Origin: a virus
Length of the DNA stretch: 64,000 nucleotides
Reading direction: 5' to 3' (one strand)
IMG/VR virus record: IMGVR_UViG_3300041586_000126
Coordinates: 1 to 64,000 of that record
In this document: piece after piece, positions 1 to 64,000 of the stretch
How positions within the stretch are numbered: the stretch's first letter is position 1
Layout: the number at the start of each line of letters is the position of its first letter
Notes under the pieces: model-generated
The model's input: the letters and a program-made list of their open reading frames with translations, nothing else
What the model was told of the DNA's origin: nothing
The model's database searches: none
Position numbers and translations under genes: made by a program

Positions 1-2
1 GT

Positions 3-140
3 ACATTAATAACTACCCTACCCCAAGGCTTAACAGTAGGAGGTGATATTTATTTAACTAATACCCCTATCTCTAAAGAATATAGTAAAGAACAAATTAA
101 AACAATGGCTCCTGGAGTTAAAGGTGAAGTTTATATGTAA
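3..140 (+). CDS. C-terminal end of an unidentified protein (partial)
   Basis: An open frame enters from the left edge and ends at TAA 138-140, giving 45 residues ending in GEVYM. I recognise no domain. It is followed within 30 bases by a promoter, so it looks like the last gene of an upstream transcription unit. The reading frame is supported only by the absence of stops and by codon use like that of neighbouring genes. Confidence 0.55.
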   Translation, partial: TLITTLPQGLTVGGDIYLTNTPISKEYSKEQIKTMAPGVKGEVYM

Positions 141-168
141 ATACATAATGATAAAATTAATAGAAAAC

Positions 169-200
169 TTGGCGATATTACTTCTCCTTCATATATTTAT
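169..200 (+). promoter_or_regulatory. Promoter, TWGG-N19-TATATT class
   Basis: -33 TTGG (169-172), 19-nt spacer, -7 TATATTTAT (192-200). It faces a 220-nt stretch that ends in an intrinsic terminator. Confidence 0.6.
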
Positions 201-348
201 AACTGTATAAAAATAACTAATGACAACTATTCAAAGCATATTTACAAATTTACGCTCCTCGATGCAGGTCCATAATATATGGACGCTGTGTGGTGATGTG
301 ATTTGTGGTTTGGTGTTTAATAGTGAATATAAGCAACCGAGAAACATT

Positions 349-403
349 TCCGGGTTTATTATGAGTTGATAATTTAAAAACATATCATTTATATAAACCC
401 GGA
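349..403 (+). promoter_or_regulatory. Anti-terminator-like stem competing with the terminator
   Basis: TCCGGGTTTAT (349-359) and ATAAACCCGGA (393-403) are perfect 11-base inverted repeats. The right arm is also the left arm of the terminator stem (395-403 with 413-421), so only one hairpin can form at a time. This is the geometry of an attenuator. Confidence 0.5.
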
Positions 404-426
404 TCTAAAAAATTCGGGTTTTTTTG
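395..426 (+). terminator. Intrinsic terminator
   Basis: Stem AAACCCGGA (395-403) / TTCGGGTTT (413-421) with one G-U pair, loop of 9 nt, followed by a T run up to 425. Confidence 0.75.
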
Positions 427-447
427 TTAAAGTAAGTGTAAAAAAAC

Positions 448-480
448 TAGGAGATGTGAAATATAGTTCGTATATTTACG
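448..480 (+). promoter_or_regulatory. Promoter for the 45-residue gene
   Basis: -33 TAGG (448-451), 19-nt spacer, -7 TATATTTAC (471-479), 17 bases before the ATG at 497. Confidence 0.75.
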
Positions 481-496
481 TATTAAAATTAGAGAT

Positions 497-634
497 ATGG
501 AAAAATTTAAAGACACTAAAGTATTTAAAATGCTAGCTGAAAGATGGAAAGGTAGAGACATGGAAACATATTTTATCGAAAAAAACAAAGCCTATCATGA
601 AAAACTAAAAATTGAAGTTAAAAACTTCACATAA
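497..634 (+). CDS. Small hypothetical protein, 45 aa
   Basis: ATG 497 to TAA 632-634. The protein starts MEKFKDTKVFK, is rich in Lys and Glu and has no membrane segment. It stands alone between two copies of the same promoter (448-480 and 640-672), which supports a real monocistronic gene. I do not recognise a family. Confidence 0.6.
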   Translation: MEKFKDTKVFKMLAERWKGRDMETYFIEKNKAYHEKLKIEVKNFT

Positions 635-639
635 AAAAT

Positions 640-672
640 TAGGAGATGTGAAATATAGTTCGTATATTTACG
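640..672 (+). promoter_or_regulatory. Promoter of the first tRNA operon
   Basis: -33 TAGG (640-643), 19-nt spacer, -7 TATATTTAC (663-671). Its spacer is almost identical to that of the promoter at 448-480. The first tRNA begins at 715. Confidence 0.8.
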
Positions 673-684
673 TTATAAGAAATT

Positions 685-708
685 AAAGTTCATTGACATA
701 TTGGATAA
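685..708 (+). promoter_or_regulatory. boxA-like leader element of the tRNA operon
   Basis: A 24-base block containing GTTCATTGACATATTGGATA recurs unchanged at 4528-4551. In both places it lies between a promoter and the first tRNA of an operon. Its GTTCATTGACA core resembles the boxA element of stable RNA leaders (E. coli GCTCTTTAACA). The antitermination role is inference. Confidence 0.55.
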
Positions 709-714
709 TATTAA

Positions 715-802
715 GGAAGGTGAAGCAGTGACATGGAGTCGCGACTAGTCTTGAAAACTAGGTTTCGTTAATTCGGATGGGGTTCGAGTCCTCCTCCTTC
801 CT
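715..802 (+). tRNA. tRNA-Ser(UGA)
   Basis: Anticodon stem CTAGT/ACTAG encloses loop CTTGAAA, giving UGA. The variable arm is long, as in serine tRNAs. T loop TTCGAGT; acceptor GGAAGG (715-720) / CCTTCC (796-801). CA follows the discriminator. Confidence 0.85.
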
Positions 803-890
803 CAAAAGATTCTACCCTGATCTGAAAGTTGGCCTAACGGCCCAGCTGATATGCTTGGTAGAGGACATAGGAGTCCTGCTTCTATATTTT

Positions 891-960
891 AGCCTGTGGT
901 ATAACGGTTATTACATTTGACTTTGACTCAAATAATGGGAGTTCGATTCTCTCCAGGCTA
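891..960 (+). tRNA. tRNA-Gln(UUG)
   Basis: Anticodon stem TTTGA/TCAAA with loop CTTTGAC gives UUG. Acceptor AGCCTG (891-896) / CAGGCT (954-959), T loop TTCGATT. The spacer before it (811-890) folds into two hairpins but holds no tRNA that I can complete. Confidence 0.88.
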
Positions 961-989
961 ACAATAATCAGAATAAAAGTAGATTAATT

Positions 990-1064
990 CGGGTAGTATT
1001 CTCGGGGTGAGAAGCTCGCTTTGGAAGCGAGAGGCGGGAAGTTCGACTCTTCTCTACCCGACCA
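990..1064 (+). tRNA. tRNA-Pro(UGG), CCA encoded
   Basis: Acceptor CGGGTAG (990-996) / CTACCCG (1054-1060), discriminator A, CCA encoded at 1062-1064. Anticodon stem CTCGC/GCGAG with loop TTTGGAA gives UGG. Confidence 0.92.
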
Positions 1065-1228
1065 TTAGGAATATGGTAGGCATATCATATTAAATAAAAG
1101 ATTAAGCTTAATATCATAATAAGCTCTCTTAGCCATAGAGGTAACTGCTACAACAGGTTTAAATGTAATGATATCAAATCATTTAAATGTAGGTGGGTGT
1201 TATGTCCACAAAACTTTTATTTTATTTT

Positions 1229-1300
1229 GCCCTTGTAGCAAACCGGTGTAGGCAACTGTCTTTTAAACAGTGGGGCCAGGTTCGACTCCTGGCAGGGGCA
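1229..1300 (+). tRNA. tRNA-Lys(UUU)
   Basis: Acceptor GCCCTTG (1229-1235) / CAGGGGC (1293-1299) with one G-U pair. Anticodon stem ACTGT/ACAGT with loop CTTTTAA gives UUU. T arm CCAGG/CCTGG. Confidence 0.92.
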
Positions 1301-1359
1301 CAAAAGAGACTGTTATTAATTCATAGAAGGAATCAAGTCCGAAGCTTAGAATTAAATTT

Positions 1360-1430
1360 ACCTCTTTGGTGTAATGGAAGCGTATAACTTTTACATAGTT
1401 AGGGAGATGGTTCAATTCCATCTATTGGTA
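1360..1430 (+). tRNA. tRNA-Val(UAC), weak acceptor stem
   Basis: Anticodon stem TAACT/AGTTA with loop TTTACAT gives UAC. T arm GATGG/CCATC is perfect. The acceptor pairs well only at ACC/GGT, with about three mismatches among seven positions, so the gene may be decaying or edited. Confidence 0.65.
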
Positions 1431-1550
1431 CTATATTTAAAACCGCTCGGGTTCAAACATAGAAATATGTGGAGGATAATTCAGTCACCCGCACCTCGTA
1501 AGAGACAACTATAGACTGACAAGTAAGGAAAGTGGGAGCCTTACAAACAT

Positions 1551-1622
1551 GGTGTTTGTAGTTCAATGGTAGAATGTTTGACTGTGAATCAAAAGACGAA
1601 GGATCGATACCTTCCTTACACC
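1551..1622 (+). tRNA. tRNA-His(GUG)
   Basis: Anticodon stem TTTGA/TCAAA with loop CTGTGAA gives GUG. An extra 5' G (1551) opposite C 1622 matches the G-1:C73 pair typical of histidine tRNA. Two T-T mismatches lie in the acceptor. The spacer 1441-1550 holds three perfect short hairpins and no gene. Confidence 0.85.
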
Positions 1623-1629
1623 CAAAAAT

Positions 1630-1709
1630 GCCCGTGTGATGAAATTGGAAAACATATCTCTTTTAAGCGGAGACGCGTAAGCTTGTAGGTTCGAGTCCTA
1701 TCACGGGTA
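1630..1709 (+). tRNA. tRNA-Leu(UAA)
   Basis: Acceptor GCCCGTG / CACGGGT, discriminator A 1709. Anticodon stem TCTCT/GGAGA with loop TTTAAGC gives UAA. A long variable arm, as expected for leucine, lies before the T arm. Confidence 0.88.
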
Positions 1710-1799
1710 CAATAAGGAAGAGCTAGAGAGTCCTAAATGATATCTAAAATCTCCTAGCAGTTTTTAAGATTGGTTTTTGCTTTAAAAAATCCTTCAAAT

Positions 1800-1872
1800 A
1801 TTCCCGTAGCATAAATGGAAATGCCCTCGAATACGAATCGAGAGATTGAGAGTTCGAATCTCTCCGGGAATT
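1800..1872 (+). tRNA. tRNA-Arg(ACG)
   Basis: Acceptor ATTCCCG (1800-1806) / CGGGAAT (1865-1871) is perfect. Anticodon stem CTCGA/TCGAG with loop ATACGAA gives ACG, which needs A-to-I editing (TadA) to read several CGN codons. An HNH endonuclease gene starts 46 bases downstream. Confidence 0.88.
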
Positions 1873-1896
1873 CGAACATATTTCTTTCTCTTTCCC

Positions 1897-1907
1897 ATAT
1901 GTATAAT
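1897..1907 (+). promoter_or_regulatory. Late-like promoter motif of a homing endonuclease gene
   Basis: ATATGTATAAT, inside a block CATATGTATAATAAAACA that recurs before three other endonuclease genes. ATG follows at 1918. Confidence 0.55.
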
Positions 1908-1917
1908 AAAACATAAT

Positions 1918-2535
1918 ATGGGTAGGAAAAAAGAAAATATAGAGTTAATATTAAATGGTCAAATAAAAGAACCATATAGTATTACCTTGAAAAGGCACAT
2001 GCTCCCACATTTGGGTGATAAATGTAGTAGTTGTAATCTTAATATGTGGCAGGGAAAAATTATAACCCTTGAACTGGATCATATTGATGGTGATAGGTGG
2101 AATAATAACATAAATAACGTTAGATTATTATGTCCTAATTGTCATTCTTTAACCCCTACATGGAAAAAGAAAAAAATTAAAAAAGAAAAAATATCTGAAG
2201 AAAAATTATTAGAAATTATTAAAACCAACCCCTATCAAAGTATTAATTTTATACTTTCTAATATTATTAAAGACCATAATACTGAATTTTACTATAAGAA
2301 AATAAAAAATCTATGTAGTGTTCACAATTTACCTGTACCAAAAAGGATTACAAAACCCTTTTATAGTTATGGCAAGTTTAACACTAAAAAAGAATATTAT
2401 TTAAGCTTATTAAAAAATTCTAAAATTGATTTTAATAAAAAAACTTGGGGTATAGAAGTATCTAAATTGTTAAAAATAACCCCTCAATATGCTTTAAATT
2501 TAGTAAAAAATCATTTTAGTCATTTATTAAAGTAA
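1918..2535 (+). CDS. HNH homing endonuclease, 205 aa
   Basis: Predicted site-specific DNA nuclease. The HNH core shows C36-C39, the catalytic pair D54-H55 in LELDHIDGD, and C72-C75-H76 (LCPNCH), i.e. a beta-beta-alpha-metal fold with a zinc knuckle. The Lys-rich C-terminal half probably binds DNA. I chose ATG 1918: the frame is open further upstream, but there it would run through tRNA-Arg, and the shared motif CATATGTATAATAAAACA sits just before 1918. The gene lies between two tRNAs, a typical landing place for free-standing mobile endonuclease genes. Spread by homing is inference. Confidence 0.88.
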   Translation: MGRKKENIELILNGQIKEPYSITLKRHMLPHLGDKCSSCNLNMWQGKIITLELDHIDGDRWNNNINNVRLLCPNCHSLTPTWKKKKIKKEKISEEKLLEIIKTNPYQSINFILSNIIKDHNTEFYYKKIKNLCSVHNLPVPKRITKPFYSYGKFNTKKEYYLSLLKNSKIDFNKKTWGIEVSKLLKITPQYALNLVKNHFSHLLK

Positions 2536-2543
2536 CCAATAAT

Positions 2544-2615
2544 ATCTTTATAGTTCAATGGATAGAACCTTCGGCCACAAACCGAAAAATGGGAGTTCGA
2601 ATCTCTCTAAAGTTA
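2544..2615 (+). tRNA. tRNA-like, anticodon ACA (Cys codon UGU?), atypical
   Basis: Acceptor ATCTTTA (2544-2550) pairs with TAAAGTT (2608-2614) with one mismatch. T arm GGGAG/CTCTC with loop TTCGAAT. Anticodon stem TTCGG/CCGAA with loop CCACAAA puts ACA in the anticodon, with C instead of the usual U at position 33. It may be a degenerate copy of a Cys tRNA (loop CTGCAAA). Confidence 0.55.
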
Positions 2616-2619
2616 CTAG

Positions 2620-2852
2620 TATTAATTGTTGACGTTTATAGACGTTTTAATGGACGAGGGTTCGATTCCCTCCGGCTCCACTCTGGTAATTAAAAAACAA
2701 GGGGCCGCTTGGAATTGACGTTAGAAAAAGTAAATAAATTGAGATTAGTATTTATCGCAAACGGAAACTTTGCAATAGCAGCCTAGCAATAGGCTTTAAA
2801 TCCTTAAACAAGGTTTATAGATTTAACGTACCGCCTGAAACGTAATTCAGGC
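2620..2852 (+). ncRNA. ssrA: Circularly permuted (two-piece type) tmRNA
   Basis: tmRNA rescues stalled ribosomes and tags the nascent peptide. Here the acceptor half comes first: TGGACGAGGGTTC, T stem GAGGG/CCCTC, then CGGCTCC (2673-2679) and discriminator A 2680. After a 20-base linker (2681-2700) comes the 5' half, GGGGCCG (2701-2707), then TTGGAATTGACG, the D-loop analogue. GGGGCCG/CGGCTCC pair over 7 bp with a G3-U70 wobble, the alanine identity element. The tag frame runs from resume codon GCA 2757 to TAG 2786 and encodes ANGNFAIAA. The stop lies in a perfect AGCCTA/TAGGCT hairpin with a GCAA loop. A further stem GCCTGAA/TTCAGGC ends the coding half near 2852. Normal genes have the opposite order, so the precursor must be cut in the linker. 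End coordinates are approximate. Confidence 0.88.
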
Positions 2853-2856
2853 AAAT

Positions 2857-2929
2857 GGCTCTATGATGTAACTGAATAGCATAGAAATCTTCTAAATTTC
2901 TTGTATGGGTTTGAATCCCATTAGAGTCT
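2857..2929 (+). tRNA. tRNA-Arg(UCU)
   Basis: Acceptor GGCTCTA (2857-2863) / TAGAGTC (2922-2928). Anticodon stem GAAAT/ATTTC with loop CTTCTAA gives UCU, reading AGA, a frequent codon in this AT-rich genome. Confidence 0.9.
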
Positions 2930-2944
2930 CAATTAATAAATAAA

Positions 2945-3017
2945 GGGGGTGTCGTCAATTGGCAGACAACTGGATTCCAATCCCAGCATAGTGTGGGTTC
3001 AAATCCTACCACCCTCG
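2945..3017 (+). tRNA. tRNA-Trp(CCA)
   Basis: Acceptor GGGGGTG (2945-2951) / CACCCTC (3010-3016), discriminator G as in Trp tRNAs. Loop TTCCAAT gives CCA. The anticodon stem has one A-C mismatch. Confidence 0.88.
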
Positions 3018-3073
3018 CAATAATAAGGTTCGATTTATTATATTTGTACCACCATTAACTTAATTATTAAATC

Positions 3074-3583
3074 ATGAAAAATCGTTATGACAAAACCTTA
3101 GTAATTGACTCTAGTTATATTGCTAGGAGTATTATCACCACAGAAAGAGCATTTGTAGTCTCATATAAGGGAAATGCAGACATAATAGAGGAATACCCAG
3201 AAACATTTGGTGTTGTAAACCCAAATCTAACAATTTTTAAACCTTCTATTATTAGAGTACACACTTATGTAAAAATGAATTTTCAAAAAGTACCTCTAAC
3301 ACGTGAAAATATATTTAAAAGAGATGGGTATTTGTGTGTATATTGTGGTCACGATAAACGCAAGGATCTAACGATAGATCACGTTATACCTCAATCTAAA
3401 GGTGGGCCTAATACATGGGATAATTTAGTATCTGCTTGTATAAAATGTAATAATGAAAAAGCAAGTCTAACATTAAAGGAATATGGAAAATCTATTCCAA
3501 AACCAAAAAGACCCCATTATCTAATGTTATTAAAAAAAACATTATTTATACCGGATGAATGGAAACTTTATTTATTAATGTAG
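3074..3583 (+). CDS. HNH endonuclease, 169 aa
   Basis: HNH nuclease of the widespread type in which an N-terminal half precedes the core. The core has C88-C91 (CVYCG), D102-H103 (TIDHVIPQ), N117 and C122-C125. It lies between tRNA-Trp and tRNA-Cys, the second endonuclease gene inside the tRNA array. Unlike the others it lacks the CATATGTATAAT upstream block; a TATATTTG hexamer-like -7 lies at 3039-3046 without a clear -33. A homing role is likely but unproven. Confidence 0.87.
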   Translation: MKNRYDKTLVIDSSYIARSIITTERAFVVSYKGNADIIEEYPETFGVVNPNLTIFKPSIIRVHTYVKMNFQKVPLTRENIFKRDGYLCVYCGHDKRKDLTIDHVIPQSKGGPNTWDNLVSACIKCNNEKASLTLKEYGKSIPKPKRPHYLMLLKKTLFIPDEWKLYLLM

Positions 3584-3589
3584 AAAATT

Positions 3590-3663
3590 GAGCAAGATGT
3601 TTATGGTTGGACAGTTAGTTTGCAAAACTAATCTTTTAGTGGGTTCGATTCCCACCTTGCTCT
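3590..3663 (+). tRNA. tRNA-Cys(GCA)
   Basis: Acceptor GAGCAAG (3590-3596) / CTTGCTC (3656-3662). Anticodon stem TTAGT/ACTAA with loop TTGCAAA gives GCA. Starts 6 bases after the HNH stop codon. Confidence 0.92.
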
Positions 3664-3697
3664 CAAAAATATAAGTACAAAACAAATACAAAAAAAC

Positions 3698-3729
3698 TAG
3701 GTTACCCGGAATATAGTTCGTATATTTAC
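3698..3729 (+). promoter_or_regulatory. Promoter for the gene at 3752
   Basis: -33 TAGG (3698-3701), 19-nt spacer with CCCGG, -7 TATATTTAC (3721-3729). Confidence 0.8.
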
Positions 3730-3751
3730 ACCTAATAAAAAAATAAAAGTT

Positions 3752-3961
3752 ATGAAAGAATATAAATTTAATGAGTCTGACACAAGATCAAATATTGATA
3801 AAATAAAATCAATTTTTTTTGATTATGCAGAAGGGATTAGTTATTTAGAGATTAAATTAGAAGATTTAGATATTATTGCTAAGAGAATTGAGATAGAAGT
3901 AATGAATATACAAGATGATAATGAATTTGTTGGATTGAAAGATTTAAATAAGAAACTTTAA
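3752..3961 (+). CDS. Hypothetical protein, 69 aa
   Basis: Acidic, helix-rich protein starting MKEYKF. No domain recognised. The first codons and the 20 bases before them (AAAAATAAAAGTTATG) match those of the next gene at 4034 and of 29669, so leader plus start region appear to have been duplicated together. It has its own promoter at 3698-3729. Confidence 0.75.
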   Translation: MKEYKFNESDTRSNIDKIKSIFFDYAEGISYLEIKLEDLDIIAKRIEIEVMNIQDDNEFVGLKDLNKKL

Positions 3962-3979
3962 AATTAATATACAACAAAT

Positions 3980-4011
3980 TAGACTACCTGAAGTATTGTT
4001 CGTATATTTAC
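3980..4011 (+). promoter_or_regulatory. Promoter for the repeat-protein gene at 4034
   Basis: -33 TAGA (3980-3983, weak), 19-nt spacer, -7 TATATTTAC (4003-4011). Confidence 0.7.
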
Positions 4012-4033
4012 ACCTAATAAAAAAATAAAAGTT

Positions 4034-4468
4034 ATGAAAGAATATAAAGTAGAAGTTACAAAAAATAGTACAGAATGGTACAACATGGAAGGTAAACGTC
4101 ATAGAGAAGATGGACCTGCTATAGAGTATAAAGGTGGAGATAAATTTTACTTCATTAATGGTAAACACCACCGAGAAGATGGACCTGCTATAGAGTATGT
4201 AAATGGAGATAAATGGTACTACATTAACGGTAAATATCACAGAGAAGATGGACCTGCTATAGAGTATGTAAATGGAAATAAATGGTACTACATTAACGGT
4301 AAACATCACAGAGAAGATGGACCTGCTGTAGAGTATTCAAGTGGAACTAAATCTTACTATATTAATGGTGAACTTTTAACTGAAAAAGAATTCAACAACA
4401 GAACCAAGCCATGTATAGATAAGGTGGTAGAGATTGACGGAGTAAAGTATAAACTATCTAAACTATAA
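4034..4468 (+). CDS. HREDGPA-repeat protein, 144 aa
   Basis: Four tandem 23-residue repeats (bases 4094-4369, 69 bases each) share the pattern HREDGPAIEY-x3-GxKxYYING. They resemble short beta-hairpin repeats such as MORN or YwqK-type repeats, and a beta-sheet stack is likely. The C-terminal cap ends in a GVKYKLSKL stretch that is nearly repeated in the paralogue at 29669-30034, which has three repeats. The gene has its own promoter. Function unknown; similar repeats occur in other phage and bacterial proteins. Confidence 0.8.
   Translation: MKEYKVEVTKNSTEWYNMEGKRHREDGPAIEYKGGDKFYFINGKHHREDGPAIEYVNGDKWYYINGKYHREDGPAIEYVNGNKWYYINGKHHREDGPAVEYSSGTKSYYINGELLTEKEFNNRTKPCIDKVVEIDGVKYKLSKL
4094..4369 (+). 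repeat. Four 69-base tandem coding repeats
   Basis: Units 4094-4162, 4163-4231, 4232-4300 and 4301-4369 encode the 23-residue repeats. The second and third units are closest to each other, suggesting recent copying. Confidence 0.9.
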
Positions 4469-4480
4469 TCATATAAAGAC

Positions 4481-4512
4481 TAGGCTACCCGGAATATAGT
4501 TCGTATATTTAC
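4481..4512 (+). promoter_or_regulatory. Promoter of the second tRNA operon
   Basis: -33 TAGG (4481-4484), 19-nt spacer, -7 TATATTTAC (4504-4512). Confidence 0.8.
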
Positions 4513-4527
4513 GGAATAGAAAATAAA

Positions 4528-4551
4528 AAAGTTCATTGACATATTGGATAA
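4528..4551 (+). promoter_or_regulatory. boxA-like leader, second copy
   Basis: Identical 24 bases to 685-708, placed 10 bases before the first tRNA of this operon. Confidence 0.55.
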
Positions 4552-4560
4552 AATTAAATT

Positions 4561-4633
4561 GCTCATGTGGTGGAATGGTATACACGGCTGTTTTAGAAGC
4601 AGTATTTTGCAGGTTCGAATCCTGCCATGAGTA
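4561..4633 (+). tRNA. tRNA-Leu(UAG) without a long variable arm
   Basis: Acceptor GCTCATG (4561-4567) / CATGAGT (4626-4632), discriminator A. The D arm GTGGAATGGTATACACG is leucine-like and loop TTTAGAA gives UAG. Only about 5-7 bases separate the anticodon and T stems, where leucine tRNAs normally carry a long variable arm. Confidence 0.8.
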
Positions 4634-4980
4634 CAAATTTTCTTTCAAGTCCTGACCTAACTGTGGGTTTGGTTGCAACCAAAACTACGGGACCGTAAGG
4701 GGAAAGAACTTCTAATTGTTATTAAAGTAAGTACCGGTATCTAGCTGCGGTTAATCACTGTGTTGATGGGAAAACTTGTAAGGTGTTGATGGGCCTTATA
4801 ACTACGCTAGACAATTAATACGCGTTAAAAGTTTAGATACTAGTCCGTACAGAGGTACTGGTTAGAATTAGAAGTAAAACATAAAGTTAGACGTTCGAAG
4901 GAGAACTTAAAAGGTATTCAAATCACCATTCTAACTTAATTTATTGTGGATAAATAGTTGAAAATTTTTATCCTCAACAT
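4634..4980 (+). other. Long structured spacer in the tRNA operon
   Basis: This 347-base stretch has no open gene. It contains a self-complementary TTTGGTTGCAACCAAA (about 4670-4685) and a direct repeat GTGTTGATGGG twice near 4763-4797. A long-range stem joins AGTACC plus GGTATCTAG (about 4728-4744) with TAGATACTAG and GGTACT (about 4834-4858). An 8-base inverted repeat GTTAGAAT (4861-4868) / ATTCTAAC (4928-4935) encloses 59 bases with a T-loop-like TTCAAAT but no credible anticodon arm. It is probably a folded RNA or decayed tRNAs. Confidence 0.45.
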
Positions 4981-5052
4981 GCTCATTTATTTTAATTGGT
5001 AGAATCCCAATCTTGTAAATTGGAGGAAAAAGTTCGAATCTTTTAATGAGCT
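4981..5052 (+). tRNA. tRNA-Thr(UGU)
   Basis: Acceptor GCTCATT (4981-4987) / AATGAGC (5045-5051). Anticodon stem CCAAT/ATTGG with loop CTTGTAA gives UGU. The spacer after it is closed by a perfect AAAGTAAACA/TGTTTACTTT stem. Confidence 0.9.
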
Positions 5053-5112
5053 CTAAAGTAAACACCCCCTATGGGCAGAGTGATCTTAGGGAGATCAATG
5101 TTTACTTTTAAT

Positions 5113-5185
5113 GCGAGTGTAGCTCAATTGGTAGAGTGCTATCTTTCCACGTTAGAAGTTGGGGGTTCGAACCCCCCCACTCGCT
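5113..5185 (+). tRNA. tRNA-Gly(UCC)
   Basis: Acceptor GCGAGTG (5113-5119) / CACTCGC (5178-5184). Loop TTTCCAC gives UCC. The anticodon stem CTATC/GTTAG has one T-T mismatch. Confidence 0.88.
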
Positions 5186-5303
5186 CAAAAGCCCGAAGTA
5201 CAAGGGATCGAAGATAGGTGTTGCCTCTGCTACAAGCACACTCACCTCCAAATCGTAGGTTGGTACAGTTGGTAACTCTGGGAATATTACAAAAGTTACA
5301 AAT

Positions 5304-5375
5304 GCTCCTGTCGACAACTGGCTAAGTCACTACCCTTTCACGGTAGAGTAGAGGGATCGATACCCTCCGGGAGTA
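5304..5375 (+). tRNA. tRNA-Glu(UUC)
   Basis: Acceptor GCTCCTG (5304-5310) / CGGGAGT (5368-5374). Anticodon stem CTACC/GGTAG with loop CTTTCAC gives UUC. Its anticodon stem and T arm closely match tRNA-Asp at 5528, suggesting duplication. Confidence 0.9.
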
Positions 5376-5380
5376 CAATT

Positions 5381-5453
5381 GGGGATATGGTGAAATTGGC
5401 TATCATAGTAGATTTGCATTCTACTGTTCCGAGTTCGAACCTCGGTTTCTCCA
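5381..5453 (+). tRNA. tRNA-Ala(UGC)
   Basis: Anticodon stem GTAGA/TCTAC with loop TTTGCAT gives UGC. Acceptor GGGGATA / TTTCTCC contains a G3-U70-type wobble (5383/5450), the alanine identity pair, and one T-T mismatch. Confidence 0.9.
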
Positions 5454-5527
5454 CAATTAGGAGATATCTACCTTAGGTAGGTGTTCTGTCAAGGTTTTTA
5501 AGGTTGAACCAGTAATCAACCTTAACC

Positions 5528-5602
5528 GGTCTATTAGTGAACTGGCTATCATGCTACCCTGTCACGGTAGAGTAGAGGGATCGAAACCTTCATAGACCGC
5601 CA
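5528..5602 (+). tRNA. tRNA-Asp(GUC), CCA encoded
   Basis: Acceptor GGTCTAT (5528-5534) / ATAGACC (5592-5598), discriminator G as in Asp, CCA encoded at 5600-5602. Loop CTGTCAC gives GUC. The spacer before it (5460-5525) has a 10-base perfect hairpin TTAAGGTTGA/TCAACCTTAA. Confidence 0.92.
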
Positions 5603-5605
5603 AAT

Positions 5606-5676
5606 TGCGTTAAGGTGTAAAGGTTGCATGGGACTCTCATAAGGTCTACGGGGTGGTTCGAATCCACATTACGCAA
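5606..5676 (+). tRNA. tRNA with CAU anticodon (Met, or Ile with lysidine)
   Basis: Loop CTCATAA on stem GGACT/GGTCT gives CAU. Acceptor TGCGTTA (5606-5612) / TTACGCA (5669-5675) with one mismatch, discriminator A. It starts only 3 bases after tRNA-Asp. A second CAU tRNA follows, and no other Ile tRNA is present, so one of the two may serve as Ile2. Confidence 0.82.
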
Positions 5677-5737
5677 CTAAATAGTTTTATAGGTCGTTCT
5701 GTCCTTGAGTTCTATTTCAAAACTCTAAAAAAGGCAA

Positions 5738-5813
5738 GGTCCCTTAGCTCAGTCTGGTAAGTAGCAACTCGCTCATAACGAGAAGGTCACAGGTTCAAAT
5801 CCTGTAGGGACCA
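5738..5813 (+). tRNA. tRNA with CAU anticodon (second copy)
   Basis: Acceptor GGTCCCT (5738-5744) / AGGGACC (5806-5812) is perfect, discriminator A. Stem CTCG/CGAG with loop CTCATAA gives CAU. This is the last tRNA of the operon. Confidence 0.9.
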
Positions 5814-5869
5814 CAAAAATATTTATCCAATATACTTCTAATTATTTATTATCTTTCCTTGACCCCTGC

Positions 5870-5900
5870 TTGGGTACCATACTTATGGTTCGTATATTCG
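5870..5900 (+). promoter_or_regulatory. Promoter for the thioredoxin-like gene
   Basis: -33 TTGG (5870-5873), 19-nt spacer, -7 TATATTCG (5893-5900). Confidence 0.75.
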
Positions 5901-5928
5901 ATTAAATAATTAAAACAAACTAAATATT

Positions 5929-6174
5929 ATGAGTAAAATATTGTATTTTTCATCCGAAGGATGTCAACCCTGTAAAATGTTATCACCTACAATGCAAAAC
6001 AGTGGTTTGCCTTATGAAAAAATTAATGTAGATAATGACACCTATCTAACAAACAAATACGGAGTTAGAAATGTCCCTACCCTAATAAAAATAGATAATG
6101 TGGGTAATGAAATTGGTAGAATGGTGGGTAATAATTCTTTAAATATAATTAAAAATTGGTACAACCAGTTGTAA
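5929..6174 (+). CDS. Thioredoxin/glutaredoxin-like protein, 81 aa
   Basis: Small thioredoxin-fold oxidoreductase. The redox motif CQPC is at residues 12-15 right after the first beta strand, and the VPT cis-proline is near residue 53. The length fits the short NrdH/glutaredoxin-like phage proteins. In T4-type phages such proteins supply electrons to ribonucleotide reductase; no reductase gene lies in this window, so the partner is unknown. A second, unrelated CGAC thioredoxin-like gene is on the minus strand at 37869-38159. Confidence 0.85.
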   Translation: MSKILYFSSEGCQPCKMLSPTMQNSGLPYEKINVDNDTYLTNKYGVRNVPTLIKIDNVGNEIGRMVGNNSLNIIKNWYNQL

Positions 6175-6190
6175 AAAATAGCGATTATAT

Positions 6191-6221
6191 TTGGATAAGT
6201 AATAAATAATTCGTATATTAA
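6191..6221 (+). promoter_or_regulatory. Promoter for the queD-like gene
   Basis: -33 TTGG (6191-6194), 19-nt spacer, -7 TATATTAA (6214-6221). Confidence 0.7.
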
Positions 6222-6240
6222 ATAAATAATAAATAAAATT

Positions 6241-6705
6241 ATGGCAAAGTTTCAATCAAGTAAAGTTTATGATGGATACAGCACAGTATTCCGTCAATGG
6301 AGAGCAACAAATACTCACTGTTCATTTATTCACGGTTATGGTGTTTCATTCAAAATATATTTTGAAGGGGAATTAGATGAAAAAAATTGGGTTATGGATT
6401 TTGGAATGGCCAAGCGTGCTAAAACATTAATAGATGGTAGGCAACCCAAGGATTATTTCGATTTTATATTTGACCACACTATGATTATAGCAGAAGATGA
6501 TCCTGAAGTAGAAGCATTTAAGCAAATGGGAGAAGCGGGAGTAGCACAAGTAAGAATAATCCCAGCTACCGGTGCAGAGAAATTTGCTGAATTTATCTTT
6601 AATAAGGTTAACCCCTTCGTATTAGAAGAAACAGATGGTCGAGTTAGGGTTACTAAAGTGAAGTTTATGGAACATGGAAAAAATGCAGCATATTACTGCG
6701 AATAG
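6241..6705 (+). CDS. queD: 6-carboxytetrahydropterin synthase (QueD-like), 154 aa
   Basis: Converts dihydroneopterin triphosphate to 6-carboxytetrahydropterin, the second step toward preQ0. H26-C27 in NTHCSFIHGYG and H31 give the catalytic Cys and zinc ligands. D78-H79 (FDHT) and the C-terminal EHGKNAAYY (E144) complete the family signature. The protein is about 30 residues longer than E. coli QueD. It is followed, after an inserted GIY-YIG gene, by QueE and FolE, so three preQ0 enzymes cluster here. It starts 20 bases after its own promoter. Confidence 0.9.
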   Translation: MAKFQSSKVYDGYSTVFRQWRATNTHCSFIHGYGVSFKIYFEGELDEKNWVMDFGMAKRAKTLIDGRQPKDYFDFIFDHTMIIAEDDPEVEAFKQMGEAGVAQVRIIPATGAEKFAEFIFNKVNPFVLEETDGRVRVTKVKFMEHGKNAAYYCE

Positions 6706-6718
6706 ATAGGAGGGGTGC

Positions 6719-6729
6719 ATATGTATAAT
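6719..6729 (+). promoter_or_regulatory. Late-like promoter motif of the GIY-YIG gene
   Basis: ATATGTATAAT, part of CATATGTATAATAAAACA identical to the block before 1918. ATG follows at 6738. Confidence 0.55.
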
Positions 6730-6737
6730 AAAACACC

Positions 6738-7220
6738 ATGCATCCTATGAGAAAATGTAATAAATGTAAAGAATCCTTAGATTATTCTGAATTTGCAAAA
6801 AACTGTTCCCAAATTGATGGGTATGAAAATTATTGTAAATCCTGCAAAAATAAATATAACCAAGCTAAGTATGGAAACAAATACACTAAATTATACCATA
6901 AAAAAGCAGGTTATGGTATTTACAAAATAGAGAATAAGAAAAATGGAGAAATTTATATTGGTAAAGGTTGGCTAAATGAACGTAAAGTCGACCATTTTAC
7001 TAAATTAAAAGCTCAAAGACATTCTAACCAATACTTACAAGAGAGTTATAATAATGTCTCCCACGAATTACTTGAATTCTCAGTTATTGAAATATGTGAA
7101 CCCAATCTTGGATCACTGAAGGAGAGGTATTATATTATAGAAGAATATTTAAAGAATAGCGAAAAATTATTAAACCAACACGTCACTTTAAGATGGCGTA
7201 GTGAAACAAAAACCACTTAA
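6738..7220 (+). CDS. GIY-YIG homing endonuclease, 160 aa
   Basis: The N-terminal zinc finger (C7-C10, C33-C36, with KCNKC and YCKSCK) resembles that of the HNH protein at 19974. Then the GIY-YIG nuclease: GIY at residues 60-62, YIG at 73-75, catalytic Arg 82 in NERK and a Glu in the SLKERYY region. It is inserted between queD and queE, interrupting the biosynthetic cluster without damaging either gene. It has the same upstream block as three HNH genes, a sign that the mobile genes share a regulatory cassette. Confidence 0.88.
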   Translation: MHPMRKCNKCKESLDYSEFAKNCSQIDGYENYCKSCKNKYNQAKYGNKYTKLYHKKAGYGIYKIENKKNGEIYIGKGWLNERKVDHFTKLKAQRHSNQYLQESYNNVSHELLEFSVIEICEPNLGSLKERYYIIEEYLKNSEKLLNQHVTLRWRSETKTT

Positions 7221-7232
7221 AAAAATCAATAA

Positions 7233-8021
7233 ATGGAAACAAATCAATTAAAACGAATCCCAGATTACGATAAGGTATTACCTATTGTAGAAGTTTACAC
7301 AGCAGTACAGTCAGAAGGGTCTAGAGCAGGATACCCAACAGTAGTTATACGTACAACCGGATGCACTCACAGGTGTTTTTTCCGTGACGGAGGGTGGTGT
7401 GACTCCTGGTATACTTCAATCCACCCCGAAAAAGGTCAATTTACCTTTAATGATATTATTGATATGTACAAGAAAAACCCACACATATCAGAGATGATGC
7501 TAACGGGTGGTTCACCTACACTTCACCCTGCCCTAGTAAATGAATTAACCCACTTTGCCCATGAAAATAATATATTTATTACTATTGAGACTGAAGGAAG
7601 CCACTTCCTCCCCACTGACTATCCTATTAATCTTTTATCTATTAGTCCTAAGTTTTCTAATTCTATCCCAGTTTTAGGAGTAAAAACACCACAAGGGGGA
7701 ATTACAGATGAAAGAATGATTAATCAACATAATAAACTCCGAGTTAATTATGAAGCAATAAAAAAGTCAATAGAATACCATTCAGATTACCACATAAAAC
7801 CAGTATGGAGTGGACAAGACGAGGGTGCCTTAGCTGAAATTTTAGATTTTATTAAAATTATGGAGGTACCTCAAAATAAAGTATGGTTTATGCCTAGTGG
7901 TGATTCAAGAGAAGGGTTATTTAAATCGTATCCTTTAGTATTCAATTGGGTGAGGGATAATGGATACCGTATGACTTGGCGCCCCCACATCATAGCCTTT
8001 GAAGCACAGAGATGCGTGTAG
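7233..8021 (+). CDS. queE: 7-carboxy-7-deazaguanine synthase (QueE-like), 262 aa
   Basis: Radical SAM enzyme that makes the 7-deazaguanine ring from carboxytetrahydropterin. The cluster cysteines are C44, C48 and C56 (GCTHRC then WCDSWYT), i.e. a C-x3-C-x7-C spacing with an insertion compared with the standard C-x3-C-x2-C. LTGGSPTL (glycine-rich SAM-binding strand) and E-rich TIETEGS follow. It is the third gene of the pathway order QueD-QueE-FolE here. The product would feed queuosine/preQ0 chemistry, in phages often DNA modification rather than tRNA. Neither QueC nor a DNA transglycosylase is seen in this window. Confidence 0.92.
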   Translation: METNQLKRIPDYDKVLPIVEVYTAVQSEGSRAGYPTVVIRTTGCTHRCFFRDGGWCDSWYTSIHPEKGQFTFNDIIDMYKKNPHISEMMLTGGSPTLHPALVNELTHFAHENNIFITIETEGSHFLPTDYPINLLSISPKFSNSIPVLGVKTPQGGITDERMINQHNKLRVNYEAIKKSIEYHSDYHIKPVWSGQDEGALAEILDFIKIMEVPQNKVWFMPSGDSREGLFKSYPLVFNWVRDNGYRMTWRPHIIAFEAQRCV

Positions 8022-8058
8022 ATAACGTTTAACAACGTATGAGAAGTTTGATTCTACC

Positions 8059-8069
8059 ATATGTATAAT
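8059..8069 (+). promoter_or_regulatory. Late-like promoter motif of an HNH gene
   Basis: ATATGTATAAT, ATG follows at 8078. The only difference from the 1897 and 6719 blocks is a C after TATAAT. Confidence 0.55.
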
Positions 8070-8077
8070 CAAAACAC

Positions 8078-8731
8078 ATGGTAGAACATATTTATACTTG
8101 TGGACATTGTAAGTCCTCTTTCATCAAAAATTACATAATGTCAAAAGGTAATTGGAGAGATGGAATTCTTTACCCTACTAAAAAATATTGTTCTAAAGAA
8201 TGTAGACAAGCTGAGCGTGCCAAAGAGCATAATTATAAAAATTGTAAAGTTTGTGATATATCCTTTAGAGTAGGACCCAGTAGTAATAATATATTTTGTA
8301 GTAAAAAATGTTATGGTTCAAGAATGAATACACACCCTAAAGAATTTGGAATGGCTGAACGCTCAGCTAAGATGAGGGAAAGTTGGGATGAAAATGCTTG
8401 GAAAAAATCAATCCAAACTAGAAAAGATAATGGAAACATTATTGATTGGGATATAGCTGAATGGAAGCAATATTGGCGTAGATGTAATGATTTAACACGT
8501 AAAATGCGTGTAAAATTACTTGGAGATTGGGATGGTATTGATTATATTGACGGCAAGAATATATTACATAATTTAATGTTACCTATAACACATGCCGAAT
8601 ATCCAACTCTTGACCACGTTATACCTAGAAGTCAAGGATTTAGAGAAGGTTTAACACCTTATGAAATTAGTAATCCAAAGAATTTAAAATGGACTACTAG
8701 AAGAAATAATAGTAAGAAATACAACAAATAA
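8078..8731 (+). CDS. HNH homing endonuclease with zinc fingers, 217 aa
   Basis: The N-terminal part carries two Cys-rich knuckles (CGHCKSSF with CSKEC; CKVC with CSKKC). The C-terminal HNH core shows the Asp-His pair in TLDHVIPRSQG and the NPKNLKWTTRRNNSKK segment; it lacks the flanking zinc cysteines of the other HNH proteins here. It is inserted between queE and folE. ATG 8078 is chosen because it follows the shared upstream block by 8 bases. Confidence 0.85.
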   Translation: MVEHIYTCGHCKSSFIKNYIMSKGNWRDGILYPTKKYCSKECRQAERAKEHNYKNCKVCDISFRVGPSSNNIFCSKKCYGSRMNTHPKEFGMAERSAKMRESWDENAWKKSIQTRKDNGNIIDWDIAEWKQYWRRCNDLTRKMRVKLLGDWDGIDYIDGKNILHNLMLPITHAEYPTLDHVIPRSQGFREGLTPYEISNPKNLKWTTRRNNSKKYNK

Positions 8732-8732
8732 T

Positions 8733-8867
8733 TTGGATAAGCAAGAAGCACTTAATATATTAGGAGAAATAAAAGATAACATCAACATTTGTTGTGCTAT
8801 AACAATGTATCCTGATGAAGTATTAGTTTTAATAGATAAAATAGAAAGTTATATAAATGGAGAATAA
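8733..8867 (+). CDS. Small hypothetical protein, 44 aa (TTG start)
   Basis: Open frame from TTG 8733, one base after the HNH stop, to TAA 8865-8867. It overlaps the folE start by 11 bases. The sequence begins LDKQEALNILGEIKDNIN and looks helical. No ATG lies near its start, so it may instead be the 3' remnant of a gene cut by the endonuclease insertion. Confidence 0.45.
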   Translation: MDKQEALNILGEIKDNINICCAITMYPDEVLVLIDKIESYINGE

Positions 8868-9543
8868 ACGTAGAAAAATCCACGAAGAATTAGAAGTGGT
8901 ACAAGCAGGTTTTGCTAATGGTGTTGCTAAAGGTTTCCCATTATCTGAACAATCAAAACAATATATGATTGAGGATGCTACTAAGGCTTATGGTGACTTT
9001 TTAACAGCCTTAAGATGTGATTGGCAGAATGATCCTAATTCAATGGAAACTCCTCGACGCATAGCCAAAAAGTATGTTAATGAGCAGTGGGCAGGTAGGT
9101 ACAATAATCCACCAGCTATCACATCATTCCCTTCTGATGGGTATGACGGGCTTATCACGGAATGTAACATACCTTTAACAAGTATGTGCTCCCACCACCA
9201 CGAATCTATTTTAGGTAGAGTTCATATTTCATATATAGCTGGTATTGACGGAAGGGTAATTGGTTTATCCAAGTTAAATAGATTAGTTGAACATTTTGGA
9301 CGTCGCGGAGCTATTCAAGAACAGCTTACAATGGCTATCCACCAGGCTGTAGATAAAGTATGTGAAGGTAATCAAGGAGTTGCTGTACAAATAGTAGCAA
9401 GTCACCAATGCGTAAGCTGTAGAGGAACCAACCACCAAGGAGCAGCTATGATCACAACCAAGCTATCAGGAAATTATTTTACTAAACCCGAAGTAAGGTT
9501 TGAATTTTTTGATGCTATAAAAAGTGCGGCATTGTTAAAATAA
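8857..9543 (+). CDS. folE: GTP cyclohydrolase I (FolE), 228 aa
   Basis: Opens GTP to dihydroneopterin triphosphate, the entry step to both folate and 7-deazaguanine. The family signature is clear: zinc ligand C111 in MCSHHHES with H114, VIGLSKLNRLVEHFGRR (134-150), QEQLT, and the second Cys at 185 in SHQCVSCRGTNHQ. The length matches bacterial FolE. With QueD and QueE it supplies three of the four enzymes from GTP to preQ0. Confidence 0.95.
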   Translation: MENKRRKIHEELEVVQAGFANGVAKGFPLSEQSKQYMIEDATKAYGDFLTALRCDWQNDPNSMETPRRIAKKYVNEQWAGRYNNPPAITSFPSDGYDGLITECNIPLTSMCSHHHESILGRVHISYIAGIDGRVIGLSKLNRLVEHFGRRGAIQEQLTMAIHQAVDKVCEGNQGVAVQIVASHQCVSCRGTNHQGAAMITTKLSGNYFTKPEVRFEFFDAIKSAALLK

Positions 9544-9549
9544 ATAAAT

Positions 9550-9951
9550 ATGATATTAAAAGATAACAAAGTAATACTAAACTGGGGTGATATAGATTTT
9601 CTTATAAAAGAAATAGTATATAAAATTCTACTAGAAACCCCAACAGTAGACTCCGTACATGGTATTACACGAGGAGGTTTAATCCCCGCAACAATGATAT
9701 CACACCAAACAGGTTTACCTTACGTGAATGTTATTGGTCCTAATACTTTAGTAATAGATGACATAGCGGATAGTGGAAAAACCTTAGAAAAATCACCAGG
9801 TGTTTACACAGCAGTTTTACTTTATAAACCTCACACTAGTACTTTTAAACCTAACATATGGGGCAATGAACATGAGGGAGATCAATTTATATATTTTCCT
9901 TGGGAAAGGGAAGATGCAGTCCCAATGGCCGATTATCTAAATAAAAAATAA
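9550..9951 (+). CDS. Purine phosphoribosyltransferase-like protein, 133 aa
   Basis: The PRPP-binding loop VIDDIADSGKTL (69-80) with two acidic residues and the GITRGGLIPA segment (38-47) place it in the type I phosphoribosyltransferase family, closest in pattern to xanthine-guanine phosphoribosyltransferases. It starts 6 bases after folE and probably shares its transcript, so a role with a guanine or deazaguanine base is possible but inferred. After its TAA the frame stays open for 33 more codons (9952-10053). Confidence 0.82.
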   Translation: MILKDNKVILNWGDIDFLIKEIVYKILLETPTVDSVHGITRGGLIPATMISHQTGLPYVNVIGPNTLVIDDIADSGKTLEKSPGVYTAVLLYKPHTSTFKPNIWGNEHEGDQFIYFPWEREDAVPMADYLNKK

Positions 9952-10053
9952 ACACCAAAACAAGATTTAGGCAAGGTTAAAGTTGACCCTAAAAAGGTCA
10001 TTATAACCAAGCCAGTAATGATTCGAGAGAACTTTTCTAAAATAACTAAATAA
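9952..10053 (+). other. In-frame open extension after the phosphoribosyltransferase stop
   Basis: The same reading frame continues from 9952 for 33 codons to TAA 10051-10053. It encodes a Lys/Val-rich stretch (KVKVDPKKVIITKPVMI) that looks like protein rather than chance. It may be the former C-terminus of the upstream gene cut by a stop, the tail of a lost gene, or a readthrough product. Confidence 0.4.
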
Positions 10054-10067
10054 ATAAATTATAAATT

Positions 10068-10265
10068 ATGAATTATTGGCAAGTAGATGTAAGATTAACA
10101 ATGGAACATGAAACGGGTAGAACCCAACACACCATTGAGAAATATTTAGTAGATGCAGTTTCACCCACTGATGCTGAAGCTAAAGTCTTTAAAGATTTTG
10201 AAGGAGAAAGTAATTTTTCAATTACTAAAATAGTTAAAACTAAAATTATAAAAATTATACAATAA
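10068..10265 (+). CDS. DUF4494-like protein, 65 aa
   Basis: The arrangement W-x-V near the N-terminus, then KYLVDAVSPTDAEAKV, matches the DUF4494 pattern known from Bacteroidota and their phages (YLVDA-S-TEAEA). No function is established. Its stop overlaps the next start (ATAATGG), so the two are translationally linked. Confidence 0.7.
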   Translation: MNYWQVDVRLTMEHETGRTQHTIEKYLVDAVSPTDAEAKVFKDFEGESNFSITKIVKTKIIKIIQ

Positions 10266-10810
10266 TGGGAAAACAAACAGAATTAGACTTTGGATTTTCT
10301 ACCCAAGCAAACCCAGCAGCAATACCTTTTATAAGTGAAGTAGAGATGTTTAATAATTTAATGGGTAAATCTTATCAAAACAGAACTACACCCACTATTG
10401 ACCTCAAAGATGCTCAATTTGTAATTGATTTCATAGATGAAGAATTAAACGAATTAAAACAAGCAGTAAAAGAGGGAGATATTGTTGAAGTTTTAGATGC
10501 TTTGTTAGACATTACTTATGTATGTTTAGGGAATGGGTCTCTAGTTTTTGGTTTAAAAGACAAAATAGAAGCAGGGTACGCCGAGGTTCAAGCTTCTAAT
10601 ATGTCTAAAATATGCTCTACTTTATACGAGGCTGAAGAAACGGTAAGGGTAAGAAGTGAACAACAAGCAGAAAAATGTCATTATGTAAAACTAATGGACA
10701 AATATGTTGTGTACCGTAGTTCGGATAATAAGGTAATGAAGTCTATTAATTTTAAACAACCCAACCTTCGTCAGTTTTTTACACAAGAAGAGCTAGACAA
10801 AGATTATTAG
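10265..10810 (+). CDS. MazG-like nucleotide pyrophosphohydrolase, 181 aa
   Basis: All-alpha NTP pyrophosphatase fold. The metal-binding signature is EE at 59-60 with E63 (IDEELNEL), then E75-x2-D78 and D82 in EVLDALLDITY. An ASNMSK segment, also seen in phosphoribosyl-ATP pyrophosphohydrolase-like phage proteins, follows. About 60 extra residues follow the core. The likely role is shaping the nucleotide pool during infection; the substrate is unknown. Confidence 0.8.
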   Translation: MGKQTELDFGFSTQANPAAIPFISEVEMFNNLMGKSYQNRTTPTIDLKDAQFVIDFIDEELNELKQAVKEGDIVEVLDALLDITYVCLGNGSLVFGLKDKIEAGYAEVQASNMSKICSTLYEAEETVRVRSEQQAEKCHYVKLMDKYVVYRSSDNKVMKSINFKQPNLRQFFTQEELDKDY

Positions 10811-10841
10811 TATAAAATTAGTACCATAATATAAAAAACCC

Positions 10842-10872
10842 TAGGCTCCTATATGGAGCCTTGGTATATTAG
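10842..10872 (+). promoter_or_regulatory. Promoter of the DNA polymerase gene, with hairpin in the spacer
   Basis: -33 TAGG (10842-10845), 19-nt spacer, -7 TATATTAG (10865-10872). The spacer contains GGCTCC-TATAT-GGAGCC, a perfect hairpin formed together with the -33 GG, which could end transcription from the upstream genes. Confidence 0.65.
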
Positions 10873-10887
10873 AATAAATAAGTTATA

Positions 10888-12618
10888 ATGTACAAAAAAG
10901 CATACGCAACTAGAATAAAAAACAATAAATATAAAATTTATTTGTGGGACCAAGGAGGGTATAATGAAATTGAGTGGACAAACTGTGCTTATGTAGAATG
11001 CAAAAGTAATCAATTTACTCATAGAGGAATTAATGATGAATATTTACTTAAAACTCCTAACTGGTATAAAACAGACCCCCATTTACATTTCCATGATATG
11101 CCTCCTTATCAAAAGTTTCTTATTGAGAAATATGGAGCAGATGATACTCCCTCTACAGGACATAGAGAATTATTTTTTGATATTGAGTGTGAAATAGGAG
11201 GAGCACTTACCGAAGAATATATTGAAACAGCTCCCATGCCCATCACCTCAATCGCTTATTGGGATAAAACACCTGATAAATGGGTCATTTTAATATTAGA
11301 TAAAAAAAACGAATTACTACCTAAAGAGATTAATGGTAAGGAAATTATACCTGTAAGGACTGAAAGAGATTTACTGTTAAAGTTTATAGAACATTTTACA
11401 AACATTAGCCCAGATATCTTAGTTGGATATAATAGTGATTTCTTTGACATCCCCTACTTATATTATAGGATATGTAATGTTCTAGGGAGAGAATACGCTG
11501 ACTACCTTTCCCCTATTAATAAAGTAAATGCTAAAAAAGATAACCCCTACTTTCACAAACCAAACCAGTATGTAGATATTGTGGGTGTAGAATCTTTAGA
11601 TTATATCCGTTTACATAAAAAATACCATTGGAAAGATGAACCAAGTTGGAAATTAGATGCTATTGGTTTAAAATACGCTAATTTAGGAAAGGTTGAATAT
11701 CAAGGAAATTTGGACCATTTATTTTCTACTGACTTAAATAAATTTATTGAATACAACTTTCGTGACGTTGAAATATTACAAAAGTTAGATGAAAAATTAC
11801 AATATATTGCTTTAACTAAAAATTTATCTCATAAAGGTAAACATAATTATAGTGAAGTATATGCTAATAGCAAAACACAGGATGGTGCTATTTCAGCCTA
11901 TTTATTATCTCAAAATATAATACCACCACCTAAGGAACGGAACCCTCAAAAGAAGGAAACTTATGCAGGTGGGTATTTGTTTTGTCCTAAAGCGGGGTTA
12001 TACAAATATATGTTTGATGAAGATTTAGTATCACTATATCCTTCAATAATAATGACGTTAAACATAGGTAAAGAAACTTTTATAGGTCGTATTATAGATG
12101 AAGATGATCGTAATAATAGATTAGGTCTTAATGATTTAAGATTAAAAGACCCTAAAGAAGAATTATTAGTAGAAAATGGTAGACAACAAAGAACAGTAGT
12201 TCCTGTTAGTAAATTAATCAAAATAATAGAAACCGAAAAATTATCAATATCTGCTAATGGTTCAATGTTTAGAACAGACAAAGAATCTGTATTATCAACT
12301 ATCCTAAAGAAATGGTTCGAAGAAAGAGTTACATATAAAAAAAGGATGCAAAAAGCATATAAGGTAGGAAATAAGGAAGATGGGGATCATTGGCATAGGA
12401 TGCAATATACTATGAAAATTCTCTTAAATTCACTCTATGGCGCAACCGCTCTTCCTTCTTTCCGTTATTCTATGAATTTCCAAATACTAAGTGAAGCCAT
12501 AACCCTTTCTGGGCATAGAATTATACAAGAAAGTGCCCTATGTGTCAACAAACATATAAACAAAATTGTGAGAAGTGAAGAATTAACTGAGGAATTCAAA
12601 AAATCCCTTAATATATAA
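10888..12618 (+). CDS. Family B DNA polymerase, N-terminal part (gp43-like), 576 aa
   Basis: Replicative polymerase with proofreading exonuclease. Exo I is DIE at 98-100, Exo II NSDFFD at 182-187, Exo III D293 (FRDVEIL). Polymerase motif A is DLVSLYPSI (379-387) and motif B KILLNSLYG (510-518). The frame stops about 58 residues after motif B, before motif C, which lies at 13085-13100 in other frames. T4 gp43 is about 900 aa; this part plus the downstream pieces adds up to about 890. Splitting of gene 43 into 43A and 43B between motifs B and C is known in some Aeromonas T4-type phages. Confidence 0.92.
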   Translation: MYKKAYATRIKNNKYKIYLWDQGGYNEIEWTNCAYVECKSNQFTHRGINDEYLLKTPNWYKTDPHLHFHDMPPYQKFLIEKYGADDTPSTGHRELFFDIECEIGGALTEEYIETAPMPITSIAYWDKTPDKWVILILDKKNELLPKEINGKEIIPVRTERDLLLKFIEHFTNISPDILVGYNSDFFDIPYLYYRICNVLGREYADYLSPINKVNAKKDNPYFHKPNQYVDIVGVESLDYIRLHKKYHWKDEPSWKLDAIGLKYANLGKVEYQGNLDHLFSTDLNKFIEYNFRDVEILQKLDEKLQYIALTKNLSHKGKHNYSEVYANSKTQDGAISAYLLSQNIIPPPKERNPQKKETYAGGYLFCPKAGLYKYMFDEDLVSLYPSIIMTLNIGKETFIGRIIDEDDRNNRLGLNDLRLKDPKEELLVENGRQQRTVVPVSKLIKIIETEKLSISANGSMFRTDKESVLSTILKKWFEERVTYKKRMQKAYKVGNKEDGDHWHRMQYTMKILLNSLYGATALPSFRYSMNFQILSEAITLSGHRIIQESALCVNKHINKIVRSEELTEEFKKSLNI

Positions 12619-12735
12619 TATTTTTTTACATATACTGCGTTATAAATAATAGAATAAAACTAGACATATAACACGGCATACTAACATAGACAATACATTA
12701 AACACGCGTAAAATGCGCATAAATTAAATAAAAAT

Positions 12736-12999
12736 ATGGCTCTCAACAAACAAACAATTAGAAGCAATCAAACTATATATAGAGAAGGTGTAATTCTATC
12801 AAAAGAGGAAATTATTGAAATAAGTGAAAGCTGGAATGAAAACCAAACTTTATTTTTTAAAAAGATGCTAAAGCAAGGGGGGCAATGCTTAATAAATGGT
12901 TGTTCTTTTAAAATATTGATTAAACAAAGAGATGATTTAGATTCTTATGGTGAAAAGCCTAAAACAACACCCCTTATTCCCGGAGAAAGAACATTTTAA
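12736..12999 (+). CDS. Hypothetical protein within the polymerase gap, 87 aa
   Basis: Charged protein (MALNKQTIRSNQ, SWNENQTLFFKKMLKQ) with no recognised domain. It is not an HNH, GIY-YIG or LAGLIDADG protein. It lies in the 395-base segment that separates the two parts of the DNA polymerase, so it is either cargo of the element that split the gene or a bystander. Confidence 0.65.
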   Translation: MALNKQTIRSNQTIYREGVILSKEEIIEISESWNENQTLFFKKMLKQGGQCLINGCSFKILIKQRDDLDSYGEKPKTTPLIPGERTF

Positions 13000-13013
13000 A
13001 TAAAAATACTAAT

Positions 13014-13091
13014 ATGAAATTCTTACAAGAAGTTCCAGAATACATATGTCCGAGTACTGACGTTAACCACGTCGCGTACTCGGACACGTGA
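13014..13091 (+). CDS. DNA polymerase linker piece up to DT of motif C, 25 aa
   Basis: ATG 13014, preceded by an A-rich leader like those of real genes here, reads MKFLQEVPEYICPSTDVN and then HVAYSDT before TGA 13089-13091. Appending the next frame from its Asp (DSIYIH) would restore YSDTDSIY, the catalytic motif C of family B polymerases. Five extra bases around 13086-13092 break it. The stop TGA overlaps the GTG start of the next frame (GTGA). Confidence 0.6.
   Translation: MKFLQEVPEYICPSTDVNHVAYSDT
13047..13086 (+). promoter_or_regulatory. Strong stem-loop directly before motif C
   Basis: TGTCCGAGTAC (13047-13057) and GTACTCGGACA (13076-13086) are perfect 11-base arms. An inner GACG/CGTC pair leaves a 7-base loop. 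It lies inside coding sequence and ends one base before the GTG at 13088. Confidence 0.7.
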
Positions 13092-13954
13092 CAGACTCAA
13101 TCTATATACATGCTGAGCCCCTACTGTTAAAGTTATACCCCAATTTTGAGGAATTTACTGATAAAGAAAAGGATAATATTCTAGAAAAAGTAGCCCTAAA
13201 ATATCAAGAAGTAATTAATAATGATTATGGTAGAATAACATGTGATGTTTTTAACGTGAAGGATCATAGATTAGAGATGAAAACTGAAGCTGTTATTCGT
13301 ACTGCTTATTTTAGAGCTACTAGAAGATATGCCCAGTGGATTACAAAACAGGAAGGAATAGAAAAAGAAATATTGGATATTAAGGGATTAGAATTTATGA
13401 AAGCTAATTTTCCTCCAATATTAGGGAAATTCTTCAATAGTATTCTTGAACAAGTATTAAAAGGGGAAAAAAAAGATAATATTATAGAACAAATTAAAGT
13501 GTTTAAAAAACAAATAATTGATGGGGAAATCCCTCTTACTAAACTAGGAAATCCTACATCTGTTAAAAAGTTGAGTAAATATAGTGGAACAAATGCAAGA
13601 GCAGGGGAAATGTTCACCGAAATATTAAAAGGAGCCCCAGCTCCTGTAAAGGCCGCTATCCGATATAATGATTTATTAAAATTGTGGCAGTTAGATAAAA
13701 AGCATGACTTAATAACTCAATCGGATAAAGTAAAATGGATATACTTAAGAGATAATCCCTATAAAATAGAATCACTAGCATTTCAAGACCATGATATACC
13801 CGAAAAAATACAAGAATTTTTAAATAAGTATGCTAACCGTAGAATAGTATTTGAGACTATATTACTAAATAAATTAGAAGGGTTTTTTGGGGATCTTGAA
13901 TGGTCTCTTGATTTGAATCCCTATTTAAACAATTTTTCTTTCTTTGAAATTTAA
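13088..13954 (+). CDS. Family B DNA polymerase, C-terminal part (palm end and thumb), 288 aa
   Basis: From GTG 13088 the frame reads V-TDSIYIHAEPLL, the second half of motif C, then a KxY-like region (RRYAQWITK) and the thumb, with no further frameshift to TAA. The first catalytic Asp of DTDS is missing if translation begins at GTG. The piece at 13014-13091 carries it in another frame. Whether the cell uses coupled initiation, a recoding event or a spliced message, or whether this is a sequence error, cannot be decided here. Confidence 0.85.
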   Translation: MTDSIYIHAEPLLLKLYPNFEEFTDKEKDNILEKVALKYQEVINNDYGRITCDVFNVKDHRLEMKTEAVIRTAYFRATRRYAQWITKQEGIEKEILDIKGLEFMKANFPPILGKFFNSILEQVLKGEKKDNIIEQIKVFKKQIIDGEIPLTKLGNPTSVKKLSKYSGTNARAGEMFTEILKGAPAPVKAAIRYNDLLKLWQLDKKHDLITQSDKVKWIYLRDNPYKIESLAFQDHDIPEKIQEFLNKYANRRIVFETILLNKLEGFFGDLEWSLDLNPYLNNFSFFEI

Positions 13955-13962
13955 AACAAATT

Positions 13963-14694
13963 ATGATAAACAGAAACTTATTACAAAGCACAATATCTAA
14001 ATATTTTCTAGGTGATTTACATAAATCAGTTAAATGGAGAATTAAAGATAACACATTAACCGTTTATGCCCAAAGTGAAGGATTAGTATGTAAAACTTTA
14101 TTAAACAAATTCCCTGTACAAGATAGTGAAATAGGAGTATTTGATACAGATAAATTAGTTAAGCTTTTGTCTATTACTAATGGTGACTTATTAATGAGTC
14201 TAAGTGGTAACAAGGCATTAAAAAATGTTATGTACATTGAAGATGCTAATTTTAATTTAACTTATACTTTAGCAGACCCTTTAGCAATAGGTAAAACTAG
14301 TTGGGTAACCGATCCTGAATTTGATGTTGAATTGGATTTAAGTGACGATGATATATCTCATTTAATAAAAGCTAAAGGAGCATTAGACGCTACTAGTGTT
14401 CTTATTAAAACCACAGAAAATTTAAATGGAACTCTAGTGTGTGAATTTATGTTTAGTCCGGAGGCAATAGAAGATAATTATAGTAATAAGATATCATATC
14501 AAATTCAGGGCAACATTAAAGAAGAAGGAATGCGTCTTCCGTTTAATGCTCTAAAGTTTAGTGAAATATTAAAAAATAACAAAGACATGACTACCGCTAA
14601 ACTATTTATAGCAAATAGTGGTATGATGAAAATGGAATTCACGTCTGAGCATATAGAAAGTACTTATTACCTACTACGAAACGAGTTAAACTAA
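13963..14694 (+). CDS. Sliding clamp (gp45-like), 243 aa
   Basis: DNA polymerase processivity factor. Length and pattern fit T4 gp45 (228 aa): two similar domains with a central DPEFDVELDLSDDDISHLIKA segment and a C-terminal acidic/hydrophobic strand pair. It follows the polymerase by 8 bases, the order polymerase-clamp-(chaperonin)-clamp loader. In T4 the clamp is also the coactivator for gp55-driven late transcription, which may apply here given the gp55-like gene at 45848. Confidence 0.85.
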   Translation: MINRNLLQSTISKYFLGDLHKSVKWRIKDNTLTVYAQSEGLVCKTLLNKFPVQDSEIGVFDTDKLVKLLSITNGDLLMSLSGNKALKNVMYIEDANFNLTYTLADPLAIGKTSWVTDPEFDVELDLSDDDISHLIKAKGALDATSVLIKTTENLNGTLVCEFMFSPEAIEDNYSNKISYQIQGNIKEEGMRLPFNALKFSEILKNNKDMTTAKLFIANSGMMKMEFTSEHIESTYYLLRNELN

Positions 14695-14708
14695 ATATTA
14701 TAAGGAAT

Positions 14709-14741
14709 TTGGTACCCCATATTAGGGTTTGTATATTTAAG
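14709..14741 (+). promoter_or_regulatory. Promoter of the groES-groEL operon
   Basis: -33 TTGG (14709-14712), 19-nt spacer with TACCCC, -7 TATATTTAAG (14732-14741). Confidence 0.75.
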
Positions 14742-14763
14742 TATAATATTAAAATCATTATAA

Positions 14764-15087
14764 ATGACAAAGAAAAGAAAGTCTATTAAAACCATTACTG
14801 ATCCTTTATTGGAACCCTATTTCATTACAAAAGATGAATATAGTTATACAATAAAGATGAACGTAACTTCAGATAAAACACATTTTAGATCCAAACAATC
14901 TACCCCTAAAACATACGAAAAATCCTTATTTTACCATCCTACTATGGAAGCGGCCTTAATAAAGATTTCAGTACTAAAATCCCACGATAAGGATTACAAG
15001 AGTTTAAGTGAGTACATAGAAAATTATAAACAAGTAACATTAAATTTAAAACAATACGTAAATGAGAGAACTAAAAGCATTTTATGA
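14764..15087 (+). CDS. Hypothetical protein, 107 aa
   Basis: Basic protein starting MTKKRKSIKTITD, with no recognised domain. Its last 26 bases overlap the groES start in another frame, so its translation probably assists that of groES. First gene after the promoter at 14709-14741. Confidence 0.75.
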   Translation: MTKKRKSIKTITDPLLEPYFITKDEYSYTIKMNVTSDKTHFRSKQSTPKTYEKSLFYHPTMEAALIKISVLKSHDKDYKSLSEYIENYKQVTLNLKQYVNERTKSIL

Positions 15088-15364
15088 TGCATGCATCGTT
15101 AAACCCATAGAAATAGAAGAGACTGTTTATGGTAACATCATCGTTCCTGATATGGGAAAGGATACAAATACCTTTGGGGAAGTAATTGCTGTAGGGCCTG
15201 GTAGGTATACTATCAGTGGAGTACTATTAGTACCACAAGTAAAAATAGGCGATAAAGTAGTACTCCCTACTCAGGGTTTCACAAAATTACCATTTGAAGG
15301 GGTAGAGTACTACATCGGGCCAGAGAACCAGGTGCTCGCAAAAGTTCAAGAAATAACTAAATAA
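15062..15364 (+). CDS. groES: Co-chaperonin GroES, 100 aa
   Basis: Lid of the chaperonin chamber. Typical features are the N-terminal beta strand with KPIEIEETVYGNIIVPD, a mobile-loop region (about 20-35), GEVIAVGPGRY (40-50) and KIGDKVVLP (about 61-69). Length is as in bacterial GroES. Many T4-type phages use a divergent gp31 instead; here a recognisable GroES is paired with its own GroEL 10 bases downstream. Confidence 0.88.
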   Translation: MRELKAFYDACIVKPIEIEETVYGNIIVPDMGKDTNTFGEVIAVGPGRYTISGVLLVPQVKIGDKVVLPTQGFTKLPFEGVEYYIGPENQVLAKVQEITK

Positions 15365-15374
15365 TAAGTAAGAA

Positions 15375-17009
15375 ATGGAAACAAAAATTCATTATGGTAA
15401 AGATGCCAGAACAAAGTTACAAAACGGTATAGATAAACTAGCAGATGCTGTAGTATCTACTTTAGGACCAAATGGTCGAAATGTAGTAATATTTAGAGGG
15501 TCTCAAGATGCTCCACAATCTACTAAGGATGGTGTTACGGTGGCTAAAGCTTTTTTATTAGATGATCCTAGTGAAGAATTAGGAGTGTTACTAATTAAAC
15601 AAGCAGCAGTTAAAACCGCCGAAAAAGCAGGTGATGGTACAACTACATCTACTTTATTAGCTAGGGAAATGATTCGTAAGGGTTTATCTCATTTAGATAA
15701 TGGGGAAAATGCTGTTGAAATTAAAAGACAAATTGAAGGAGCTATTAAAGAAGTAGTAGCAGACTTAAGGAGTAATGTATCTGAAAATATATCATCCGAG
15801 GATCAACTGGAACAGATAGCTACAATTTCTGCAAATAATGACATTGAAACAGGTAAATTAATTGCTCAGGCCATTAATAAAGTAGGATTAGAGGGTGTAG
15901 TACATATAGAGGAATCCAAAACTGGGGATACTTACCTTGAAACCGTTGAAGGAATGCAGTTTGATCGTGGGTATAAGTCACCTTACTTTGTTACAGATAA
16001 CAACACTATGTCCTGTACTTTAGATAACCCCTCAATATTAATTTTAGATCAAAGGTTAAATACCGTGAAGGAATTATTACCTATACTTGAAGCAGTATCT
16101 AGCCAAGGAAAATCTCTATTAATTATTGCCGAGGATATTGATAATGAAGCACTAGCCACTCTAATTGTAAACAAGATGAGAGGTACGTTTAATGTATGTG
16201 CTGTTAAATCTCCTGATTTTGGGGAAAGAAGAAAACTTATTTTGGAAGATATTGCTAATCTAACAGGTGGTGTGGTATTTAGTAAAGATAAAGGTATGAA
16301 GCTGGACAAATTCAGTTGGGATTGGTTTGGTGAAGCTCGAATAGCAACCATTACAAAAGAACAAACTACTATAGTAGATGGTAAGGGAGATGCTGAGGTA
16401 ATAGGAAAACGAGTTGACGAGTTACAAATGCAAATCGAAAAAAGTAAAACTCCTTACGAAAAAGAACAACTACAAAATAGATTATCTAAATTTGTTGGTG
16501 GTGTAGCTATTGTTCACGTTGGGGGAGGAACTGAAACTGAGATGTTGGAAAAAAAGGATAGAGTTGATGATGCACTTCATGCTACAAAAGCAGCTATTGA
16601 AGAGGGTATTGTACCTGGAGGTGGTAAAGCATTGTTAGTTGCACGTGAAGCCATTACTCGTGGTAGTATAGGTGCAAAAATTGTATATGATGCTTGTGGT
16701 ATGCCCTTTGAGCAAATCTTAGCGAATGCTGGTATTACCAAAACTGATTCTAGTATACTAGCACGAGATATTATCAAAAATGATGGTACATGGTTTTCAT
16801 ATAATCTTAGAACATCTGAAGTTGAAAATTTTAAAGAAGCAGGTATTATTGATCCTACTAAAGTTACGAGATTAGCACTTGAAAACGCCGCCTCTGTAGC
16901 AGGAACAGTTCTATTAACTGAATGTACTTTAACTCAAGATAAAACATCTCAATTAGAAAAAATGAGAATGTTAGATTCTAACTCCCAAATGGGAGGAGGA
17001 ATGATGTAA
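15375..17009 (+). CDS. groEL: Chaperonin GroEL, 544 aa
   Basis: Full-length chaperonin subunit. The ATP-binding segment DGTTTSTLLAREM lies near residues 86-98 and VSTLGPNGRNVV near 27-38. The apical domain is complete and the C-terminus is the Gly/Met-rich MGGGMM tail of true GroEL. Together with the linked GroES the phage carries a complete chaperonin system, probably for folding capsid protein. Expressed from the promoter at 14709; a terminator follows at 17220. Confidence 0.95.
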   Translation: METKIHYGKDARTKLQNGIDKLADAVVSTLGPNGRNVVIFRGSQDAPQSTKDGVTVAKAFLLDDPSEELGVLLIKQAAVKTAEKAGDGTTTSTLLAREMIRKGLSHLDNGENAVEIKRQIEGAIKEVVADLRSNVSENISSEDQLEQIATISANNDIETGKLIAQAINKVGLEGVVHIEESKTGDTYLETVEGMQFDRGYKSPYFVTDNNTMSCTLDNPSILILDQRLNTVKELLPILEAVSSQGKSLLIIAEDIDNEALATLIVNKMRGTFNVCAVKSPDFGERRKLILEDIANLTGGVVFSKDKGMKLDKFSWDWFGEARIATITKEQTTIVDGKGDAEVIGKRVDELQMQIEKSKTPYEKEQLQNRLSKFVGGVAIVHVGGGTETEMLEKKDRVDDALHATKAAIEEGIVPGGGKALLVAREAITRGSIGAKIVYDACGMPFEQILANAGITKTDSSILARDIIKNDGTWFSYNLRTSEVENFKEAGIIDPTKVTRLALENAASVAGTVLLTECTLTQDKTSQLEKMRMLDSNSQMGGGMM

Positions 17010-17044
17010 ACACTTAATCAATTAATCAATAAATAATAATAAAA

Positions 17045-17212
17045 ATGAGTAAACAAGAAATTTTTGAAGCAATGGAAGGTCATTTTCATACTTTAGCAGA
17101 AAACAATTCAGGGACTACAAAATCCTCACAACAAAGAGCACGTTCTGCGGCTATGTCAATCAAGAAACTGGTTACAGATTATAAAAAAGCATCTGTAGAA
17201 GAATCTAAATAA
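17045..17212 (+). CDS. Histone H1-like (Hc1-type) protein, 55 aa
   Basis: Small Lys/Ser/Ala-rich protein with SQQRARSAAMSIKKLV, like the KAAGTRxRKALQELK helix of the Hc1-type histone H1-like proteins common in Bacteroidota. It would bind DNA without sequence preference. It sits in the groEL operon, 35 bases after its stop and before the terminator. The family call is by pattern only. Confidence 0.65.
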   Translation: MSKQEIFEAMEGHFHTLAENNSGTTKSSQQRARSAAMSIKKLVTDYKKASVEESK

Positions 17213-17219
17213 TTTAATT

Positions 17220-17251
17220 GAGGGAGTGTTAGGCTCCCTCATTTATTTTTT
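17220..17251 (+). terminator. Terminator of the groEL operon
   Basis: Stem GAGGGAG (17220-17226) / CTCCCTC (17234-17240), then ATTTATTTTTT. The next promoter overlaps it. Confidence 0.75.
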
Positions 17252-17260
17252 GTATATTAT
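17230..17260 (+). promoter_or_regulatory. Promoter overlapping the terminator hairpin
   Basis: -33 TAGG (17230-17233) lies in the hairpin loop; 19-nt spacer covers the right arm and T run; -7 TATATTAT (17253-17260) runs into the ATG at 17259, implying a leaderless message or a start at the next ATG (17265). Confidence 0.5.
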
Positions 17261-17531
17261 GGATATGGAAGACACTAAAATCATGGAATTCCCAATGCTT
17301 ATTGCTAGAAGACAACCACCATCAGATCGTTGGAGGCTAGTTAGTGATGAACCTGACGGGACTATATATAAAACATTAACAGATACTCTCGAGGCATATA
17401 TGTCTAAAACAGAGTTTAAGGGTGATTACAAACTATCACCTTTAGAAGGAAAATTATTTGCTATAAATGTAGAGGAAGTAATTATGGAAAAACCAATAGA
17501 AAAAAAATTCTCATTATACGGTGAGTATTGA
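17259..17531 (+). CDS. Hypothetical protein, 90 aa
   Basis: ATG 17259 (or 17265, MEDTKIMEF). Contains PMLIARRQPPSDRWRLVSDE and GEYSPL-type short strands; no domain recognised. It precedes the clamp loader gene by 3 bases, so it belongs to the replication operon. Confidence 0.7.
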   Translation: MDMEDTKIMEFPMLIARRQPPSDRWRLVSDEPDGTIYKTLTDTLEAYMSKTEFKGDYKLSPLEGKLFAINVEEVIMEKPIEKKFSLYGEY

Positions 17532-17534
17532 TTT

Positions 17535-18452
17535 ATGGATAATACAGAAAACACATTACTGAACGAAAAACATAGGCCCTCTAGTTTAGATAACTATGTT
17601 GGCAATGCTAACTTAAAATTATCAATTGCTGCCCAACTAGAAAACAATGATATACAGAACTATTTATTTTATGGTACAGCGGGAGTAGGTAAAACTACAT
17701 TAGCTAAAATCATTGTAGGTAAACTTAATTGTGATTATCTTTACATCAATGCGAGTGATGAAAGAGGAATTGAGACTATTAGGGATAAGGTATCAAGTTT
17801 TGCAAGTGTTGCATCTTTTAAACCAATTAAAGTAGTAATTTTAGATGAAGCCGATTTTTTAACAATACAGGCTCAAGCATCACTCAGAAATATTATTGAA
17901 ACATTTTCACGTACTACTAGGTTTATTTTAACCTGTAATTACGTGGAAAGAATTATAGACCCCTTACAATCAAGATGTCAAACCTTTAAAATAATACCAC
18001 CTACAAAAAAAGAAGTAGCAGAACATATAGCAAATATTTGTGATATTGAAAGCATTAGTTATGAACCAAATGCCATTGGAAAAATCGTTAACAGGTTTTA
18101 TCCTGATATACGCAAAATGCTTAATACAATTCAATCAAGTAGTACTGGAGGGGAATTAAAGATTGATGATTCTTTACTTATCTCAACGGGTTATATGTCT
18201 GCTATTGTAGGTGAATTACAATTAAAAACACCCCAAATTAAAAAAATAAGGCAAATATTAGCTAATTCAAATATTGATGATTTTGAGGATTTATTTAGAT
18301 ACTTGTTTGAAAATGCAGAGGAATACCTCCCAGGTAAAATGGGTACAGCAGCAATTTTAATAAATGATCATCAATATAAGGCTAATTTTCGCTTAGATAA
18401 AGAAATTAATATAATAAGTTGCATCCACAGTTTAATAGAATCAAAAAACTAA
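17535..18452 (+). CDS. Clamp loader ATPase subunit (gp44-like), 305 aa
   Basis: AAA+ ATPase that loads the sliding clamp. Walker A GTAGVGKTT (47-55), Walker B VVILDEAD (100-107), sensor ILTCNY (131-136) and arginine finger SRC (146-148). Length matches T4 gp44 (319 aa). The small subunit gene follows at 18718. Confidence 0.93.
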   Translation: MDNTENTLLNEKHRPSSLDNYVGNANLKLSIAAQLENNDIQNYLFYGTAGVGKTTLAKIIVGKLNCDYLYINASDERGIETIRDKVSSFASVASFKPIKVVILDEADFLTIQAQASLRNIIETFSRTTRFILTCNYVERIIDPLQSRCQTFKIIPPTKKEVAEHIANICDIESISYEPNAIGKIVNRFYPDIRKMLNTIQSSSTGGELKIDDSLLISTGYMSAIVGELQLKTPQIKKIRQILANSNIDDFEDLFRYLFENAEEYLPGKMGTAAILINDHQYKANFRLDKEINIISCIHSLIESKN

Positions 18453-18471
18453 CAATAAATAATAAATAATT

Positions 18472-18717
18472 ATGAACCAAAAATCAACACCACAACTAAA
18501 TATAGATTTAAGTAATACCACAGGAATTTTAAACTCTGAGGGTGGGAGTATTTTCGTAAGTGGAGTAATTCTAAGAAAAATTTCTAAATTTATAGCAGGA
18601 ACAGATAGTGATGCTATTATGCCCATCCCTGTATTTTATGATCCTCTTTCAATGAAAATCCTAGGAGAAGGTATACCCGTAGAGTTAAGGGAAGAATTAA
18701 AGGATGAACTTATATAA
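18472..18717 (+). CDS. Hypothetical protein between clamp loader genes, 81 aa
   Basis: Contains IFVSGVILRKISKF and an acidic C-terminus ELREELKDELI. No family recognised. It sits between the large and small clamp loader subunits and its stop is directly followed by the ATG of the next gene. Confidence 0.75.
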   Translation: MNQKSTPQLNIDLSNTTGILNSEGGSIFVSGVILRKISKFIAGTDSDAIMPIPVFYDPLSMKILGEGIPVELREELKDELI

Positions 18718-19131
18718 ATGAAAAATATATTTTGTTGGATTAAGGAGATAAATTCAAAAAAATCTCCTGCATCCTCCTTTACTGAGGCTGAATGGGATTT
18801 ATTTAATGCCTTCATGATACATAAATTTATGTCTCAAAATACTCAATATATAGAAGTAGTTAATATGGCACAAGCCATTCCTACCCTAGAAAAAGTTATG
18901 ATATATAATGTGTATAAGGAGTTTATTCCCCGAAATAACAATTGGAGCAAATACATTAAATCTTCAGTTAAACGAATTAACACCCAATTAGCAGATCACT
19001 TAAGGGATCACTTTCAATGTTCATCAAGGGAGATAACAGAATACTTAAAATTATTGGATACCACAGAAATAAATCGTATATTAACGAATAGAGGTATAGA
19101 TAAAAAGGAACTTAAACAATTGTTAAAATGA
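18718..19131 (+). CDS. Clamp loader small subunit (gp62-like), 137 aa
   Basis: Assigned from position directly after the gp44-like gene, from size, and from an all-helical pattern (WDLFNAFMIHKFMSQN, then ITEYLKLLDTTEI) like the small gp62 of T4-type marine phages. gp62 is poorly conserved, so the call is moderate. Overlaps the next gene by 4 bases (ATGA). Confidence 0.6.
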   Translation: MKNIFCWIKEINSKKSPASSFTEAEWDLFNAFMIHKFMSQNTQYIEVVNMAQAIPTLEKVMIYNVYKEFIPRNNNWSKYIKSSVKRINTQLADHLRDHFQCSSREITEYLKLLDTTEINRILTNRGIDKKELKQLLK

Positions 19132-19355
19132 CAACACTACTTTATAAAATGCTATTATCATCTGCAGAAGCGGACAAAGCAAAATCAATGTTATCCCTGG
19201 ATTTATTAGGTAAACATGCAGTTGGAATAGGTGACCATTCTACAGGAGATTTTTATAAAAACGCAGAAGAAGCACTTTCAATGTTAGTAGATGCGGATGA
19301 TAGATTGGAAACCTTACATAAATATTTTACTAAAACAACACAAATCAATGGGTAG
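19128..19355 (+). CDS. Hypothetical protein, 75 aa
   Basis: Mostly helical, with AEADKAKSMLSLDLLGKHAVG; no family recognised. Coupled to the upstream gene by an ATGA overlap and overlapping the next start by 8 bases. Confidence 0.7.
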   Translation: MTTLLYKMLLSSAEADKAKSMLSLDLLGKHAVGIGDHSTGDFYKNAEEALSMLVDADDRLETLHKYFTKTTQING

Positions 19356-19923
19356 TTCAATTACTAAATACGAAGAAATTATGAGTGATAGAGAAATTAT
19401 GAACGCAAAAAATCAAAGTAGAGATTCTTTAACAGGGGGGACATACACATTCCCAACTACTGGATCACCAACTATGTGTGAGACATTTTCAACATCAGCA
19501 ACCCTACCAAGTATGTATGAGAGATTTTCACCAGCAACAACCCTACCAAATGGTACTGGGTTTTCACCCAAAGAATTTTTAAGTGACGAAGCAAAGACGA
19601 CAATACATTTTGAACATAAATATCCAGAATTAGCAAATGAGTTTAAAAACATACAACAAGAGCAATACGAATTATTTTCACGGAAAATGATTTCATATGG
19701 GAGGGGTAATATCTCCTTAGGGGGTAACTTAGAAAATAAAGAAGATAAACAACTCTCCCTAACCTCTATATGGATTAGGATGATTGATAAAATGAATAGG
19801 TTAAAAAATATGGTGGTTAAAAACCACACCAACCCCCTAGAAGATGAATCTATAGAAGATACCTGGAGGGATATTTCAAATTATGCTTTAATAGCTTTAT
19901 TAGTAGGGAAAGATAAATGGTGA
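19348..19923 (+). CDS. DUF1599 / nucleotide-modification-associated domain protein, 191 aa
   Basis: I chose ATG 19348, inside the end of the previous gene. Residues about 15-75 are low-complexity Thr/Pro/Ser. The C-terminal half has the pattern YELFSRKMISYGRGNI, SIWIRMIDKMNRLKN, then EDTWRDISNYALIALLV. That is the Nmad1 (DUF1599) signature found with genes for hypermodified DNA bases. It fits the QueD/QueE/FolE cluster as a second hint of modified DNA. Exact reaction unknown. Confidence 0.7.
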   Translation: MGSSITKYEEIMSDREIMNAKNQSRDSLTGGTYTFPTTGSPTMCETFSTSATLPSMYERFSPATTLPNGTGFSPKEFLSDEAKTTIHFEHKYPELANEFKNIQQEQYELFSRKMISYGRGNISLGGNLENKEDKQLSLTSIWIRMIDKMNRLKNMVVKNHTNPLEDESIEDTWRDISNYALIALLVGKDKW

Positions 19924-19951
19924 TAACCTATCATTTTTCGACAAAATCCCC

Positions 19952-19962
19952 ATATGTATAAT
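19952..19962 (+). promoter_or_regulatory. Late-like promoter motif of an HNH gene
   Basis: ATATGTATAAT within CATATGTATAATAAAACA, the same block as at 1896 and 6718. ATG at 19974. Confidence 0.55.
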
Positions 19963-19973
19963 AAAACATAGAT

Positions 19974-20639
19974 ATGAAAAATAAAATATGTACTAAATGT
20001 CATAAAAATTTAAGCTTAAGTTCCTTTAATAAATTAAAAATTTCTAAGGATGGTTTAGCTTATGAGTGTAAGTTATGTGGTGGGGAAAGAAATAAAAAGT
20101 ATAATAAAGATAATAAGGAGAAAATATCACTTACCCATAAAAAACACTATCAAAAAAATAAAAAAACAATAATTGAAAATTCAAAGGTATACAATGAAAA
20201 AAATTATGAAAAAATTAAAGAATATAAAAAATCATACTTAGAAAACCCCACAAATAAAGAAATACAAAAACTAAATGTCAAAGAGTGGAGAACAGAAAAT
20301 ATAGAACATCATAGAAAAACTAGAAGAGAATATATGAGGGATTACAGAAAAACAAACCCCAATTATATTTTAAAAGAAAATGTAAGTCATTACATTAGAA
20401 GGGTTTTAAATGGTGGAAAAAGTGGTTCATATGAAAAATATTTAGGTTGTAATATTGAGGAATATAAGAAATATTTAGAAAATCAATTTGATGAAAAAAT
20501 GACTTGGGAAAGTTATGGTAAGGATGGGTATTGGGAAATTGACCATATTATACCTACTAGTAAGGGGGGTAGCTTCCATTATACTAATACTAGACCCTTA
20601 TCAATTTTTGAAAATCGAAGTAAAAAAGACAAATTATAG
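19974..20639 (+). CDS. HNH homing endonuclease, 221 aa
   Basis: The N-terminal zinc finger ICTKC with ECKLCGG resembles that of the GIY-YIG protein at 6738. A long Lys/Asn-rich linker with coiled-coil character follows. The C-terminal nuclease core is EIDHIIPTSKGGSFHYTN with a terminal NRSKKDKL. It is inserted between the DUF1599 gene and the exonuclease-like gene, 3 bases before the latter's start. Confidence 0.85.
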   Translation: MKNKICTKCHKNLSLSSFNKLKISKDGLAYECKLCGGERNKKYNKDNKEKISLTHKKHYQKNKKTIIENSKVYNEKNYEKIKEYKKSYLENPTNKEIQKLNVKEWRTENIEHHRKTRREYMRDYRKTNPNYILKENVSHYIRRVLNGGKSGSYEKYLGCNIEEYKKYLENQFDEKMTWESYGKDGYWEIDHIIPTSKGGSFHYTNTRPLSIFENRSKKDKL

Positions 20640-20642
20640 GTT

Positions 20643-21611
20643 ATGGCTAAGAAATTACCACAAATAGTAAAAGATATTAGGAATAACCCACCTACACCGG
20701 TTAATTATGCATTTCAAAAGAATATATCATATTCCCAAATGTCAATTTATAGGGATTGCCAATATCGTTGGAAATTACAATATAAGGACAAGAAACGTAA
20801 ATTTACATCTAGTATACATACTGTTTTTGGGAGTGCAATTCATGAGGTAATGCAACATTATTTGGATGTTATGTACAACAAAAATGGGGTTATAGCAAAT
20901 AAAATAGATATTGAAGAATTATTCCGAGAAAAGTATATAGGGGAATACCAAAAACAATATAAGGCCAATAAGGGTAATCATTTCTCTAATGCCGAGGAAA
21001 TGAGGGAGTTTTTTGAAGATGGTATTGGAATTCTAAATTGGTTTAAGAAGAAAAAAAGTGGATATTTTAGTAAAAGAGGAACCTATTTAGTAGGTTGTGA
21101 AATACCTATTATCATTCCCCCTAATAAAATGTCGAATAATGTATTATATACGGGGTATTTAGATGTTGTTATGTACCACGAACCAACAGATACATTTAAG
21201 ATAATCGATATAAAGACATCAACTAAATCATGGGGGGATCAAGATAAAAAGAATGAGAATAAACAATTTCAACTACTATTATACAAACAATATTTCTCTG
21301 AACAATACTCAATACCTCTAGATAAGATTGATATTGAGTTTTTTATATTAAAAAGAAAAGTATTAGATTGGGATGATGATAAATTGAGATCACCACACCA
21401 ATCCTATAGGGTGCAAACCTTTACACCCCCTAGTGGTAAAATAAAATTAAATAGAGCAAAATTAGCAGTTAATAGTTTTATCAATGAATGTTTTAATTCT
21501 AATGGAAAAATTAAAGAAAAAGAATACCCTAAATCACCAAGTAAGTGGGGTTGTAAGTTTTGTCCTTATTCTCATGATGAATTATGTGGTGCCGGAAAAT
21601 TATTTGACTAA
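20643..21611 (+). CDS. PD-(D/E)XK nuclease, RecB/Cas4-like, 322 aa
   Basis: Predicted DNA exonuclease. N-terminal SYSQMSIYRDCQYRWKLQY and FGSAIHEVMQHYLD (His of the RecB motif), then GYLDVVMYHEPTDTFKIIDIKTS with the catalytic D, D-x-K. C-terminal CKFCPYSHDELC together with the early Cys (RDCQ) makes a four-Cys iron-sulfur site as in Cas4/AddB. A recombination or host-DNA-degradation role is inferred from the family. Confidence 0.85.
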   Translation: MAKKLPQIVKDIRNNPPTPVNYAFQKNISYSQMSIYRDCQYRWKLQYKDKKRKFTSSIHTVFGSAIHEVMQHYLDVMYNKNGVIANKIDIEELFREKYIGEYQKQYKANKGNHFSNAEEMREFFEDGIGILNWFKKKKSGYFSKRGTYLVGCEIPIIIPPNKMSNNVLYTGYLDVVMYHEPTDTFKIIDIKTSTKSWGDQDKKNENKQFQLLLYKQYFSEQYSIPLDKIDIEFFILKRKVLDWDDDKLRSPHQSYRVQTFTPPSGKIKLNRAKLAVNSFINECFNSNGKIKEKEYPKSPSKWGCKFCPYSHDELCGAGKLFD

Positions 21612-21663
21612 CATAACTCTTAATTGTGTTTAAACGATAATATGTATCTTAATATAGTTATAT

Positions 21664-21674
21664 ATATGTATAAT
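21664..21674 (+). promoter_or_regulatory. Late-like promoter motif before the RHH gene
   Basis: ATATGTATAAT, 30 bases upstream of ATG 21704. The only use of the endonuclease-type variant before a non-endonuclease gene. Confidence 0.45.
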
Positions 21675-21703
21675 CGTAAATAATAATATTTAAAATAACA
21701 ATT

Positions 21704-21892
21704 ATGTCAGACGAAAAAAAAATGATACTAACTAGTGTCAAAGTGAAAAGTGATTTATTTCAAGAATTTAGAGTTGAATGTGTAAGAAGAAAATTTAGTT
21801 TTCAAAAACTTGCCGACCGTGCACTATTTTTATACTTAACAAACGAGGACTTTAGAAAGCAGATCTCCAATCAAACAAACATAGAAATATAA
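21704..21892 (+). CDS. Ribbon-helix-helix DNA-binding protein, 62 aa
   Basis: Short protein with the beta strand MILTSVKVKSDLF followed by helices EFRVECVRRKF and FQKLADRALFLYLT, the arrangement of MetJ/Arc-type regulators that bind DNA as dimers. Likely a transcriptional regulator of phage or host genes; its target is unknown. It stands alone before the glycosyltransferase operon. Confidence 0.72.
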   Translation: MSDEKKMILTSVKVKSDLFQEFRVECVRRKFSFQKLADRALFLYLTNEDFRKQISNQTNIEI

Positions 21893-21927
21893 TAACCTAA
21901 GTAAAATTAAACAAATAATAAATAAAT

Positions 21928-23391
21928 ATGCCTAACATTCAAAATGCCCATTTTCATCACGTTGAGCAAAATCAACGTAAGAAGATAATTTTAGTCTGTG
22001 ACGATATCAGAGTGCATTCTGGAGTAGCAACCATTGCAAAAGAAATTGTAATACATACCTCCCACCACTTTAATTGGGTAAATGTAGCGGGAGCGATACA
22101 ACACCCCGAAAAAGGTAAAAAACTAGACATATCAATCTCTATAAATAAGGAAGCTGGAATAGAAGATTCATCAGTATTTCTATATTGTGTGGAAGGATAT
22201 GCTCAACCCCAAGAACTACAACATATTTTATCAATTGAAAAACCTGATGCTGTAATGTTAATAACAGATCCAAGGTATTTTAGACATATTTTTAATATGG
22301 AAGATGAAATTAGAAAACATTGTCCCTTAGTTTATTTAAATATATGGGATAATTATCCAGTTCCCATGTATAACAAACCTTATTATGAGGCTTGCGATTT
22401 ATTGATGGGTATTTCAAAACAGACTGTTAACATCAATAAATTAGTTTTAAAAGATTGTGATAATAGCAAAAGGGTATTTAAATATATCCCACATGGGTTA
22501 AACCATAATCAATTTTATCCTATAACAAAAAGCAACACTGAATACACTGAATTTATTAATTTCAGAAATAATATTGTAGGGGGTGAGGATGTTGATTTTA
22601 TAATGTTTTTTAACTCTAGAAATATTCGCAGAAAACAAATCCCAGATACCATGTTAGCTTTTAAAGCATTCTTAGATTCTCTCCCTAAAGAAAAAGCAGA
22701 TAAATGTAGATTTATACTACATACTGAATTATCTACAGATCACGGGACAGATTTGAATGCCGTAGCCGAATATTTATTTAGTGGAAAATATGAAAAAAAT
22801 ATTATATTTTCTCATAATAAATTATCAAGACAACAACTAAATTGGTTATACAACCTAGCTGATGTGCAAATCCTACTTACCTCTAATGAGGGTTGGGGGT
22901 TGACTATTACGGAGGCTATTCTAACAGGTACCCCTATAATTGCTAATGTAACAGGAGGTATGCAAGACCAAATGAGATTTGTTGATGACAAAGGAAAATG
23001 GTTCACTCCTAGTGCTAATATACCTTCTAATCACAGGGGCACTTATAAAGAACATGGTGAATGGGCATTTCCAGTTTATCCTACTTCAAGATCAATTCAA
23101 GGCTCACCTCAAACCCCATATATTTTTGATGATAGATGTACTTGGGAAGATGCATCTAAAAGAATAGAAGAGGTATATAAGTTAACAGACAAAGAACGTA
23201 AAGAAAAAGGATTAAAAGGTAGAGAATGGGCGATAGGTAAAGAAGCAGGGTTTACAGCCGAACATCAAGCACAAAGAGTAATGGAAGCATTTGAAGAATT
23301 ATTTTTAGTTTGGGAACCTAGAAAGGATTTCGAAATAGTAAATGCAACCGAATATAAAGGAAGAACATTAAATCATAAAGTTATATATTAA
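21928..23391 (+). CDS. GT-B glycosyltransferase (family 4-like), 487 aa
   Basis: Two Rossmann-like halves: N-terminal IILVCDDIRVHSGVATIAKE and C-terminal LTSNEGWGLTITEAILTGTP-type segment with the E-x7-E signature of family 4 enzymes. The insert near residue 340-400 is rich in Pro/Ser. It overlaps the next glycosyltransferase by one base. Possible roles are glycosylating modified DNA bases, capsid proteins or host surface sugar; none can be chosen from sequence. Confidence 0.85.
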   Translation: MPNIQNAHFHHVEQNQRKKIILVCDDIRVHSGVATIAKEIVIHTSHHFNWVNVAGAIQHPEKGKKLDISISINKEAGIEDSSVFLYCVEGYAQPQELQHILSIEKPDAVMLITDPRYFRHIFNMEDEIRKHCPLVYLNIWDNYPVPMYNKPYYEACDLLMGISKQTVNINKLVLKDCDNSKRVFKYIPHGLNHNQFYPITKSNTEYTEFINFRNNIVGGEDVDFIMFFNSRNIRRKQIPDTMLAFKAFLDSLPKEKADKCRFILHTELSTDHGTDLNAVAEYLFSGKYEKNIIFSHNKLSRQQLNWLYNLADVQILLTSNEGWGLTITEAILTGTPIIANVTGGMQDQMRFVDDKGKWFTPSANIPSNHRGTYKEHGEWAFPVYPTSRSIQGSPQTPYIFDDRCTWEDASKRIEEVYKLTDKERKEKGLKGREWAIGKEAGFTAEHQAQRVMEAFEELFLVWEPRKDFEIVNATEYKGRTLNHKVIY

Positions 23392-24665
23392 TGAACAAAC
23401 CAGTTTTTATAATCAGTTCACCAGTAGATACCTACTCAGGTTACGGAGGAAGAAGTAGAGATCTCATAAAATCCATAATAGAACTAGATAAATATGATGT
23501 TAAATTATTATCCCAAAAGTGGGGAGACACCCCAACAGGTTTTATAGATAACCATGACGAGTGGAAGTTCTTACAACCACTAATTATTCAAAATCTACAA
23601 TCTAAACCTGATATTTGGATGCAAATCACCATTCCAAGTGAATTTCAAGCAGTAGGTAAATATAATATAGGATGTACTGCAGGAATCGAGAGCACGGGGT
23701 GTGCTGTGAGTTGGATTGAAGGGTTAAATAAAATGGACATTAATTTAGTATCATCCCAACACAGCAAAAAAGTATTTGAAAGTATTAAATTTGAACAGAG
23801 AGATAAGATTACAAATACAGTTCAAGGGGTAATCAAACTAGAAAAACCAATTGAAGTAGTATTTGAGGGAGTAGACCTAGATACCTATTTTTACAAAACC
23901 CCACAGGATGTAAATTTAAATCTTGAAGAAATTAAAGAATCATTCTGTTTCCTATTTGTAGGTCATTGGATGGGTGGTGATATAGGGCATGATAGAAAAA
24001 ATGTTGGAGTCTTAGTAAGAAACTTCTTTGAAACGTTTAAGAACAAAAATATAACACCTGCTTTAATATTAAAATCAAGTGTGGGGAGAAATAGTTATTT
24101 AAGTCGGGAAGAATTACTACAAAAAATCAAAGTTATTAAAAACCAATACCCATCAGACACTAAATTACCTAATATTTATATTCTTAATGGAGGTCTATCG
24201 GATGAACAAATGAATGATTTATATAACCACCCCAAAATTAAAGCGATGGTTAGTTTTACTAAGGGTGAGGGTTATGGTAGACCCCTAGCAGAGTTTGGTA
24301 TAAGCAAAAAACCAATAATAGCATCAGGTTGGTCAGGTCAAGTCGATTTTCTAACTCCTGGAAATTGTATTTTATTACCGGGTAGCTTAGAGCCGGTACA
24401 CCATAGTGCAGCTAACCAGTGGTTACTAAAAGAAACACATTGGTTTAAGGTTGATGATAAAGCCTCTATGGATGCTTTTAGGGATGTTTATACTAATTAC
24501 AAGAAACACCTAATAGGAAGTAAAAAACACGGTCATTACATAAAAACAAATTTTTCATTTGGGGCTATGAAAGCGGTAGTAGGAAATATTTTAGACCTAC
24601 ATATCCCCCCTTTCCCTCAAGAAGTTAAATTATCTTTACCAAAATTAATAACACCCAAACTATAA
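23391..24665 (+). CDS. GT-B glycosyltransferase, 424 aa
   Basis: N-terminal FIISSPVDTYSGYGGRSRD nucleotide-sugar fold and C-terminal SFTKGEGYGRPLAEFGISKK with the two Glu of the family signature, followed by GWSGQVDFL. A central insertion carries the Cys-rich GCTAGIESTGCAVSW. Translated with the upstream glycosyltransferase through a TAATG overlap. Confidence 0.83.
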   Translation: MNKPVFIISSPVDTYSGYGGRSRDLIKSIIELDKYDVKLLSQKWGDTPTGFIDNHDEWKFLQPLIIQNLQSKPDIWMQITIPSEFQAVGKYNIGCTAGIESTGCAVSWIEGLNKMDINLVSSQHSKKVFESIKFEQRDKITNTVQGVIKLEKPIEVVFEGVDLDTYFYKTPQDVNLNLEEIKESFCFLFVGHWMGGDIGHDRKNVGVLVRNFFETFKNKNITPALILKSSVGRNSYLSREELLQKIKVIKNQYPSDTKLPNIYILNGGLSDEQMNDLYNHPKIKAMVSFTKGEGYGRPLAEFGISKKPIIASGWSGQVDFLTPGNCILLPGSLEPVHHSAANQWLLKETHWFKVDDKASMDAFRDVYTNYKKHLIGSKKHGHYIKTNFSFGAMKAVVGNILDLHIPPFPQEVKLSLPKLITPKL

Positions 24666-24669
24666 TAAT

Positions 24670-25116
24670 ATGGCAAACCATGATGAAATAATTAAATGTG
24701 CAAAATCCGGTGGCGATTTATGTTACAAAATAGAGGTAAGCAAAGATATAACGCAATATATGAGTTTATCGTGTGGTTTTTGGACCAACACATTAATGAA
24801 AATTGGGACCGATTTTTATGAGGAGCAGGTAGGCCTACTTCCTGAAATATATAAAGATTTATTATGGTTAGACCCCAATACTGAGTTAATATGGATTCCC
24901 AATACTATAAATATCCCTGAATTGGGGATGGTTTACGCTTCAGGAAATAATAAAGAAGAATGGTGTTGGTCGGCAGTCAAAGCGGTATTAAACGAAGAAG
25001 AATTAAATTCAGATGATTCTAAACCAAAATACAAAATGGATATGTCTACGTTATCCAAATTCAACGAGCGTGATTACATAGATGCTTTGAGTTACATAGG
25101 AATATTACCCACCTAA
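24670..25116 (+). CDS. Hypothetical protein, 148 aa
   Basis: No domain recognised. Trp-rich central part (KDLLWLDPNTELIWIPNT, EEWCWSAVKAVL). It lies inside the glycosyltransferase operon, 4 bases after one enzyme and 12 before the next, so it may assist them. Confidence 0.75.
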   Translation: MANHDEIIKCAKSGGDLCYKIEVSKDITQYMSLSCGFWTNTLMKIGTDFYEEQVGLLPEIYKDLLWLDPNTELIWIPNTINIPELGMVYASGNNKEEWCWSAVKAVLNEEELNSDDSKPKYKMDMSTLSKFNERDYIDALSYIGILPT

Positions 25117-25128
25117 ACTAAAATAAAT

Positions 25129-25785
25129 ATGAAAATATCATACGGTATCACTTGTTGTGATGAACATAAAGAATTATTACATCTAATTAACTTTATAACT
25201 CCCCTCATAGATGAAGAGGATGAAATTGTAGTAGTATATGATCAAAATAGAGTAACACCTCAAGTTTTAGCAATACTAGAAGAATATAAACATCTTATTA
25301 ATAGTTTTTCATTCGATTTTCAACAGAACTTCCTAGATAATAAAAACTATTTGGGAACTAAATGTAATGGAGAATACATATTTCAAATAGATGCTGACGA
25401 AATACCACATGAGGTTTTAATAACTAATTTAAAATCTATTTTAGAGGAAAATGATATTGATATGCTAGTTATTCCCCGTAAAAATATTGTAGAAGGTATA
25501 ACTCCGGAACATATTAAAAAATGGGGTTGGAATGTAAATGAAAAAGGTTGGGTGAATTGGGCTGACCAACAAAAGCGAATATACAAAAATACACCCGACA
25601 TACAATGGACAGGACACCCAGTTCACGGTATGGTTACGGGGTATAAAACATTTGCAAGTTTACCATTAGAGGAACAATTTAGTATAGAACATAATAAACA
25701 GGTTAAAAGGCAAGAGTCACAAAATATGAGATATTCTAATATAGAAAAAGGAATTGAATTAAAATCCTTTAGAAAAAAGCATTAA
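25129..25785 (+). CDS. GT-A glycosyltransferase (family 2-like), 218 aa
   Basis: N-terminal ISYGITCCDEHKELL strand, nucleotide-binding IVVVYDQN and the metal-binding FQIDADEIP (DxD) near residues 84-92, then WTGHPVHGM and a GH-rich C-terminal helix. Shorter than most family 2 enzymes. Third glycosyltransferase of the operon. Confidence 0.75.
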   Translation: MKISYGITCCDEHKELLHLINFITPLIDEEDEIVVVYDQNRVTPQVLAILEEYKHLINSFSFDFQQNFLDNKNYLGTKCNGEYIFQIDADEIPHEVLITNLKSILEENDIDMLVIPRKNIVEGITPEHIKKWGWNVNEKGWVNWADQQKRIYKNTPDIQWTGHPVHGMVTGYKTFASLPLEEQFSIEHNKQVKRQESQNMRYSNIEKGIELKSFRKKH

Positions 25786-25792
25786 ATTTTAC

Positions 25793-25823
25793 TAGGATAT
25801 ATCAACACTGTTACGTACATTCC
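25793..25823 (+). promoter_or_regulatory. Promoter for the gene at 25843
   Basis: -33 TAGG (25793-25796), 19-nt spacer, -7 TACATTCC (25816-25823), a variant that keeps TAnnTT. Confidence 0.5.
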
Positions 25824-25842
25824 CACAAATTAAATTATAAAT

Positions 25843-26169
25843 ATGAACCTAAAAATGATCCCTTGTAATAAATGTAACCAGGATATGCCTGAATTGAGAT
25901 GGTCTCAATATCAGTATACCTTTTGTGTTGCATGTTCAGAATCAGGGCTGGGTAATAAACCCCAAAAGGCCATTACAGTACTAATGGGGGAAGGAGACCA
26001 TACTTGGATTGAAACCATAATAATGTCGGATTCAGATTATGCTTCTTACTTAAATGTTAAGGAAGAGGAGTATAAAAGGAATAATAGAATTAAAGAAGAT
26101 GTAGATATCATAGAAGATGATAAAAATTTACAAGGCCCCTTTAAGATTATTACCCTTAAAGACGAGTAA
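25843..26169 (+). CDS. Zinc-ribbon-like protein, 108 aa
   Basis: Two CxxC pairs (C8-C11 and C28-C31) form a probable zinc ribbon at the N-terminus, with a strongly acidic C-terminal half. No enzyme motif. It is followed 2 bases later by the next gene. Function unknown. Confidence 0.72.
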   Translation: MNLKMIPCNKCNQDMPELRWSQYQYTFCVACSESGLGNKPQKAITVLMGEGDHTWIETIIMSDSDYASYLNVKEEEYKRNNRIKEDVDIIEDDKNLQGPFKIITLKDE

Positions 26170-26171
26170 TT

Positions 26172-26789
26172 ATGCCAGCAGCTAAACCCCTTTCCAAATC
26201 CCAAATTGTAGCCGCTCAGGCAAAAACACTATCAAATTTAAGTGCTTCAAGATATCTTCATGTCTCGTATCAACACTATAAAAGATGGGCTAAATTATAT
26301 GACCTATTCGAATCCCACAAAAACCAAGCTGGGGTAGGGGTACCTAAATTCTTAAAAGGCCCTAAAAAAATGCCTCACATGGTTGAGATAATTGAGGGAA
26401 GGATTTCAGCTTCACATTTTAACCCTAACAAACTAAAGTATGCTCTTATAGAACAGGGGTACATACTAGAAGAATGTTCAATATGTAAATTTAAAGAAAG
26501 ACGAGTTTTAGATTATAGAATACCTTTACTTTTACATTTTAGAGATAAAAATAGTAATAACTACAATTTAACTAATGTTCAATTATTATGTTATAATCAC
26601 TATTTTCTTTCTGTAGGTGATATATTCAATAAAAAGGATGAAAAGCAAATAGAATCACAACAAGAACATTATGGTACCACTGAAAAAATAGAGTGGGAAG
26701 TTGATGCTTATCATTTACAACGTCTAAAAGAATTAGGGTTAGATGGAGATGATATGGATGATACTAACCAATACATAAGTAGAATATAA
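26172..26789 (+). CDS. HNH-like zinc protein with helix-turn-helix start, 205 aa
   Basis: The first 60 residues are helical with a QIVAAQAKTLSNLSASRYL stretch like a DNA-binding module. A central ECSICKFKERRVLDYRIPLL, then NVQLLCYNHYF, copies the HNH layout (CxxC, N, LCxNH). However, the expected catalytic Asp-His pair is replaced, which argues against an active nuclease. Unlike the homing endonucleases it lacks the ATATGTATAAT block and sits tightly within an operon, so it may be a domesticated relative. Confidence 0.6.
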   Translation: MPAAKPLSKSQIVAAQAKTLSNLSASRYLHVSYQHYKRWAKLYDLFESHKNQAGVGVPKFLKGPKKMPHMVEIIEGRISASHFNPNKLKYALIEQGYILEECSICKFKERRVLDYRIPLLLHFRDKNSNNYNLTNVQLLCYNHYFLSVGDIFNKKDEKQIESQQEHYGTTEKIEWEVDAYHLQRLKELGLDGDDMDDTNQYISRI

Positions 26790-26944
26790 TGAAGAATAAA
26801 AAACATAATCATTTTATAGATGATTACGACACCCAAAAATCAAAACATCTAGAAAGATTGGCAACTAAATCTTTAAGGGATGATGAAAAATACAAGAAAT
26901 TAAAAGGTAAACCTCTAAAAGGTGATTTCTTAGATAATTTTTAA
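26789..26944 (+). CDS. Small hypothetical protein, 51 aa
   Basis: Starts MKNKKHNHFIDDYD; its ATG overlaps the stop of the previous gene. Charged, with no hydrophobic segment. Ends LKGDFLDNF. Confidence 0.65.
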   Translation: MKNKKHNHFIDDYDTQKSKHLERLATKSLRDDEKYKKLKGKPLKGDFLDNF

Positions 26945-26956
26945 TGCCACAAACGG

Positions 26957-26988
26957 TAGGATACCGCATATATATTTCGTATATTTAC
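26957..26988 (+). promoter_or_regulatory. Promoter for the operon starting at 27008
   Basis: -33 TAGG (26957-26960), 19-nt spacer, -7 TATATTTAC (26980-26988). It would serve 27008 and the DNA ligase. Confidence 0.78.
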
Positions 26989-27007
26989 ACATAAATAAGA
27001 ACATAAT

Positions 27008-27364
27008 ATGAAAACCGAAATCTGTTTAGAATTCCAAGAAGAAAAACACCCCAGCTCTAAATTCGAACATTATCTAGAATTTGAAGACTCAGAGGATATG
27101 GAAGAAATGTTTGAAGATGATAACAAATCCTTATCGAATTTAATAGTAGATATTGCTCTGAAAAATCTTGATACTACTACTGAGGAAATACCCGTTATTT
27201 CTATTTACACAAAAAACAATGATACTACCTATGAAGTTATAATAGATCGCAATGATATGATTGAGACTTTAGAAGCAAATTTAGAAATAATGGAGGATTT
27301 TGAAGATTATGAACGTTGTCAAAAAATAACAGATGCTTTATATTATCTAACAAAAGAAAACTAA
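27008..27364 (+). CDS. Acidic hypothetical protein, 118 aa
   Basis: Strongly acidic (EDSEDMEEMFEDD, MEDFEDYERC). No recognised domain. First gene after its promoter and 14 bases before the ligase start. Acidic charge could mean DNA mimicry, but nothing in the sequence shows this. Confidence 0.75.
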   Translation: MKTEICLEFQEEKHPSSKFEHYLEFEDSEDMEEMFEDDNKSLSNLIVDIALKNLDTTTEEIPVISIYTKNNDTTYEVIIDRNDMIETLEANLEIMEDFEDYERCQKITDALYYLTKEN

Positions 27365-27378
27365 ATTAAATAAAGGTT

Positions 27379-28650
27379 ATGACTGATTTAAAATTATTTA
27401 TTGAAGAAATGAGAGCTACTAGTAGCTCTACCGAGAAATCTGCCATTATAGCACGTAGCTCGACGTTTATACACGAAGTACTAGAAGCAACGTACAACCC
27501 GTATAAACAATATTATACCACAAGTAAAACATGTCTAAAAAATAGTGAATTGGTAGCTTATGGCAATACTACTCCATTACTTTCACTATTGAAAATGTTA
27601 AATACTCGGGAAGTAACAGGACATGATGCAATAAAATTGGTAAATAGATTTGCTCAATCTAATATTGATTGGGATTTGATTTATAAAATCATTGATAAAG
27701 ATTTAGATATTAGAATTGGTGCTAAAGGTATTAATAAAGGTGTTCCAGGTTTAATCCCAACATTTTCCGTTGCATTAGCAAAAGAATATGAAGATGGGAA
27801 ATGTGAGTGGAAAGATGGATGGTTTGCTTCTCGAAAATTAGATGGTGTTAGATGTTTAGCTCGTGTAAATGAAGAAGGAAAATGTACCTTATTCAGCAGA
27901 ACAGGTAAAGAATTTACCACATTAGATAAAGTAAAAGAAGCAATAGAAGCAACGGGTGTAACTAGTATTACATTTGATGGAGAAATTTGTTTAGTAGATA
28001 AAGATGGTAATGAAGATTTTCAAGGTGTTATGAAACAATTAAGACGCAAAGACCATCAAATCCAAAACCCCGCTTATATAATATTTGATGTATTAGATAA
28101 TATTGATTTTGATAATGCTAAAGGTAATATACCTCTAAAGACTCGATTACAAAAAATAAGAAGTTGGTTGGCACTTACAGGAAACAATAATAGTAACATT
28201 TTACGTTATACCGAGCAAGTCAAAATAGAAGATAATAATCATTTTGAGCTTTGGTCTGAAATGTCTAATCAAAACGGTTGGGAAGGTGTTATGTTGCGTA
28301 AGAATGTTGGTTATGAGGGTAAACGAACTAAAAATTTAGTTAAAGTTAAAAAATTCTTTGATAATGAATATAAGGTGGTTGGTTTTGATATTGATAACCA
28401 TGAAGTAGTTAGAGATGGCAAGTCAGTTACTATGCAAATGCTATCCCAAGTATATATTGAACATAAAGGATATAAAGTAAAAGTTGGCAGTGGTTTTACA
28501 CAAGAACAACGTTTGAAATATATGGATGGAAGTATTATGGGTAAAACAATTTGTGTACAATATTTTAGTGAAACTAAAAATGATAAAGGTGGTATTAGTT
28601 TAAGATTTCCAACATTAAAACACATATATGATGGTAAAAGAGATATGTAA
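27379..28650 (+). CDS. ATP-dependent DNA ligase (gp30-like), 423 aa
   Basis: Seals nicks in phage DNA. The adenylated lysine is K153 in SRKLDGVRC (motif I); then FDGEICL (motif III), WEGVMLRKN (motif IV) and LVKVKKF (motif V) follow, and a C-terminal OB-like domain. N-terminal 140 residues are an accessory helical domain. Slightly shorter than T4 gp30 (487 aa). Confidence 0.92.
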   Translation: MTDLKLFIEEMRATSSSTEKSAIIARSSTFIHEVLEATYNPYKQYYTTSKTCLKNSELVAYGNTTPLLSLLKMLNTREVTGHDAIKLVNRFAQSNIDWDLIYKIIDKDLDIRIGAKGINKGVPGLIPTFSVALAKEYEDGKCEWKDGWFASRKLDGVRCLARVNEEGKCTLFSRTGKEFTTLDKVKEAIEATGVTSITFDGEICLVDKDGNEDFQGVMKQLRRKDHQIQNPAYIIFDVLDNIDFDNAKGNIPLKTRLQKIRSWLALTGNNNSNILRYTEQVKIEDNNHFELWSEMSNQNGWEGVMLRKNVGYEGKRTKNLVKVKKFFDNEYKVVGFDIDNHEVVRDGKSVTMQMLSQVYIEHKGYKVKVGSGFTQEQRLKYMDGSIMGKTICVQYFSETKNDKGGISLRFPTLKHIYDGKRDM

Positions 28651-28783
28651 TATACAAAATGGAGATTGGATTATTTATGGTGGGAAACGCAAAATATGTT
28701 ATGGTACCCACCATAATGGGAATATTTTAATTAAAATGAATGGTAGATTAGTACAAGTACCCAAATTAAATATAAATTTATGA
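28631..28783 (+). CDS. Small hypothetical protein, 50 aa
   Basis: ATG 28631 lies inside the 3' end of the ligase gene; TGA 28781-28783 overlaps the next ATG (ATGA). The product (VKEICNIQNGDWIIYGGKRK, then NGNILIKMNGRLVQV) has the alternating pattern of a small beta-barrel. Both overlaps suggest it is genuinely translated. Confidence 0.6.
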   Translation: MVKEICNIQNGDWIIYGGKRKICYGTHHNGNILIKMNGRLVQVPKLNINL

Positions 28784-29412
28784 AATTAAATGCAAACATC
28801 CCAAGCTTCAAAGGATTTGTTAGAAAATCCTATTTTACAAAGCTAGAAGAAGATAACACAGAATTTTATAACGTTTATGTTTTTGGAATACAATCATGTT
28901 CCGGTAAGATACTTACGTTCCACGTTATGACAGATAGTGGAATGCTTAGAAGTAGAGTTCCTTTATCCGAAATATACGCAAAGGAGCCAACAAGTGATAT
29001 ACCCTTTAACTACAAACAGCTATGGGATTGCTTTAGTGAAAACGTTGCCATAGTAGAATATGAGTTTTTAGCTTTCCACAGGGCAGAAATAGTTCTTAGA
29101 GATGGTACAAAGGTTTGGGGTACTTACATCTTTACAGTAGATTGGTTTAACAATCCATACAGTGATGAGCCATCTGACTATAAATGTGGCCATGTATTTG
29201 AAGGGGATGAAGGTTACTTATTGTGTATGCCAAATAACAGGATATTTTGGAGAGATAGCAATTGGGTTACAAAAAACCTTCCTGACAACCTAAAACAGTT
29301 TAAGGTAGACACAGAGCTTCTTTCAGTAGAAAACCAATCAGACAAGTGGGTAACAGAGGATAGTAATTCATTTTATTACGATATACATGAAAGAAAGCAA
29401 GACATAAAATAA
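28780..29412 (+). CDS. Hypothetical protein, 210 aa
   Basis: Starts MKLNANIPSFKGFVRKSYF. Contains RAEIVLRDGTKVWGTYIFTVDWF and a Trp-rich C-terminal half. Its codon and base use is slightly less AT-rich than that of neighbours. I believe relatives exist in other phages but cannot name a function. Confidence 0.75.
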   Translation: MKLNANIPSFKGFVRKSYFTKLEEDNTEFYNVYVFGIQSCSGKILTFHVMTDSGMLRSRVPLSEIYAKEPTSDIPFNYKQLWDCFSENVAIVEYEFLAFHRAEIVLRDGTKVWGTYIFTVDWFNNPYSDEPSDYKCGHVFEGDEGYLLCMPNNRIFWRDSNWVTKNLPDNLKQFKVDTELLSVENQSDKWVTEDSNSFYYDIHERKQDIK

Positions 29413-29428
29413 CTAAAATAACATTGGT

Positions 29429-29614
29429 ATGAAAAGATACATCAAGAGTAAATTAATAGAATTATCAAGACCATTAAGAATATGGTTTGGCAAATGTTTT
29501 TTATATATGATTGGAAAACATGGGACTCATGAATTTAAAGATGATATAATTCTTTATAACGAATTAAAAAGGTGGGTTGACTCAGGAGGTAAACCGACAA
29601 CACCTTTCCTTTAA
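29429..29614 (+). CDS. Small basic protein, 61 aa
   Basis: Contains IWFGKCFLYMIGKHG, a short hydrophobic-basic segment, and a Lys/Trp-rich end. No family recognised. Confidence 0.6.
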   Translation: MKRYIKSKLIELSRPLRIWFGKCFLYMIGKHGTHEFKDDIILYNELKRWVDSGGKPTTPFL

Positions 29615-29668
29615 TTAACCCTAACCAACCTATATGAGTATGTTTTAAAAATTTAAAATATAAAAGTT

Positions 29669-30034
29669 ATGAAAGAATATAAAGTAGTAGTTACAGAATA
29701 TAGCACAAAATGGTTCAATTTAGAAGGTCAACTTCATAGAGAAGACGGACCAGCTGTTGAATACACAGATGGTGGTAGAGAGTATTATATTAATGATAAG
29801 ATTCATAGAGAAGACGGACCCGCTGTAGAGCATGCAAATGGAGATAAATGGTATTATATTAATGATAAGCTTCACAGAGAAGATGGCCCGGCTGTTGAAT
29901 ATGTAGATGAAGATAAATTATACTTCATTAATGGTAAAAAATTAACCGAAAAAAAATTCAAAAATACAAACAAAACCTGTGAAGGCAAGGTTGTAGAAAT
30001 AGAAGGTGTAAAGTATAAATTAACTAAAATATAA
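29669..30034 (+). CDS. HREDGPA-repeat protein, paralogue, 121 aa
   Basis: Three 23-residue repeats (bases 29729-29935) of the same pattern as in the protein at 4034, plus the same N-terminal MKEYKVxVTxxSTxW and the same C-terminal cap (KVVEIEGVKYKLTKI). One repeat fewer shows that the copy number changes. No TWGG promoter is visible before it, unlike its paralogue. Confidence 0.8.
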   Translation: MKEYKVVVTEYSTKWFNLEGQLHREDGPAVEYTDGGREYYINDKIHREDGPAVEHANGDKWYYINDKLHREDGPAVEYVDEDKLYFINGKKLTEKKFKNTNKTCEGKVVEIEGVKYKLTKI

Positions 30035-30052
30035 AAGTCTATTAAATATAAC

Positions 30053-30084
30053 TTGGTTGAGCCAAATATTGTTCGTATATTTAC
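30053..30084 (+). promoter_or_regulatory. Promoter for the gene at 30107
   Basis: -33 TTGG (30053-30056), 19-nt spacer, -7 TATATTTAC (30076-30084). Confidence 0.8.
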
Positions 30085-30106
30085 ACTTAATAAGAAAATA
30101 AAGGTT

Positions 30107-30529
30107 ATGAAAGAACAAAGAGGAAGACCAGCAGAAAAGCCCCCAGTTGTATTAGATAAGTGGGTTCAAACCTTTTATGAGGTACCATCCAAACCTGAAC
30201 TAGGTTATAAGTCTGTTTGGCATTTTGACAATTCTATCAGTTCAAAGGGTGCCTATAAAGTAGAATATACCTTACCTAAGGGACATAGGCCACTTAAAGT
30301 AAAACTTGAAAAGGGAAAAGCATATAGTCAACAACCTGTTGTGATGGTATTTAAGACCTCAGACCGTTTAAACTCTAAAACCAAAATGAAAATTTGGAAC
30401 AACGAGAATATAGATTATATATTATCAACTAGTAATTTAATAGGTATCCCAGCAAAAGCAATTATATTAGATATAGGTGTGGGGCGTAAAATAATAGAGA
30501 TGTATAAACAAAAATATAATTTAACTTAA
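30107..30529 (+). CDS. Hypothetical protein, 140 aa
   Basis: I start at ATG 30107 because the promoter ends at 30084; the frame is open further up. The protein begins MKEQRGRPAEKPPVVLDKWV; alternating strands (YKVEYTLPKG, PLKVKLEKG) suggest a beta fold. No family recognised. Confidence 0.75.
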   Translation: MKEQRGRPAEKPPVVLDKWVQTFYEVPSKPELGYKSVWHFDNSISSKGAYKVEYTLPKGHRPLKVKLEKGKAYSQQPVVMVFKTSDRLNSKTKMKIWNNENIDYILSTSNLIGIPAKAIILDIGVGRKIIEMYKQKYNLT

Positions 30530-30536
30530 TTACTAT

Positions 30537-30547
30537 ATATTTATAAT
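30537..30547 (+). promoter_or_regulatory. Late promoter motif
   Basis: ATATTTATAAT followed by AAAT; ATG at 30566. Confidence 0.55.
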
Positions 30548-30565
30548 AAATAAAATAAAATAATA

Positions 30566-31249
30566 ATGGGTAGATATAAATTAACAAATAAATCAGAGGG
30601 AATGAGTAATGACGAATTTTCTAATGCAAAGGAACAAGATAGATTAGATGCTCACCCTGATAGAGATAAAATAATTAAAATGCGAGCTCTACTTAAAAAA
30701 GAAAAAGATGCTAGAGAGAATAATGTTGAAGAAGGTGAAGCTGTGGATTTAGCAATTGAAGCATCACAAAAAAAAGCAGGTATTCGTGAGAATGATATTG
30801 AAGATAATATAGAAAGGCGTATTGAAGACTTATCTCAAGAACCTACAAAACGTAAATTTCTAGATGATTTTTTAGATCTATATAAAGGATTAATAGGTGA
30901 AGATCCCTATTTTGTCAAATCAGTATTTAATTATTTGAATACTGGAATGGATAATCAAAACCAACAAAAAACCATGGGAGAATCATCAGATGGTTATGTA
31001 GAAGAAATTAGCGAAACCGATTCAAATGCCCTAGGTAGTATTGTAAAAATTCTAAGGGATAATCAGATATCAATAAGTGATATTAATGGTTTCTACAAAA
31101 CCCATAAACAGGATATTATAAAAGGAGATATAAATCCTTTTGATGAAGAAGATGTAATGATGAATTATAATGAATACAGTTCAATTAATTCTGAGGATTT
31201 TAGTGACCTAAGAGAACATTTTAGTAGATTCCTAAAACCCTACCAATAA
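30566..31249 (+). CDS. Hypothetical late protein, 227 aa
   Basis: Highly charged, helical and acidic (KEKDARENNVEEGEAVDLA, DNIERRIEDL), with no membrane or enzyme motif. Preceded by a late-type motif and followed by a terminator, so it forms a single late transcription unit, compatible with a virion or scaffold-like role. That role is inference. Confidence 0.7.
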   Translation: MGRYKLTNKSEGMSNDEFSNAKEQDRLDAHPDRDKIIKMRALLKKEKDARENNVEEGEAVDLAIEASQKKAGIRENDIEDNIERRIEDLSQEPTKRKFLDDFLDLYKGLIGEDPYFVKSVFNYLNTGMDNQNQQKTMGESSDGYVEEISETDSNALGSIVKILRDNQISISDINGFYKTHKQDIIKGDINPFDEEDVMMNYNEYSSINSEDFSDLREHFSRFLKPYQ

Positions 31250-31275
31250 TATATTTTAAAATTATTTAAAAAAGG

Positions 31276-31308
31276 GTGGGTATCATTAGGATACCCACTA
31301 CTATTTTT
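31276..31308 (+). terminator. Intrinsic terminator after 30566-31249
   Basis: Stem GTGGGTATC (31276-31284) / GATACCCAC (31290-31298), 5-nt loop, then TACTATTTTTG. Confidence 0.7.
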
Positions 31309-31319
31309 GTATATTAACG
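31287..31319 (+). promoter_or_regulatory. Promoter overlapping the terminator
   Basis: -33 TAGG (31287-31290) lies in the loop and right arm; 19-nt spacer; -7 TATATTAACG (31310-31319). Gene start at 31337. Confidence 0.55.
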
Positions 31320-31336
31320 TATTAAATAAAGGTATA

Positions 31337-31486
31337 ATGAGAAAAGTTAGAGAATATAAAGGTTGTGAATTTGAGTCTCCTATGTTTAGACAAATAATGG
31401 CAGAAAGGGAGAAGGGGTTAAATGGATCTTCAATAATGGATGGTACATTTGAATATAAACCCAAAAGAGGAAAGCATAAAATATAA
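31337..31486 (+). CDS. Small hypothetical protein, 49 aa
   Basis: Starts MRKVREYKGCEFESPMF and ends in KRGKHKI. Basic; no family recognised. First gene of a run of small, overlapping genes up to 32877. Confidence 0.65.
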   Translation: MRKVREYKGCEFESPMFRQIMAEREKGLNGSSIMDGTFEYKPKRGKHKI

Positions 31487-31505
31487 TCACTTAAATCAAC
31501 ATAAC

Positions 31506-31661
31506 ATGAACCCAGATGAAAGAAAACTAAAATTGGACGAGCTAAGATTAAAAATAACAGCATATAAACTCCAGCAAAACCCACTCTTAGGTAATAATAA
31601 ATATAATATTCAAAAACTACAACAAGAGATAGATAATCTCCCTCCAAAAAATAATATATGA
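31506..31661 (+). CDS. Small helical protein, 51 aa
   Basis: MNPDERKLKLDELRLKIT is coiled-coil-like. I use ATG 31506 although the frame is open further upstream, because that region lies inside the previous gene. ATGA overlap with the next gene. Confidence 0.65.
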   Translation: MNPDERKLKLDELRLKITAYKLQQNPLLGNNKYNIQKLQQEIDNLPPKNNI

Positions 31662-31867
31662 ACTATAACATAATATACAAAGACCAAAACGCATATAGAA
31701 TAGTAGACGAAATATCTATTTCTAACTTCCAAAATAAGGATGGAAGCATTCATCAACAGGTCTTAGGGATGTATGTTCACGACTTAAGATGTGATAGAGT
31801 ATTTCAAAAAGATAATAAGTTTTTGATATGCTCCCTAATCCCCGATGTTATATATGAAGAAGTCTAA
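31658..31867 (+). CDS. Hypothetical protein, 69 aa
   Basis: Contains YKDQNAYRIVDEISISNF and a CSLIPDVIYEEV end; probably a small alpha/beta protein. Overlaps its neighbours on both sides. Confidence 0.65.
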   Translation: MNYNIIYKDQNAYRIVDEISISNFQNKDGSIHQQVLGMYVHDLRCDRVFQKDNKFLICSLIPDVIYEEV

Positions 31868-32195
31868 CACTTGTAGTTGGTGTCACAAATCAACAGGATT
31901 ACCAGAGGTTTTTGCTTCTCAAGTCCCCATATTAGAATGGTTAGAGGAAAAAATAGACTTATATTGTAAATATAAAGATATTAGCCGAGATGAATTGTGG
32001 GGGGAAAATAGTGATTGGAGTCAATTAAATTTAGGTAAAAATTGGGAATCGGAGTTATTAGCTTATGATGAATTAGCCAATACAATCTCCAGAAGGGTTA
32101 TATGTAAAGAATGCCTAATTCAAGACGATGCCCTATTTAAAAAATACTATATAATGTTAGATGATGACGAGAATATAGAGTTTGAAGAACCTTAA
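31845..32195 (+). CDS. Zinc-finger-like protein, 116 aa
   Basis: CSWCH near the N-terminus and CKECLIQ near residue 97 form a probable split CxxC...CxxC zinc site around a helical Trp-rich middle. Start could also be ATG 31854. Function unknown. Confidence 0.68.
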   Translation: MLYMKKSNTCSWCHKSTGLPEVFASQVPILEWLEEKIDLYCKYKDISRDELWGENSDWSQLNLGKNWESELLAYDELANTISRRVICKECLIQDDALFKKYYIMLDDDENIEFEEP

Positions 32196-32196
32196 T

Positions 32197-32877
32197 ATGA
32201 TAAATAAAAGTGTTTTGATATGGGCTGGCTACTATGATGATAGGTGGAACGCAACAAATTGGATTGAAGGTGGGATTAATGATAGCGAGTATTCTATAAT
32301 TAAATTAGCCTATAAACTCCAAAGTAAAGGTTATGATGTAACAGTAGCTGGTAATGTTAAAAGTGAACTGTTATGGGGTATCAAATGGGTTAATGAAGAT
32401 ATACTTTTATCAAATCGGGGTCCTAGAGGTTTAAATGAAGCATTCGATTTAAGAGTAAAAGATCACTATAACATACTAATAGGATGTAATTATATACACT
32501 TTATAAGACATCTAGAAGATGTAAATATCTCGTTTGATAAGGCATACTTTTGGATGCATCAAGATGGGTATTACCCTTGGTATAAAGGAAATGAATTAAA
32601 TCAATGTAAAGATTATTTTAAACACCCCAAACTAAAAGCTATAATAGGGATAAGTAAAACCCACGCTAAAACACTTAAAAAAAGTGCAAAAAATATATTC
32701 CACTACACACCCCTAGATTCTAATAAATACATACACTTTATTACACATCCACTTGATTTAAAGGATAATACGGAATCACAAACCCCACCATTAATGAACG
32801 AAACACTACATATGTGGTTAGAAAAATCAAATTGGGATTTGACCATGAATGAATGGATTAGTATGTTTGAGAATTAA
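32197..32877 (+). CDS. Glycosyltransferase-like protein, N-terminal fold only, 226 aa
   Basis: SVLIWAGYYDDRWNATNWIEG and GINDSEYSIIKLAYKLQ plus GYDVTVAGN match the N-terminal half of GT-B enzymes. The second half with the donor-binding Glu motif is reduced. About half the length of the enzymes at 21928 and 23391, so either a minimal relative or a truncated gene. ATG 32197 preferred over an upstream TTG at 32182. Confidence 0.6.
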   Translation: MINKSVLIWAGYYDDRWNATNWIEGGINDSEYSIIKLAYKLQSKGYDVTVAGNVKSELLWGIKWVNEDILLSNRGPRGLNEAFDLRVKDHYNILIGCNYIHFIRHLEDVNISFDKAYFWMHQDGYYPWYKGNELNQCKDYFKHPKLKAIIGISKTHAKTLKKSAKNIFHYTPLDSNKYIHFITHPLDLKDNTESQTPPLMNETLHMWLEKSNWDLTMNEWISMFEN

Positions 32878-32898
32878 AAATAGTAATGCATGTCATAT

Positions 32899-32930
32899 TT
32901 GGCTCCCCGCAATAGGGTTCGTATATTTAC
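32899..32930 (+). promoter_or_regulatory. Promoter for the gene at 32953
   Basis: -33 TTGG (32899-32902), 19-nt spacer with CTCCCC, -7 TATATTTAC (32922-32930). Confidence 0.78.
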
Positions 32931-32952
32931 ACATAAGTTAATAAATATTATC

Positions 32953-33084
32953 ATGAGCGGAAATACAAAGTTTTTTAATAGGGTGCTTTGCATACAAAAT
33001 TATTATGATATATATAATGAAGTTTATTTTTATAGGTTTTGGGTGCTTGGATTTTACTTTGATACTGACAAAAATTCTTTATAA
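32953..33084 (+). CDS. Small aromatic-rich protein, 43 aa
   Basis: MSGNTKFFNRVLCIQNYYD then FYRFWVLGFYFDTD: unusually rich in Tyr and Phe, perhaps membrane-associated. ATG 32953 lies 22 bases after a clear promoter, which supports the start. Confidence 0.6.
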   Translation: MSGNTKFFNRVLCIQNYYDIYNEVYFYRFWVLGFYFDTDKNSL

Positions 33085-33128
33085 CGGTTTGGGTATGGTT
33101 AGATTTTTAACGGATTAAATATAAAAAT

Positions 33129-33266
33129 ATGAATGAAGAAGCAGAATTTGCAGTAGAAATACTGAAAGAATACGCAAAACAAAACCAGGTATTACCAAGA
33201 AGTACTTGTGACTTATCTAAATTAGAGGAATGGCTAATTATAGAGCTACTTAGAGTTAAAAATTAA
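33129..33266 (+). CDS. Small acidic protein, 45 aa
   Basis: MNEEAEFAVEILKEYAK, then LSKLEEWLIIELLRV: two amphipathic helices. No family recognised. Followed by a TACCC/GGGTA hairpin at 33270-33287. Confidence 0.55.
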   Translation: MNEEAEFAVEILKEYAKQNQVLPRSTCDLSKLEEWLIIELLRVKN

Positions 33267-33392
33267 CTATACCCGTTGTTGTGGGTACGTTGTGCGAACA
33301 TAATTGACATCACTTAGATAATCATAGTGATAGAATGATACTAAAGCATTGTGCCTAACAAATTAGAATATGAATAGTAAAAATTACGGCTT

Positions 33393-33536
33393 ATGGATCA
33401 ATTACCTTTAGACTTTAACTTGGTTATGTTATTATATGACCTTGATGAATTATTGACATTATTAGAAACCGATACTAAAAAATGGCAATGGTTAATAGAT
33501 GAACTGAACAAACAATTAAAAGAACAGATTGAGTAA
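33393..33536 (+). CDS. Small acidic helical protein, 47 aa
   Basis: MDQLPLDFNLVMLLYDLDEL then KKWQWLIDELNKQLKEQ. No family recognised. Spacers on both sides contain a GTTGTGCG motif and hairpins. Confidence 0.55.
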   Translation: MDQLPLDFNLVMLLYDLDELLTLLETDTKKWQWLIDELNKQLKEQIE

Positions 33537-33555
33537 TTTTTATTATTTATATTCT

Positions 33556-33589
33556 GTGTTGTGCGGTCTTTTTAATGTCGACACAACGC
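33556..33589 (+). repeat. Hairpin in the spacer between tiny genes
   Basis: GTGTTGTG (33556-33563) / CACAACGC (33582-33589), 8 bp with one wobble. Its GTTGTGCG sequence recurs at about 33289. Confidence 0.45.
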
Positions 33590-33677
33590 ATTGTATAAGA
33601 AATGTTGATGTTAGCACCGATGTTCATTTGAAATACTAAATGGCTTTTTATTGGAATGGAATTAGTTAGAAATTAAG

Positions 33678-33932
33678 ATGAAAACAGAAGGAAATATGAT
33701 TACGGATTGGTTAGACCAAAACCGAAACCCAGAAATAGACCGTTTTATTGAAAAAAACCTTGCCATTACTGAAAAAATTCGTTTGGCATTAGCAGAAAAA
33801 GAGTGGAATTGGTATGGTAATGAGGTGAGGGAGTTAGAAGATATAAAAAGAATAAATAAAGAGGTTATGGGAAAAATGACTTTTACAAATCAATTCTTCA
33901 AGAACATTTTAAACACAACCCACATAAAATAA
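33678..33932 (+). CDS. Hypothetical protein, 84 aa
   Basis: Helical, charged (DRFIEKNLAITEKIRLALAE, REIEDI-type segments). No domain recognised. ATG 33678 or 33693 are both possible starts. Confidence 0.6.
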   Translation: MKTEGNMITDWLDQNRNPEIDRFIEKNLAITEKIRLALAEKEWNWYGNEVRELEDIKRINKEVMGKMTFTNQFFKNILNTTHIK

Positions 33933-33988
33933 TACGTATATATTTAACTTAATATGGCTAATATTAGTAATATTGGAATTAGAACATT

Positions 33989-34174
33989 ATGGAGAAGAAT
34001 AGAAAAGAAATCATAGCAAAATTAAATATACTTGCTAATGGTAATAAAAGCCAATGGTTTGCAGATGCCACTTGGAGAGCAGAAAATAGTGTATGGTTGA
34101 TAAAATTACAAGCCACCACTATAAAAATTTTAAGGGCATTAAGAAAGAATAATACACACACAAAACAACATTAA
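33989..34174 (+). CDS. Small basic protein, 61 aa
   Basis: MEKNRKEIIAKLNILANGN, then WRAENSVWLIKLQATTIKIL and a basic tail. Possibly nucleic-acid binding; no family recognised. Confidence 0.55.
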   Translation: MEKNRKEIIAKLNILANGNKSQWFADATWRAENSVWLIKLQATTIKILRALRKNNTHTKQH

Positions 34175-34203
34175 TAATTAATAATTAAAATTCGGTAAAA
34201 CAC

Positions 34204-34350
34204 ATGAGTAAATCAAGCCCAAAACAACGGTTGACACAATTAGTAGAATGGATGTCTACATTGAAACCACAACGTAGTAGACCAATTAAAAACGAGGATA
34301 CTAAACAACCACCAACACGTAGTTATAATGTTAGAATAAAAAATATGTAA
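34204..34350 (+). CDS. Small basic protein, 48 aa
   Basis: MSKSSPKQRLTQLVEWMS then a Pro/Arg-rich basic tail. Stop overlaps the next start (TAATG), so it is translated with 34350-34754. Confidence 0.58.
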   Translation: MSKSSPKQRLTQLVEWMSTLKPQRSRPIKNEDTKQPPTRSYNVRIKNM

Positions 34351-34754
34351 TGGAAAGTAATCTTAAAGTATGGAATGAAGTATTTACTATATTGGCTTGG
34401 AATTGTAAAGCGGATAAATCTGGTAAAATGATTTTGGATAAGGGTATTTACTACAACGATGTTTTATCAAAGTATTGCATTACTGAAAGAACTAGCGAGA
34501 TAAGTGAAGTAGAAATATATAAAAAAGTATATGCAACAACAACACTAAAAGATCTGGCAATGGTAATCCTGGAGATAAGTCGAGATGGGATAATATCAGA
34601 TAACAACAAACAATACGATGCATTAGTAATGGTACATCAGTGCATCAACTTCAGTCTAGCTATACCGAATACATTAATGCGTGGGTATGGAATACGAGCA
34701 CAGGCAACGATGTTGGGTGTACAAAATGATATATTAAAAGTAATAAGTATGTAG
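34350..34754 (+). CDS. Hypothetical protein, 134 aa
   Basis: Mostly helical, with EVFTILAWNCKADKSGKMI and LVMVHQCINFSLAIP. No domain recognised. Last gene before a GC-richer non-coding island. Confidence 0.65.
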   Translation: MESNLKVWNEVFTILAWNCKADKSGKMILDKGIYYNDVLSKYCITERTSEISEVEIYKKVYATTTLKDLAMVILEISRDGIISDNNKQYDALVMVHQCINFSLAIPNTLMRGYGIRAQATMLGVQNDILKVISM

Positions 34755-35145
34755 AGCATGTAGGTGTACGTAAGGGTACGTAAGGGTGTCCAACGATTCA
34801 AAGTGTGGGTAACGGTGGTGGATTGGTGGTGGTGGGAGTGTAAATTGATATGACATGTGGAAAGCAGTAGGGATGGTATGTGGAGTGGTGGAGGCGTGTC
34901 GCTAACCCATTCACACACCACACAACCACTCTTCGAAATCTCTAAAAATATATACGAACCACACATGAACAATGCATTATCCACAACCTACCCACAATAA
35001 AATTGAAGTATACTCTATTGCTACATGTGAACATTCTTTTTATTCACAATGTTTGGCGCCTCCAAATGTGAATAATGCAATACCCGCTACTTCGCGCGAG
35101 ACCGAATGTTTCATGTCCTGTTGTTAAATGCTTATGCGATAGGAC
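34755..35145. other. GC-richer non-coding island with strand-composition switch
   Basis: No convincing gene. The left part (to about 34905) is G/T-rich on the + strand, including GGTGGTGGATTGGTGGTGG near 34812-34832, which could form a two-layer G-quadruplex. The right part is A/C-rich (CACACACCACACAACCAC). The two halves can partly pair. Base composition differs sharply from the AT-rich genes around it. A promoter starts at 35146. Confidence 0.5.
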
Positions 35146-35177
35146 TTGGAGGCACCGGCAATTGTTCGTATATTTAC
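35146..35177 (+). promoter_or_regulatory. Promoter for the gene at 35200
   Basis: -33 TTGG (35146-35149), 19-nt spacer, -7 TATATTTAC (35169-35177). Confidence 0.8.
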
Positions 35178-35199
35178 ACCTAATAAAAAAATAAAGGTT

Positions 35200-35688
35200 A
35201 TGAGCAAGTCAAGCGAAATGTATAGTAAGTATGGAGTGGAGAAAGCAACAGCAATGCTATGTAAATCCGAAGATAATGATTGCGTTGTTAGAGCGGTTAT
35301 GAATGCATTTCAGGTTGATTATTTAGATGCACATAATTTTTGTGAAAACAAATTGCTACGCCAATACAAGATGGGAACATACGTTGATAGGTATTTACCT
35401 TACATCCACACCGCATTTAATAAGTCTGTTGTGAGACTGGGTGTTACACGTGGACTTAAGCATAAGGTTAAAGTATACAACAGCATTTTTGATAGAACTG
35501 CTACTAGTACTCAGATTAAACAAATACCAATGAAGGTAGGGGAGTTTGTTAAGGCAAACCCAACCGGGAATTTTTTAATCACAGTAAGAGGTCATGCGAT
35601 ATCGCTCGTAAACGGTGTAATATCAGGTAACAGGGGCGATGGATTGAAAGTAAATAGAGAAATAATGTCAGCATATAAAATTAACTAA
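35200..35688 (+). CDS. Possible papain-like cysteine peptidase, 162 aa
   Basis: The N-terminal NDCVVRAVMNAF places a Cys (28) at a helix start. Near the C-terminus GNFLITVRGHAISLVNGV presents His 132 in a strand pair, followed by an Asn/Asp (144/147). This Cys-His-Asp layout and spacing fit the papain-like/C39-like fold seen in small phage proteins. Substrate unknown. Start chosen from the promoter 23 bases upstream. Confidence 0.55.
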   Translation: MSKSSEMYSKYGVEKATAMLCKSEDNDCVVRAVMNAFQVDYLDAHNFCENKLLRQYKMGTYVDRYLPYIHTAFNKSVVRLGVTRGLKHKVKVYNSIFDRTATSTQIKQIPMKVGEFVKANPTGNFLITVRGHAISLVNGVISGNRGDGLKVNREIMSAYKIN

Positions 35689-35700
35689 ATAAATAATATT

Positions 35701-35841
35701 ATGATACATGAATTTAACAAGTGGATGCAACGGATTGGAAATGTTTATTACTCCGATAATAATAGAATGGCCGAGGCGTTTATACGTTTAGAGCAAACAC
35801 CATTACCGCATGAAAATATTATTAAGAATAAATGCAAATAA
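35701..35841 (+). CDS. Small hypothetical protein, 46 aa
   Basis: MIHEFNKWMQRIGNVYYSDN then a helical MAEAFIRLEQ. Follows the peptidase-like gene by 12 bases. No family recognised. Confidence 0.58.
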   Translation: MIHEFNKWMQRIGNVYYSDNNRMAEAFIRLEQTPLPHENIIKNKCK

Positions 35842-35843
35842 AC

Positions 35844-35875
35844 TTGGTTGAGCCAAATGATGTTCGTATATTTAC
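35844..35875 (+). promoter_or_regulatory. Promoter facing a structured RNA region
   Basis: -33 TTGG (35844-35847), 19-nt spacer, -7 TATATTTAC (35867-35875). Sequence from -33 to the leader is nearly identical to the promoter at 30053, yet no gene follows. Confidence 0.78.
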
Positions 35876-35889
35876 ACCTAATAAGAAAA

Positions 35890-36300
35890 TAAAGGTATAA
35901 TAATACAATTCGTAAGCGTATCCAAGCGGGCAGTAGGGGATAACGAATTAAAATAAATTGTATAATAAGCTAGAAATAGTCAACTTAAGATAAGGCTAGA
36001 GTAAAGTACGAAAGAATACCCGAAAGGGGAATAACGAAGCTCAGCGGTACCAATCAAACGCCTCCACGTGGCGGTACTGGAAAATGGTTATGAACCTCGG
36101 CCGAGGAAAGTAACCAAAACTAAGTTTGAATAATGGTAACTGAAGAATGTTGGTTCGATCCCAACACACCCCCACCATAAGGTGAAGCATTTAGGATACC
36201 GGATGCGTAAGTTATAACAGATCTGCAGGTCTAGAAGTGGTTTGGTTAAAGTCGTACAGGTACAGACACAAGGTTCGAATCCTTGCACTTCACAAATATA
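35890..36300 (+). ncRNA. Structured non-coding RNA region with two tRNA-like 3' ends
   Basis: No open gene. Stems in order: ATACAATT/AATTGTAT with TATCC/GGATA inside (about 35903-35963); CCCGAAAGGGG; GTACC/GGTAC enclosing CGCC/GGCG (about 36047-36077); GGTTA/TAACC enclosing the palindrome CCTCGGCCGAGG (about 36086-36115). Then T-arm-like GTTGGTTCGATCCCAAC followed by CACCCCCACCA (to 36177), and CAAGGTTCGAATCCTTG followed by CACTTCAC, which pairs with GTGAAG at 36182. Neither end has a recognisable anticodon arm at the right distance. Driven by the promoter at 35844. Confidence 0.55.
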
Positions 36301-36384
36301 AACCCCCTATATTCGTAGTCGCGAGTAGGGATGCTTCACAATGACGTGAAACCAAGCCGTGAGGGACTTGGTGGGTATAGTTCG

Positions 36385-36393
36385 TATATTTAC
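36385..36393 (+). promoter_or_regulatory. Promoter -7 element for the gene at 36416
   Basis: TATATTTAC with the usual AGTTCG before it and CACCTAATAAAAAAATAAAA after it. The TTGG (36368-36371) is only 13 nt away instead of 19, an exception to the rule. Confidence 0.6.
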
Positions 36394-36415
36394 ACCTAAT
36401 AAAAAAATAAAAGTT

Positions 36416-36772
36416 ATGAAATTCAAACAATTAAATACATCTCAAGATATGTTAAGTCTTAACCCATTACCAACACCATTATCGTTTAAGAAGATAGCAG
36501 ATACTATGGATGAAGGAGATGTAATGTCGTTTAGATATAATTCCACTGACTATGAGATGGAAATATTTCTAGTATCTAGTAATAAAAAATATATGCATGT
36601 AAAAACCCTACATAAAATAAATTCATTAAGAGGAACTATGAATGTGGGTGATATCAGCAAAACATATATTAAAATGTTTACACACAACATGATGGGCATT
36701 AAATCGAAAGCTAAAATACCGGTGGGCGAGATTACCGATGTTACGATAACAATAAGAAATCTAAGGTGGTAA
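36416..36772 (+). CDS. Hypothetical protein, 118 aa
   Basis: MKFKQLNTSQDMLSLNPLP, then a beta-rich body (YEMEIFLVSSNKKYMHVKT, VTITIRNLRW). Start placed after the promoter leader. No family recognised. Confidence 0.68.
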   Translation: MKFKQLNTSQDMLSLNPLPTPLSFKKIADTMDEGDVMSFRYNSTDYEMEIFLVSSNKKYMHVKTLHKINSLRGTMNVGDISKTYIKMFTHNMMGIKSKAKIPVGEITDVTITIRNLRW

Positions 36773-37128
36773 TGCATGCGGATGGACGTGGGTACTGAGG
36801 CGGTACTTACGCCTTATGTATTACGGGGGTGTAACGTACTGGGACGGTTATATCGTGGGCGGGCGGTACGGCGTATGCTGTGTATATCCATGCGCGCTGC
36901 TGTCCGTATATAACGTGGCGTGCGTAGAAAATGGTGGATGGTGACAAATCTATCTCGTACAACTTTACACCCCCGGGAAGTATATACAAATATACTACAC
37001 TCCCCACATTCTAAACCGCGCATTAGCGTTTGGTAAAAACCCAAAACCCAATCAATTCAGAATACCCAAAAAATCTCTCTCAAAAAATTTTTACGTAAGG
37101 AGAAACGGCCGTATCACCTTGCGTATAC
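36773..37128. other. Second GC-richer non-coding island between converging genes
   Basis: The left 170 bases are G-rich (GTGGGCGGGCGGTACGGCG); from about 36945 the + strand turns A/C-rich (ACACCCCCGGGAAG, CTCCCCACATTC). Frames are open on several strands only because stops are rare in GC-rich DNA. No convincing gene. It lies where the plus-strand gene at 36416 and the minus-strand operon converge. Confidence 0.5.
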
Positions 37129-37446
37129 TTATTTTTTCAATTGGGTTATAGATGTAAAACCATTCCAAAGTGGTTGTTTTGAAATTTCCATTAAATCTAC
37201 TTCTATATCTTCACTATCCAAAGTTATTTCAGAGATGGTTCCACCTTTTGTTTTATATTTTATCAGATATTTAGGTAGGATATTAGAATTATCAACCCAT
37301 TTCCAACCTAAAAGCAACCTACAAAATAGTCGATTAATGGCATTTGGTTTTGTACCTATATAAAATTCTAATTTCACACCTTCTCTATTACCTATTACAT
37401 AACCCCCAGCGTGTGTGTGTATATTTCTTGCTACAAATCCTAACAT
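37129..37446 (-). CDS. Hypothetical protein, 105 aa (minus strand)
   Basis: Starts MLGFVARNIHTHAGGYVIGN. Contains LLGWKWVDNSNILPKYLIKY and an acidic EITLDSEDIEVDL. No family recognised. Last of three genes in the only minus-strand operon. Confidence 0.7.
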   Translation of the reverse strand: MLGFVARNIHTHAGGYVIGNREGVKLEFYIGTKPNAINRLFCRLLLGWKWVDNSNILPKYLIKYKTKGGTISEITLDSEDIEVDLMEISKQPLWNGFTSITQLKK

Positions 37447-37466
37447 ATTATATTGTGGTTTATTTA

Positions 37467-37856
37467 TTACTTTAAACGTGATAATGTGAAATTTATCGAC
37501 GTGATTTGTTCAAAAATGTTTTCAAACGCTGTTGAATTCATTTTATCCGTAGCATTCACGGCATTTTTTTGATTATCCAAGAGTGTGTGGATGTGACTAA
37601 TTTTTTCTTCTAACGAGTGCATAATTTTAGCATCATTTTCCTCATATTTCTCAATAGAATGCTCGATATCCTCCAGTCTACTTATGATGTCAACGATATG
37701 TTTTTCTACATCGTTAAATCCCGTAGATGACGTAGAATTACCATTGTATATGTTGGTTTTTGAACCGAAAAACTTATAGTAAACGATAATAGCTAAGTTT
37801 ACCTCTAAAATAAATAAAACTGTTAGTAAAATGGCTGTGTAAGTGATAGTAATCAT
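37467..37856 (-). CDS. Membrane-anchored coiled-coil protein, 129 aa (minus strand)
   Basis: One N-terminal membrane segment (TAILLTVLFILEVNLAIIVY), then a Ser/Thr linker and a long coiled coil (SRLEDIEHSIEKYEEN to the end). The layout resembles spanin-like or envelope-associated phage proteins, but there is no specific signature. Middle gene of the operon, 12 bases after the thioredoxin-like gene. Confidence 0.7.
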   Translation of the reverse strand: MITITYTAILLTVLFILEVNLAIIVYYKFFGSKTNIYNGNSTSSTGFNDVEKHIVDIISRLEDIEHSIEKYEENDAKIMHSLEEKISHIHTLLDNQKNAVNATDKMNSTAFENIFEQITSINFTLSRLK

Positions 37857-37868
37857 AATTTTGTTGTT

Positions 37869-38159
37869 TTAAATTGTTTGGTTAATAATGTCGTGCTGTG
37901 TTAATTCTTTAATATAAACTCCTTTATTGAAAAATGCTATTGTAGGGTAGTATTTAATTACACCTGGTAAAAATTTGCAACTCTTAACGTGTTTTAGGGA
38001 ATCCACTATTATTATTGTGTGAATATTTTCTAATTTACGTAAATGTGGTAGGAGTTTTCTACAAGCACCACACCCATCGGATTTAAACATCACTATTAGG
38101 TTATCCATTCCCACGTAATGTTCTAAATCATCACCCTGTAATTCTATTATATCATTCAT
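37869..38159 (-). CDS. Thioredoxin-like protein, 96 aa (minus strand)
   Basis: Thioredoxin fold with CGAC at residues 30-33 after MFKSDG, and YPTIAFF supplying the cis-proline strand near residue 71. Unusual active-site dipeptide (Gly-Ala). First gene of the minus-strand operon, so it is read in the opposite direction from the other thioredoxin-like gene. I see no TWGG-N19-TATATT promoter upstream of it. Confidence 0.75.
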   Translation of the reverse strand: MNDIIELQGDDLEHYVGMDNLIVMFKSDGCGACRKLLPHLRKLENIHTIIIVDSLKHVKSCKFLPGVIKYYPTIAFFNKGVYIKELTQHDIINQTI

Positions 38160-38303
38160 ATTGATAATATATGACTTTATTTTAGATAAACCACATTATT
38201 TTGGTGAGATTGTGTATATATGTATTTATTTATTAAGGGAGCGTTAGCAAGTTAGTTTAAGGTTTTTTTATTTTTATATCTTTAATAATAATGCATAGGA
38301 GAC

Positions 38304-38335
38304 TTGGCTTCCCCGGCAATATTTCGTATATTCAC
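38304..38335 (+). promoter_or_regulatory. Promoter for the DUF932 gene
   Basis: -33 TTGG (38304-38307), 19-nt spacer CTTCCCCGG..., -7 TATATTCAC (38327-38335). Confidence 0.78.
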
Positions 38336-38379
38336 GTGTTCGAATGGTTCGAGGCATTAATAATTAAAAATAAAGGTTT

Positions 38380-39189
38380 ATGTTAGATTACAAAAGCAAT
38401 GAGTTCAAAAGTTTAGAAGAGTTAAAGAAAATAGCTCCTAGTATTTTCACAAAGTCCGGATCCTCTGATACTTCCGAAAAGTATACTCACATTCCAACTA
38501 ATAAAGTGATTGGAGATATGGAATTATTAGGATGGCGTGTTGTAGATGCTAAACAAGTAGCTGCAAGAACACAAGCTACTATGGGATTTCAAAAACATTT
38601 AGTTGTTTTTAGAAATGCTGATGTTGTAATTAGTGGAGAGGATGGAGATACTGTTTACCCTCAAATATTACTTACTAACTCACATGATGGTAAAAATTCA
38701 TTTAAATTTACTGCGGGTTTATTTAGAATGATTTGTGAGAATGGTTTAGTTATATCAACCGAAACCTTCGAAGATATTAAGGTTCGTCATATGGGATACG
38801 ATTTCGAAACACTACAAGGTGTTATTAAAGAGATGGTTTTAAAGTTGCCTTTAACTGTTGATTCAATGAACAAAATGAAAGAAATTGAATTATCTGAGGA
38901 TCAGATGTTTGATCTAGCGAAATCATTTTTAGACATAAGAATTGAAGGATCTAGCAATTCATTTAATGATTCAGCTATTTATGATGTTTTAATACCTCAA
39001 AGAAATGCTGATGAAGGAATGGGATTATGGGAAGTTTTTAATAGAGTTCAAGAGAATATTATTGAAGGAAATTTTAAATATAATACCTCCAATGGTAAAA
39101 CCCGTCAAGCTCGAGTTATTAAGAATTTTAAGCAAGATCATGATTTGAATAAAAAATTATTTTCAAGAGCTTTAGAATTTGTAGTATAA
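38380..39189 (+). CDS. DUF932 family protein, 269 aa
   Basis: Pattern of the phage/plasmid DUF932 family: IPTNKVIGDMELLGW near the N-terminus, RTQATMGFQKHLVVFR, ILLTNSHDGKNSFKFTAGLFRMICENGLV (the hallmark region, near 107-135), and a long helical C-terminal half ending in WEVFNRVQENIIEG. Function of the family is unknown. Overlaps the next start by one base. Confidence 0.85.
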   Translation: MLDYKSNEFKSLEELKKIAPSIFTKSGSSDTSEKYTHIPTNKVIGDMELLGWRVVDAKQVAARTQATMGFQKHLVVFRNADVVISGEDGDTVYPQILLTNSHDGKNSFKFTAGLFRMICENGLVISTETFEDIKVRHMGYDFETLQGVIKEMVLKLPLTVDSMNKMKEIELSEDQMFDLAKSFLDIRIEGSSNSFNDSAIYDVLIPQRNADEGMGLWEVFNRVQENIIEGNFKYNTSNGKTRQARVIKNFKQDHDLNKKLFSRALEFVV

Positions 39190-39827
39190 TGAATAATTTT
39201 AAGTATATATTATTATTATGTACCTTTGGGGCGTGTAGCCCCGAAGATATTAATGAATCAGTTTGTGTAGATGGGTTATGCAATTCTGAATTCTATATAG
39301 ATACATTAGTTCAACCTAATACTTATCAAGATGTTAATGGATATTGGCATGTTTTTTATTATGGGTTAGGATATTTCACAATTCAGGGGAAATTAGATGA
39401 AATCAATGCAGAAATTAACGGTGTTCCCTTAATTGAAACACAGTATGATTCTGATTATTGGGTAGTGTTTGATAGTATTAATTTTAAAGTACCTACCTAC
39501 TCAGTACTAAGTTGGTTTACAGGAGGCGATTTTAATACTCCAATTTCTATAGGAAATATTGAATATACTTTATCAGATATAGCACAAATAAGTCCTCCTT
39601 TAAATATTTCGGGGTATCAAATTCCTAAACATTTTTGTTGGGAGTGCCCCTATGCTGAGAGTTTATTAGGTACATACAGTAAATATAATTATAAACCTAG
39701 ACAGCAAATATTTTTGGATAATGAGATGATAGGTGATACTTTACAGATATTTATAAAAACTACTTTTAATAATGATATAGGTCCTAGGGAAGTTATAGAA
39801 AAATCATTTAAAATAGTAGTGGATTGA
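39189..39827 (+). CDS. Predicted secreted lipoprotein, 212 aa
   Basis: N-terminal signal NFKYILLLCTFGAC with Cys 16 as probable lipid anchor (lipobox F-G-A-C, slightly atypical), then SPEDINE, an acidic start after the Cys as in surface-exported Bacteroidota lipoproteins. The body is beta-rich and has Cys pairs (VCVDGLCNS, CWECPY). A phage-encoded lipoprotein on the host envelope could block superinfection; this is inference. Confidence 0.72.
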   Translation: MNNFKYILLLCTFGACSPEDINESVCVDGLCNSEFYIDTLVQPNTYQDVNGYWHVFYYGLGYFTIQGKLDEINAEINGVPLIETQYDSDYWVVFDSINFKVPTYSVLSWFTGGDFNTPISIGNIEYTLSDIAQISPPLNISGYQIPKHFCWECPYAESLLGTYSKYNYKPRQQIFLDNEMIGDTLQIFIKTTFNNDIGPREVIEKSFKIVVD

Positions 39828-39842
39828 AACCTTGCCTACTCC

Positions 39843-39921
39843 ATATGCCATAATGACACATAATAACACGTGTTTTAACGTGTTTTAACGCGTAAATACT
39901 CGTATGTGCCATATATAGCAT
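39843..39921. repeat. Palindromic/tandem-repeat intergenic element
   Basis: CGTGTTTTAA occurs twice in tandem (39869-39888). It is flanked by an imperfect inverted repeat, ATATGCCATAATGACACATA (39843-39862) and TATGTGCCATATATAGCAT (39903-39921). Could be a terminator or operator between the lipoprotein and the next gene. Confidence 0.45.
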
Positions 39922-39973
39922 CTTAAAATAATATTACGTTAAATTACAGTATAATTTTTTTAAAACATATATA

Positions 39974-40120
39974 ATGGGAAAAATAATAGTAATGAAGAAA
40001 ACCATTGATTGGCTTGTAATGAGCAAACAATTTGAGGCTGTTGATAATTTAATGGGAGCGGGTTTAGATTGGCAAACTATAAACATGGAAGATGAATCAA
40101 TATATTATAAATTAAATTAA
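39974..40120 (+). CDS. Small hypothetical protein, 48 aa
   Basis: MGKIIVMKKTIDWLVMSKQ, ends IYYKLN. Its stop directly precedes the next ATG. No family recognised. Confidence 0.6.
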   Translation: MGKIIVMKKTIDWLVMSKQFEAVDNLMGAGLDWQTINMEDESIYYKLN

Positions 40121-40384
40121 ATGAACAAAAGAAAGCCGAGAGTAATACCAACAGTTAAGCCAACTGACAGAGTTAACCTAAATGAAGAATTATATCTATC
40201 CAAACCATCTTCTGATGGTAGAGATGTATTAATTAATGTCTTAATGTCTACTATTAAAGTGATGGAGGAAATGTGGGATTACCACCCATCTAACCCAAAT
40301 AAAATAGATATAATAAGTGAATATTCAAAATTAGAAATAATCAGGGAAGACCTTGAAAAATATTTGGATGCGATGGATATCTAA
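40121..40384 (+). CDS. Hypothetical protein, 87 aa
   Basis: Basic N-terminus (MNKRKPRVIPTVKPTD), helical acidic C-terminus (LEIIREDLEKYLDAMDI). No family recognised. Confidence 0.65.
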   Translation: MNKRKPRVIPTVKPTDRVNLNEELYLSKPSSDGRDVLINVLMSTIKVMEEMWDYHPSNPNKIDIISEYSKLEIIREDLEKYLDAMDI

Positions 40385-40387
40385 TGT

Positions 40388-40398
40388 ATATTTATAAT
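40388..40398 (+). promoter_or_regulatory. Late promoter motif
   Basis: ATATTTATAAT, only one base before ATG 40400; either the message is leaderless or the true start is further in. Confidence 0.45.
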
Positions 40399-40399
40399 C

Positions 40400-40813
40400 A
40401 TGATAGATGCCAATAAAATTTTTGACCTATTTTCTGAGGGTTCAGATATTAAAAACAGACTACTTGAAGATTTAATAGAAGACCCATTAACTAAAATAGG
40501 TATGTTTGTTAAATTAATACAAAACCACGAAATATTTTATAGGAAATTAAGTCAGTTTTTATCAAAAGATAATCCTGATTATGATGTTGAACAAACTAAA
40601 ACATCGTCCAGTTTTGCGGTTTATAATAGAGCTTGGTTTTATATAAAGCAAATTGATTTGAAAAATAAAGACCACTTAGAAGCAATATTAAAATTTAAAA
40701 GTGAACCCCTCTTAGATACTTTAAGTAAAGCACTTCAATATTTTGAGAATACAGAGCAATATATAATATGCGCTCAATTGCTAACTATAATAAATCTTAA
40801 AAAAAATATATAA
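40400..40813 (+). CDS. Hypothetical late protein, 137 aa
   Basis: Helical, charged: MIDANKIFDLFSEGSD, KNRAWFYIKQID-type segments, ends INLKKNI. No family recognised. Placed at the start of the structural block and preceded by a late-type motif. Confidence 0.68.
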   Translation: MIDANKIFDLFSEGSDIKNRLLEDLIEDPLTKIGMFVKLIQNHEIFYRKLSQFLSKDNPDYDVEQTKTSSSFAVYNRAWFYIKQIDLKNKDHLEAILKFKSEPLLDTLSKALQYFENTEQYIICAQLLTIINLKKNI

Positions 40814-40819
40814 AATAAC

Positions 40820-40850
40820 TAGGATATTAGAGAAACTTTACATACCTTTG
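40820..40850 (+). promoter_or_regulatory. Promoter, TACCTTTG variant
   Basis: -33 TAGG (40820-40823), 19-nt spacer, -7 TACCTTTG (40843-40850), an exact match to the Bacteroidota TAnnTTTG element. The whole segment is nearly repeated at 44420. Confidence 0.75.
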
Positions 40851-40888
40851 CTATACCGAAATATTAGAAAATAAGGGTTAAGAAGATA

Positions 40889-40920
40889 GGGAATAAGGGA
40901 ATAAGGGAATAAGGGAATAA
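40889..40920 (+). repeat. Tandem (GGGAATAA)x4, G-quadruplex-type
   Basis: Four perfect 8-base units, giving GGG-N5-GGG-N5-GGG-N5-GGG, within the 160-nt leader between the promoter at 40820 and ATG 41011. The larger unit AAGRAGATAGGGAAT occurs on both sides of the array. Confidence 0.85.
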
Positions 40921-40993
40921 GGAATAGGGGTTAAGGAGATAGGGAATGGGGGGAACAACCTTACCATTTTATGTACACTTATTTTCCATTTCA

Positions 40994-41004
40994 ATATTTA
41001 TAAT
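40994..41004 (+). promoter_or_regulatory. Late promoter motif
   Basis: ATATTTATAAT followed by TAAAAC; ATG at 41011. Confidence 0.6.
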
Positions 41005-41010
41005 TAAAAC

Positions 41011-41607
41011 ATGTACACATTATACAAAGATAAGTCTGAAATTTTCGAATGTAAAGTAATGGTAGAGGGGGCTGATTTAAAAAATGCCCAAGCTAGATTA
41101 ATATTAGAAAATGATGAATATTCATTATTATTTAAAGGTAATATAGATTCTGATGGTAAATGTTCTATAGATATCAGACAACTAAAATTTTTATCTGAGA
41201 ACCTTAAAGGTAAAATGAAATTAGAAGTTATAGTGGATAATGATACTTATTTTATACCTTATGAAGATGACTTTATAGTAGATGTAAGTAAAAAAGTAAG
41301 AGTAGAGGTAATACAAACAACTTCACCCTTAATTAGTGATAAAAAAGTTGTAGTAAAAGTTAATAACCCTAACAAACTTATTAAGTCTCCTAAGATTTTA
41401 AATACTTTACCTATATTTGAAATTGCGATTAAAGAAGCATATGATGCTATAAACGATGATACTATTAAGAATTTAAAACCCTTGGTTAAAAAGTTTTTAA
41501 TAAAAGAAATGTTACAAGAAGTAATTGATAAATATAAAATACCATCATCAGATATAAGTAAATTTAATAGAGGGATAATACAGGAAATCAGAAAAAATAA
41601 GTTATAA
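41011..41607 (+). CDS. Structural-block hypothetical protein, 198 aa
   Basis: N-terminal half beta-rich (FECKVMVEGADLKNAQARL, GKMKLEVIVDNDTYFIPYE), C-terminal half helical (FEIAIKEAYDAINDD). I have the impression that similar proteins occur among virion genes of marine T4-type phages, without known function. Two promoters of different class precede it. Confidence 0.7.
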   Translation: MYTLYKDKSEIFECKVMVEGADLKNAQARLILENDEYSLLFKGNIDSDGKCSIDIRQLKFLSENLKGKMKLEVIVDNDTYFIPYEDDFIVDVSKKVRVEVIQTTSPLISDKKVVVKVNNPNKLIKSPKILNTLPIFEIAIKEAYDAINDDTIKNLKPLVKKFLIKEMLQEVIDKYKIPSSDISKFNRGIIQEIRKNKL

Positions 41608-41610
41608 CAC

Positions 41611-41823
41611 ATGGAAAATAATTTAGAATTTGAAAATATACAAGATACATATCAGAGACTAATACAAGTTGTTGATAATATATTATATGATGGGAGTGGA
41701 AACTTATTAGAACTATCCCTAAATAGTATTGAAAACTTAGAAGCCTACATAATATATAAGGCAAATACCCAAATGCTTAATCAAATAAATTTTATTAATC
41801 TAAGAAATGAAATATGGATTTAA
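41611..41823 (+). CDS. Small hypothetical protein, 70 aa
   Basis: Helical, acidic: ENIQDTYQRLIQVVDNIL. Overlaps the next gene by 10 bases. Position before fibre-like genes suggests a tail role. Confidence 0.65.
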   Translation: MENNLEFENIQDTYQRLIQVVDNILYDGSGNLLELSLNSIENLEAYIIYKANTQMLNQINFINLRNEIWI

Positions 41824-42023
41824 CAATACCAGAAGCAATAATAGCCTTAGAAACAACTAACGCAGAATTATTAGCCAGCGTTAATATATCTAAAAATAAT
41901 ATTGATAGTAGAATAGCAGAAGCCGTGGTTTTATCTGAAAATAAAGCTATTGAACCCTTGTTTGGGGTTGTAACTAATCAGTTGATTACTCAAACCCTAT
42001 TAATAAATTTAATAACATTATAA
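41814..42023 (+). CDS. Small fibre-associated protein, 69 aa
   Basis: MDLTIPEAIIALETTNAELL, SKNNIDSRIAEAV: Ala/Ile/Asn-rich with heptad-like spacing, similar in flavour to the N-terminus of the next protein. Probably a tail-fibre accessory piece. Confidence 0.6.
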   Translation: MDLTIPEAIIALETTNAELLASVNISKNNIDSRIAEAVVLSENKAIEPLFGVVTNQLITQTLLINLITL

Positions 42024-42026
42024 AAT

Positions 42027-42635
42027 ATGCCAACTACAGAAGAACTTTTATTAGCCATATCCAATGCCGCAACAGCACAAACCTTAGCTGTAGCAGCTTC
42101 AAAAACTTCAGTTGATAACTTAACTGATAGTTATGTTGATACTAAAAATAAAGTTGATAATGAGCTTAATAATGTAGATAACACTTCAGATTTATCCAAA
42201 CCTCTAAGTGAGGCAGATATATTAGCTTTAAATTTAAAAGTAAATATTAGTGATTTATCTACTATAAATGGTCAATCTATTGTTGGTGGGAGTCCTTTAG
42301 TTATAGCAAGAAGTCTAACTGAATTAGAAACTTTACCCTATGAAGATAGAGGGGCATTAAGGACTCCCATCCCTCCATTACCTTCTTCGGATGATTCTGT
42401 TATAGTTGAGGGAATTGGACTTTTAATTTTTGTAGATTCCTTTACGGAACCAGATGATGATGAAACCTCTTTTATAGCTGTTGACCCCGTAAGTCTTTTA
42501 CCTATTGGACAATGGCTTTTAAATCTAGCGGCACCTGATCTAGCGGATTCATGGGCTACGGATGAAAGACATCTTAGAGATGAACTAGATGAGGATGAAA
42601 TAAGTAGACTTAGCATGTTTTTTACAACAAAATAA
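42027..42635 (+). CDS. Tail-fibre-like protein, 202 aa
   Basis: N-terminal Ala-rich coiled coil (ISNAATAQTLAVAASK). Then NNVDNTSDLSKPLSEADILA and ISDLSTINGQSIVGGSPL, the repeat-like phrases typical of phage fibre shafts (NTSDLNKPVS / VNGQSLLG). C-terminal half is Pro/Asp-rich. Probably part of the host-recognition apparatus; the exact part is unknown. Confidence 0.7.
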   Translation: MPTTEELLLAISNAATAQTLAVAASKTSVDNLTDSYVDTKNKVDNELNNVDNTSDLSKPLSEADILALNLKVNISDLSTINGQSIVGGSPLVIARSLTELETLPYEDRGALRTPIPPLPSSDDSVIVEGIGLLIFVDSFTEPDDDETSFIAVDPVSLLPIGQWLLNLAAPDLADSWATDERHLRDELDEDEISRLSMFFTTK

Positions 42636-42658
42636 ATATTATATAAATTAAAACTATT

Positions 42659-44101
42659 ATGAGATTAACAACAAGAAGATTATTAAATGCTATTAAATCT
42701 ACATCGGTACTAGGCGTGGAATTAGAAGAAAGATTAGCTGATGAAGGAACTACCTCGGGTTTTCTTGAAGCGTTAGCTATGCGAAGTGAAACTAGAAGTT
42801 TGGCCGCAAGTCCTACTGCATTAGCAGCTATAATTTCAAGTGCTAGAGCAACTAATTCTATTTTTGCAGCCGCTAGTATAAATAATTCTACTGCTGCTCA
42901 AGCTGTAGTATTAAGTCCCCTAGCAATGAGTATGGTTTCAAATTCATTACCTGCTTTAATTACGGTAATAGAAAACTCAATTTCCTGGAAGTTATTTTAT
43001 GAAAGTTCATTTTATGAAAATAATATAGTAACCATAACAGCATTGTTTGCGGGTAGAAATCCTAGTAATTATAGTTCTATGAATTCCTTAATTGCGGACG
43101 TTGTGGCTATGGCTGAAATATCAGTAAGTAGTAGGGCAATGATGGCTATTGTTCAAAGTGCACCAACAATGGCTATTGTAGTACAAAGTACAAATGCAAT
43201 GGAAAATATTGCAACATCATCTGGGGCCATGAATATATTTGCAAACTCTGATTTAAGTATGAATTTACTATCACAAAGCCCAATAGCTTTATCTCAAGTA
43301 ACTAATGAAGCTAGGCAAATAGTATCATCCATACCCTCTGCTATTAAAATAGTTTCATCATATTCTGCAGTTTGGTTAGGTTTAATTAGTAATTCATCTA
43401 CTTTAGAATCAAATTTATTTAATATAATAACAGGTATAGCGGATTTAGATAAAGCCCTATATTTTAATTCAGTTGAAAATATATTTGATGATGGGGATGC
43501 TATGGCTAAAATAGCAAATATTCTACCTATTATACAAGCTATTACACGTGTGCCTTCGGCCTTAACTTTATTAACTAATAGCCCAAATTTAGGAATAGCT
43601 CTAGCTAACCCTATTACCGTTGGAGTATTAGCAAATGATACGCCCACACTAGTATCTCTTATTCAAAATACAACAGCATTTCCACTATTATTATCAAGCT
43701 CTACTGCTAAAGCAGCTATATTTTCTTCAACCGCTGCTATTGATGCCATAGCGGGAAGTTCGGAAGCTATATCAACTTTAACTGCACTTAAACTAACAAA
43801 AATTGCACCAGCTTTACCAGATGCTCTACCAGCCGTCTTCCAGACATATGGAATACCAGGGAAAACTTTAATACTTACAGTAGTAGCTAACTCGATTGTA
43901 GCAACGTTTGTAGAATTTGAATTTAACGGAACACCTCAATTCGGTTCGAATGCGGGGGTAGGTATCCAAACACCAGGAACTTCATTATCATCAGGACCTG
44001 TTGCACATATTGCGGCCTATACAGATTTAACATGGAATGTAAAAGCCATTGCGGCAACAGCGGGTGCTCAACCTATTATTACTTATGTAGATTTTAATTA
44101 A
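42659..44101 (+). CDS. Repeat-rich fibre-like protein, 480 aa
   Basis: Residues roughly 130-215 show a 10-residue repeat S-x-x-A-M-x-x-I-x-x (e.g. STNAMENIAT then SSGAMNIFAN), and weaker Ser/Ala-Met repeats extend on both sides. The C-terminal 100 residues form a beta-rich domain (GKTLILTVVANSIVATFVEF) that may be the tip. A regular helical or solenoid shaft is likely. Belongs to the tail-fibre cluster. Confidence 0.7.
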   Translation: MRLTTRRLLNAIKSTSVLGVELEERLADEGTTSGFLEALAMRSETRSLAASPTALAAIISSARATNSIFAAASINNSTAAQAVVLSPLAMSMVSNSLPALITVIENSISWKLFYESSFYENNIVTITALFAGRNPSNYSSMNSLIADVVAMAEISVSSRAMMAIVQSAPTMAIVVQSTNAMENIATSSGAMNIFANSDLSMNLLSQSPIALSQVTNEARQIVSSIPSAIKIVSSYSAVWLGLISNSSTLESNLFNIITGIADLDKALYFNSVENIFDDGDAMAKIANILPIIQAITRVPSALTLLTNSPNLGIALANPITVGVLANDTPTLVSLIQNTTAFPLLLSSSTAKAAIFSSTAAIDAIAGSSEAISTLTALKLTKIAPALPDALPAVFQTYGIPGKTLILTVVANSIVATFVEFEFNGTPQFGSNAGVGIQTPGTSLSSGPVAHIAAYTDLTWNVKAIAATAGAQPIITYVDFN

Positions 44102-44104
44102 TAT

Positions 44105-44413
44105 ATGCCTTTTAATGAAACTAAGGTTCCTCACAAATGGGGTAATGCCCCTGTAATATGGGGTAATAACCCCTTCATATGGAGTGATGTCTTTTACATA
44201 ATAAAAGAAATTATTAATGGAGGGTCTTACCAAGAGGGTTTTAGGGCGTTATCTAAAGAAAAAAAGGAGAAATTTATTAAAGTGGTTTTAACTTTAAAGG
44301 GTATTAAATACGAAGATAAAAAAACAAAATTTAAAAAATATAAAGTGACCGTTAAAGATATAGAAATGGTTATAAAAGAAGTAAAAGTAAGAATGTTAGA
44401 AAATAAAATCTAA
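44105..44413 (+). CDS. Small tail-cluster protein, 102 aa
   Basis: N-terminal Trp/Pro-rich HKWGNAPVIWGNNPFIWSDV, then a Lys-rich helical part (KEKKEKFIKVVLTLKG). Small proteins with NPFTW-type phrases occur next to phage fibre genes; role unknown. Confidence 0.65.
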   Translation: MPFNETKVPHKWGNAPVIWGNNPFIWSDVFYIIKEIINGGSYQEGFRALSKEKKEKFIKVVLTLKGIKYEDKKTKFKKYKVTVKDIEMVIKEVKVRMLENKI

Positions 44414-44419
44414 AATAAC

Positions 44420-44450
44420 TAGGATATTAAAGAAACTTTACGTACCTTTA
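44420..44450 (+). promoter_or_regulatory. Promoter, TACCTTTA variant
   Basis: -33 TAGG (44420-44423), 19-nt spacer, -7 TACCTTTA (44443-44450). About 32 of 35 bases match the promoter at 40820. Confidence 0.7.
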
Positions 44451-44480
44451 CTGTATAATAAAATAATAAAAACAATAACT

Positions 44481-44663
44481 ATGAGAAACAAAAATTTATT
44501 TGAGAAAAAATTATTACAAATATCATCAACTCTAATAGAGCTTAAACGTATGACTAGTGATTCTAGAGAATCCGTTTCAAGTTTTATTAAAAAAATTGAA
44601 TCTACCGAAGGGGTTGTTGAGGATTTACAATCAATGGTTGAGCAGGATAATACAATTAGTTAA
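44481..44663 (+). CDS. Small coiled-coil protein, 60 aa
   Basis: MRNKNLFEKKLLQISSTLIE then SFIKKIESTEGVVEDLQSMV: heptad-like. Own promoter at 44420. No family recognised. Confidence 0.65.
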   Translation: MRNKNLFEKKLLQISSTLIELKRMTSDSRESVSSFIKKIESTEGVVEDLQSMVEQDNTIS

Positions 44664-44680
44664 ATTAAAAATAATAAGTT

Positions 44681-45457
44681 ATGATATTTACACCAGAACA
44701 AATCCAATCTAATTGGGAAGAATTTTTAGGCAATATTTCAGACTATATAGCAGAGCCTAGACAACAAAAATTACTTGACTTTTATAAAAAATTTGAAGAC
44801 CGTGTAATACTAATGCCCGCGGCCAATCATAAAAAATATCATTCGGCATTTCCTGGAGGATATGTTGACCATGTCAATAGGGTTGTTAGGGGCGCATTAG
44901 CCACATCTGATATGTGGGAGAGTTTTGGTTGTGATATGTCTACCTTTACTAAGGAAGAATTAGTATTTTCAGCAATAAATCATGATCTGGGTAAAATGGG
45001 TTCCGAGGAACATGAAGCATATATACCTCAGACAGATAAATGGCGTAAAGAAAAATTGGAGGAAGATTATACTTTTAATACAGCTTTACCATTTGCATCG
45101 GTTCCAGATAGAGGATTATTTTTACTACAACAGCATGATGTTAAATATAGCTTTAATGAGATGGTAGCAATCCAAACCCATGATGGAATATATGACCCCG
45201 CTAATGAAAAATATCTAAAGGGATTTATGCCAGAAACCAAACCTCGTACATCTTTACCTTTCATTTTACACCAAGCAGATATGATGGCTGCAAGGATTGA
45301 ATTTGAAATTGAATGGTTGCCTAAATTTTCTAAGCAGGAGAAAAAGGTTTTAAATAAACCAGAACAATCTAAACAAACCAACCCAACAATTAAAACTAAA
45401 GCTTTTAGTAAGGTAGGTAGTGTAGGGTTAATGAATATGTTAGATACTATCACATAA
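44681..45457 (+). CDS. HD-domain phosphohydrolase, 258 aa
   Basis: Metal-dependent phosphohydrolase fold: H50/H54 region (AANHKKYHSAFPGGYVDHV) with the GGYVDH motif, then the HD pair H101-D102 in INHDLGKMG, and a later His-Asp (QTHDGIYD) and HQADMMA. Family members cleave nucleotides or cyclic nucleotides; substrate unknown. Could counter nucleotide-signalling defence, but this is inference. Sits between fibre genes and the sigma factor. Confidence 0.82.
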   Translation: MIFTPEQIQSNWEEFLGNISDYIAEPRQQKLLDFYKKFEDRVILMPAANHKKYHSAFPGGYVDHVNRVVRGALATSDMWESFGCDMSTFTKEELVFSAINHDLGKMGSEEHEAYIPQTDKWRKEKLEEDYTFNTALPFASVPDRGLFLLQQHDVKYSFNEMVAIQTHDGIYDPANEKYLKGFMPETKPRTSLPFILHQADMMAARIEFEIEWLPKFSKQEKKVLNKPEQSKQTNPTIKTKAFSKVGSVGLMNMLDTIT

Positions 45458-45488
45458 CTTATTAAAAATAATGTGGATACGTCAAATA

Positions 45489-45520
45489 GGGGTTGTATGT
45501 TACCGGTAGAACATAACCCC
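45489..45520 (+). other. Hairpin after the HD gene
   Basis: GGGGTT...ATGTT (45489-45501) pairs with AACAT-AACCCC (45509-45520) with a two-base bulge. No clear T run follows, so a terminator role is uncertain. Confidence 0.4.
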
Positions 45521-45572
45521 CTTATAAACAAATATCATTTGTCAATGTAAGATTAAAAAGCATTAAATACTT

Positions 45573-45845
45573 ATGATACTTAAAATAGTTATTATATTAG
45601 GTGTATTGGTCGTTATCTTAGGATATACGACCTTTAACTTATTCCGAAAATACGGCAAATTAATGGACATTGTAATATCCCAAAATAAATTTCTTAATAA
45701 AATAGAAGAAAACATTACATCCAGTAATAACCGTTTAAAAAAAATAGATGAAAAAGGATCTTTTGAAAGCGATGATGAAATAGGTTGGTTTTTCAATGAG
45801 ATTAAAGATATTCAAAATAATTTATTACAGTTTAGAAAAAGTTAA
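45573..45845 (+). CDS. Membrane-anchored coiled-coil protein, 90 aa
   Basis: N-terminal membrane segment (MILKIVIILGVLVVILGYTTF), then a coiled coil (FLNKIEENITSSNNRLKKIDEK). Same architecture as 37467-37856 on the minus strand. 2 bases before the sigma factor gene. Confidence 0.7.
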   Translation: MILKIVIILGVLVVILGYTTFNLFRKYGKLMDIVISQNKFLNKIEENITSSNNRLKKIDEKGSFESDDEIGWFFNEIKDIQNNLLQFRKS

Positions 45846-45847
45846 TA

Positions 45848-46561
45848 ATGGAGGAAATAAAAAAAACACGCAAACCTAAGAGCAAAAATTACTTCACCCA
45901 GGATACTGAAAATGCTATTGTATTATATAATAATACTGAGTGTTCTGATATGAGAAGTAGAATATACGATAAAGAAATCCACTATGCATTCTTTAAACTT
46001 ACTCAAAATATCATTCATACTTTTAAATTTTATCACACTGAAGTAGAAAATTTAGAACACCTACAACATGAGATAATTATTTTTCTTTTATCAAAGATCC
46101 ATAAATTTGACCCAACACGAGGTACTAAGGCGTATTCCTATTTTGGTACTATAGTAAAACGTTGGTTAATATTATATACCACTAAGAATTATTCTAAAAA
46201 GATAAAAAAAGTACCCATCGATATATTAATGGATGAAAACTCGACCCATACTTGTAAAATTGGTGACGAAGAAGTCAAAACAGATCTTGACAAATATATT
46301 GAAATCTATTTGGAGCATGTTACTAAAAACATTTATACATTTTTCCCAAAAAAGAATGATGCTCAAATTGCGGATGCTATATTAGAATTATTTCGTAAAA
46401 GAGAAATTATTGAGATATTTAACAAAAAAGCACTTTATATTTACATTCGTGAGATAGTTGATGTAAAAACTCCTAAAATTACCAAAATAGCTAATAAGTT
46501 ACACGTTATTTTTAAACAACAATACATACCTTTTTTAGAAAATGGGTATGCTAAATTCTAA
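45848..46561 (+). CDS. Late transcription sigma factor (gp55-like), 237 aa
   Basis: Directs RNA polymerase to late promoters in T4-type phages. The gp55 pattern is clear: YFTQDTENAIVLYNN at the N-terminus, KEIHYAFFKLTQNIIHTFKFY, EVENLEHLQHEIIIFLLSKIHKF and RGTKAYSYFGTIVKRWLI, equivalent to a minimal sigma region 2. The C-terminal part is Lys-rich and more variable. Its presence explains the T4-late-like ATATTTATAAT motif before virion genes. Confidence 0.88.
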   Translation: MEEIKKTRKPKSKNYFTQDTENAIVLYNNTECSDMRSRIYDKEIHYAFFKLTQNIIHTFKFYHTEVENLEHLQHEIIIFLLSKIHKFDPTRGTKAYSYFGTIVKRWLILYTTKNYSKKIKKVPIDILMDENSTHTCKIGDEEVKTDLDKYIEIYLEHVTKNIYTFFPKKNDAQIADAILELFRKREIIEIFNKKALYIYIREIVDVKTPKITKIANKLHVIFKQQYIPFLENGYAKF

Positions 46562-46576
46562 TTCCTTTCTACTTTC

Positions 46577-46587
46577 ATATTTATAAT
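46577..46587 (+). promoter_or_regulatory. Late promoter motif
   Basis: ATATTTATAAT followed by AAAAATT; ATG at 46595. Confidence 0.65.
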
Positions 46588-46594
46588 AAAAATT

Positions 46595-46948
46595 ATGGGA
46601 GCATTAGATAGCGTTATATTTGGTGATAAAAAATTTTCAGATATATTAAGTGAAATATATAATAATCAAAAATCCAAACAACAACAAATTGGGGGGCTTA
46701 TTTCAGAATTAAAACCTCTTATTAAAGATATAGGAGATGCAACTCTACTTGTACCCCTTATTAAAGAATATATGGAAATAGGTGTTCGTAATGATGAACA
46801 GCTAATCAAAATGGCTACTATTATACAACGTGTAGTTAACAATTCAAGCAGCGATGATGCCTCAGGTATAACAGATGCTGAAAAAGATCAATTAATGGCT
46901 GAACTTGATAAACTTAATGAAAATTACGAAGCCAATAAAGATAAATAA
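46595..46948 (+). CDS. Hypothetical virion-block protein, 117 aa
   Basis: Helical: MGALDSVIFGDKKFSDILSE, IKEYMEIGVRNDEQLIKMAT; acidic C-terminus. First gene of the baseplate operon. Overlaps the next start by one base. No family recognised. Confidence 0.7.
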   Translation: MGALDSVIFGDKKFSDILSEIYNNQKSKQQQIGGLISELKPLIKDIGDATLLVPLIKEYMEIGVRNDEQLIKMATIIQRVVNNSSSDDASGITDAEKDQLMAELDKLNENYEANKDK

Positions 46949-48240
46949 TGTTAAAAACAGGCATATCATATTTAAATAACTCGGCAACATCCAATATGGA
47001 CAACTCACAGTTGTCTAACCTTAATAGTGGTGATTTTATTGTAGCTCGAGTACTTGATATCTCTATAAATAGCGACTCAGAAATATTTTCTATTACAGGG
47101 GGGTGGAGTGGGATTGGCTCTATAAAATTTCAACAAATTACTAAATCACTTTTACCTTCTACTAAAAGTCAGGAAAATACTACCTTTGCAACTCCTTGTA
47201 ATGGACAATTTAAATCTTTTCCACTAGTAAATGAAATGGTACTTATTTTTAAAGGACCTTCTACTAAAAATACTCAAACTACCAACACTAAAACTTTTTA
47301 CTATCTAAATACTTTTTCGCTTTGGAATAACCAACATGCAAACCCCTTCCCTGATGTGTATTTTAATGATATAACATTATCACCTTCTATGAATAAGAGT
47401 AATGCTGATATACAAGCAGGTAGTGTGAGAAAAATATCAAAATCCATAACATCAATAAATCTAAATGGTAATAGTGGGGGTAAGTTCATAGAAAAAGGGA
47501 ACATTCACCCTATTTTACCTTTTGCGGGGGATAGTATATTTGAAGGTAGATTTGGTAATAGTATTAGATTAGGAAGTACTTCCAACAATAACGGACTACA
47601 AAACAACTGGTCGTCTGCAGGAGAAAATGGTGACCCCATTACTATATTTAAAAATGGTCAATCCCCTTTTAATAATTCAAAAGGATTTGAACATATAGTT
47701 GAAAATATAAATACTGATCCTTCATCGATGTATTTAACTTCTACCCAAAAAATACCTATTAGAGTTGCAACGGCAACACAAAACGTAGGTGAAGGAGTTA
47801 CTATACCCTTTAATAATTTAATATCACAAACCCCTATATCCCCACAATCTTTTAACACACCTCAAGTAATACTAAATTCAGAAAGGCTTTTATTCAATAC
47901 AACAGTTGATAGTATAATATTTTCAGCTCAAAAATCGTTTATTGCAGAATCTAAAGAAGATATGGGGTTAAAATCCTTAAAGGGTAACGTAACTTTAGTA
48001 GCTGATAAGGGTGTTGTATCTTTAGGTAAAAAAGATGCAAATCAATCCTCTATTAGAGGTGATGACTTTGCTATTCAATTTGATGCTCTTGTAGGTACGT
48101 TAAAAAATCTATGCTTAGCTCTATCTAAAGAATCATCAACTCCTATTGCTGCATCCGCTTCAGAACTATTAATAAAAACTTTAGAGGGGATACAGCAAGC
48201 AACACCTAATTTTTTGTCTAAACAAGTAAAACTTAATTAA
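46948..48240 (+). CDS. Baseplate hub/spike-like protein, 430 aa
   Basis: N-terminal OB-like part (GDFIVARVLDISINSDSE), then the phrase LPFAGDSIFEGRFGNSIRLG with SSAGENGDPITIFKNGQ, typical of gp5-type baseplate proteins of marine T4-like phages. C-terminal beta-repetitive region LKGNVTLVADKGVVSLGKK as in spike proteins. No lysozyme domain is present. Position just before gp25- and gp6-like genes supports a baseplate role. Confidence 0.68.
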   Translation: MLKTGISYLNNSATSNMDNSQLSNLNSGDFIVARVLDISINSDSEIFSITGGWSGIGSIKFQQITKSLLPSTKSQENTTFATPCNGQFKSFPLVNEMVLIFKGPSTKNTQTTNTKTFYYLNTFSLWNNQHANPFPDVYFNDITLSPSMNKSNADIQAGSVRKISKSITSINLNGNSGGKFIEKGNIHPILPFAGDSIFEGRFGNSIRLGSTSNNNGLQNNWSSAGENGDPITIFKNGQSPFNNSKGFEHIVENINTDPSSMYLTSTQKIPIRVATATQNVGEGVTIPFNNLISQTPISPQSFNTPQVILNSERLLFNTTVDSIIFSAQKSFIAESKEDMGLKSLKGNVTLVADKGVVSLGKKDANQSSIRGDDFAIQFDALVGTLKNLCLALSKESSTPIAASASELLIKTLEGIQQATPNFLSKQVKLN

Positions 48241-48241
48241 C

Positions 48242-49684
48242 ATGGTTATTTTTACAGAAAACATGCTACTTGATTTAGGGAAATTATTCTTAAAGACACA
48301 ACAAGGTCAAAATCTTATAGCAAAATCCGAAGGGATTAATAGTGATGTAAAATCATACAAGGCATCGGCCGAGGTTTTAAAAAAATATGTTCCTGAGATG
48401 CAAACCTTTACTACAACTGGTAGGGTATATGATAAACAAACAGGTCTTCCCTTAAAGGGTATTGAAGTAAAACCTCAATTTACTTTATATCCTGTAATTC
48501 GAGTAAAAAGAACAGCTGAGGAACTACTTGAAAAGAAAAATGCAAATAAAGGAGAATATAAATTTATAAAAGATAACAATTCCCCCAATTTTACTAAAAC
48601 AGATGAAGAAGGTAGATTTGAAATTCAATTTTCAATACCCACTCTACCCTCACTAGGTAATAAATCACTAGTTAAACCAACTATTTTTTATAATGAAAAG
48701 GAATATGCACCTGCTATACAAAGTTTAATAAATGGTGATAACGAAATACCCCAAGAATTACCCATATTTGGTTTAATAAATCTAGATTTAGCCTCAAAAC
48801 AATCATTAAGACAAATAGAAGAGGAACTTGCATCTGTATCTGAAAAAGCTGCAAACACCGCTTTGGATGCTACTGAACTATTAATCAATGCAACCAGACG
48901 TAAAGTAATGGGTATGGCTACTGTTATACAAACTAAATTATTCCCATTAGCTTTTCAATTAATGATTCTATTTGGTATAGCTAAAATCGAGCAGGCTTCT
49001 AATAATCAAGAAACTTGTCCTAGTGGTGAAGTATTAAAAAGCATAATTAAAAGAAGAAATAGTGTAGTACGACAATTAAATAACATATATAGTGTTATTA
49101 TAGCTAATACTCTTTTAGCGGGTTTATTATTATATTTGAGTACTTTATTAAAACAATCACAAATATTAATTTCATCTATCCCAATTCCCTTAGGAGCACC
49201 TGTAGGGGTAGGTGTACCTTACTCAGTAGTAGCTAAGCTAGAAGATATAAAAAAACAAATCGACAAATTAATAAATATAGCAGATAATACTAAAAAAGCT
49301 TTGTTAATTTCTTTAGTCTTTTTAATAATATCTTTATTGTTAATTTTAAAATATTTAAAAGCAATTGATGGGTTAATAGATAAATGTACTATAGAGCCTA
49401 ATAGTGGGGAAACCATGATAGAATTAAATGCTGAATTACTAGCATTATCCAGTTTACAAGCGGAGCAAGGAAATCCTGTTATTACTAAAGTAAATGGGTT
49501 TATTATGTCTGTGCAGGTAGTTGATAAATCTAATGTTGACGATTATTTTAGAAGACAAGCAATAGCTAAAAACTCTCAGGGTATTACCATATTAAAAGGA
49601 GAACCTTCATTTAGTGCCGGAGATCAAATATTAATAGACGAATTAGTATTTTATATTCAACAAAACAATTTAAAAGCAGATTAA
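48242..49684 (+). CDS. Structural protein with carboxypeptidase-regulatory-like domain and hydrophobic segments, 480 aa
   Basis: Residues about 58-150 form a CarboxypepD_reg-like beta sandwich (TTTGRVYDKQTGLPLKGIEV, TDEEGRFEIQFS). Three hydrophobic stretches follow (about 227-250, 285-303, 354-373), unusual for a baseplate protein; they could insert into the membrane during injection. The C-terminus is beta-rich. It lies within the baseplate operon, 2 bases after the hub-like gene. Function not established. Confidence 0.65.
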   Translation: MVIFTENMLLDLGKLFLKTQQGQNLIAKSEGINSDVKSYKASAEVLKKYVPEMQTFTTTGRVYDKQTGLPLKGIEVKPQFTLYPVIRVKRTAEELLEKKNANKGEYKFIKDNNSPNFTKTDEEGRFEIQFSIPTLPSLGNKSLVKPTIFYNEKEYAPAIQSLINGDNEIPQELPIFGLINLDLASKQSLRQIEEELASVSEKAANTALDATELLINATRRKVMGMATVIQTKLFPLAFQLMILFGIAKIEQASNNQETCPSGEVLKSIIKRRNSVVRQLNNIYSVIIANTLLAGLLLYLSTLLKQSQILISSIPIPLGAPVGVGVPYSVVAKLEDIKKQIDKLINIADNTKKALLISLVFLIISLLLILKYLKAIDGLIDKCTIEPNSGETMIELNAELLALSSLQAEQGNPVITKVNGFIMSVQVVDKSNVDDYFRRQAIAKNSQGITILKGEPSFSAGDQILIDELVFYIQQNNLKAD

Positions 49685-49688
49685 TTTA

Positions 49689-49699
49689 ATATTTATAAT
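49689..49699 (+). promoter_or_regulatory. Late promoter motif
   Basis: ATATTTATAAT, 3 bases before ATG 49703. With T4-like spacing the transcript would begin at about the A of the ATG. Confidence 0.55.
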
Positions 49700-49702
49700 T
49701 AT

Positions 49703-50104
49703 ATGAAACTAAGTCAATTAAAACAAATAGTAAAAGAAGCCGTAAAAGAGGCAATACAGGAAGAAATGAAAGACATTTTATTGGAAGCAGTACGTTCTTC
49801 TAAACAAACAATTTATGAAAACCAAATGTCTACACCTACAACAAATGTAGTGGCACCAATATCTAACAATTATGAATCATATTCACCACTCCCTGAAACC
49901 GATAGATTGAAACTAAGAGAAAACATGATGAGTGTACTGGATGGAATGAGACCAGGAGCTAACGGTACTCTAAATGCCACTACCTCAAACATTCAACCTT
50001 TACAAATGGTAGGAAGTATGGATACTACAAGCCCAAATGGTCAATTACCTCAAGGAGATGTATCTATAGAAATGATTAATAATATAATGCAAGGAAAAAT
50101 ATAA
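49703..50104 (+). CDS. Hypothetical virion-block protein, 133 aa
   Basis: N-terminal amphipathic helix (LSQLKQIVKEAVKEAIQEEM), then a low-complexity Asn/Thr/Pro-rich tail and a short C-terminal helix. Such helices often act as docking peptides in phage assembly. Directly before the gp25-like gene. Confidence 0.68.
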   Translation: MKLSQLKQIVKEAVKEAIQEEMKDILLEAVRSSKQTIYENQMSTPTTNVVAPISNNYESYSPLPETDRLKLRENMMSVLDGMRPGANGTLNATTSNIQPLQMVGSMDTTSPNGQLPQGDVSIEMINNIMQGKI

Positions 50105-50107
50105 TAT

Positions 50108-50515
50108 ATGGCATTTGGGGCAATACAACAATTTCCAAACGATACCCAACCTAGAGTAGGGATAGGAGTTAATATACCATTTAATGAAGGTGGAGTATTC
50201 ACCCCTAATTACCTAACAGCTACCGCTATTAAAAATAACTTAATAAACTATTTTTTAACAAATCCGGGAGAAAGACCGGGTAACCCATCATTTGGGGGAG
50301 GTTTAAGAGCATTTATTTTTGAGCAAATAGTAAGTGAAAATATAGATTTTTTAAGGGAGGATATTTCAACTAAAGTTGGAATGAAATTCCCAAATATAGT
50401 AATTAATAACTTAGATGTATTACGTTCTGAAGATAGTAATACTATAACAGTACAATTATCTTATATTGTAGTAAACACATCTATTAGAGATGAAATAGTA
50501 TTAAATTTCGCATAA
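50108..50515 (+). CDS. Baseplate wedge protein (gp25-like), 135 aa
   Basis: GPW/gp25 family. The conserved core NYFLTNPGERPGNPSFGGG then LRAFIFEQI (about 50-77), and a C-terminal strand pair TVQLSYIVVNTS. Forms the wedge core with gp6 around the tube. The following gp6-like gene overlaps by one base, the usual gene order. Confidence 0.9.
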   Translation: MAFGAIQQFPNDTQPRVGIGVNIPFNEGGVFTPNYLTATAIKNNLINYFLTNPGERPGNPSFGGGLRAFIFEQIVSENIDFLREDISTKVGMKFPNIVINNLDVLRSEDSNTITVQLSYIVVNTSIRDEIVLNFA

Positions 50516-52356
50516 TGGCAACAAAAAGAAATATAAATTACATAAATAAAGAGTTCTCAGAATTTAGGTCTCAGCTTATTAATTATTCGCAAACCTATTT
50601 TCCAACAACCTATACTGACTTTACAGACTCCTCACCAGGAATGATGTTTATAGAACAAGCTGCTTATGTTAGTGATGTTTTATCTTTTTACTTGGATAAT
50701 CAAGTCCAAGAAAATTTTATGCAATATGTAAGGCAAAGTGATAATTTATATGATTTAGCCTATATGTACGGTTATAAACCTAAAGTAACAGGCTTAGCCG
50801 AAACTACAATGGAATTTTTTCAACAACTCCCTTCTATACAGGTAGGAGATGTTTTCCAACCTGATTATAACTACTGCGTTAATATACCTAGTAATACTGT
50901 CATTACAACCCAAACAGCATCCCCTATAAGTTTTACAATAGAAGATCCTGTAAACTTTTCAGTATCTAGCTCAAATGATCCTACGGAAGTGTCAGTGGCT
51001 CAGATGAATGATAGTCAACCCCTATATTATCTATTAAGAAAAACAAGAAAAGGATTTTCTGGGAAAATTAATACTGAAAGTTTCAGTTTTTCGGCACCAC
51101 AAGAATTTCAAACTATAACTTTATCATCCCCTAATATAGCGGGAATTATAGATGTGATAGATTCAGAGGGTAATAAGTGGTATGAAGTAGACTACTTAGC
51201 TCAAGATTTAGTATATGATAGTTTAAGAAATACTAATATTAATAGTCCTAAAACTTCTGAGGATACTGATACCCCATTTTTACTACAAACTAAAAATGTA
51301 CAAAATAGATTTGCAACTCGTTTTCTGTCTTCTACTCAATTACAAATACAATTTGGGTCAGGTAACCCTTTAAACACCACTGAGGATGTTATTCCTAATT
51401 CTATGAATGTAGGCTTAGGTTTACCTTTCGAACAGAATAAACTAACGGCTGCTTACAGCCCCACTAATTTTATATTTACCAATACCTACGGTGTATCACC
51501 TACTAATACAACCTTAACAATCAGATATTATACTGGAGGTGGGGTTGTTTCGAATGTGTTATCAAATTCCGTTAATTTATTAAATAAAAATGATATTACC
51601 TTTAATACAAGAAGATTAAATTCTAATACTTCAAACTATATATTTAATACCATAGCTGCTAATAATGTAGTAGCGGCGAGTGGGGGGCAAGATGGAGATA
51701 CAATTGAAGAAATTAGACAGAATTCTATTTCTCAATTCTCTACACAAATGAGAAATGTAACTCGAGATGACTATTTAGTAAGAGCATTAAGTATGCCTTC
51801 AAAATATGGTGTAGTATCTAAAGCTTTAACTCAAAAACCTAATGCTGAAAGCTCTAATACTACTTTAGAACTATATGTTTTAACTAATGATTTAAATAAC
51901 AAATTAACAATTTCCTCTAATTCACTAAAAGAAAATCTTCGTACTTATATTAATCAATACCGAATGATTGGCGATACTATAAGCATTAAAGATGCTTTTA
52001 TAATTAATTTTGGAATTCAATTTGAAATAATAACATATCCTAATTTTAATAATAATGAAGTGACTGAGAGGTGTATATCATCTTTACAAGATTATTTCCA
52101 AATAGATAAATGGCAAATTAACCAACCCATAATTTTATCTAGTCTTTTTGTATTACTAGATTCACTAGAAGGAGTACAAACGGTTAGAACAATTACAGTT
52201 GAGAACATAGCAGGAACACTATCTGGATATTCACCTTGGGCTTATGATATGGATGGGGCTAATCAAAATGGTACTATATTCCCATCTCTAGACCCTAGTA
52301 TATTTGAATTAAAATATCCTAACACTGACATTAAAGGAAGAGTAGTAAACATATAA
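50515..52356 (+). CDS. Baseplate wedge protein (gp6/BaseplateJ-like), 613 aa
   Basis: N-terminal FTDSSPGMMFIEQAAYVSDVLSFYLDNQ-type start, the ring-forming feature of gp6. The BaseplateJ part carries GQDGDTIEEIRQNSISQFSTQ and RNVTRDDYLVRALSMPSKYG (about 397-435). Length similar to T4 gp6 (660 aa). Part of the wedge that encloses the hub. Confidence 0.9.
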   Translation: MATKRNINYINKEFSEFRSQLINYSQTYFPTTYTDFTDSSPGMMFIEQAAYVSDVLSFYLDNQVQENFMQYVRQSDNLYDLAYMYGYKPKVTGLAETTMEFFQQLPSIQVGDVFQPDYNYCVNIPSNTVITTQTASPISFTIEDPVNFSVSSSNDPTEVSVAQMNDSQPLYYLLRKTRKGFSGKINTESFSFSAPQEFQTITLSSPNIAGIIDVIDSEGNKWYEVDYLAQDLVYDSLRNTNINSPKTSEDTDTPFLLQTKNVQNRFATRFLSSTQLQIQFGSGNPLNTTEDVIPNSMNVGLGLPFEQNKLTAAYSPTNFIFTNTYGVSPTNTTLTIRYYTGGGVVSNVLSNSVNLLNKNDITFNTRRLNSNTSNYIFNTIAANNVVAASGGQDGDTIEEIRQNSISQFSTQMRNVTRDDYLVRALSMPSKYGVVSKALTQKPNAESSNTTLELYVLTNDLNNKLTISSNSLKENLRTYINQYRMIGDTISIKDAFIINFGIQFEIITYPNFNNNEVTERCISSLQDYFQIDKWQINQPIILSSLFVLLDSLEGVQTVRTITVENIAGTLSGYSPWAYDMDGANQNGTIFPSLDPSIFELKYPNTDIKGRVVNI

Positions 52357-52358
52357 TT

Positions 52359-53528
52359 ATGGCTGTATACAAATTATTTCCCTCACAAGATGCTTCTATA
52401 TATAGTGGTAATCCTTCTATGAACACCGGACTTGATCCTATTTTAGATGTAGCTAACTACGTTACAGATATAAACCCTGTATCCAGAGTAGCAAGATCTT
52501 TAGTTAAGTTTGATCAATCCGAAATAGAAGATGTGATTGATTCAATATCTAAGGTAACAGGTTCTTGGGATAACTGGTCAGGAAGTTTAAAATTAAATGT
52601 AGCTAAGGCAACTAATGTTATTTTAGAATCAAAAATTGAAGTATACCCCATATCAGGCTCATGGAATAATGGTTCTGGGCAACATATGGATAATCCCGTT
52701 AATCATACAGGAACAAGCTGGGTATTTTCAGATTTTTCAGGTTCAAATAAATGGCCAACTTTAAATCTTCCTCCCTTAGTTACATCCTCTTATTCTGGAA
52801 GTAGTAATGCTGGTGGGGGAACCTGGTTTACAGGTTCAGGTGGTTATGATGGGGTTGGTTCTTTAGAATTTACTCAATCTTTTAATTTAAGAAGCAATAA
52901 GGATTTAGATATTAATGTAACAGATGCTTTAAAGGTATGGTACTCTTCATCTAAAAATATAAATGAAGGTTTAACTGAAATACCAAATGAAGGGTTTATA
53001 ATTAAATGGGAAGACAGTAAGGAATTTTCAACAGAAAGATCAATATCCCCCCAATTAAGTTATTACTCTATTGATACTAATACTATTTACCCCCCTCAAC
53101 TAGAAATAAAATGGGATGATTCTGTTTATGAGACTGGGTCTTTAAGTGTAATAGATACCCCACATTTGTTTGTAGCATTGGACAACAACCCGGGTATATT
53201 TTATAGTGAAAGTATAAATAATTTTAGACTAAATGTTCGCCCTGAATTTCCAAAACGTAGTTTTCAAACATCCTCTATTTATACAACTAATTACGCCCTA
53301 CCATCACAATCCCTTTATGCAATTAAAGATTTAGATACTAATGAATTTGTAATAAATTTTGATAAATCATTTACCAACATTAGTTGTGACTCTACTGGAA
53401 GCTTTTTTACTGTTTACATGAGTGGTTTGGAGCCCGAAAGATACTATAGTATATTAATACAGACTAACATAAATGGACAGACCATAGTGATGGATGAAAA
53501 CTACTACTTTAAAGTAGTTAACGGATAG
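52359..53528 (+). CDS. Baseplate-region protein with DNRLRE-like domain, 389 aa
   Basis: N-terminal FPSQDASIYSGNPSMNTGLD is the start phrase of DNRLRE-type beta domains found on surface and fibre proteins. Many GSW/GSSN turns and Trp residues mark beta sheets throughout. The C-terminal 100 residues look like an Ig-like fold. Likely on the baseplate periphery or linking to fibres. Confidence 0.65.
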   Translation: MAVYKLFPSQDASIYSGNPSMNTGLDPILDVANYVTDINPVSRVARSLVKFDQSEIEDVIDSISKVTGSWDNWSGSLKLNVAKATNVILESKIEVYPISGSWNNGSGQHMDNPVNHTGTSWVFSDFSGSNKWPTLNLPPLVTSSYSGSSNAGGGTWFTGSGGYDGVGSLEFTQSFNLRSNKDLDINVTDALKVWYSSSKNINEGLTEIPNEGFIIKWEDSKEFSTERSISPQLSYYSIDTNTIYPPQLEIKWDDSVYETGSLSVIDTPHLFVALDNNPGIFYSESINNFRLNVRPEFPKRSFQTSSIYTTNYALPSQSLYAIKDLDTNEFVINFDKSFTNISCDSTGSFFTVYMSGLEPERYYSILIQTNINGQTIVMDENYYFKVVNG

Positions 53529-53535
53529 ATATAAA

Positions 53536-53985
53536 ATGGAGAATAATAATAAAATAAATTTAGTACGAGAAGTATATTCAAAAACAGGATATCCTAAAAT
53601 AATTGATACAAAATTTAATCAGTTAGGGAATATTTCTGTTAATGAACAACTTAATGCTTCAATTACTGTAGATCAATTTTTTGAAACTTACACTCAATTA
53701 TTTTACGATATCCCCTCTTACGGTAATATAAACTCACATGAATACTTAATCACAACAAGCACAGAATATATTGGTTTTGAAGCAGATAACGCCATTATAA
53801 ACGCATTACAATCAGAAATAACACAATTAAGAAGAGATTTATTACAATCTCAAATTGATATGGCCGAAACCTTATCAGGAAATAATTTGGGTATTGACCT
53901 AAACTCCCTAGAAGATGAAAATCTTCAAGGTAATGCCTTTAAGGAAATTCAATCAAGAATTCAACAATCAACAATAGTTAATTAA
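53536..53985 (+). CDS. Hypothetical baseplate-region protein, 149 aa
   Basis: Central FDIPSYGNINSHEYLITTST, then a coiled coil (IINALQSEITQLRRDLLQSQ). A small protein between two large structural genes and overlapping the next start, so co-assembly is likely. Confidence 0.7.
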   Translation: MENNNKINLVREVYSKTGYPKIIDTKFNQLGNISVNEQLNASITVDQFFETYTQLFYDIPSYGNINSHEYLITTSTEYIGFEADNAIINALQSEITQLRRDLLQSQIDMAETLSGNNLGIDLNSLEDENLQGNAFKEIQSRIQQSTIVN

Positions 53986-56900
53986 TGGAAGAATTAAATA
54001 GTATAACAATCAATCCTGTAGATCCTACTACATTTGAATATCAAGAATATTTAGATAGGGATATTAATTTAATATCTTCTTCAAGGTTAGATACTACATT
54101 CACCCCTACTACTGATTACATAGAGTATTATGTATATGATAATTCGGAGCAATTAATATTTCCTAATCCCAATTCTACTTTAGAAATTTATGACCAAAGA
54201 GATTACAATGTATTAAATGGGGATGTTATTTTATCCCCTGATGGTAACTTAGAAGATTTAGGTTTTGATGAAGGTACTTTTTATTCCACATATAATTTTT
54301 ATAGAAAACAATTAGAATCAGACCAGTTTATTAGGTATTATATCTGTGAAATTAGTAGTGATAGGACTGAAATTAGATTAAAAAGTGCGACTATACCTAA
54401 TGATTTACTTATAAGTTCCTCAAATTCTTTCATAAGATATAGAGATGAAGCTGATTATTTTGTAGATTTTTTACTTAACTTTGGGGGTGACCAACAAGTA
54501 ATAGCTAATAACTTAAAATTAGATACAGTAACTGAAGTTGATCCTTCTTTATTAGTTAAGTTATATGAACCTTTACCTGCTAATTTTAACTTAAAAGATA
54601 CTTTATGGGTAGTTGAGGAAATTTCTTCCCCTCAAGCCTATAGTGTAACCTTCCCACCTATAATTTTTGCTCCTAACGATTCTCAAATTATTAAGGGTCC
54701 AAATTATAGTATATCAATAACTCAACAAACAGGTGAATCCTCACAGTTATTTAACTATGATACCCTACTAAGTTCAAACGTAACTAGCTCTTCTGATCAA
54801 CTTAAAAATCTCCTAAGTAGAAAAGAAATAAGTATAAACGTAGATTATAAAAATTATAATAACTTTATTAAATTTAGTTCGGCACAAACCCGTTTAGAAA
54901 ATTTCTATTATAAAGTAGGATTAATACAATCTACTACGGGTCAGATAGATTCTTTACCCTTAAATGATGCTTTTTACAGTGCTAGTAAAGCCGAGTTATC
55001 AACTAATATTGAAAAAATAATCACAAGTTTTGATGGTTATGAGTATTTTTTATATTACGATAGTGGGTCTGCATCATCATATCCTAAATCTACTACAACC
55101 CCTCCTTATATACTAATGCCTTCAGACAGTGTTATAGTAAAAACATGGTTAGGTAGTGCCGACCCCGAAAATTCTTTTTATGGAGGGCAAGCTTTAATCG
55201 CATCAGAGTATGATAATAATAATCAAGATTATTTATACAACACAATACCCGAATATTTAAGGTCTGACCCAAATAACGAAAAATATGAATTATTCGTGGA
55301 TATGGTGGCTCAACAGTACGATAACACATGGTTATATACTAAGAATATTACCACAAGATTTGACGCGGATAACCGTTTAGATTATGGTATTTCCAAGGAT
55401 TTAGTAGCGGATGCTATTAGGGATTTTGGTGTAAAGCTATATTCAAATAATTTTAATACTAATGACTTATATACTGCATTTTTAGGATTAACCCCTTCAG
55501 GTAGTGATTTCCCATTCCCCTATATGACGGGTTCAATAGATGGTGAAGTTAATACACCTACTGGGTATGAGTACATAGATACTCAAATATCAGCATCCAA
55601 TAATATAGTTCCATTGGACGATGTCAATAAGCGATTATATAAACGAATTTACCATAACATACCTTTACTACTTAAGAAAAAAGGCACAATAGCAGGAATA
55701 AGAGCTTTAATAACTGCATATGGTATTCCTAGCACTATTCTAAGAATAAACGAATTTGGTGGGAAGGATAGAAATGATTTTCAAGACTGGGATTATAGTC
55801 AAGATGTTTTTAATTACGCTTTTTATTCCGATGGGGTAAATAGTACTATGACTTCTTCATTTGAATTAAATAATGGTTTTACACAAACTAGACCTAAAAC
55901 TTTACAATTTAGATTTAAGACACCTGGGATACCTGAAGATTCAAATCCGATACGTCAAAACTTATGGGTTGGAGATAGTAATACATCCTTTATTACATTA
56001 GATTATAATGAATTAGGGATGACTACTTCAAGTTATAGTGGGTCGACTACCTCCGTATTAAATGCTTATGGAACTTTAACATTTTTTCCTGACGGTAATA
56101 ATGGATTAAATAAAACAGCGAGTATTGATTTACCCTTCTTTGATGGGGGATGGTGGTCAGTAATGGCAACAATAGACTATACAAATCATGAAATTCCTGC
56201 TTATTTATACTCTGCTAACAGAATTGGAGATCAAATTGGTCATTCTGCTGTAAGTAATGTGACCCATAACTGGCAGTATTTTAATTTGATAAATACTTCA
56301 AGTTTTCCATACCCTCATAATATGTCTGTAAATGGGGATGAAATAACTCCTTTTGTAGGTTCATATCAAGAAATAAGATATTGGAATACTCCTTTAAGTG
56401 AAAGTTTATTTTATGATTATGTAGTTAATCCCTATTCAACACAAGGTAATACCATTAATATTACCCCTAATGATCTAGCTTTTAGAGCAGACTTAGGAAC
56501 ACAGCTAATAACCTCAAGTAGAAAATCCATACATCCCAAAGTAACGGGGTCTTGGGAGATAACGGAATCATTTGCCTCTGGAGACAGTATGTTTTATGTA
56601 TCAGGTTCATTTGTAGAAAACAAAGAAACCATATTTTTAAATCAAGTACCTGGAGGTATTAAAAATAGGATAAATGATCAAATACGTATAGCTCAAGAAG
56701 CAACCCCTTCTGGCTCTACATTATCCCCTTATAGGTCAATTCAACAGGATAGTTACCCAAATGGGAGTAATCCAAGTATTAATTATCTAGAGGTAGCATT
56801 TTCACCTACAGATCAGGTTAATGATGATATTATAGCTCAAATTGGTGCTTTTAACCTAGGGGATTATATAGGTGACCCAAGACAAATAACTGAATCTGGT

Positions 56901-59165
56901 ACTTCTTATCCTGCTTTGGATGCCTTAAGAGATGAATATTTTACAAAATATATTAGCAGCTATAATATAAATGATTTTATTAGATTAATTTCATTTTTTG
57001 ATAATTCTCTATTTAAAATGATAGAGGATTTTACACCTGCTAGAACAACTTTATCTTCGGGGGTAGTAGTAAAACAAAATTTATTAGAAAGAAATAGACA
57101 AGCTCCTCCTATAGTATCATACACAACCCCTGAATACTCTGGGAGTGTTAAGTCATTCCCCAGAAATTACCAAGTTCCTGATTCTGATACTTCATTTCCA
57201 TCATATGGTAATACTAGTGGTTCTGCTATATATAAATTTAGTGGGGGAACCGGTGGAACCTTTGAACCATTTAACAACTTATTCTCAGCCCCGGCTAGCA
57301 CTAGTGGTTTAACCGAAACAGAAATTTCGTCCTCTAAATTTTTTGCCCAATATCCTGAGTTTGTACAGCAGTGGAGCGAATCTATAACACCTTCTTTAGG
57401 GATAACTCCTCCATATAATCAAGCTCACCCCGAATTAAATCAACAACCCCCTATAAATTATCCTAGAATTGATCAAAGAGAATTTTATAATGGAGAATTC
57501 GGAAATTCTATACAAGTAAAAGCAAATGAAATCTGTAAAGCATTTTTTGGGCAAGATTCTATTATAGATTATTTCTTTAGAATAGCATGGTTTAATAATA
57601 ATAACAAACAAGAACAAGAGTTTTTATCATCTGACTTTTTACCTTCTCCAGGAAATGTTTGGTTTTGGGCAGATACAGTTAATCAAGATGGTGAACTCAC
57701 ACAGAATTACCCACTTAATATAACACAAAATTTCCAAACATCGTCCTATGGAGCCAATTCTACTTTTTTTACAAATGCCTCTACTACTAGTGGTAATGGG
57801 AGTGGTGCTTCATTTTCCATTACAACAACAACAGACCCTGCAGCACTTTCCTGGTTAAAAGTAGTATCAACAAATCCAGGTAGTGGTTATAAAAAGAACG
57901 ATATCGTAACAATATCACAATCAACATTAATAGGCTTAGGTTTTCAATCAGCTACACAAGATTTAATTATAACTTTACTTACTCAGGATGTAGCAAATAA
58001 AGTAACTAATAAAGTATCATATATTAAAATGTCTAATGTTGATGATAATGGGGTAAAAATACTACCTTTTATTATTGATAGTAATTATGCAATATTTAAA
58101 CTAACGAGTGCCTCAGATTGGAGAAATGTTATAATTGAAGGATTTCAAACTTACTATATATCAAACACACTACAACAATCAGGTTCAACCTTAATAGTAA
58201 CTAGTGAGTTAGAAGGTTCAGAGGCGGTTAATTCTTTTGATACTAGTTTTTATGATTTAACCTTTAGTGCTAGTGGGGTATTTAGTTATTCTGCTACCTC
58301 TTCGGGGGAAGATCCTAATGTTATACCTTCTTCAGGAATTACAGAATCTATATCTCAAGGTTATTTCCCACCTATACCCTCATTTCCAACAGAATCATTC
58401 TTTAGAGGGTGGTCACAGGCTGATTATTTCCAAACATCTGCTACAGGGGATGTTTACCGAGTATCTTCAGGTAGTGGATTCAACACTGATACTTTTGGTA
58501 ATTTTAATACAGGTTCAACTGAATTTGATGGCGATGATACCAACACTGTAAGTAATATCCCATGGTTTATGAATGCCAAAGCTTCAACATACCATGCTTT
58601 AAGTGCTTCTTCTACAATAACAAACTCCCAAAGAATTGATAAATTATATCTATATGAAGGAGATATTACGGCATCATCCGTTCCAATAGGTCCAGCCTAT
58701 AACATATATACACCACCACCACCTGTAACAATTGACATCCAAATTGAAATGGTAACCCCAGTTAGTCCTATATTAACTACTACTTGTGTAAGTGGGTGGT
58801 CTATGCCTCCTGATAACTCCAACCTTGACGCTTCAATGAATATAAATGTAAACGGAGATCCTAACATACAATATTATATGGTATTTAAAAATTTAAATGA
58901 TGTTATAATCTCCCAACCTAGTTGGATTACGATTGTAGGTGATGGTAGTCCTTTAATGATACCGGGTTCTAATAATTTATATAGCGGGAATAGAACACTA
59001 ACTCTTAGGGCCTCACCTGGTGGAAACGTTGTTGTAGATGGACCAACTGAAGTAAGAAGTGTTAAAAGTGTTATAGTAAATAATGATGATCTTAATAATC
59101 AATCTTCTTGTACCTTAACACAAGAAATATATACCGAAGGTTCATCACAAGGGGGAGGACTTTAA
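53985..59165 (+). CDS. Giant baseplate/tail structural protein, 1726 aa
   Basis: The N-terminal 600 residues contain a segment near residue 550 (RIYHNIPLLLKKKGTIAGIR, then ALITAYGIPSTILRINEFGG) that I have seen in large baseplate wedge proteins of marine T4-like phages. Residues about 640-815 look like a concanavalin/LamG-type jelly roll (QFRFKTPGI, GGWWSVMATIDY). A module near 1255-1335 (SGYKKNDIVTISQSTLIGLG) recurs in the next protein at 83-160. C-terminus is Ser/Asn-rich. Probably the gp7 equivalent by position and size (T4 gp7 is 1032 aa). Confidence 0.72.
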   Translation: MEELNSITINPVDPTTFEYQEYLDRDINLISSSRLDTTFTPTTDYIEYYVYDNSEQLIFPNPNSTLEIYDQRDYNVLNGDVILSPDGNLEDLGFDEGTFYSTYNFYRKQLESDQFIRYYICEISSDRTEIRLKSATIPNDLLISSSNSFIRYRDEADYFVDFLLNFGGDQQVIANNLKLDTVTEVDPSLLVKLYEPLPANFNLKDTLWVVEEISSPQAYSVTFPPIIFAPNDSQIIKGPNYSISITQQTGESSQLFNYDTLLSSNVTSSSDQLKNLLSRKEISINVDYKNYNNFIKFSSAQTRLENFYYKVGLIQSTTGQIDSLPLNDAFYSASKAELSTNIEKIITSFDGYEYFLYYDSGSASSYPKSTTTPPYILMPSDSVIVKTWLGSADPENSFYGGQALIASEYDNNNQDYLYNTIPEYLRSDPNNEKYELFVDMVAQQYDNTWLYTKNITTRFDADNRLDYGISKDLVADAIRDFGVKLYSNNFNTNDLYTAFLGLTPSGSDFPFPYMTGSIDGEVNTPTGYEYIDTQISASNNIVPLDDVNKRLYKRIYHNIPLLLKKKGTIAGIRALITAYGIPSTILRINEFGGKDRNDFQDWDYSQDVFNYAFYSDGVNSTMTSSFELNNGFTQTRPKTLQFRFKTPGIPEDSNPIRQNLWVGDSNTSFITLDYNELGMTTSSYSGSTTSVLNAYGTLTFFPDGNNGLNKTASIDLPFFDGGWWSVMATIDYTNHEIPAYLYSANRIGDQIGHSAVSNVTHNWQYFNLINTSSFPYPHNMSVNGDEITPFVGSYQEIRYWNTPLSESLFYDYVVNPYSTQGNTINITPNDLAFRADLGTQLITSSRKSIHPKVTGSWEITESFASGDSMFYVSGSFVENKETIFLNQVPGGIKNRINDQIRIAQEATPSGSTLSPYRSIQQDSYPNGSNPSINYLEVAFSPTDQVNDDIIAQIGAFNLGDYIGDPRQITESGTSYPALDALRDEYFTKYISSYNINDFIRLISFFDNSLFKMIEDFTPARTTLSSGVVVKQNLLERNRQAPPIVSYTTPEYSGSVKSFPRNYQVPDSDTSFPSYGNTSGSAIYKFSGGTGGTFEPFNNLFSAPASTSGLTETEISSSKFFAQYPEFVQQWSESITPSLGITPPYNQAHPELNQQPPINYPRIDQREFYNGEFGNSIQVKANEICKAFFGQDSIIDYFFRIAWFNNNNKQEQEFLSSDFLPSPGNVWFWADTVNQDGELTQNYPLNITQNFQTSSYGANSTFFTNASTTSGNGSGASFSITTTTDPAALSWLKVVSTNPGSGYKKNDIVTISQSTLIGLGFQSATQDLIITLLTQDVANKVTNKVSYIKMSNVDDNGVKILPFIIDSNYAIFKLTSASDWRNVIIEGFQTYYISNTLQQSGSTLIVTSELEGSEAVNSFDTSFYDLTFSASGVFSYSATSSGEDPNVIPSSGITESISQGYFPPIPSFPTESFFRGWSQADYFQTSATGDVYRVSSGSGFNTDTFGNFNTGSTEFDGDDTNTVSNIPWFMNAKASTYHALSASSTITNSQRIDKLYLYEGDITASSVPIGPAYNIYTPPPPVTIDIQIEMVTPVSPILTTTCVSGWSMPPDNSNLDASMNINVNGDPNIQYYMVFKNLNDVIISQPSWITIVGDGSPLMIPGSNNLYSGNRTLTLRASPGGNVVVDGPTEVRSVKSVIVNNDDLNNQSSCTLTQEIYTEGSSQGGGL

Positions 59166-59198
59166 TGTAGTCCATAATATTAAAAAAATAGTTTCAAA

Positions 59199-59209
59199 AT
59201 ATTTATAAC
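59199..59209 (+). promoter_or_regulatory. Late promoter motif (variant)
   Basis: ATATTTATAAC followed by AAAAC; ATG at 59221. Confidence 0.55.
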
Positions 59210-59220
59210 AAAACAACGAA

Positions 59221-62200
59221 ATGCCAACACAAACCCCAGACATACAATATTACTTTAAGGAAACAACTAATCAAATATTAGTGTCAGGTTCTTCTCCAAT
59301 AAATACCCAATTAGAGTCTATTAAAGATCCCACAACAGTATTTGATCAAAATTATACTGCTAAAATATCGTCATTAGGGGCTAATATGTCTTATGTAGTC
59401 CAAAATGGTGTTGAGTTTACTAATTTAATATTAAACAACAACTTAACATACCCCTCACAAACAACAACCTCCACCACTACTGTTACTCTACCAAAAAATG
59501 GTAGCAAAAAGGGTATTAATGGTGAATTTCAAATAAGTTCTGCAGGAACTAATATTAATGAAATTATAGTTGTAAATACGGGTTTGGGGTACCAAGTAGG
59601 GGAAACAATTACATTCACTCAGTCAGAATTACTATCAGAGGGTTTTACAGGTATTTCCGGGGATATAATTATCACTCTAAGTGGAAACAACATAGTAGAA
59701 TCATCTACAATTATCCCACTTGAAAGTGACCAAGAACTATGGGTATATAGGGGATATAATACATCTAGTGGGGACGGTAATACTTATAGATATAACCCTC
59801 ACCTACATAGACCCTATAAAGCCTATATAGTAACAGAAACAGGATCAGGAATCCCTACATCTGCTTTTATACCAGTAGGTGGTCCCATAAGAAATACTAG
59901 TATAAATAGTAATGTAGACATACCTAGTTTTTTTCTAGAGGGAACACTAGCTTCATTAGGTAATGGGGTTTTAAATGGCACACCCCAAATTAATATTGCA
60001 GTAAGTGGATCATTTCAAGTATTCCATGAACAGATGTCAGTTTACCCTTGGGTTTTTACACAATACACCTCCTTACCTTCTCCCCCAACCCTAGGAGCAC
60101 AATGGCGTCTATATCTAGAAAATGCCGAAGTATCTTCATCCAATTATGAATTTAATACTACAACAACCCAAGCTCCTGGGAATTCTAAAATATCTTATAA
60201 CAGTTCAACTATAGCTTCCATAACTGAAGTTAAAGTAGGTCCTGAAACTGCATTGTATAATACTTTAATAACACTATCAAATTCAGTAACAACCTACGGT
60301 AAAGAACCTGGGATGATAAAAATACAACAAACCTCAGAAAATACAAATTTTATATTATTTGAAATAGATGCTGTAGTAGCAACATCATCTTCACCACTTA
60401 CTGTTGATTTTTATGTAGAATTAACTGTAAGTAATGCTATTATAGGTTCGGGGTATACTAGCTTAAATAACGACGAACCCTTAGAAATAACACTCTCTGA
60501 ATTTAGCGAACTTAAAAATAACCTCTTTCAACAACAAACTAGTGGTGTTAATTTTTCACCTCAAGTATATCAAAATAATACATTAATAAATGGTATTTAT
60601 ACTTATACAAGTAGTATAGTACCTCCCTTTGGAACTAATACTAATGGTAATAATGCAATAGGGACTACCCAATTTGGTTTATGTACTGCTTTAAATTATT
60701 TTGTAACATATAAGGCATCCCATAACCTCCAATTAGGTAACCCTCCCATAGACATATTGTTTTCTGCGAGTAATGCTACTATAACTCCAACCACCTTTAC
60801 TTTGGATAGTGGATATGGAGCACAATTTAATGCTTTAGCCGGTTCTCCATCTGCAGCAGGTTTTGATATAGAACCTGATGGTACTTATTCTTCCCCTACT
60901 TTAAATATAGAAATAATAAATACAAATGTAATAACTAATTTTTTACCACCTAACTTATTTTCAACAAGGTGGAAAGATACTTACATATCATACTCAGAAT
61001 CAATATCATCTAGTTTAGATGGTTTATATATATTTAATCAGTTACCACAGAATGATGTGGAGGTAACCGCCTCTATGTTTTTAACATCATGGACTGATAG
61101 CGATACTTCGGGTGCACAATACGCGGCAGCTATATATGGCACAAACTCATATGGGGAGGGTGATGCTGGCGGTGGTCCAACTTGGCCTACGGCATCAATT
61201 CGAATATATACAGGCAGTTATCCTAATTCTATCCCCTCAATAGGGGATGCATTTGCAGTCGAGGAAGTATTTCAAAATTCTGATATCCATGTTAATGGTT
61301 TAGCTATAACCATGAGTTATCTAATCCCTTCTCAATCAATTAATATTAGAGATTGTTTATCTTTAGCATTACAAGTGTCATCGGGTTCTGCAAACCCCTC
61401 TTCAGTAGAAAATTCTTTAGTAGTGCAAAACTACCAATTAGAATTTAACGTACAAGCCAGCCCTCTAGAAGGTGATGGTTTAGTTCCTACGTTTATAGAA
61501 AATGCTTTTGAGGGGACAAATGGATTTAGTAAAGCTTTGGATTGTCAGCCTTTTTTAAATAATGTTAATGAGGAACGCGAAAATAAAGATATACAAATAG
61601 TTAATTATTCAACAGGTATATACAAACCTTCAAATTTTGAATTAATAATAAGTGGGTCGGCACGAAAATCCACAGTACCTCTTTCAAACTACACACAGTT
61701 AGCTTCTATAAATAATAAATATGTAGGTAGTAGATCAACAGCCCAGGATTTTAATGTAGCTGTTGAACAAGATTCAACGGAATATACATATGGAAATGTA
61801 CCTGTAGTGGATTATCAAAATGCATTTTTTGCATATTGTGAGCAAATTACAGACCCTTACCCTGTAATAAATGATAAGATACAATTTAACATTAAGTATT
61901 TAATTAATGCTGGTGGTGATGTTAACAACCCTAACCTATCACCTTACACTGCTTTTGATATTGAGGGTACTTGGGTAGAGACGACAGACCCATTATCAAA
62001 ACAATATGGTAAAGTAGGTATGAATCAACAAGGAGGAGTTACCTCATATAATATATTAAATGGTGAACAAGAAATAGAAAAGGTAGCAAAACAATTAGTT
62101 CCTGTTTTATATTCTCAAACATCATCTAATGGTTATCAAAGTTTTATTCCTATAAAGGGAACAACTATCCCTGAATATAAACCCGCATTTACAAACTATG

Positions 62201-63783
62201 CAATGACTTTTAGGGGACCATTAAATAATTCATCTTCATTTAATTCTAAAGCCATAACATTGGATAATTTTATGGGTTCTAGTAATAATGCTGCATCCAA
62301 TTTAACAAGCGGAATAATATACGATCCTAATTTTACTTCTAGTATTTCATCATCTATAGTGTCTTCATCTGTGAGCTATGCATCACTAGGTGAAGTATAC
62401 TTCTCTGCAGACTCCGATAGTGATTATAATGTACCGGATTTATCTGCTCCGTATACCATAGAATTAACAACTACCTTCCCTACAACTCCCCCACAACAAT
62501 ATAGGACATCAACAGGAAATATATTTAGTCGTAGTAGTTTTAATGGGGGGAAAGTAGGTGAATTTAGTATATCAATGGAAAAAAATAGTGGTAGCTCATT
62601 TGTAGCAATACCAATACAACAAATCTCCCCTCCAACTTTAACTTTACATTATACTGGAGGTAATACATTGACACTCGATTTATTTACAATATACGGAAGT
62701 AGTAATGTTGGACTTATAAATAACAATAAAACATATAGAATTAACATGATGGCTAATCTTACTAGAGATGCTGCTACTCAATTAGGTCAGGATGCTTATG
62801 GAGCAATATATGCAACTTTAAACTTAGGTATAAAAAATGCAGATAGTGAAGTTATTCAATCCGAAACCCGATACAGATTTAAGGTTCAACAAAGCTACTT
62901 AGTGGAATCTATTGATCCTCCTAGAAATTATTGGAATCCTACAAACCGACCTACATTCCAAGGGGGTGCACAAATTATACCAATACAAAATGGTCCCTTT
63001 GTAGGTTTAACTATCAACCCTAATTTAACAGATCCAGGTCAATCAGAAAGTGCGGGTTCAATGACAGTACCTTTTTGGACATTTCCAACTTCTTCAACTT
63101 CAGAATTCCCTGATTCTTCTTTAAATTCACAAATAGAATTATCTAATTTAACACTAGTTAGTGGTGTTACTCAACCTGTGGGGAATGAATTCTATAATAA
63201 AGGTAATACTCAACAATCCTTAGTGTATAATCCAGGCCCAAGTACAAGATTTCCAGGTGGAGTTGAACCTGCAGATACTACAATGCCTAATTTTAACATA
63301 GAATGGAAAGTAGAAGAAGGAGATCAAATAAGATTTATTAATAGTGAAGATCAGGTGTATAATATTTTATCAGTTATCCCTCCTACTGAAAGATCTAACA
63401 GACAATTACTACTACTACTAGATAGGGAAGTACCTGCTTCTATAGATAAAGATTTCTTTTTATTAAGAAGGTGGATATTTGAACCGTCATCTATAATAAT
63501 AAATAAGGAATTTCCTTATGCTGAACTACCAATTAAAAAAGAGTTTCGACCTAATGTAAATTTAATTACTACAAATACCCCAATAGGTTCCACAGGTAAT
63601 GATGCTACGGGTTCAACTACAACTCAAGAACAATCTGGTAGTATAGTAACAGTATATGCTCCATTATTAAAAAAGAATAATACCCCATCAGGATTTTTAT
63701 TTCCATCATTCCCAATCCCTGAAATAGAACTTACACCTGATAAAGTAATGAGTGCACTAAGAGATAACAAGCTAATAGATTAA
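59221..63783 (+). CDS. Giant structural protein, 1520 aa
   Basis: Beta-rich throughout with Ser/Thr/Asn-rich linkers. Residues 83-160 carry the module shared with the previous protein (VVNTGLGYQVGETITFTQSE). Several phrases such as SVEVTASMFLTSWTD-like jelly-roll strands and repeated SG-S turns suggest multiple carbohydrate-binding-type domains. The last 120 residues are Pro-rich with a basic-acidic end. Own late-type motif upstream. Possibly a baseplate-attached fibre or gp10-like wedge part. Confidence 0.65.
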   Translation: MPTQTPDIQYYFKETTNQILVSGSSPINTQLESIKDPTTVFDQNYTAKISSLGANMSYVVQNGVEFTNLILNNNLTYPSQTTTSTTTVTLPKNGSKKGINGEFQISSAGTNINEIIVVNTGLGYQVGETITFTQSELLSEGFTGISGDIIITLSGNNIVESSTIIPLESDQELWVYRGYNTSSGDGNTYRYNPHLHRPYKAYIVTETGSGIPTSAFIPVGGPIRNTSINSNVDIPSFFLEGTLASLGNGVLNGTPQINIAVSGSFQVFHEQMSVYPWVFTQYTSLPSPPTLGAQWRLYLENAEVSSSNYEFNTTTTQAPGNSKISYNSSTIASITEVKVGPETALYNTLITLSNSVTTYGKEPGMIKIQQTSENTNFILFEIDAVVATSSSPLTVDFYVELTVSNAIIGSGYTSLNNDEPLEITLSEFSELKNNLFQQQTSGVNFSPQVYQNNTLINGIYTYTSSIVPPFGTNTNGNNAIGTTQFGLCTALNYFVTYKASHNLQLGNPPIDILFSASNATITPTTFTLDSGYGAQFNALAGSPSAAGFDIEPDGTYSSPTLNIEIINTNVITNFLPPNLFSTRWKDTYISYSESISSSLDGLYIFNQLPQNDVEVTASMFLTSWTDSDTSGAQYAAAIYGTNSYGEGDAGGGPTWPTASIRIYTGSYPNSIPSIGDAFAVEEVFQNSDIHVNGLAITMSYLIPSQSINIRDCLSLALQVSSGSANPSSVENSLVVQNYQLEFNVQASPLEGDGLVPTFIENAFEGTNGFSKALDCQPFLNNVNEERENKDIQIVNYSTGIYKPSNFELIISGSARKSTVPLSNYTQLASINNKYVGSRSTAQDFNVAVEQDSTEYTYGNVPVVDYQNAFFAYCEQITDPYPVINDKIQFNIKYLINAGGDVNNPNLSPYTAFDIEGTWVETTDPLSKQYGKVGMNQQGGVTSYNILNGEQEIEKVAKQLVPVLYSQTSSNGYQSFIPIKGTTIPEYKPAFTNYAMTFRGPLNNSSSFNSKAITLDNFMGSSNNAASNLTSGIIYDPNFTSSISSSIVSSSVSYASLGEVYFSADSDSDYNVPDLSAPYTIELTTTFPTTPPQQYRTSTGNIFSRSSFNGGKVGEFSISMEKNSGSSFVAIPIQQISPPTLTLHYTGGNTLTLDLFTIYGSSNVGLINNNKTYRINMMANLTRDAATQLGQDAYGAIYATLNLGIKNADSEVIQSETRYRFKVQQSYLVESIDPPRNYWNPTNRPTFQGGAQIIPIQNGPFVGLTINPNLTDPGQSESAGSMTVPFWTFPTSSTSEFPDSSLNSQIELSNLTLVSGVTQPVGNEFYNKGNTQQSLVYNPGPSTRFPGGVEPADTTMPNFNIEWKVEEGDQIRFINSEDQVYNILSVIPPTERSNRQLLLLLDREVPASIDKDFFLLRRWIFEPSSIIINKEFPYAELPIKKEFRPNVNLITTNTPIGSTGNDATGSTTTQEQSGSIVTVYAPLLKKNNTPSGFLFPSFPIPEIELTPDKVMSALRDNKLID

Positions 63784-63784
63784 C

Positions 63785-63795
63785 ATATTTATAAT
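63785..63795 (+). promoter_or_regulatory. Late promoter motif
   Basis: ATATTTATAAT followed by ATATAAC; the gene starts at 63860, a longer leader than at the other sites. Confidence 0.55.
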
Positions 63796-63859
63796 ATATA
63801 ACAAACATTTAAATCAAAAATATAAAAATTATAAATTTAATTACATAAACTAATAAAAT

Positions 63860-64000
63860 ATGGGTTACCTTAACAATTCAGTAATAACAATAGATGCTAT
63901 TTTAACTACCAAAGGTAGAGAATTACTAGCAGCTAACGATGGTTCATTTCGAATCACACAATTCGCCTTAGCAGATGACGAAATTGACTATACATTATAT
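63860..64000 (+). CDS. Virion-block protein, N-terminal part only
   Basis: ATG 63860; 47 residues visible (MGYLNNSVITIDAILTTKGR, then RITQFALADDEIDYTLY) before the window ends. The phrase TxKGRELLAxxDGSFxITQFALADDEIDY seems familiar from tail/neck genes of T4-type phages, with no function known to me. Confidence 0.75.
   Translation, partial: MGYLNNSVITIDAILTTKGRELLAANDGSFRITQFALADDEIDYTLY

Follow-up and report, generated by a model that had tools for sequence, protein, structure and literature searches.

The window analysed here comprises the first 64,000 nucleotides of the IMG/VR virus record IMGVR_UViG_3300041586_000126, an 87 kb fragment. The window contains 17 tRNAs, and in the tRNA array, between called genes for tRNA-Cys directly upstream (2544-2616) and tRNA-Arg(tct) directly downstream (2857-2930), lies a tmRNA gene in which the 3' tRNA-like half precedes the 5' half. 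The gene, its parts and the neighbouring elements of the block are on the plus strand. The tRNA-Cys was called with the anticodon ACA; the usual one is GCA. The Rfam family RF04321 (tmRNA_permuted) matches positions 2634-2786 with 58.5 bits against a cut-off of 47 (E 8.8e-9 in the 64 kb window); the match covers 153 nt, against a model of 213 positions. Every part named in an initial annotation of this DNA is present between 2634 and 2852, in the permuted order that the annotation had proposed.

The acceptor piece, i.e. the 3' tRNA-like half, covers 2634-2680. Its first position is the start of the model match, and the 5' end of the piece is placed beyond the end of tRNA-Cys at 2616. The alignment to the Rfam model identifies the T arm GAGGG-TTCGATT-CCCTC (2656-2672, stem 2656-2660/2668-2672), which is followed by the 3' strand of the acceptor helix, CGGCTCC (2673-2679), and by the discriminator A at 2680. 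The CCA end is not encoded; the next letters are CTC. A linker of exactly 20 nt (2681-2700), the length given initially, separates this piece from the coding piece and is presumably cut from the precursor. The coding piece (2701-2852, the 3' boundary being predicted from a pseudoknot) contains the 5' tRNA-like half and the mRNA-like domain. It begins with the 5' strand of the acceptor helix, GGGGCCG (2701-2707), which pairs with 2673-2679 in seven of seven positions; the alanine-type G-U pair that had been noted in this helix is found as G3-U70. The element TGG..TTGAC is located at 2710-2719. A helix P2 of 6 bp with one bulge can be read from the sequence between TTTTAA in the acceptor piece (2645-2650) and TTA-G-AAA at 2721-2727; it is weak and consists entirely of A-T pairs. 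The tag frame (2757-2786) encodes ANGNFAIAA, with the AIAA end that the initial annotation had described. It runs from the resume codon GCA (2757-2759), which specifies alanine, through a hydrophobic AA end to the stop codon TAG (2784-2786; GCA ... ATA GCA GCC TAG).

The other covariance models stayed below their cut-offs at this locus, with 18.8 vs 50 bits for alpha_tmRNA (RF01849) and 37.9 vs 70 bits for cyano_tmRNA (RF01851). In the 87 kb record as a whole, no standard-order tmRNA scored above cut-off; the best match to RF00023 (25 vs 47 bits) overlaps the permuted locus itself, and a standard 3' half downstream of 2786, which would speak against a permuted gene, is absent. The check by tmRNA search programs that the initial annotation had suggested gave a divided answer: RF04321 is above its cut-off, but ARAGORN 1.2.41 called no tmRNA here with any of eight option sets. 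Since ARAGORN misses this gene, annotation tools overlook such genes. The missing call, together with the fact that T arms are common within tRNA arrays, could suggest that two fragments of a broken tRNA, or chance likenesses, mimic the halves of a tmRNA. We regard this explanation as extremely improbable in view of the E value of the Rfam match over 64 kb, of the tag frame, and of downstream structures that are common to relatives. A combined pattern of T arm, acceptor strand, linker, acceptor strand and TGG..GAC, drawn up with the window sequence in view, occurred once in the window and in none of 100 dinucleotide shuffles.

The tag had been described as ending before a hairpin stop. A hairpin is present at this position (AGCCTA-GCAA-TAGGCT, 2780-2795), as predicted by folding; it is the stop-codon hairpin of the tmRNA itself, followed by a pseudoknot up to 2852, and not a terminator. 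In the interval between the two, the computed fold suggests an additional A-T-rich hairpin (2796-2826). The predicted H-type pseudoknot (2826-2852) consists of stem S1, ACGT 2826-2829 with ACGT 2840-2843, and stem S2, GCCTGAA 2833-2839 with TTCAGGC 2846-2852, and ends 4 nt upstream of tRNA-Arg. The stop-codon hairpin and the pseudoknot are predicted to mark the end of the gene. Both structures recur at the corresponding position, in different letters, in about 15 compact permuted tmRNAs that were retrieved from IMG/VR by pattern. Across 17 phage sequences, pairing is kept in 119 of 119 cells of the acceptor helix, with several types of pair, in 71 of 75 cells of the covarying stop hairpin and in 82 of 85 cells of S2, the latter two beating all 2000 shuffles. 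The signal for S1 (67 of 68, P 0.043) is weaker. The helix arms were picked by eye, which biases these counts in favour of the structure. Taken by itself, the window sequence gives modest signals: its best pseudoknot score was equalled in 5 of 300 shuffles and its stop hairpin in 28 of 2000, and the fold z is only -1.9. The mRNA-like part of the gene is short. No pseudoknot PK1 was identified upstream of the resume codon (2728-2756), nor is one present in a fold of 2701-2852 by a program that is blind to pseudoknots.

The tmRNA gene is part of a variable block (1795-2856), which also contains tRNA-Arg(acg), an HNH endonuclease gene (1846-2535; phrog_10822, E 8e-25, with HNH_3 below the Pfam cut-off) and the tRNA-Cys gene. 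A sister contig, L125, is about 97% identical to the window over 7 kb and is devoid of this block of ca. 1.06 kb, including the tmRNA. The motif CAAAT occurs at both ends of the block in the window (1795-1799 and 2852-2856) and as a single copy in L125. The absence from a sister phage indicates that the tmRNA gene is dispensable. In two other relatives (L131 and L133) tRNA-Arg(acg) adjoins tRNA-Arg(tct) with nothing in between; since these phages have tRNA-Arg(acg) without the HNH, Cys and tmRNA genes, the difference from L125 can be a gain or a loss alike. A permuted gene was found in none of the 46 relatives' records searched, which are mostly fragments. A phage of the same polymerase lineage (L156) carries a one-piece tmRNA at 1857-2236, the tag of which, GEEKSSFTFEDALAFVGADYAVAA, is unusually long with 24 residues. 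Elsewhere in the tRNA array, window positions 3960-4400 contain internal repeats, which show up as multiple matches to L125 at different offsets.

The gene content of the record is T4-like, with a family B DNA polymerase (PolB, two ORFs), a clamp loader and baseplate J; GroEL, QueD and QueE are also encoded. The polymerase is split into an N part (10888-12618) and a C part (13088-13954) with an 87-aa frame between them, and matches to the first part end near residue 564 in most relatives as well. At least 253 IMG/VR relatives have this polymerase in common. A PolB search of GTDB found relatives on only 3 contigs; two are labelled as Flavobacteriaceae MAGs, of which one is of North Sea origin, and the third has no lineage label. 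The best match of the GroEL protein is to Flavobacterium phage immuto, with 59% identity. The order QueD-QueE-phosphoribosyltransferase-GroEL-PD-(D/E)XK nuclease-glycosyltransferases is the same in the two phages. The MAG bins, GroEL and the gene order are good but indirect evidence that the host belongs to the Flavobacteriaceae. Profile, gene-content, GroEL, MAG and gene-order tests all support the initial view of a permuted, phage-borne gene in a tRNA array with a Bacteroidota host. Shine-Dalgarno-like sites are not enriched in the window phage, and likewise not in immuto. We considered this as a mark of Bacteroidota; cyanophage-like contigs, however, lack such sites too and the L025 phage has them, which leaves it as weak support only.

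In agreement with the initial annotation, hosts of this group normally have one-piece genes: a standard tmRNA is present in 56 of 60 Flavobacteriaceae genomes. A one-piece tmRNA with the tag GENNYALAA is also found in the MAG (G047) that contains a relative of the window phage. A permuted gene above cut-off was found in one of 399 Flavobacteriaceae genomes (G283), by a large-genome search that scores few candidates per genome and can miss some. The surroundings of this gene are phage-like, with tRNAs and genes for DNA polymerase A and a DnaB-type helicase, and the standard tmRNA of the same genome (160 bits) is on a different contig. The permuted gene (L243, G283:C1:986035-986308) has the tag GKVIQMNNAPVRLAA. 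Bacteroidota genomes also gave weak matches to RF04321 (28-39 bits). These were discarded as candidates; all 12 that were rescanned coincide with ordinary one-piece tmRNA genes.

Known tmRNA biology suggests how the phage gene would work, and from it we infer processing, CCA addition, alanylation, use of SmpB and proteolysis. The tRNA array would be transcribed through the tmRNA gene. RNase P and host 3' processing would then release two pieces, with a 3' end at 2680 and a 5' end at 2701, the outer ends being set by the flanking tRNA-Cys and tRNA-Arg. A host nucleotidyltransferase would add CCA, and the host AlaRS would charge the molecule through G3-U70. No smpB gene was found in the 87 kb record, so that host SmpB would be needed for loading on stalled ribosomes, where ANGNFAIAA would be added for host proteases. 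In this way the phage may maintain or boost ribosome rescue in the infected cell, at a time when the transcripts of the host are broken and its tRNA supply is remade. A different function would follow if the gene were a decaying or decoy copy, which is weakly expressed or unprocessed or which mainly titrates host SmpB instead of tagging. The gene is indeed sporadic in its lineage, and a form in phage DS6A with the tRNA-like domain only inhibits the host tmRNA (PMC4131195, PMC11915505). However, the tag frame, stop codon, pseudoknot and other testable parts of the window gene are intact and pairing is kept in spite of sequence change, which makes decay or a decoy role improbable.

A phage-borne permuted form, as described in the initial annotation, is not new in itself: a two-piece tmRNA has been published for the methylophage Melnitz, together with 53 two-piece candidates among 18,146 phage genomes (PMC9004378). 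A tmRNA database from 2025 lists 79 phage tmRNA sequences (PMC11915505), and at least 120 stretches matched in our pattern scan of IMG/VR for permuted tmRNA. Openly searchable papers yielded no account of a permuted tmRNA in Bacteroidota phages. What looks new here is the host group and not the phage-borne permuted tmRNA as such. The window gene has the half order, acceptor pairing, G3-U70, T arm and tag frame in common with the RF04321 family of alpha- and betaproteobacteria and cyanobacteria; it differs from this family in being shorter, in its 2-nt spacer and TTGAC, and in a host group with one-piece tmRNA. Melnitz, a Methylophilales phage, is like the window phage a T4-like marine phage with a permuted tmRNA. 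Its tmRNA, however, is of the alphaproteobacterial type (113 bits), with a spacer of about 4 nt, AGGTTCGAC and a GGGGG..CAGTACCC T arm, whereas the window gene is of the flavobacterial type.

Permuted tmRNAs are also present in Chryseobacterium phage MA9V-3 and in crAss-like phages from three Suoliviridae subfamilies (including cr53_1, cr60_1, cr114_1, cr125_1, cr10_1 and cr50_1). Several of these genes pass the RF04321 cut-off; others are below it, yet ARAGORN calls them permuted (tmRNA*). Several are annotated as plain tmRNA, and the papers we found do not comment on their form. Like the window gene, they are permuted genes of Bacteroidota phages, and most of those parsed have a 2-nt spacer; the crAss-like genes also share TTGAC, and several have a similar ACGGC/GTCGT pseudoknot. 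They differ from the window gene in having longer tags that begin with G and linkers of about 70 to more than 600 nt. These linkers can hold a tRNA-His gene (cr114_1, L274 571-643) or an endonuclease gene (cr56_1, L281 518-1099), which fits the idea that the linker is cut out. RAGATH-9 or RAGATH-20 RNAs (Rfam) are located upstream of Suoliviridae permuted tmRNAs at L003 341-513, L273 159-260, L274 47-214, L275 42-144, L276 314-482, L279 155-334 and L281 187-284. The compact permuted tmRNAs of marine phages in IMG/VR (L025, L018, L107, L112 and others) resemble the window gene in their short mRNA-like part, stop-codon hairpin and 3' pseudoknot; they differ in their GEQVEMAMAA-type tags, and at least one of these phages uses Shine-Dalgarno sites.

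The closest resemblance of the tRNA-like part is to Flavobacteriaceae one-piece tmRNA. The gene of MAG G047 has an almost identical 3' half and spacer and a 9-aa tag of similar pattern, but differs in its standard gene order and its length of about 400 nt. All 21 parsed Flavobacteriaceae one-piece genes (11 were unparsed) have 2 bases between the acceptor strand and TGG and a T before GAC; in other Bacteroidota one-piece genes there are 3-4 bases and a C (TCGAC) in 12 of 12. The window gene has the Flavobacteriaceae state (2-nt spacer, TTGAC), and its 3' half, GGACGAGGGTTCGATTCCCTCCGGCTCCA, is one base off several Flavobacteriaceae one-piece genes. The core identity of the window gene is 0.89 to the best of 21 Flavobacteriaceae one-piece sequences, and 0.75, 0.71 and 0.61 to single consensus sequences for the beta, cyano and alpha forms respectively. 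In a tree built from 63 columns, the nearest rows to the window by path are again Flavobacteriaceae one-piece genes. Because of this similarity the permutation probably arose separately from those in alphaproteobacteria, betaproteobacteria and cyanobacteria. We consider a separate origin likely on the basis of these sequence comparisons, although the 63-column tree cannot prove it.

Alternatively, the phage could have acquired the gene in permuted form from alphaproteobacteria, betaproteobacteria or cyanobacteria, either directly or via other phages, and its tRNA-like part could later have become host-like by selection or recombination. Permuted forms are abundant among marine phages, and the use of Shine-Dalgarno sites by the related phage G449 (L025), the carrier of a close permuted gene, suggests that its host may be a different one. 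An AU test on the 63 columns did not reject a single clade of all permuted genes (p 0.19). On the other hand, no tree in 200 bootstrap replicates of these columns united the permuted genes, a grouping of the window with the cyano/alpha-like permuted genes was rejected (p 0.014, AU test with groups named after seeing the data), and the alpha and cyano Rfam scores are far below cut-off. Together, these results make import a possible but unlikely origin. The spacer and the T arm speak against one specific version, in which the gene would have come from SAR11-like phages, as in Melnitz.

We return to a separate origin as the preferred explanation. We are fairly confident that the record comes from a T4-like Flavobacteriaceae phage with an intact circularly permuted tmRNA gene (ssrA) in its tRNA array, that the product of this gene would be processed and used in ribosome rescue with host enzymes, and that the permutation is probably separate. 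The chances appear about balanced for a more far-reaching scenario, in which a one-piece gene of the Flavobacteriaceae type gave rise, in Bacteroidota phages, to a fourth independent permuted lineage. This lineage would then have spread through T4-like phages, perhaps also crAss-like ones, and prophages, with the hosts staying one-piece.

Separate origins are assumed for the permuted tmRNAs of the three bacterial groups known to have them, and from this convergence an advantage of the two-piece form has been argued (discussed in PMC3978253). The cultured Chryseobacterium phage MA9V-3, with its permuted gene, is open to direct RNA work. If the scenario is true, a fourth case would be held by phages, whose sister phages have a one-piece gene (L156) or none (L125), and the two-piece advantage would become testable in close relatives and within a single host cell that makes both forms of tmRNA.
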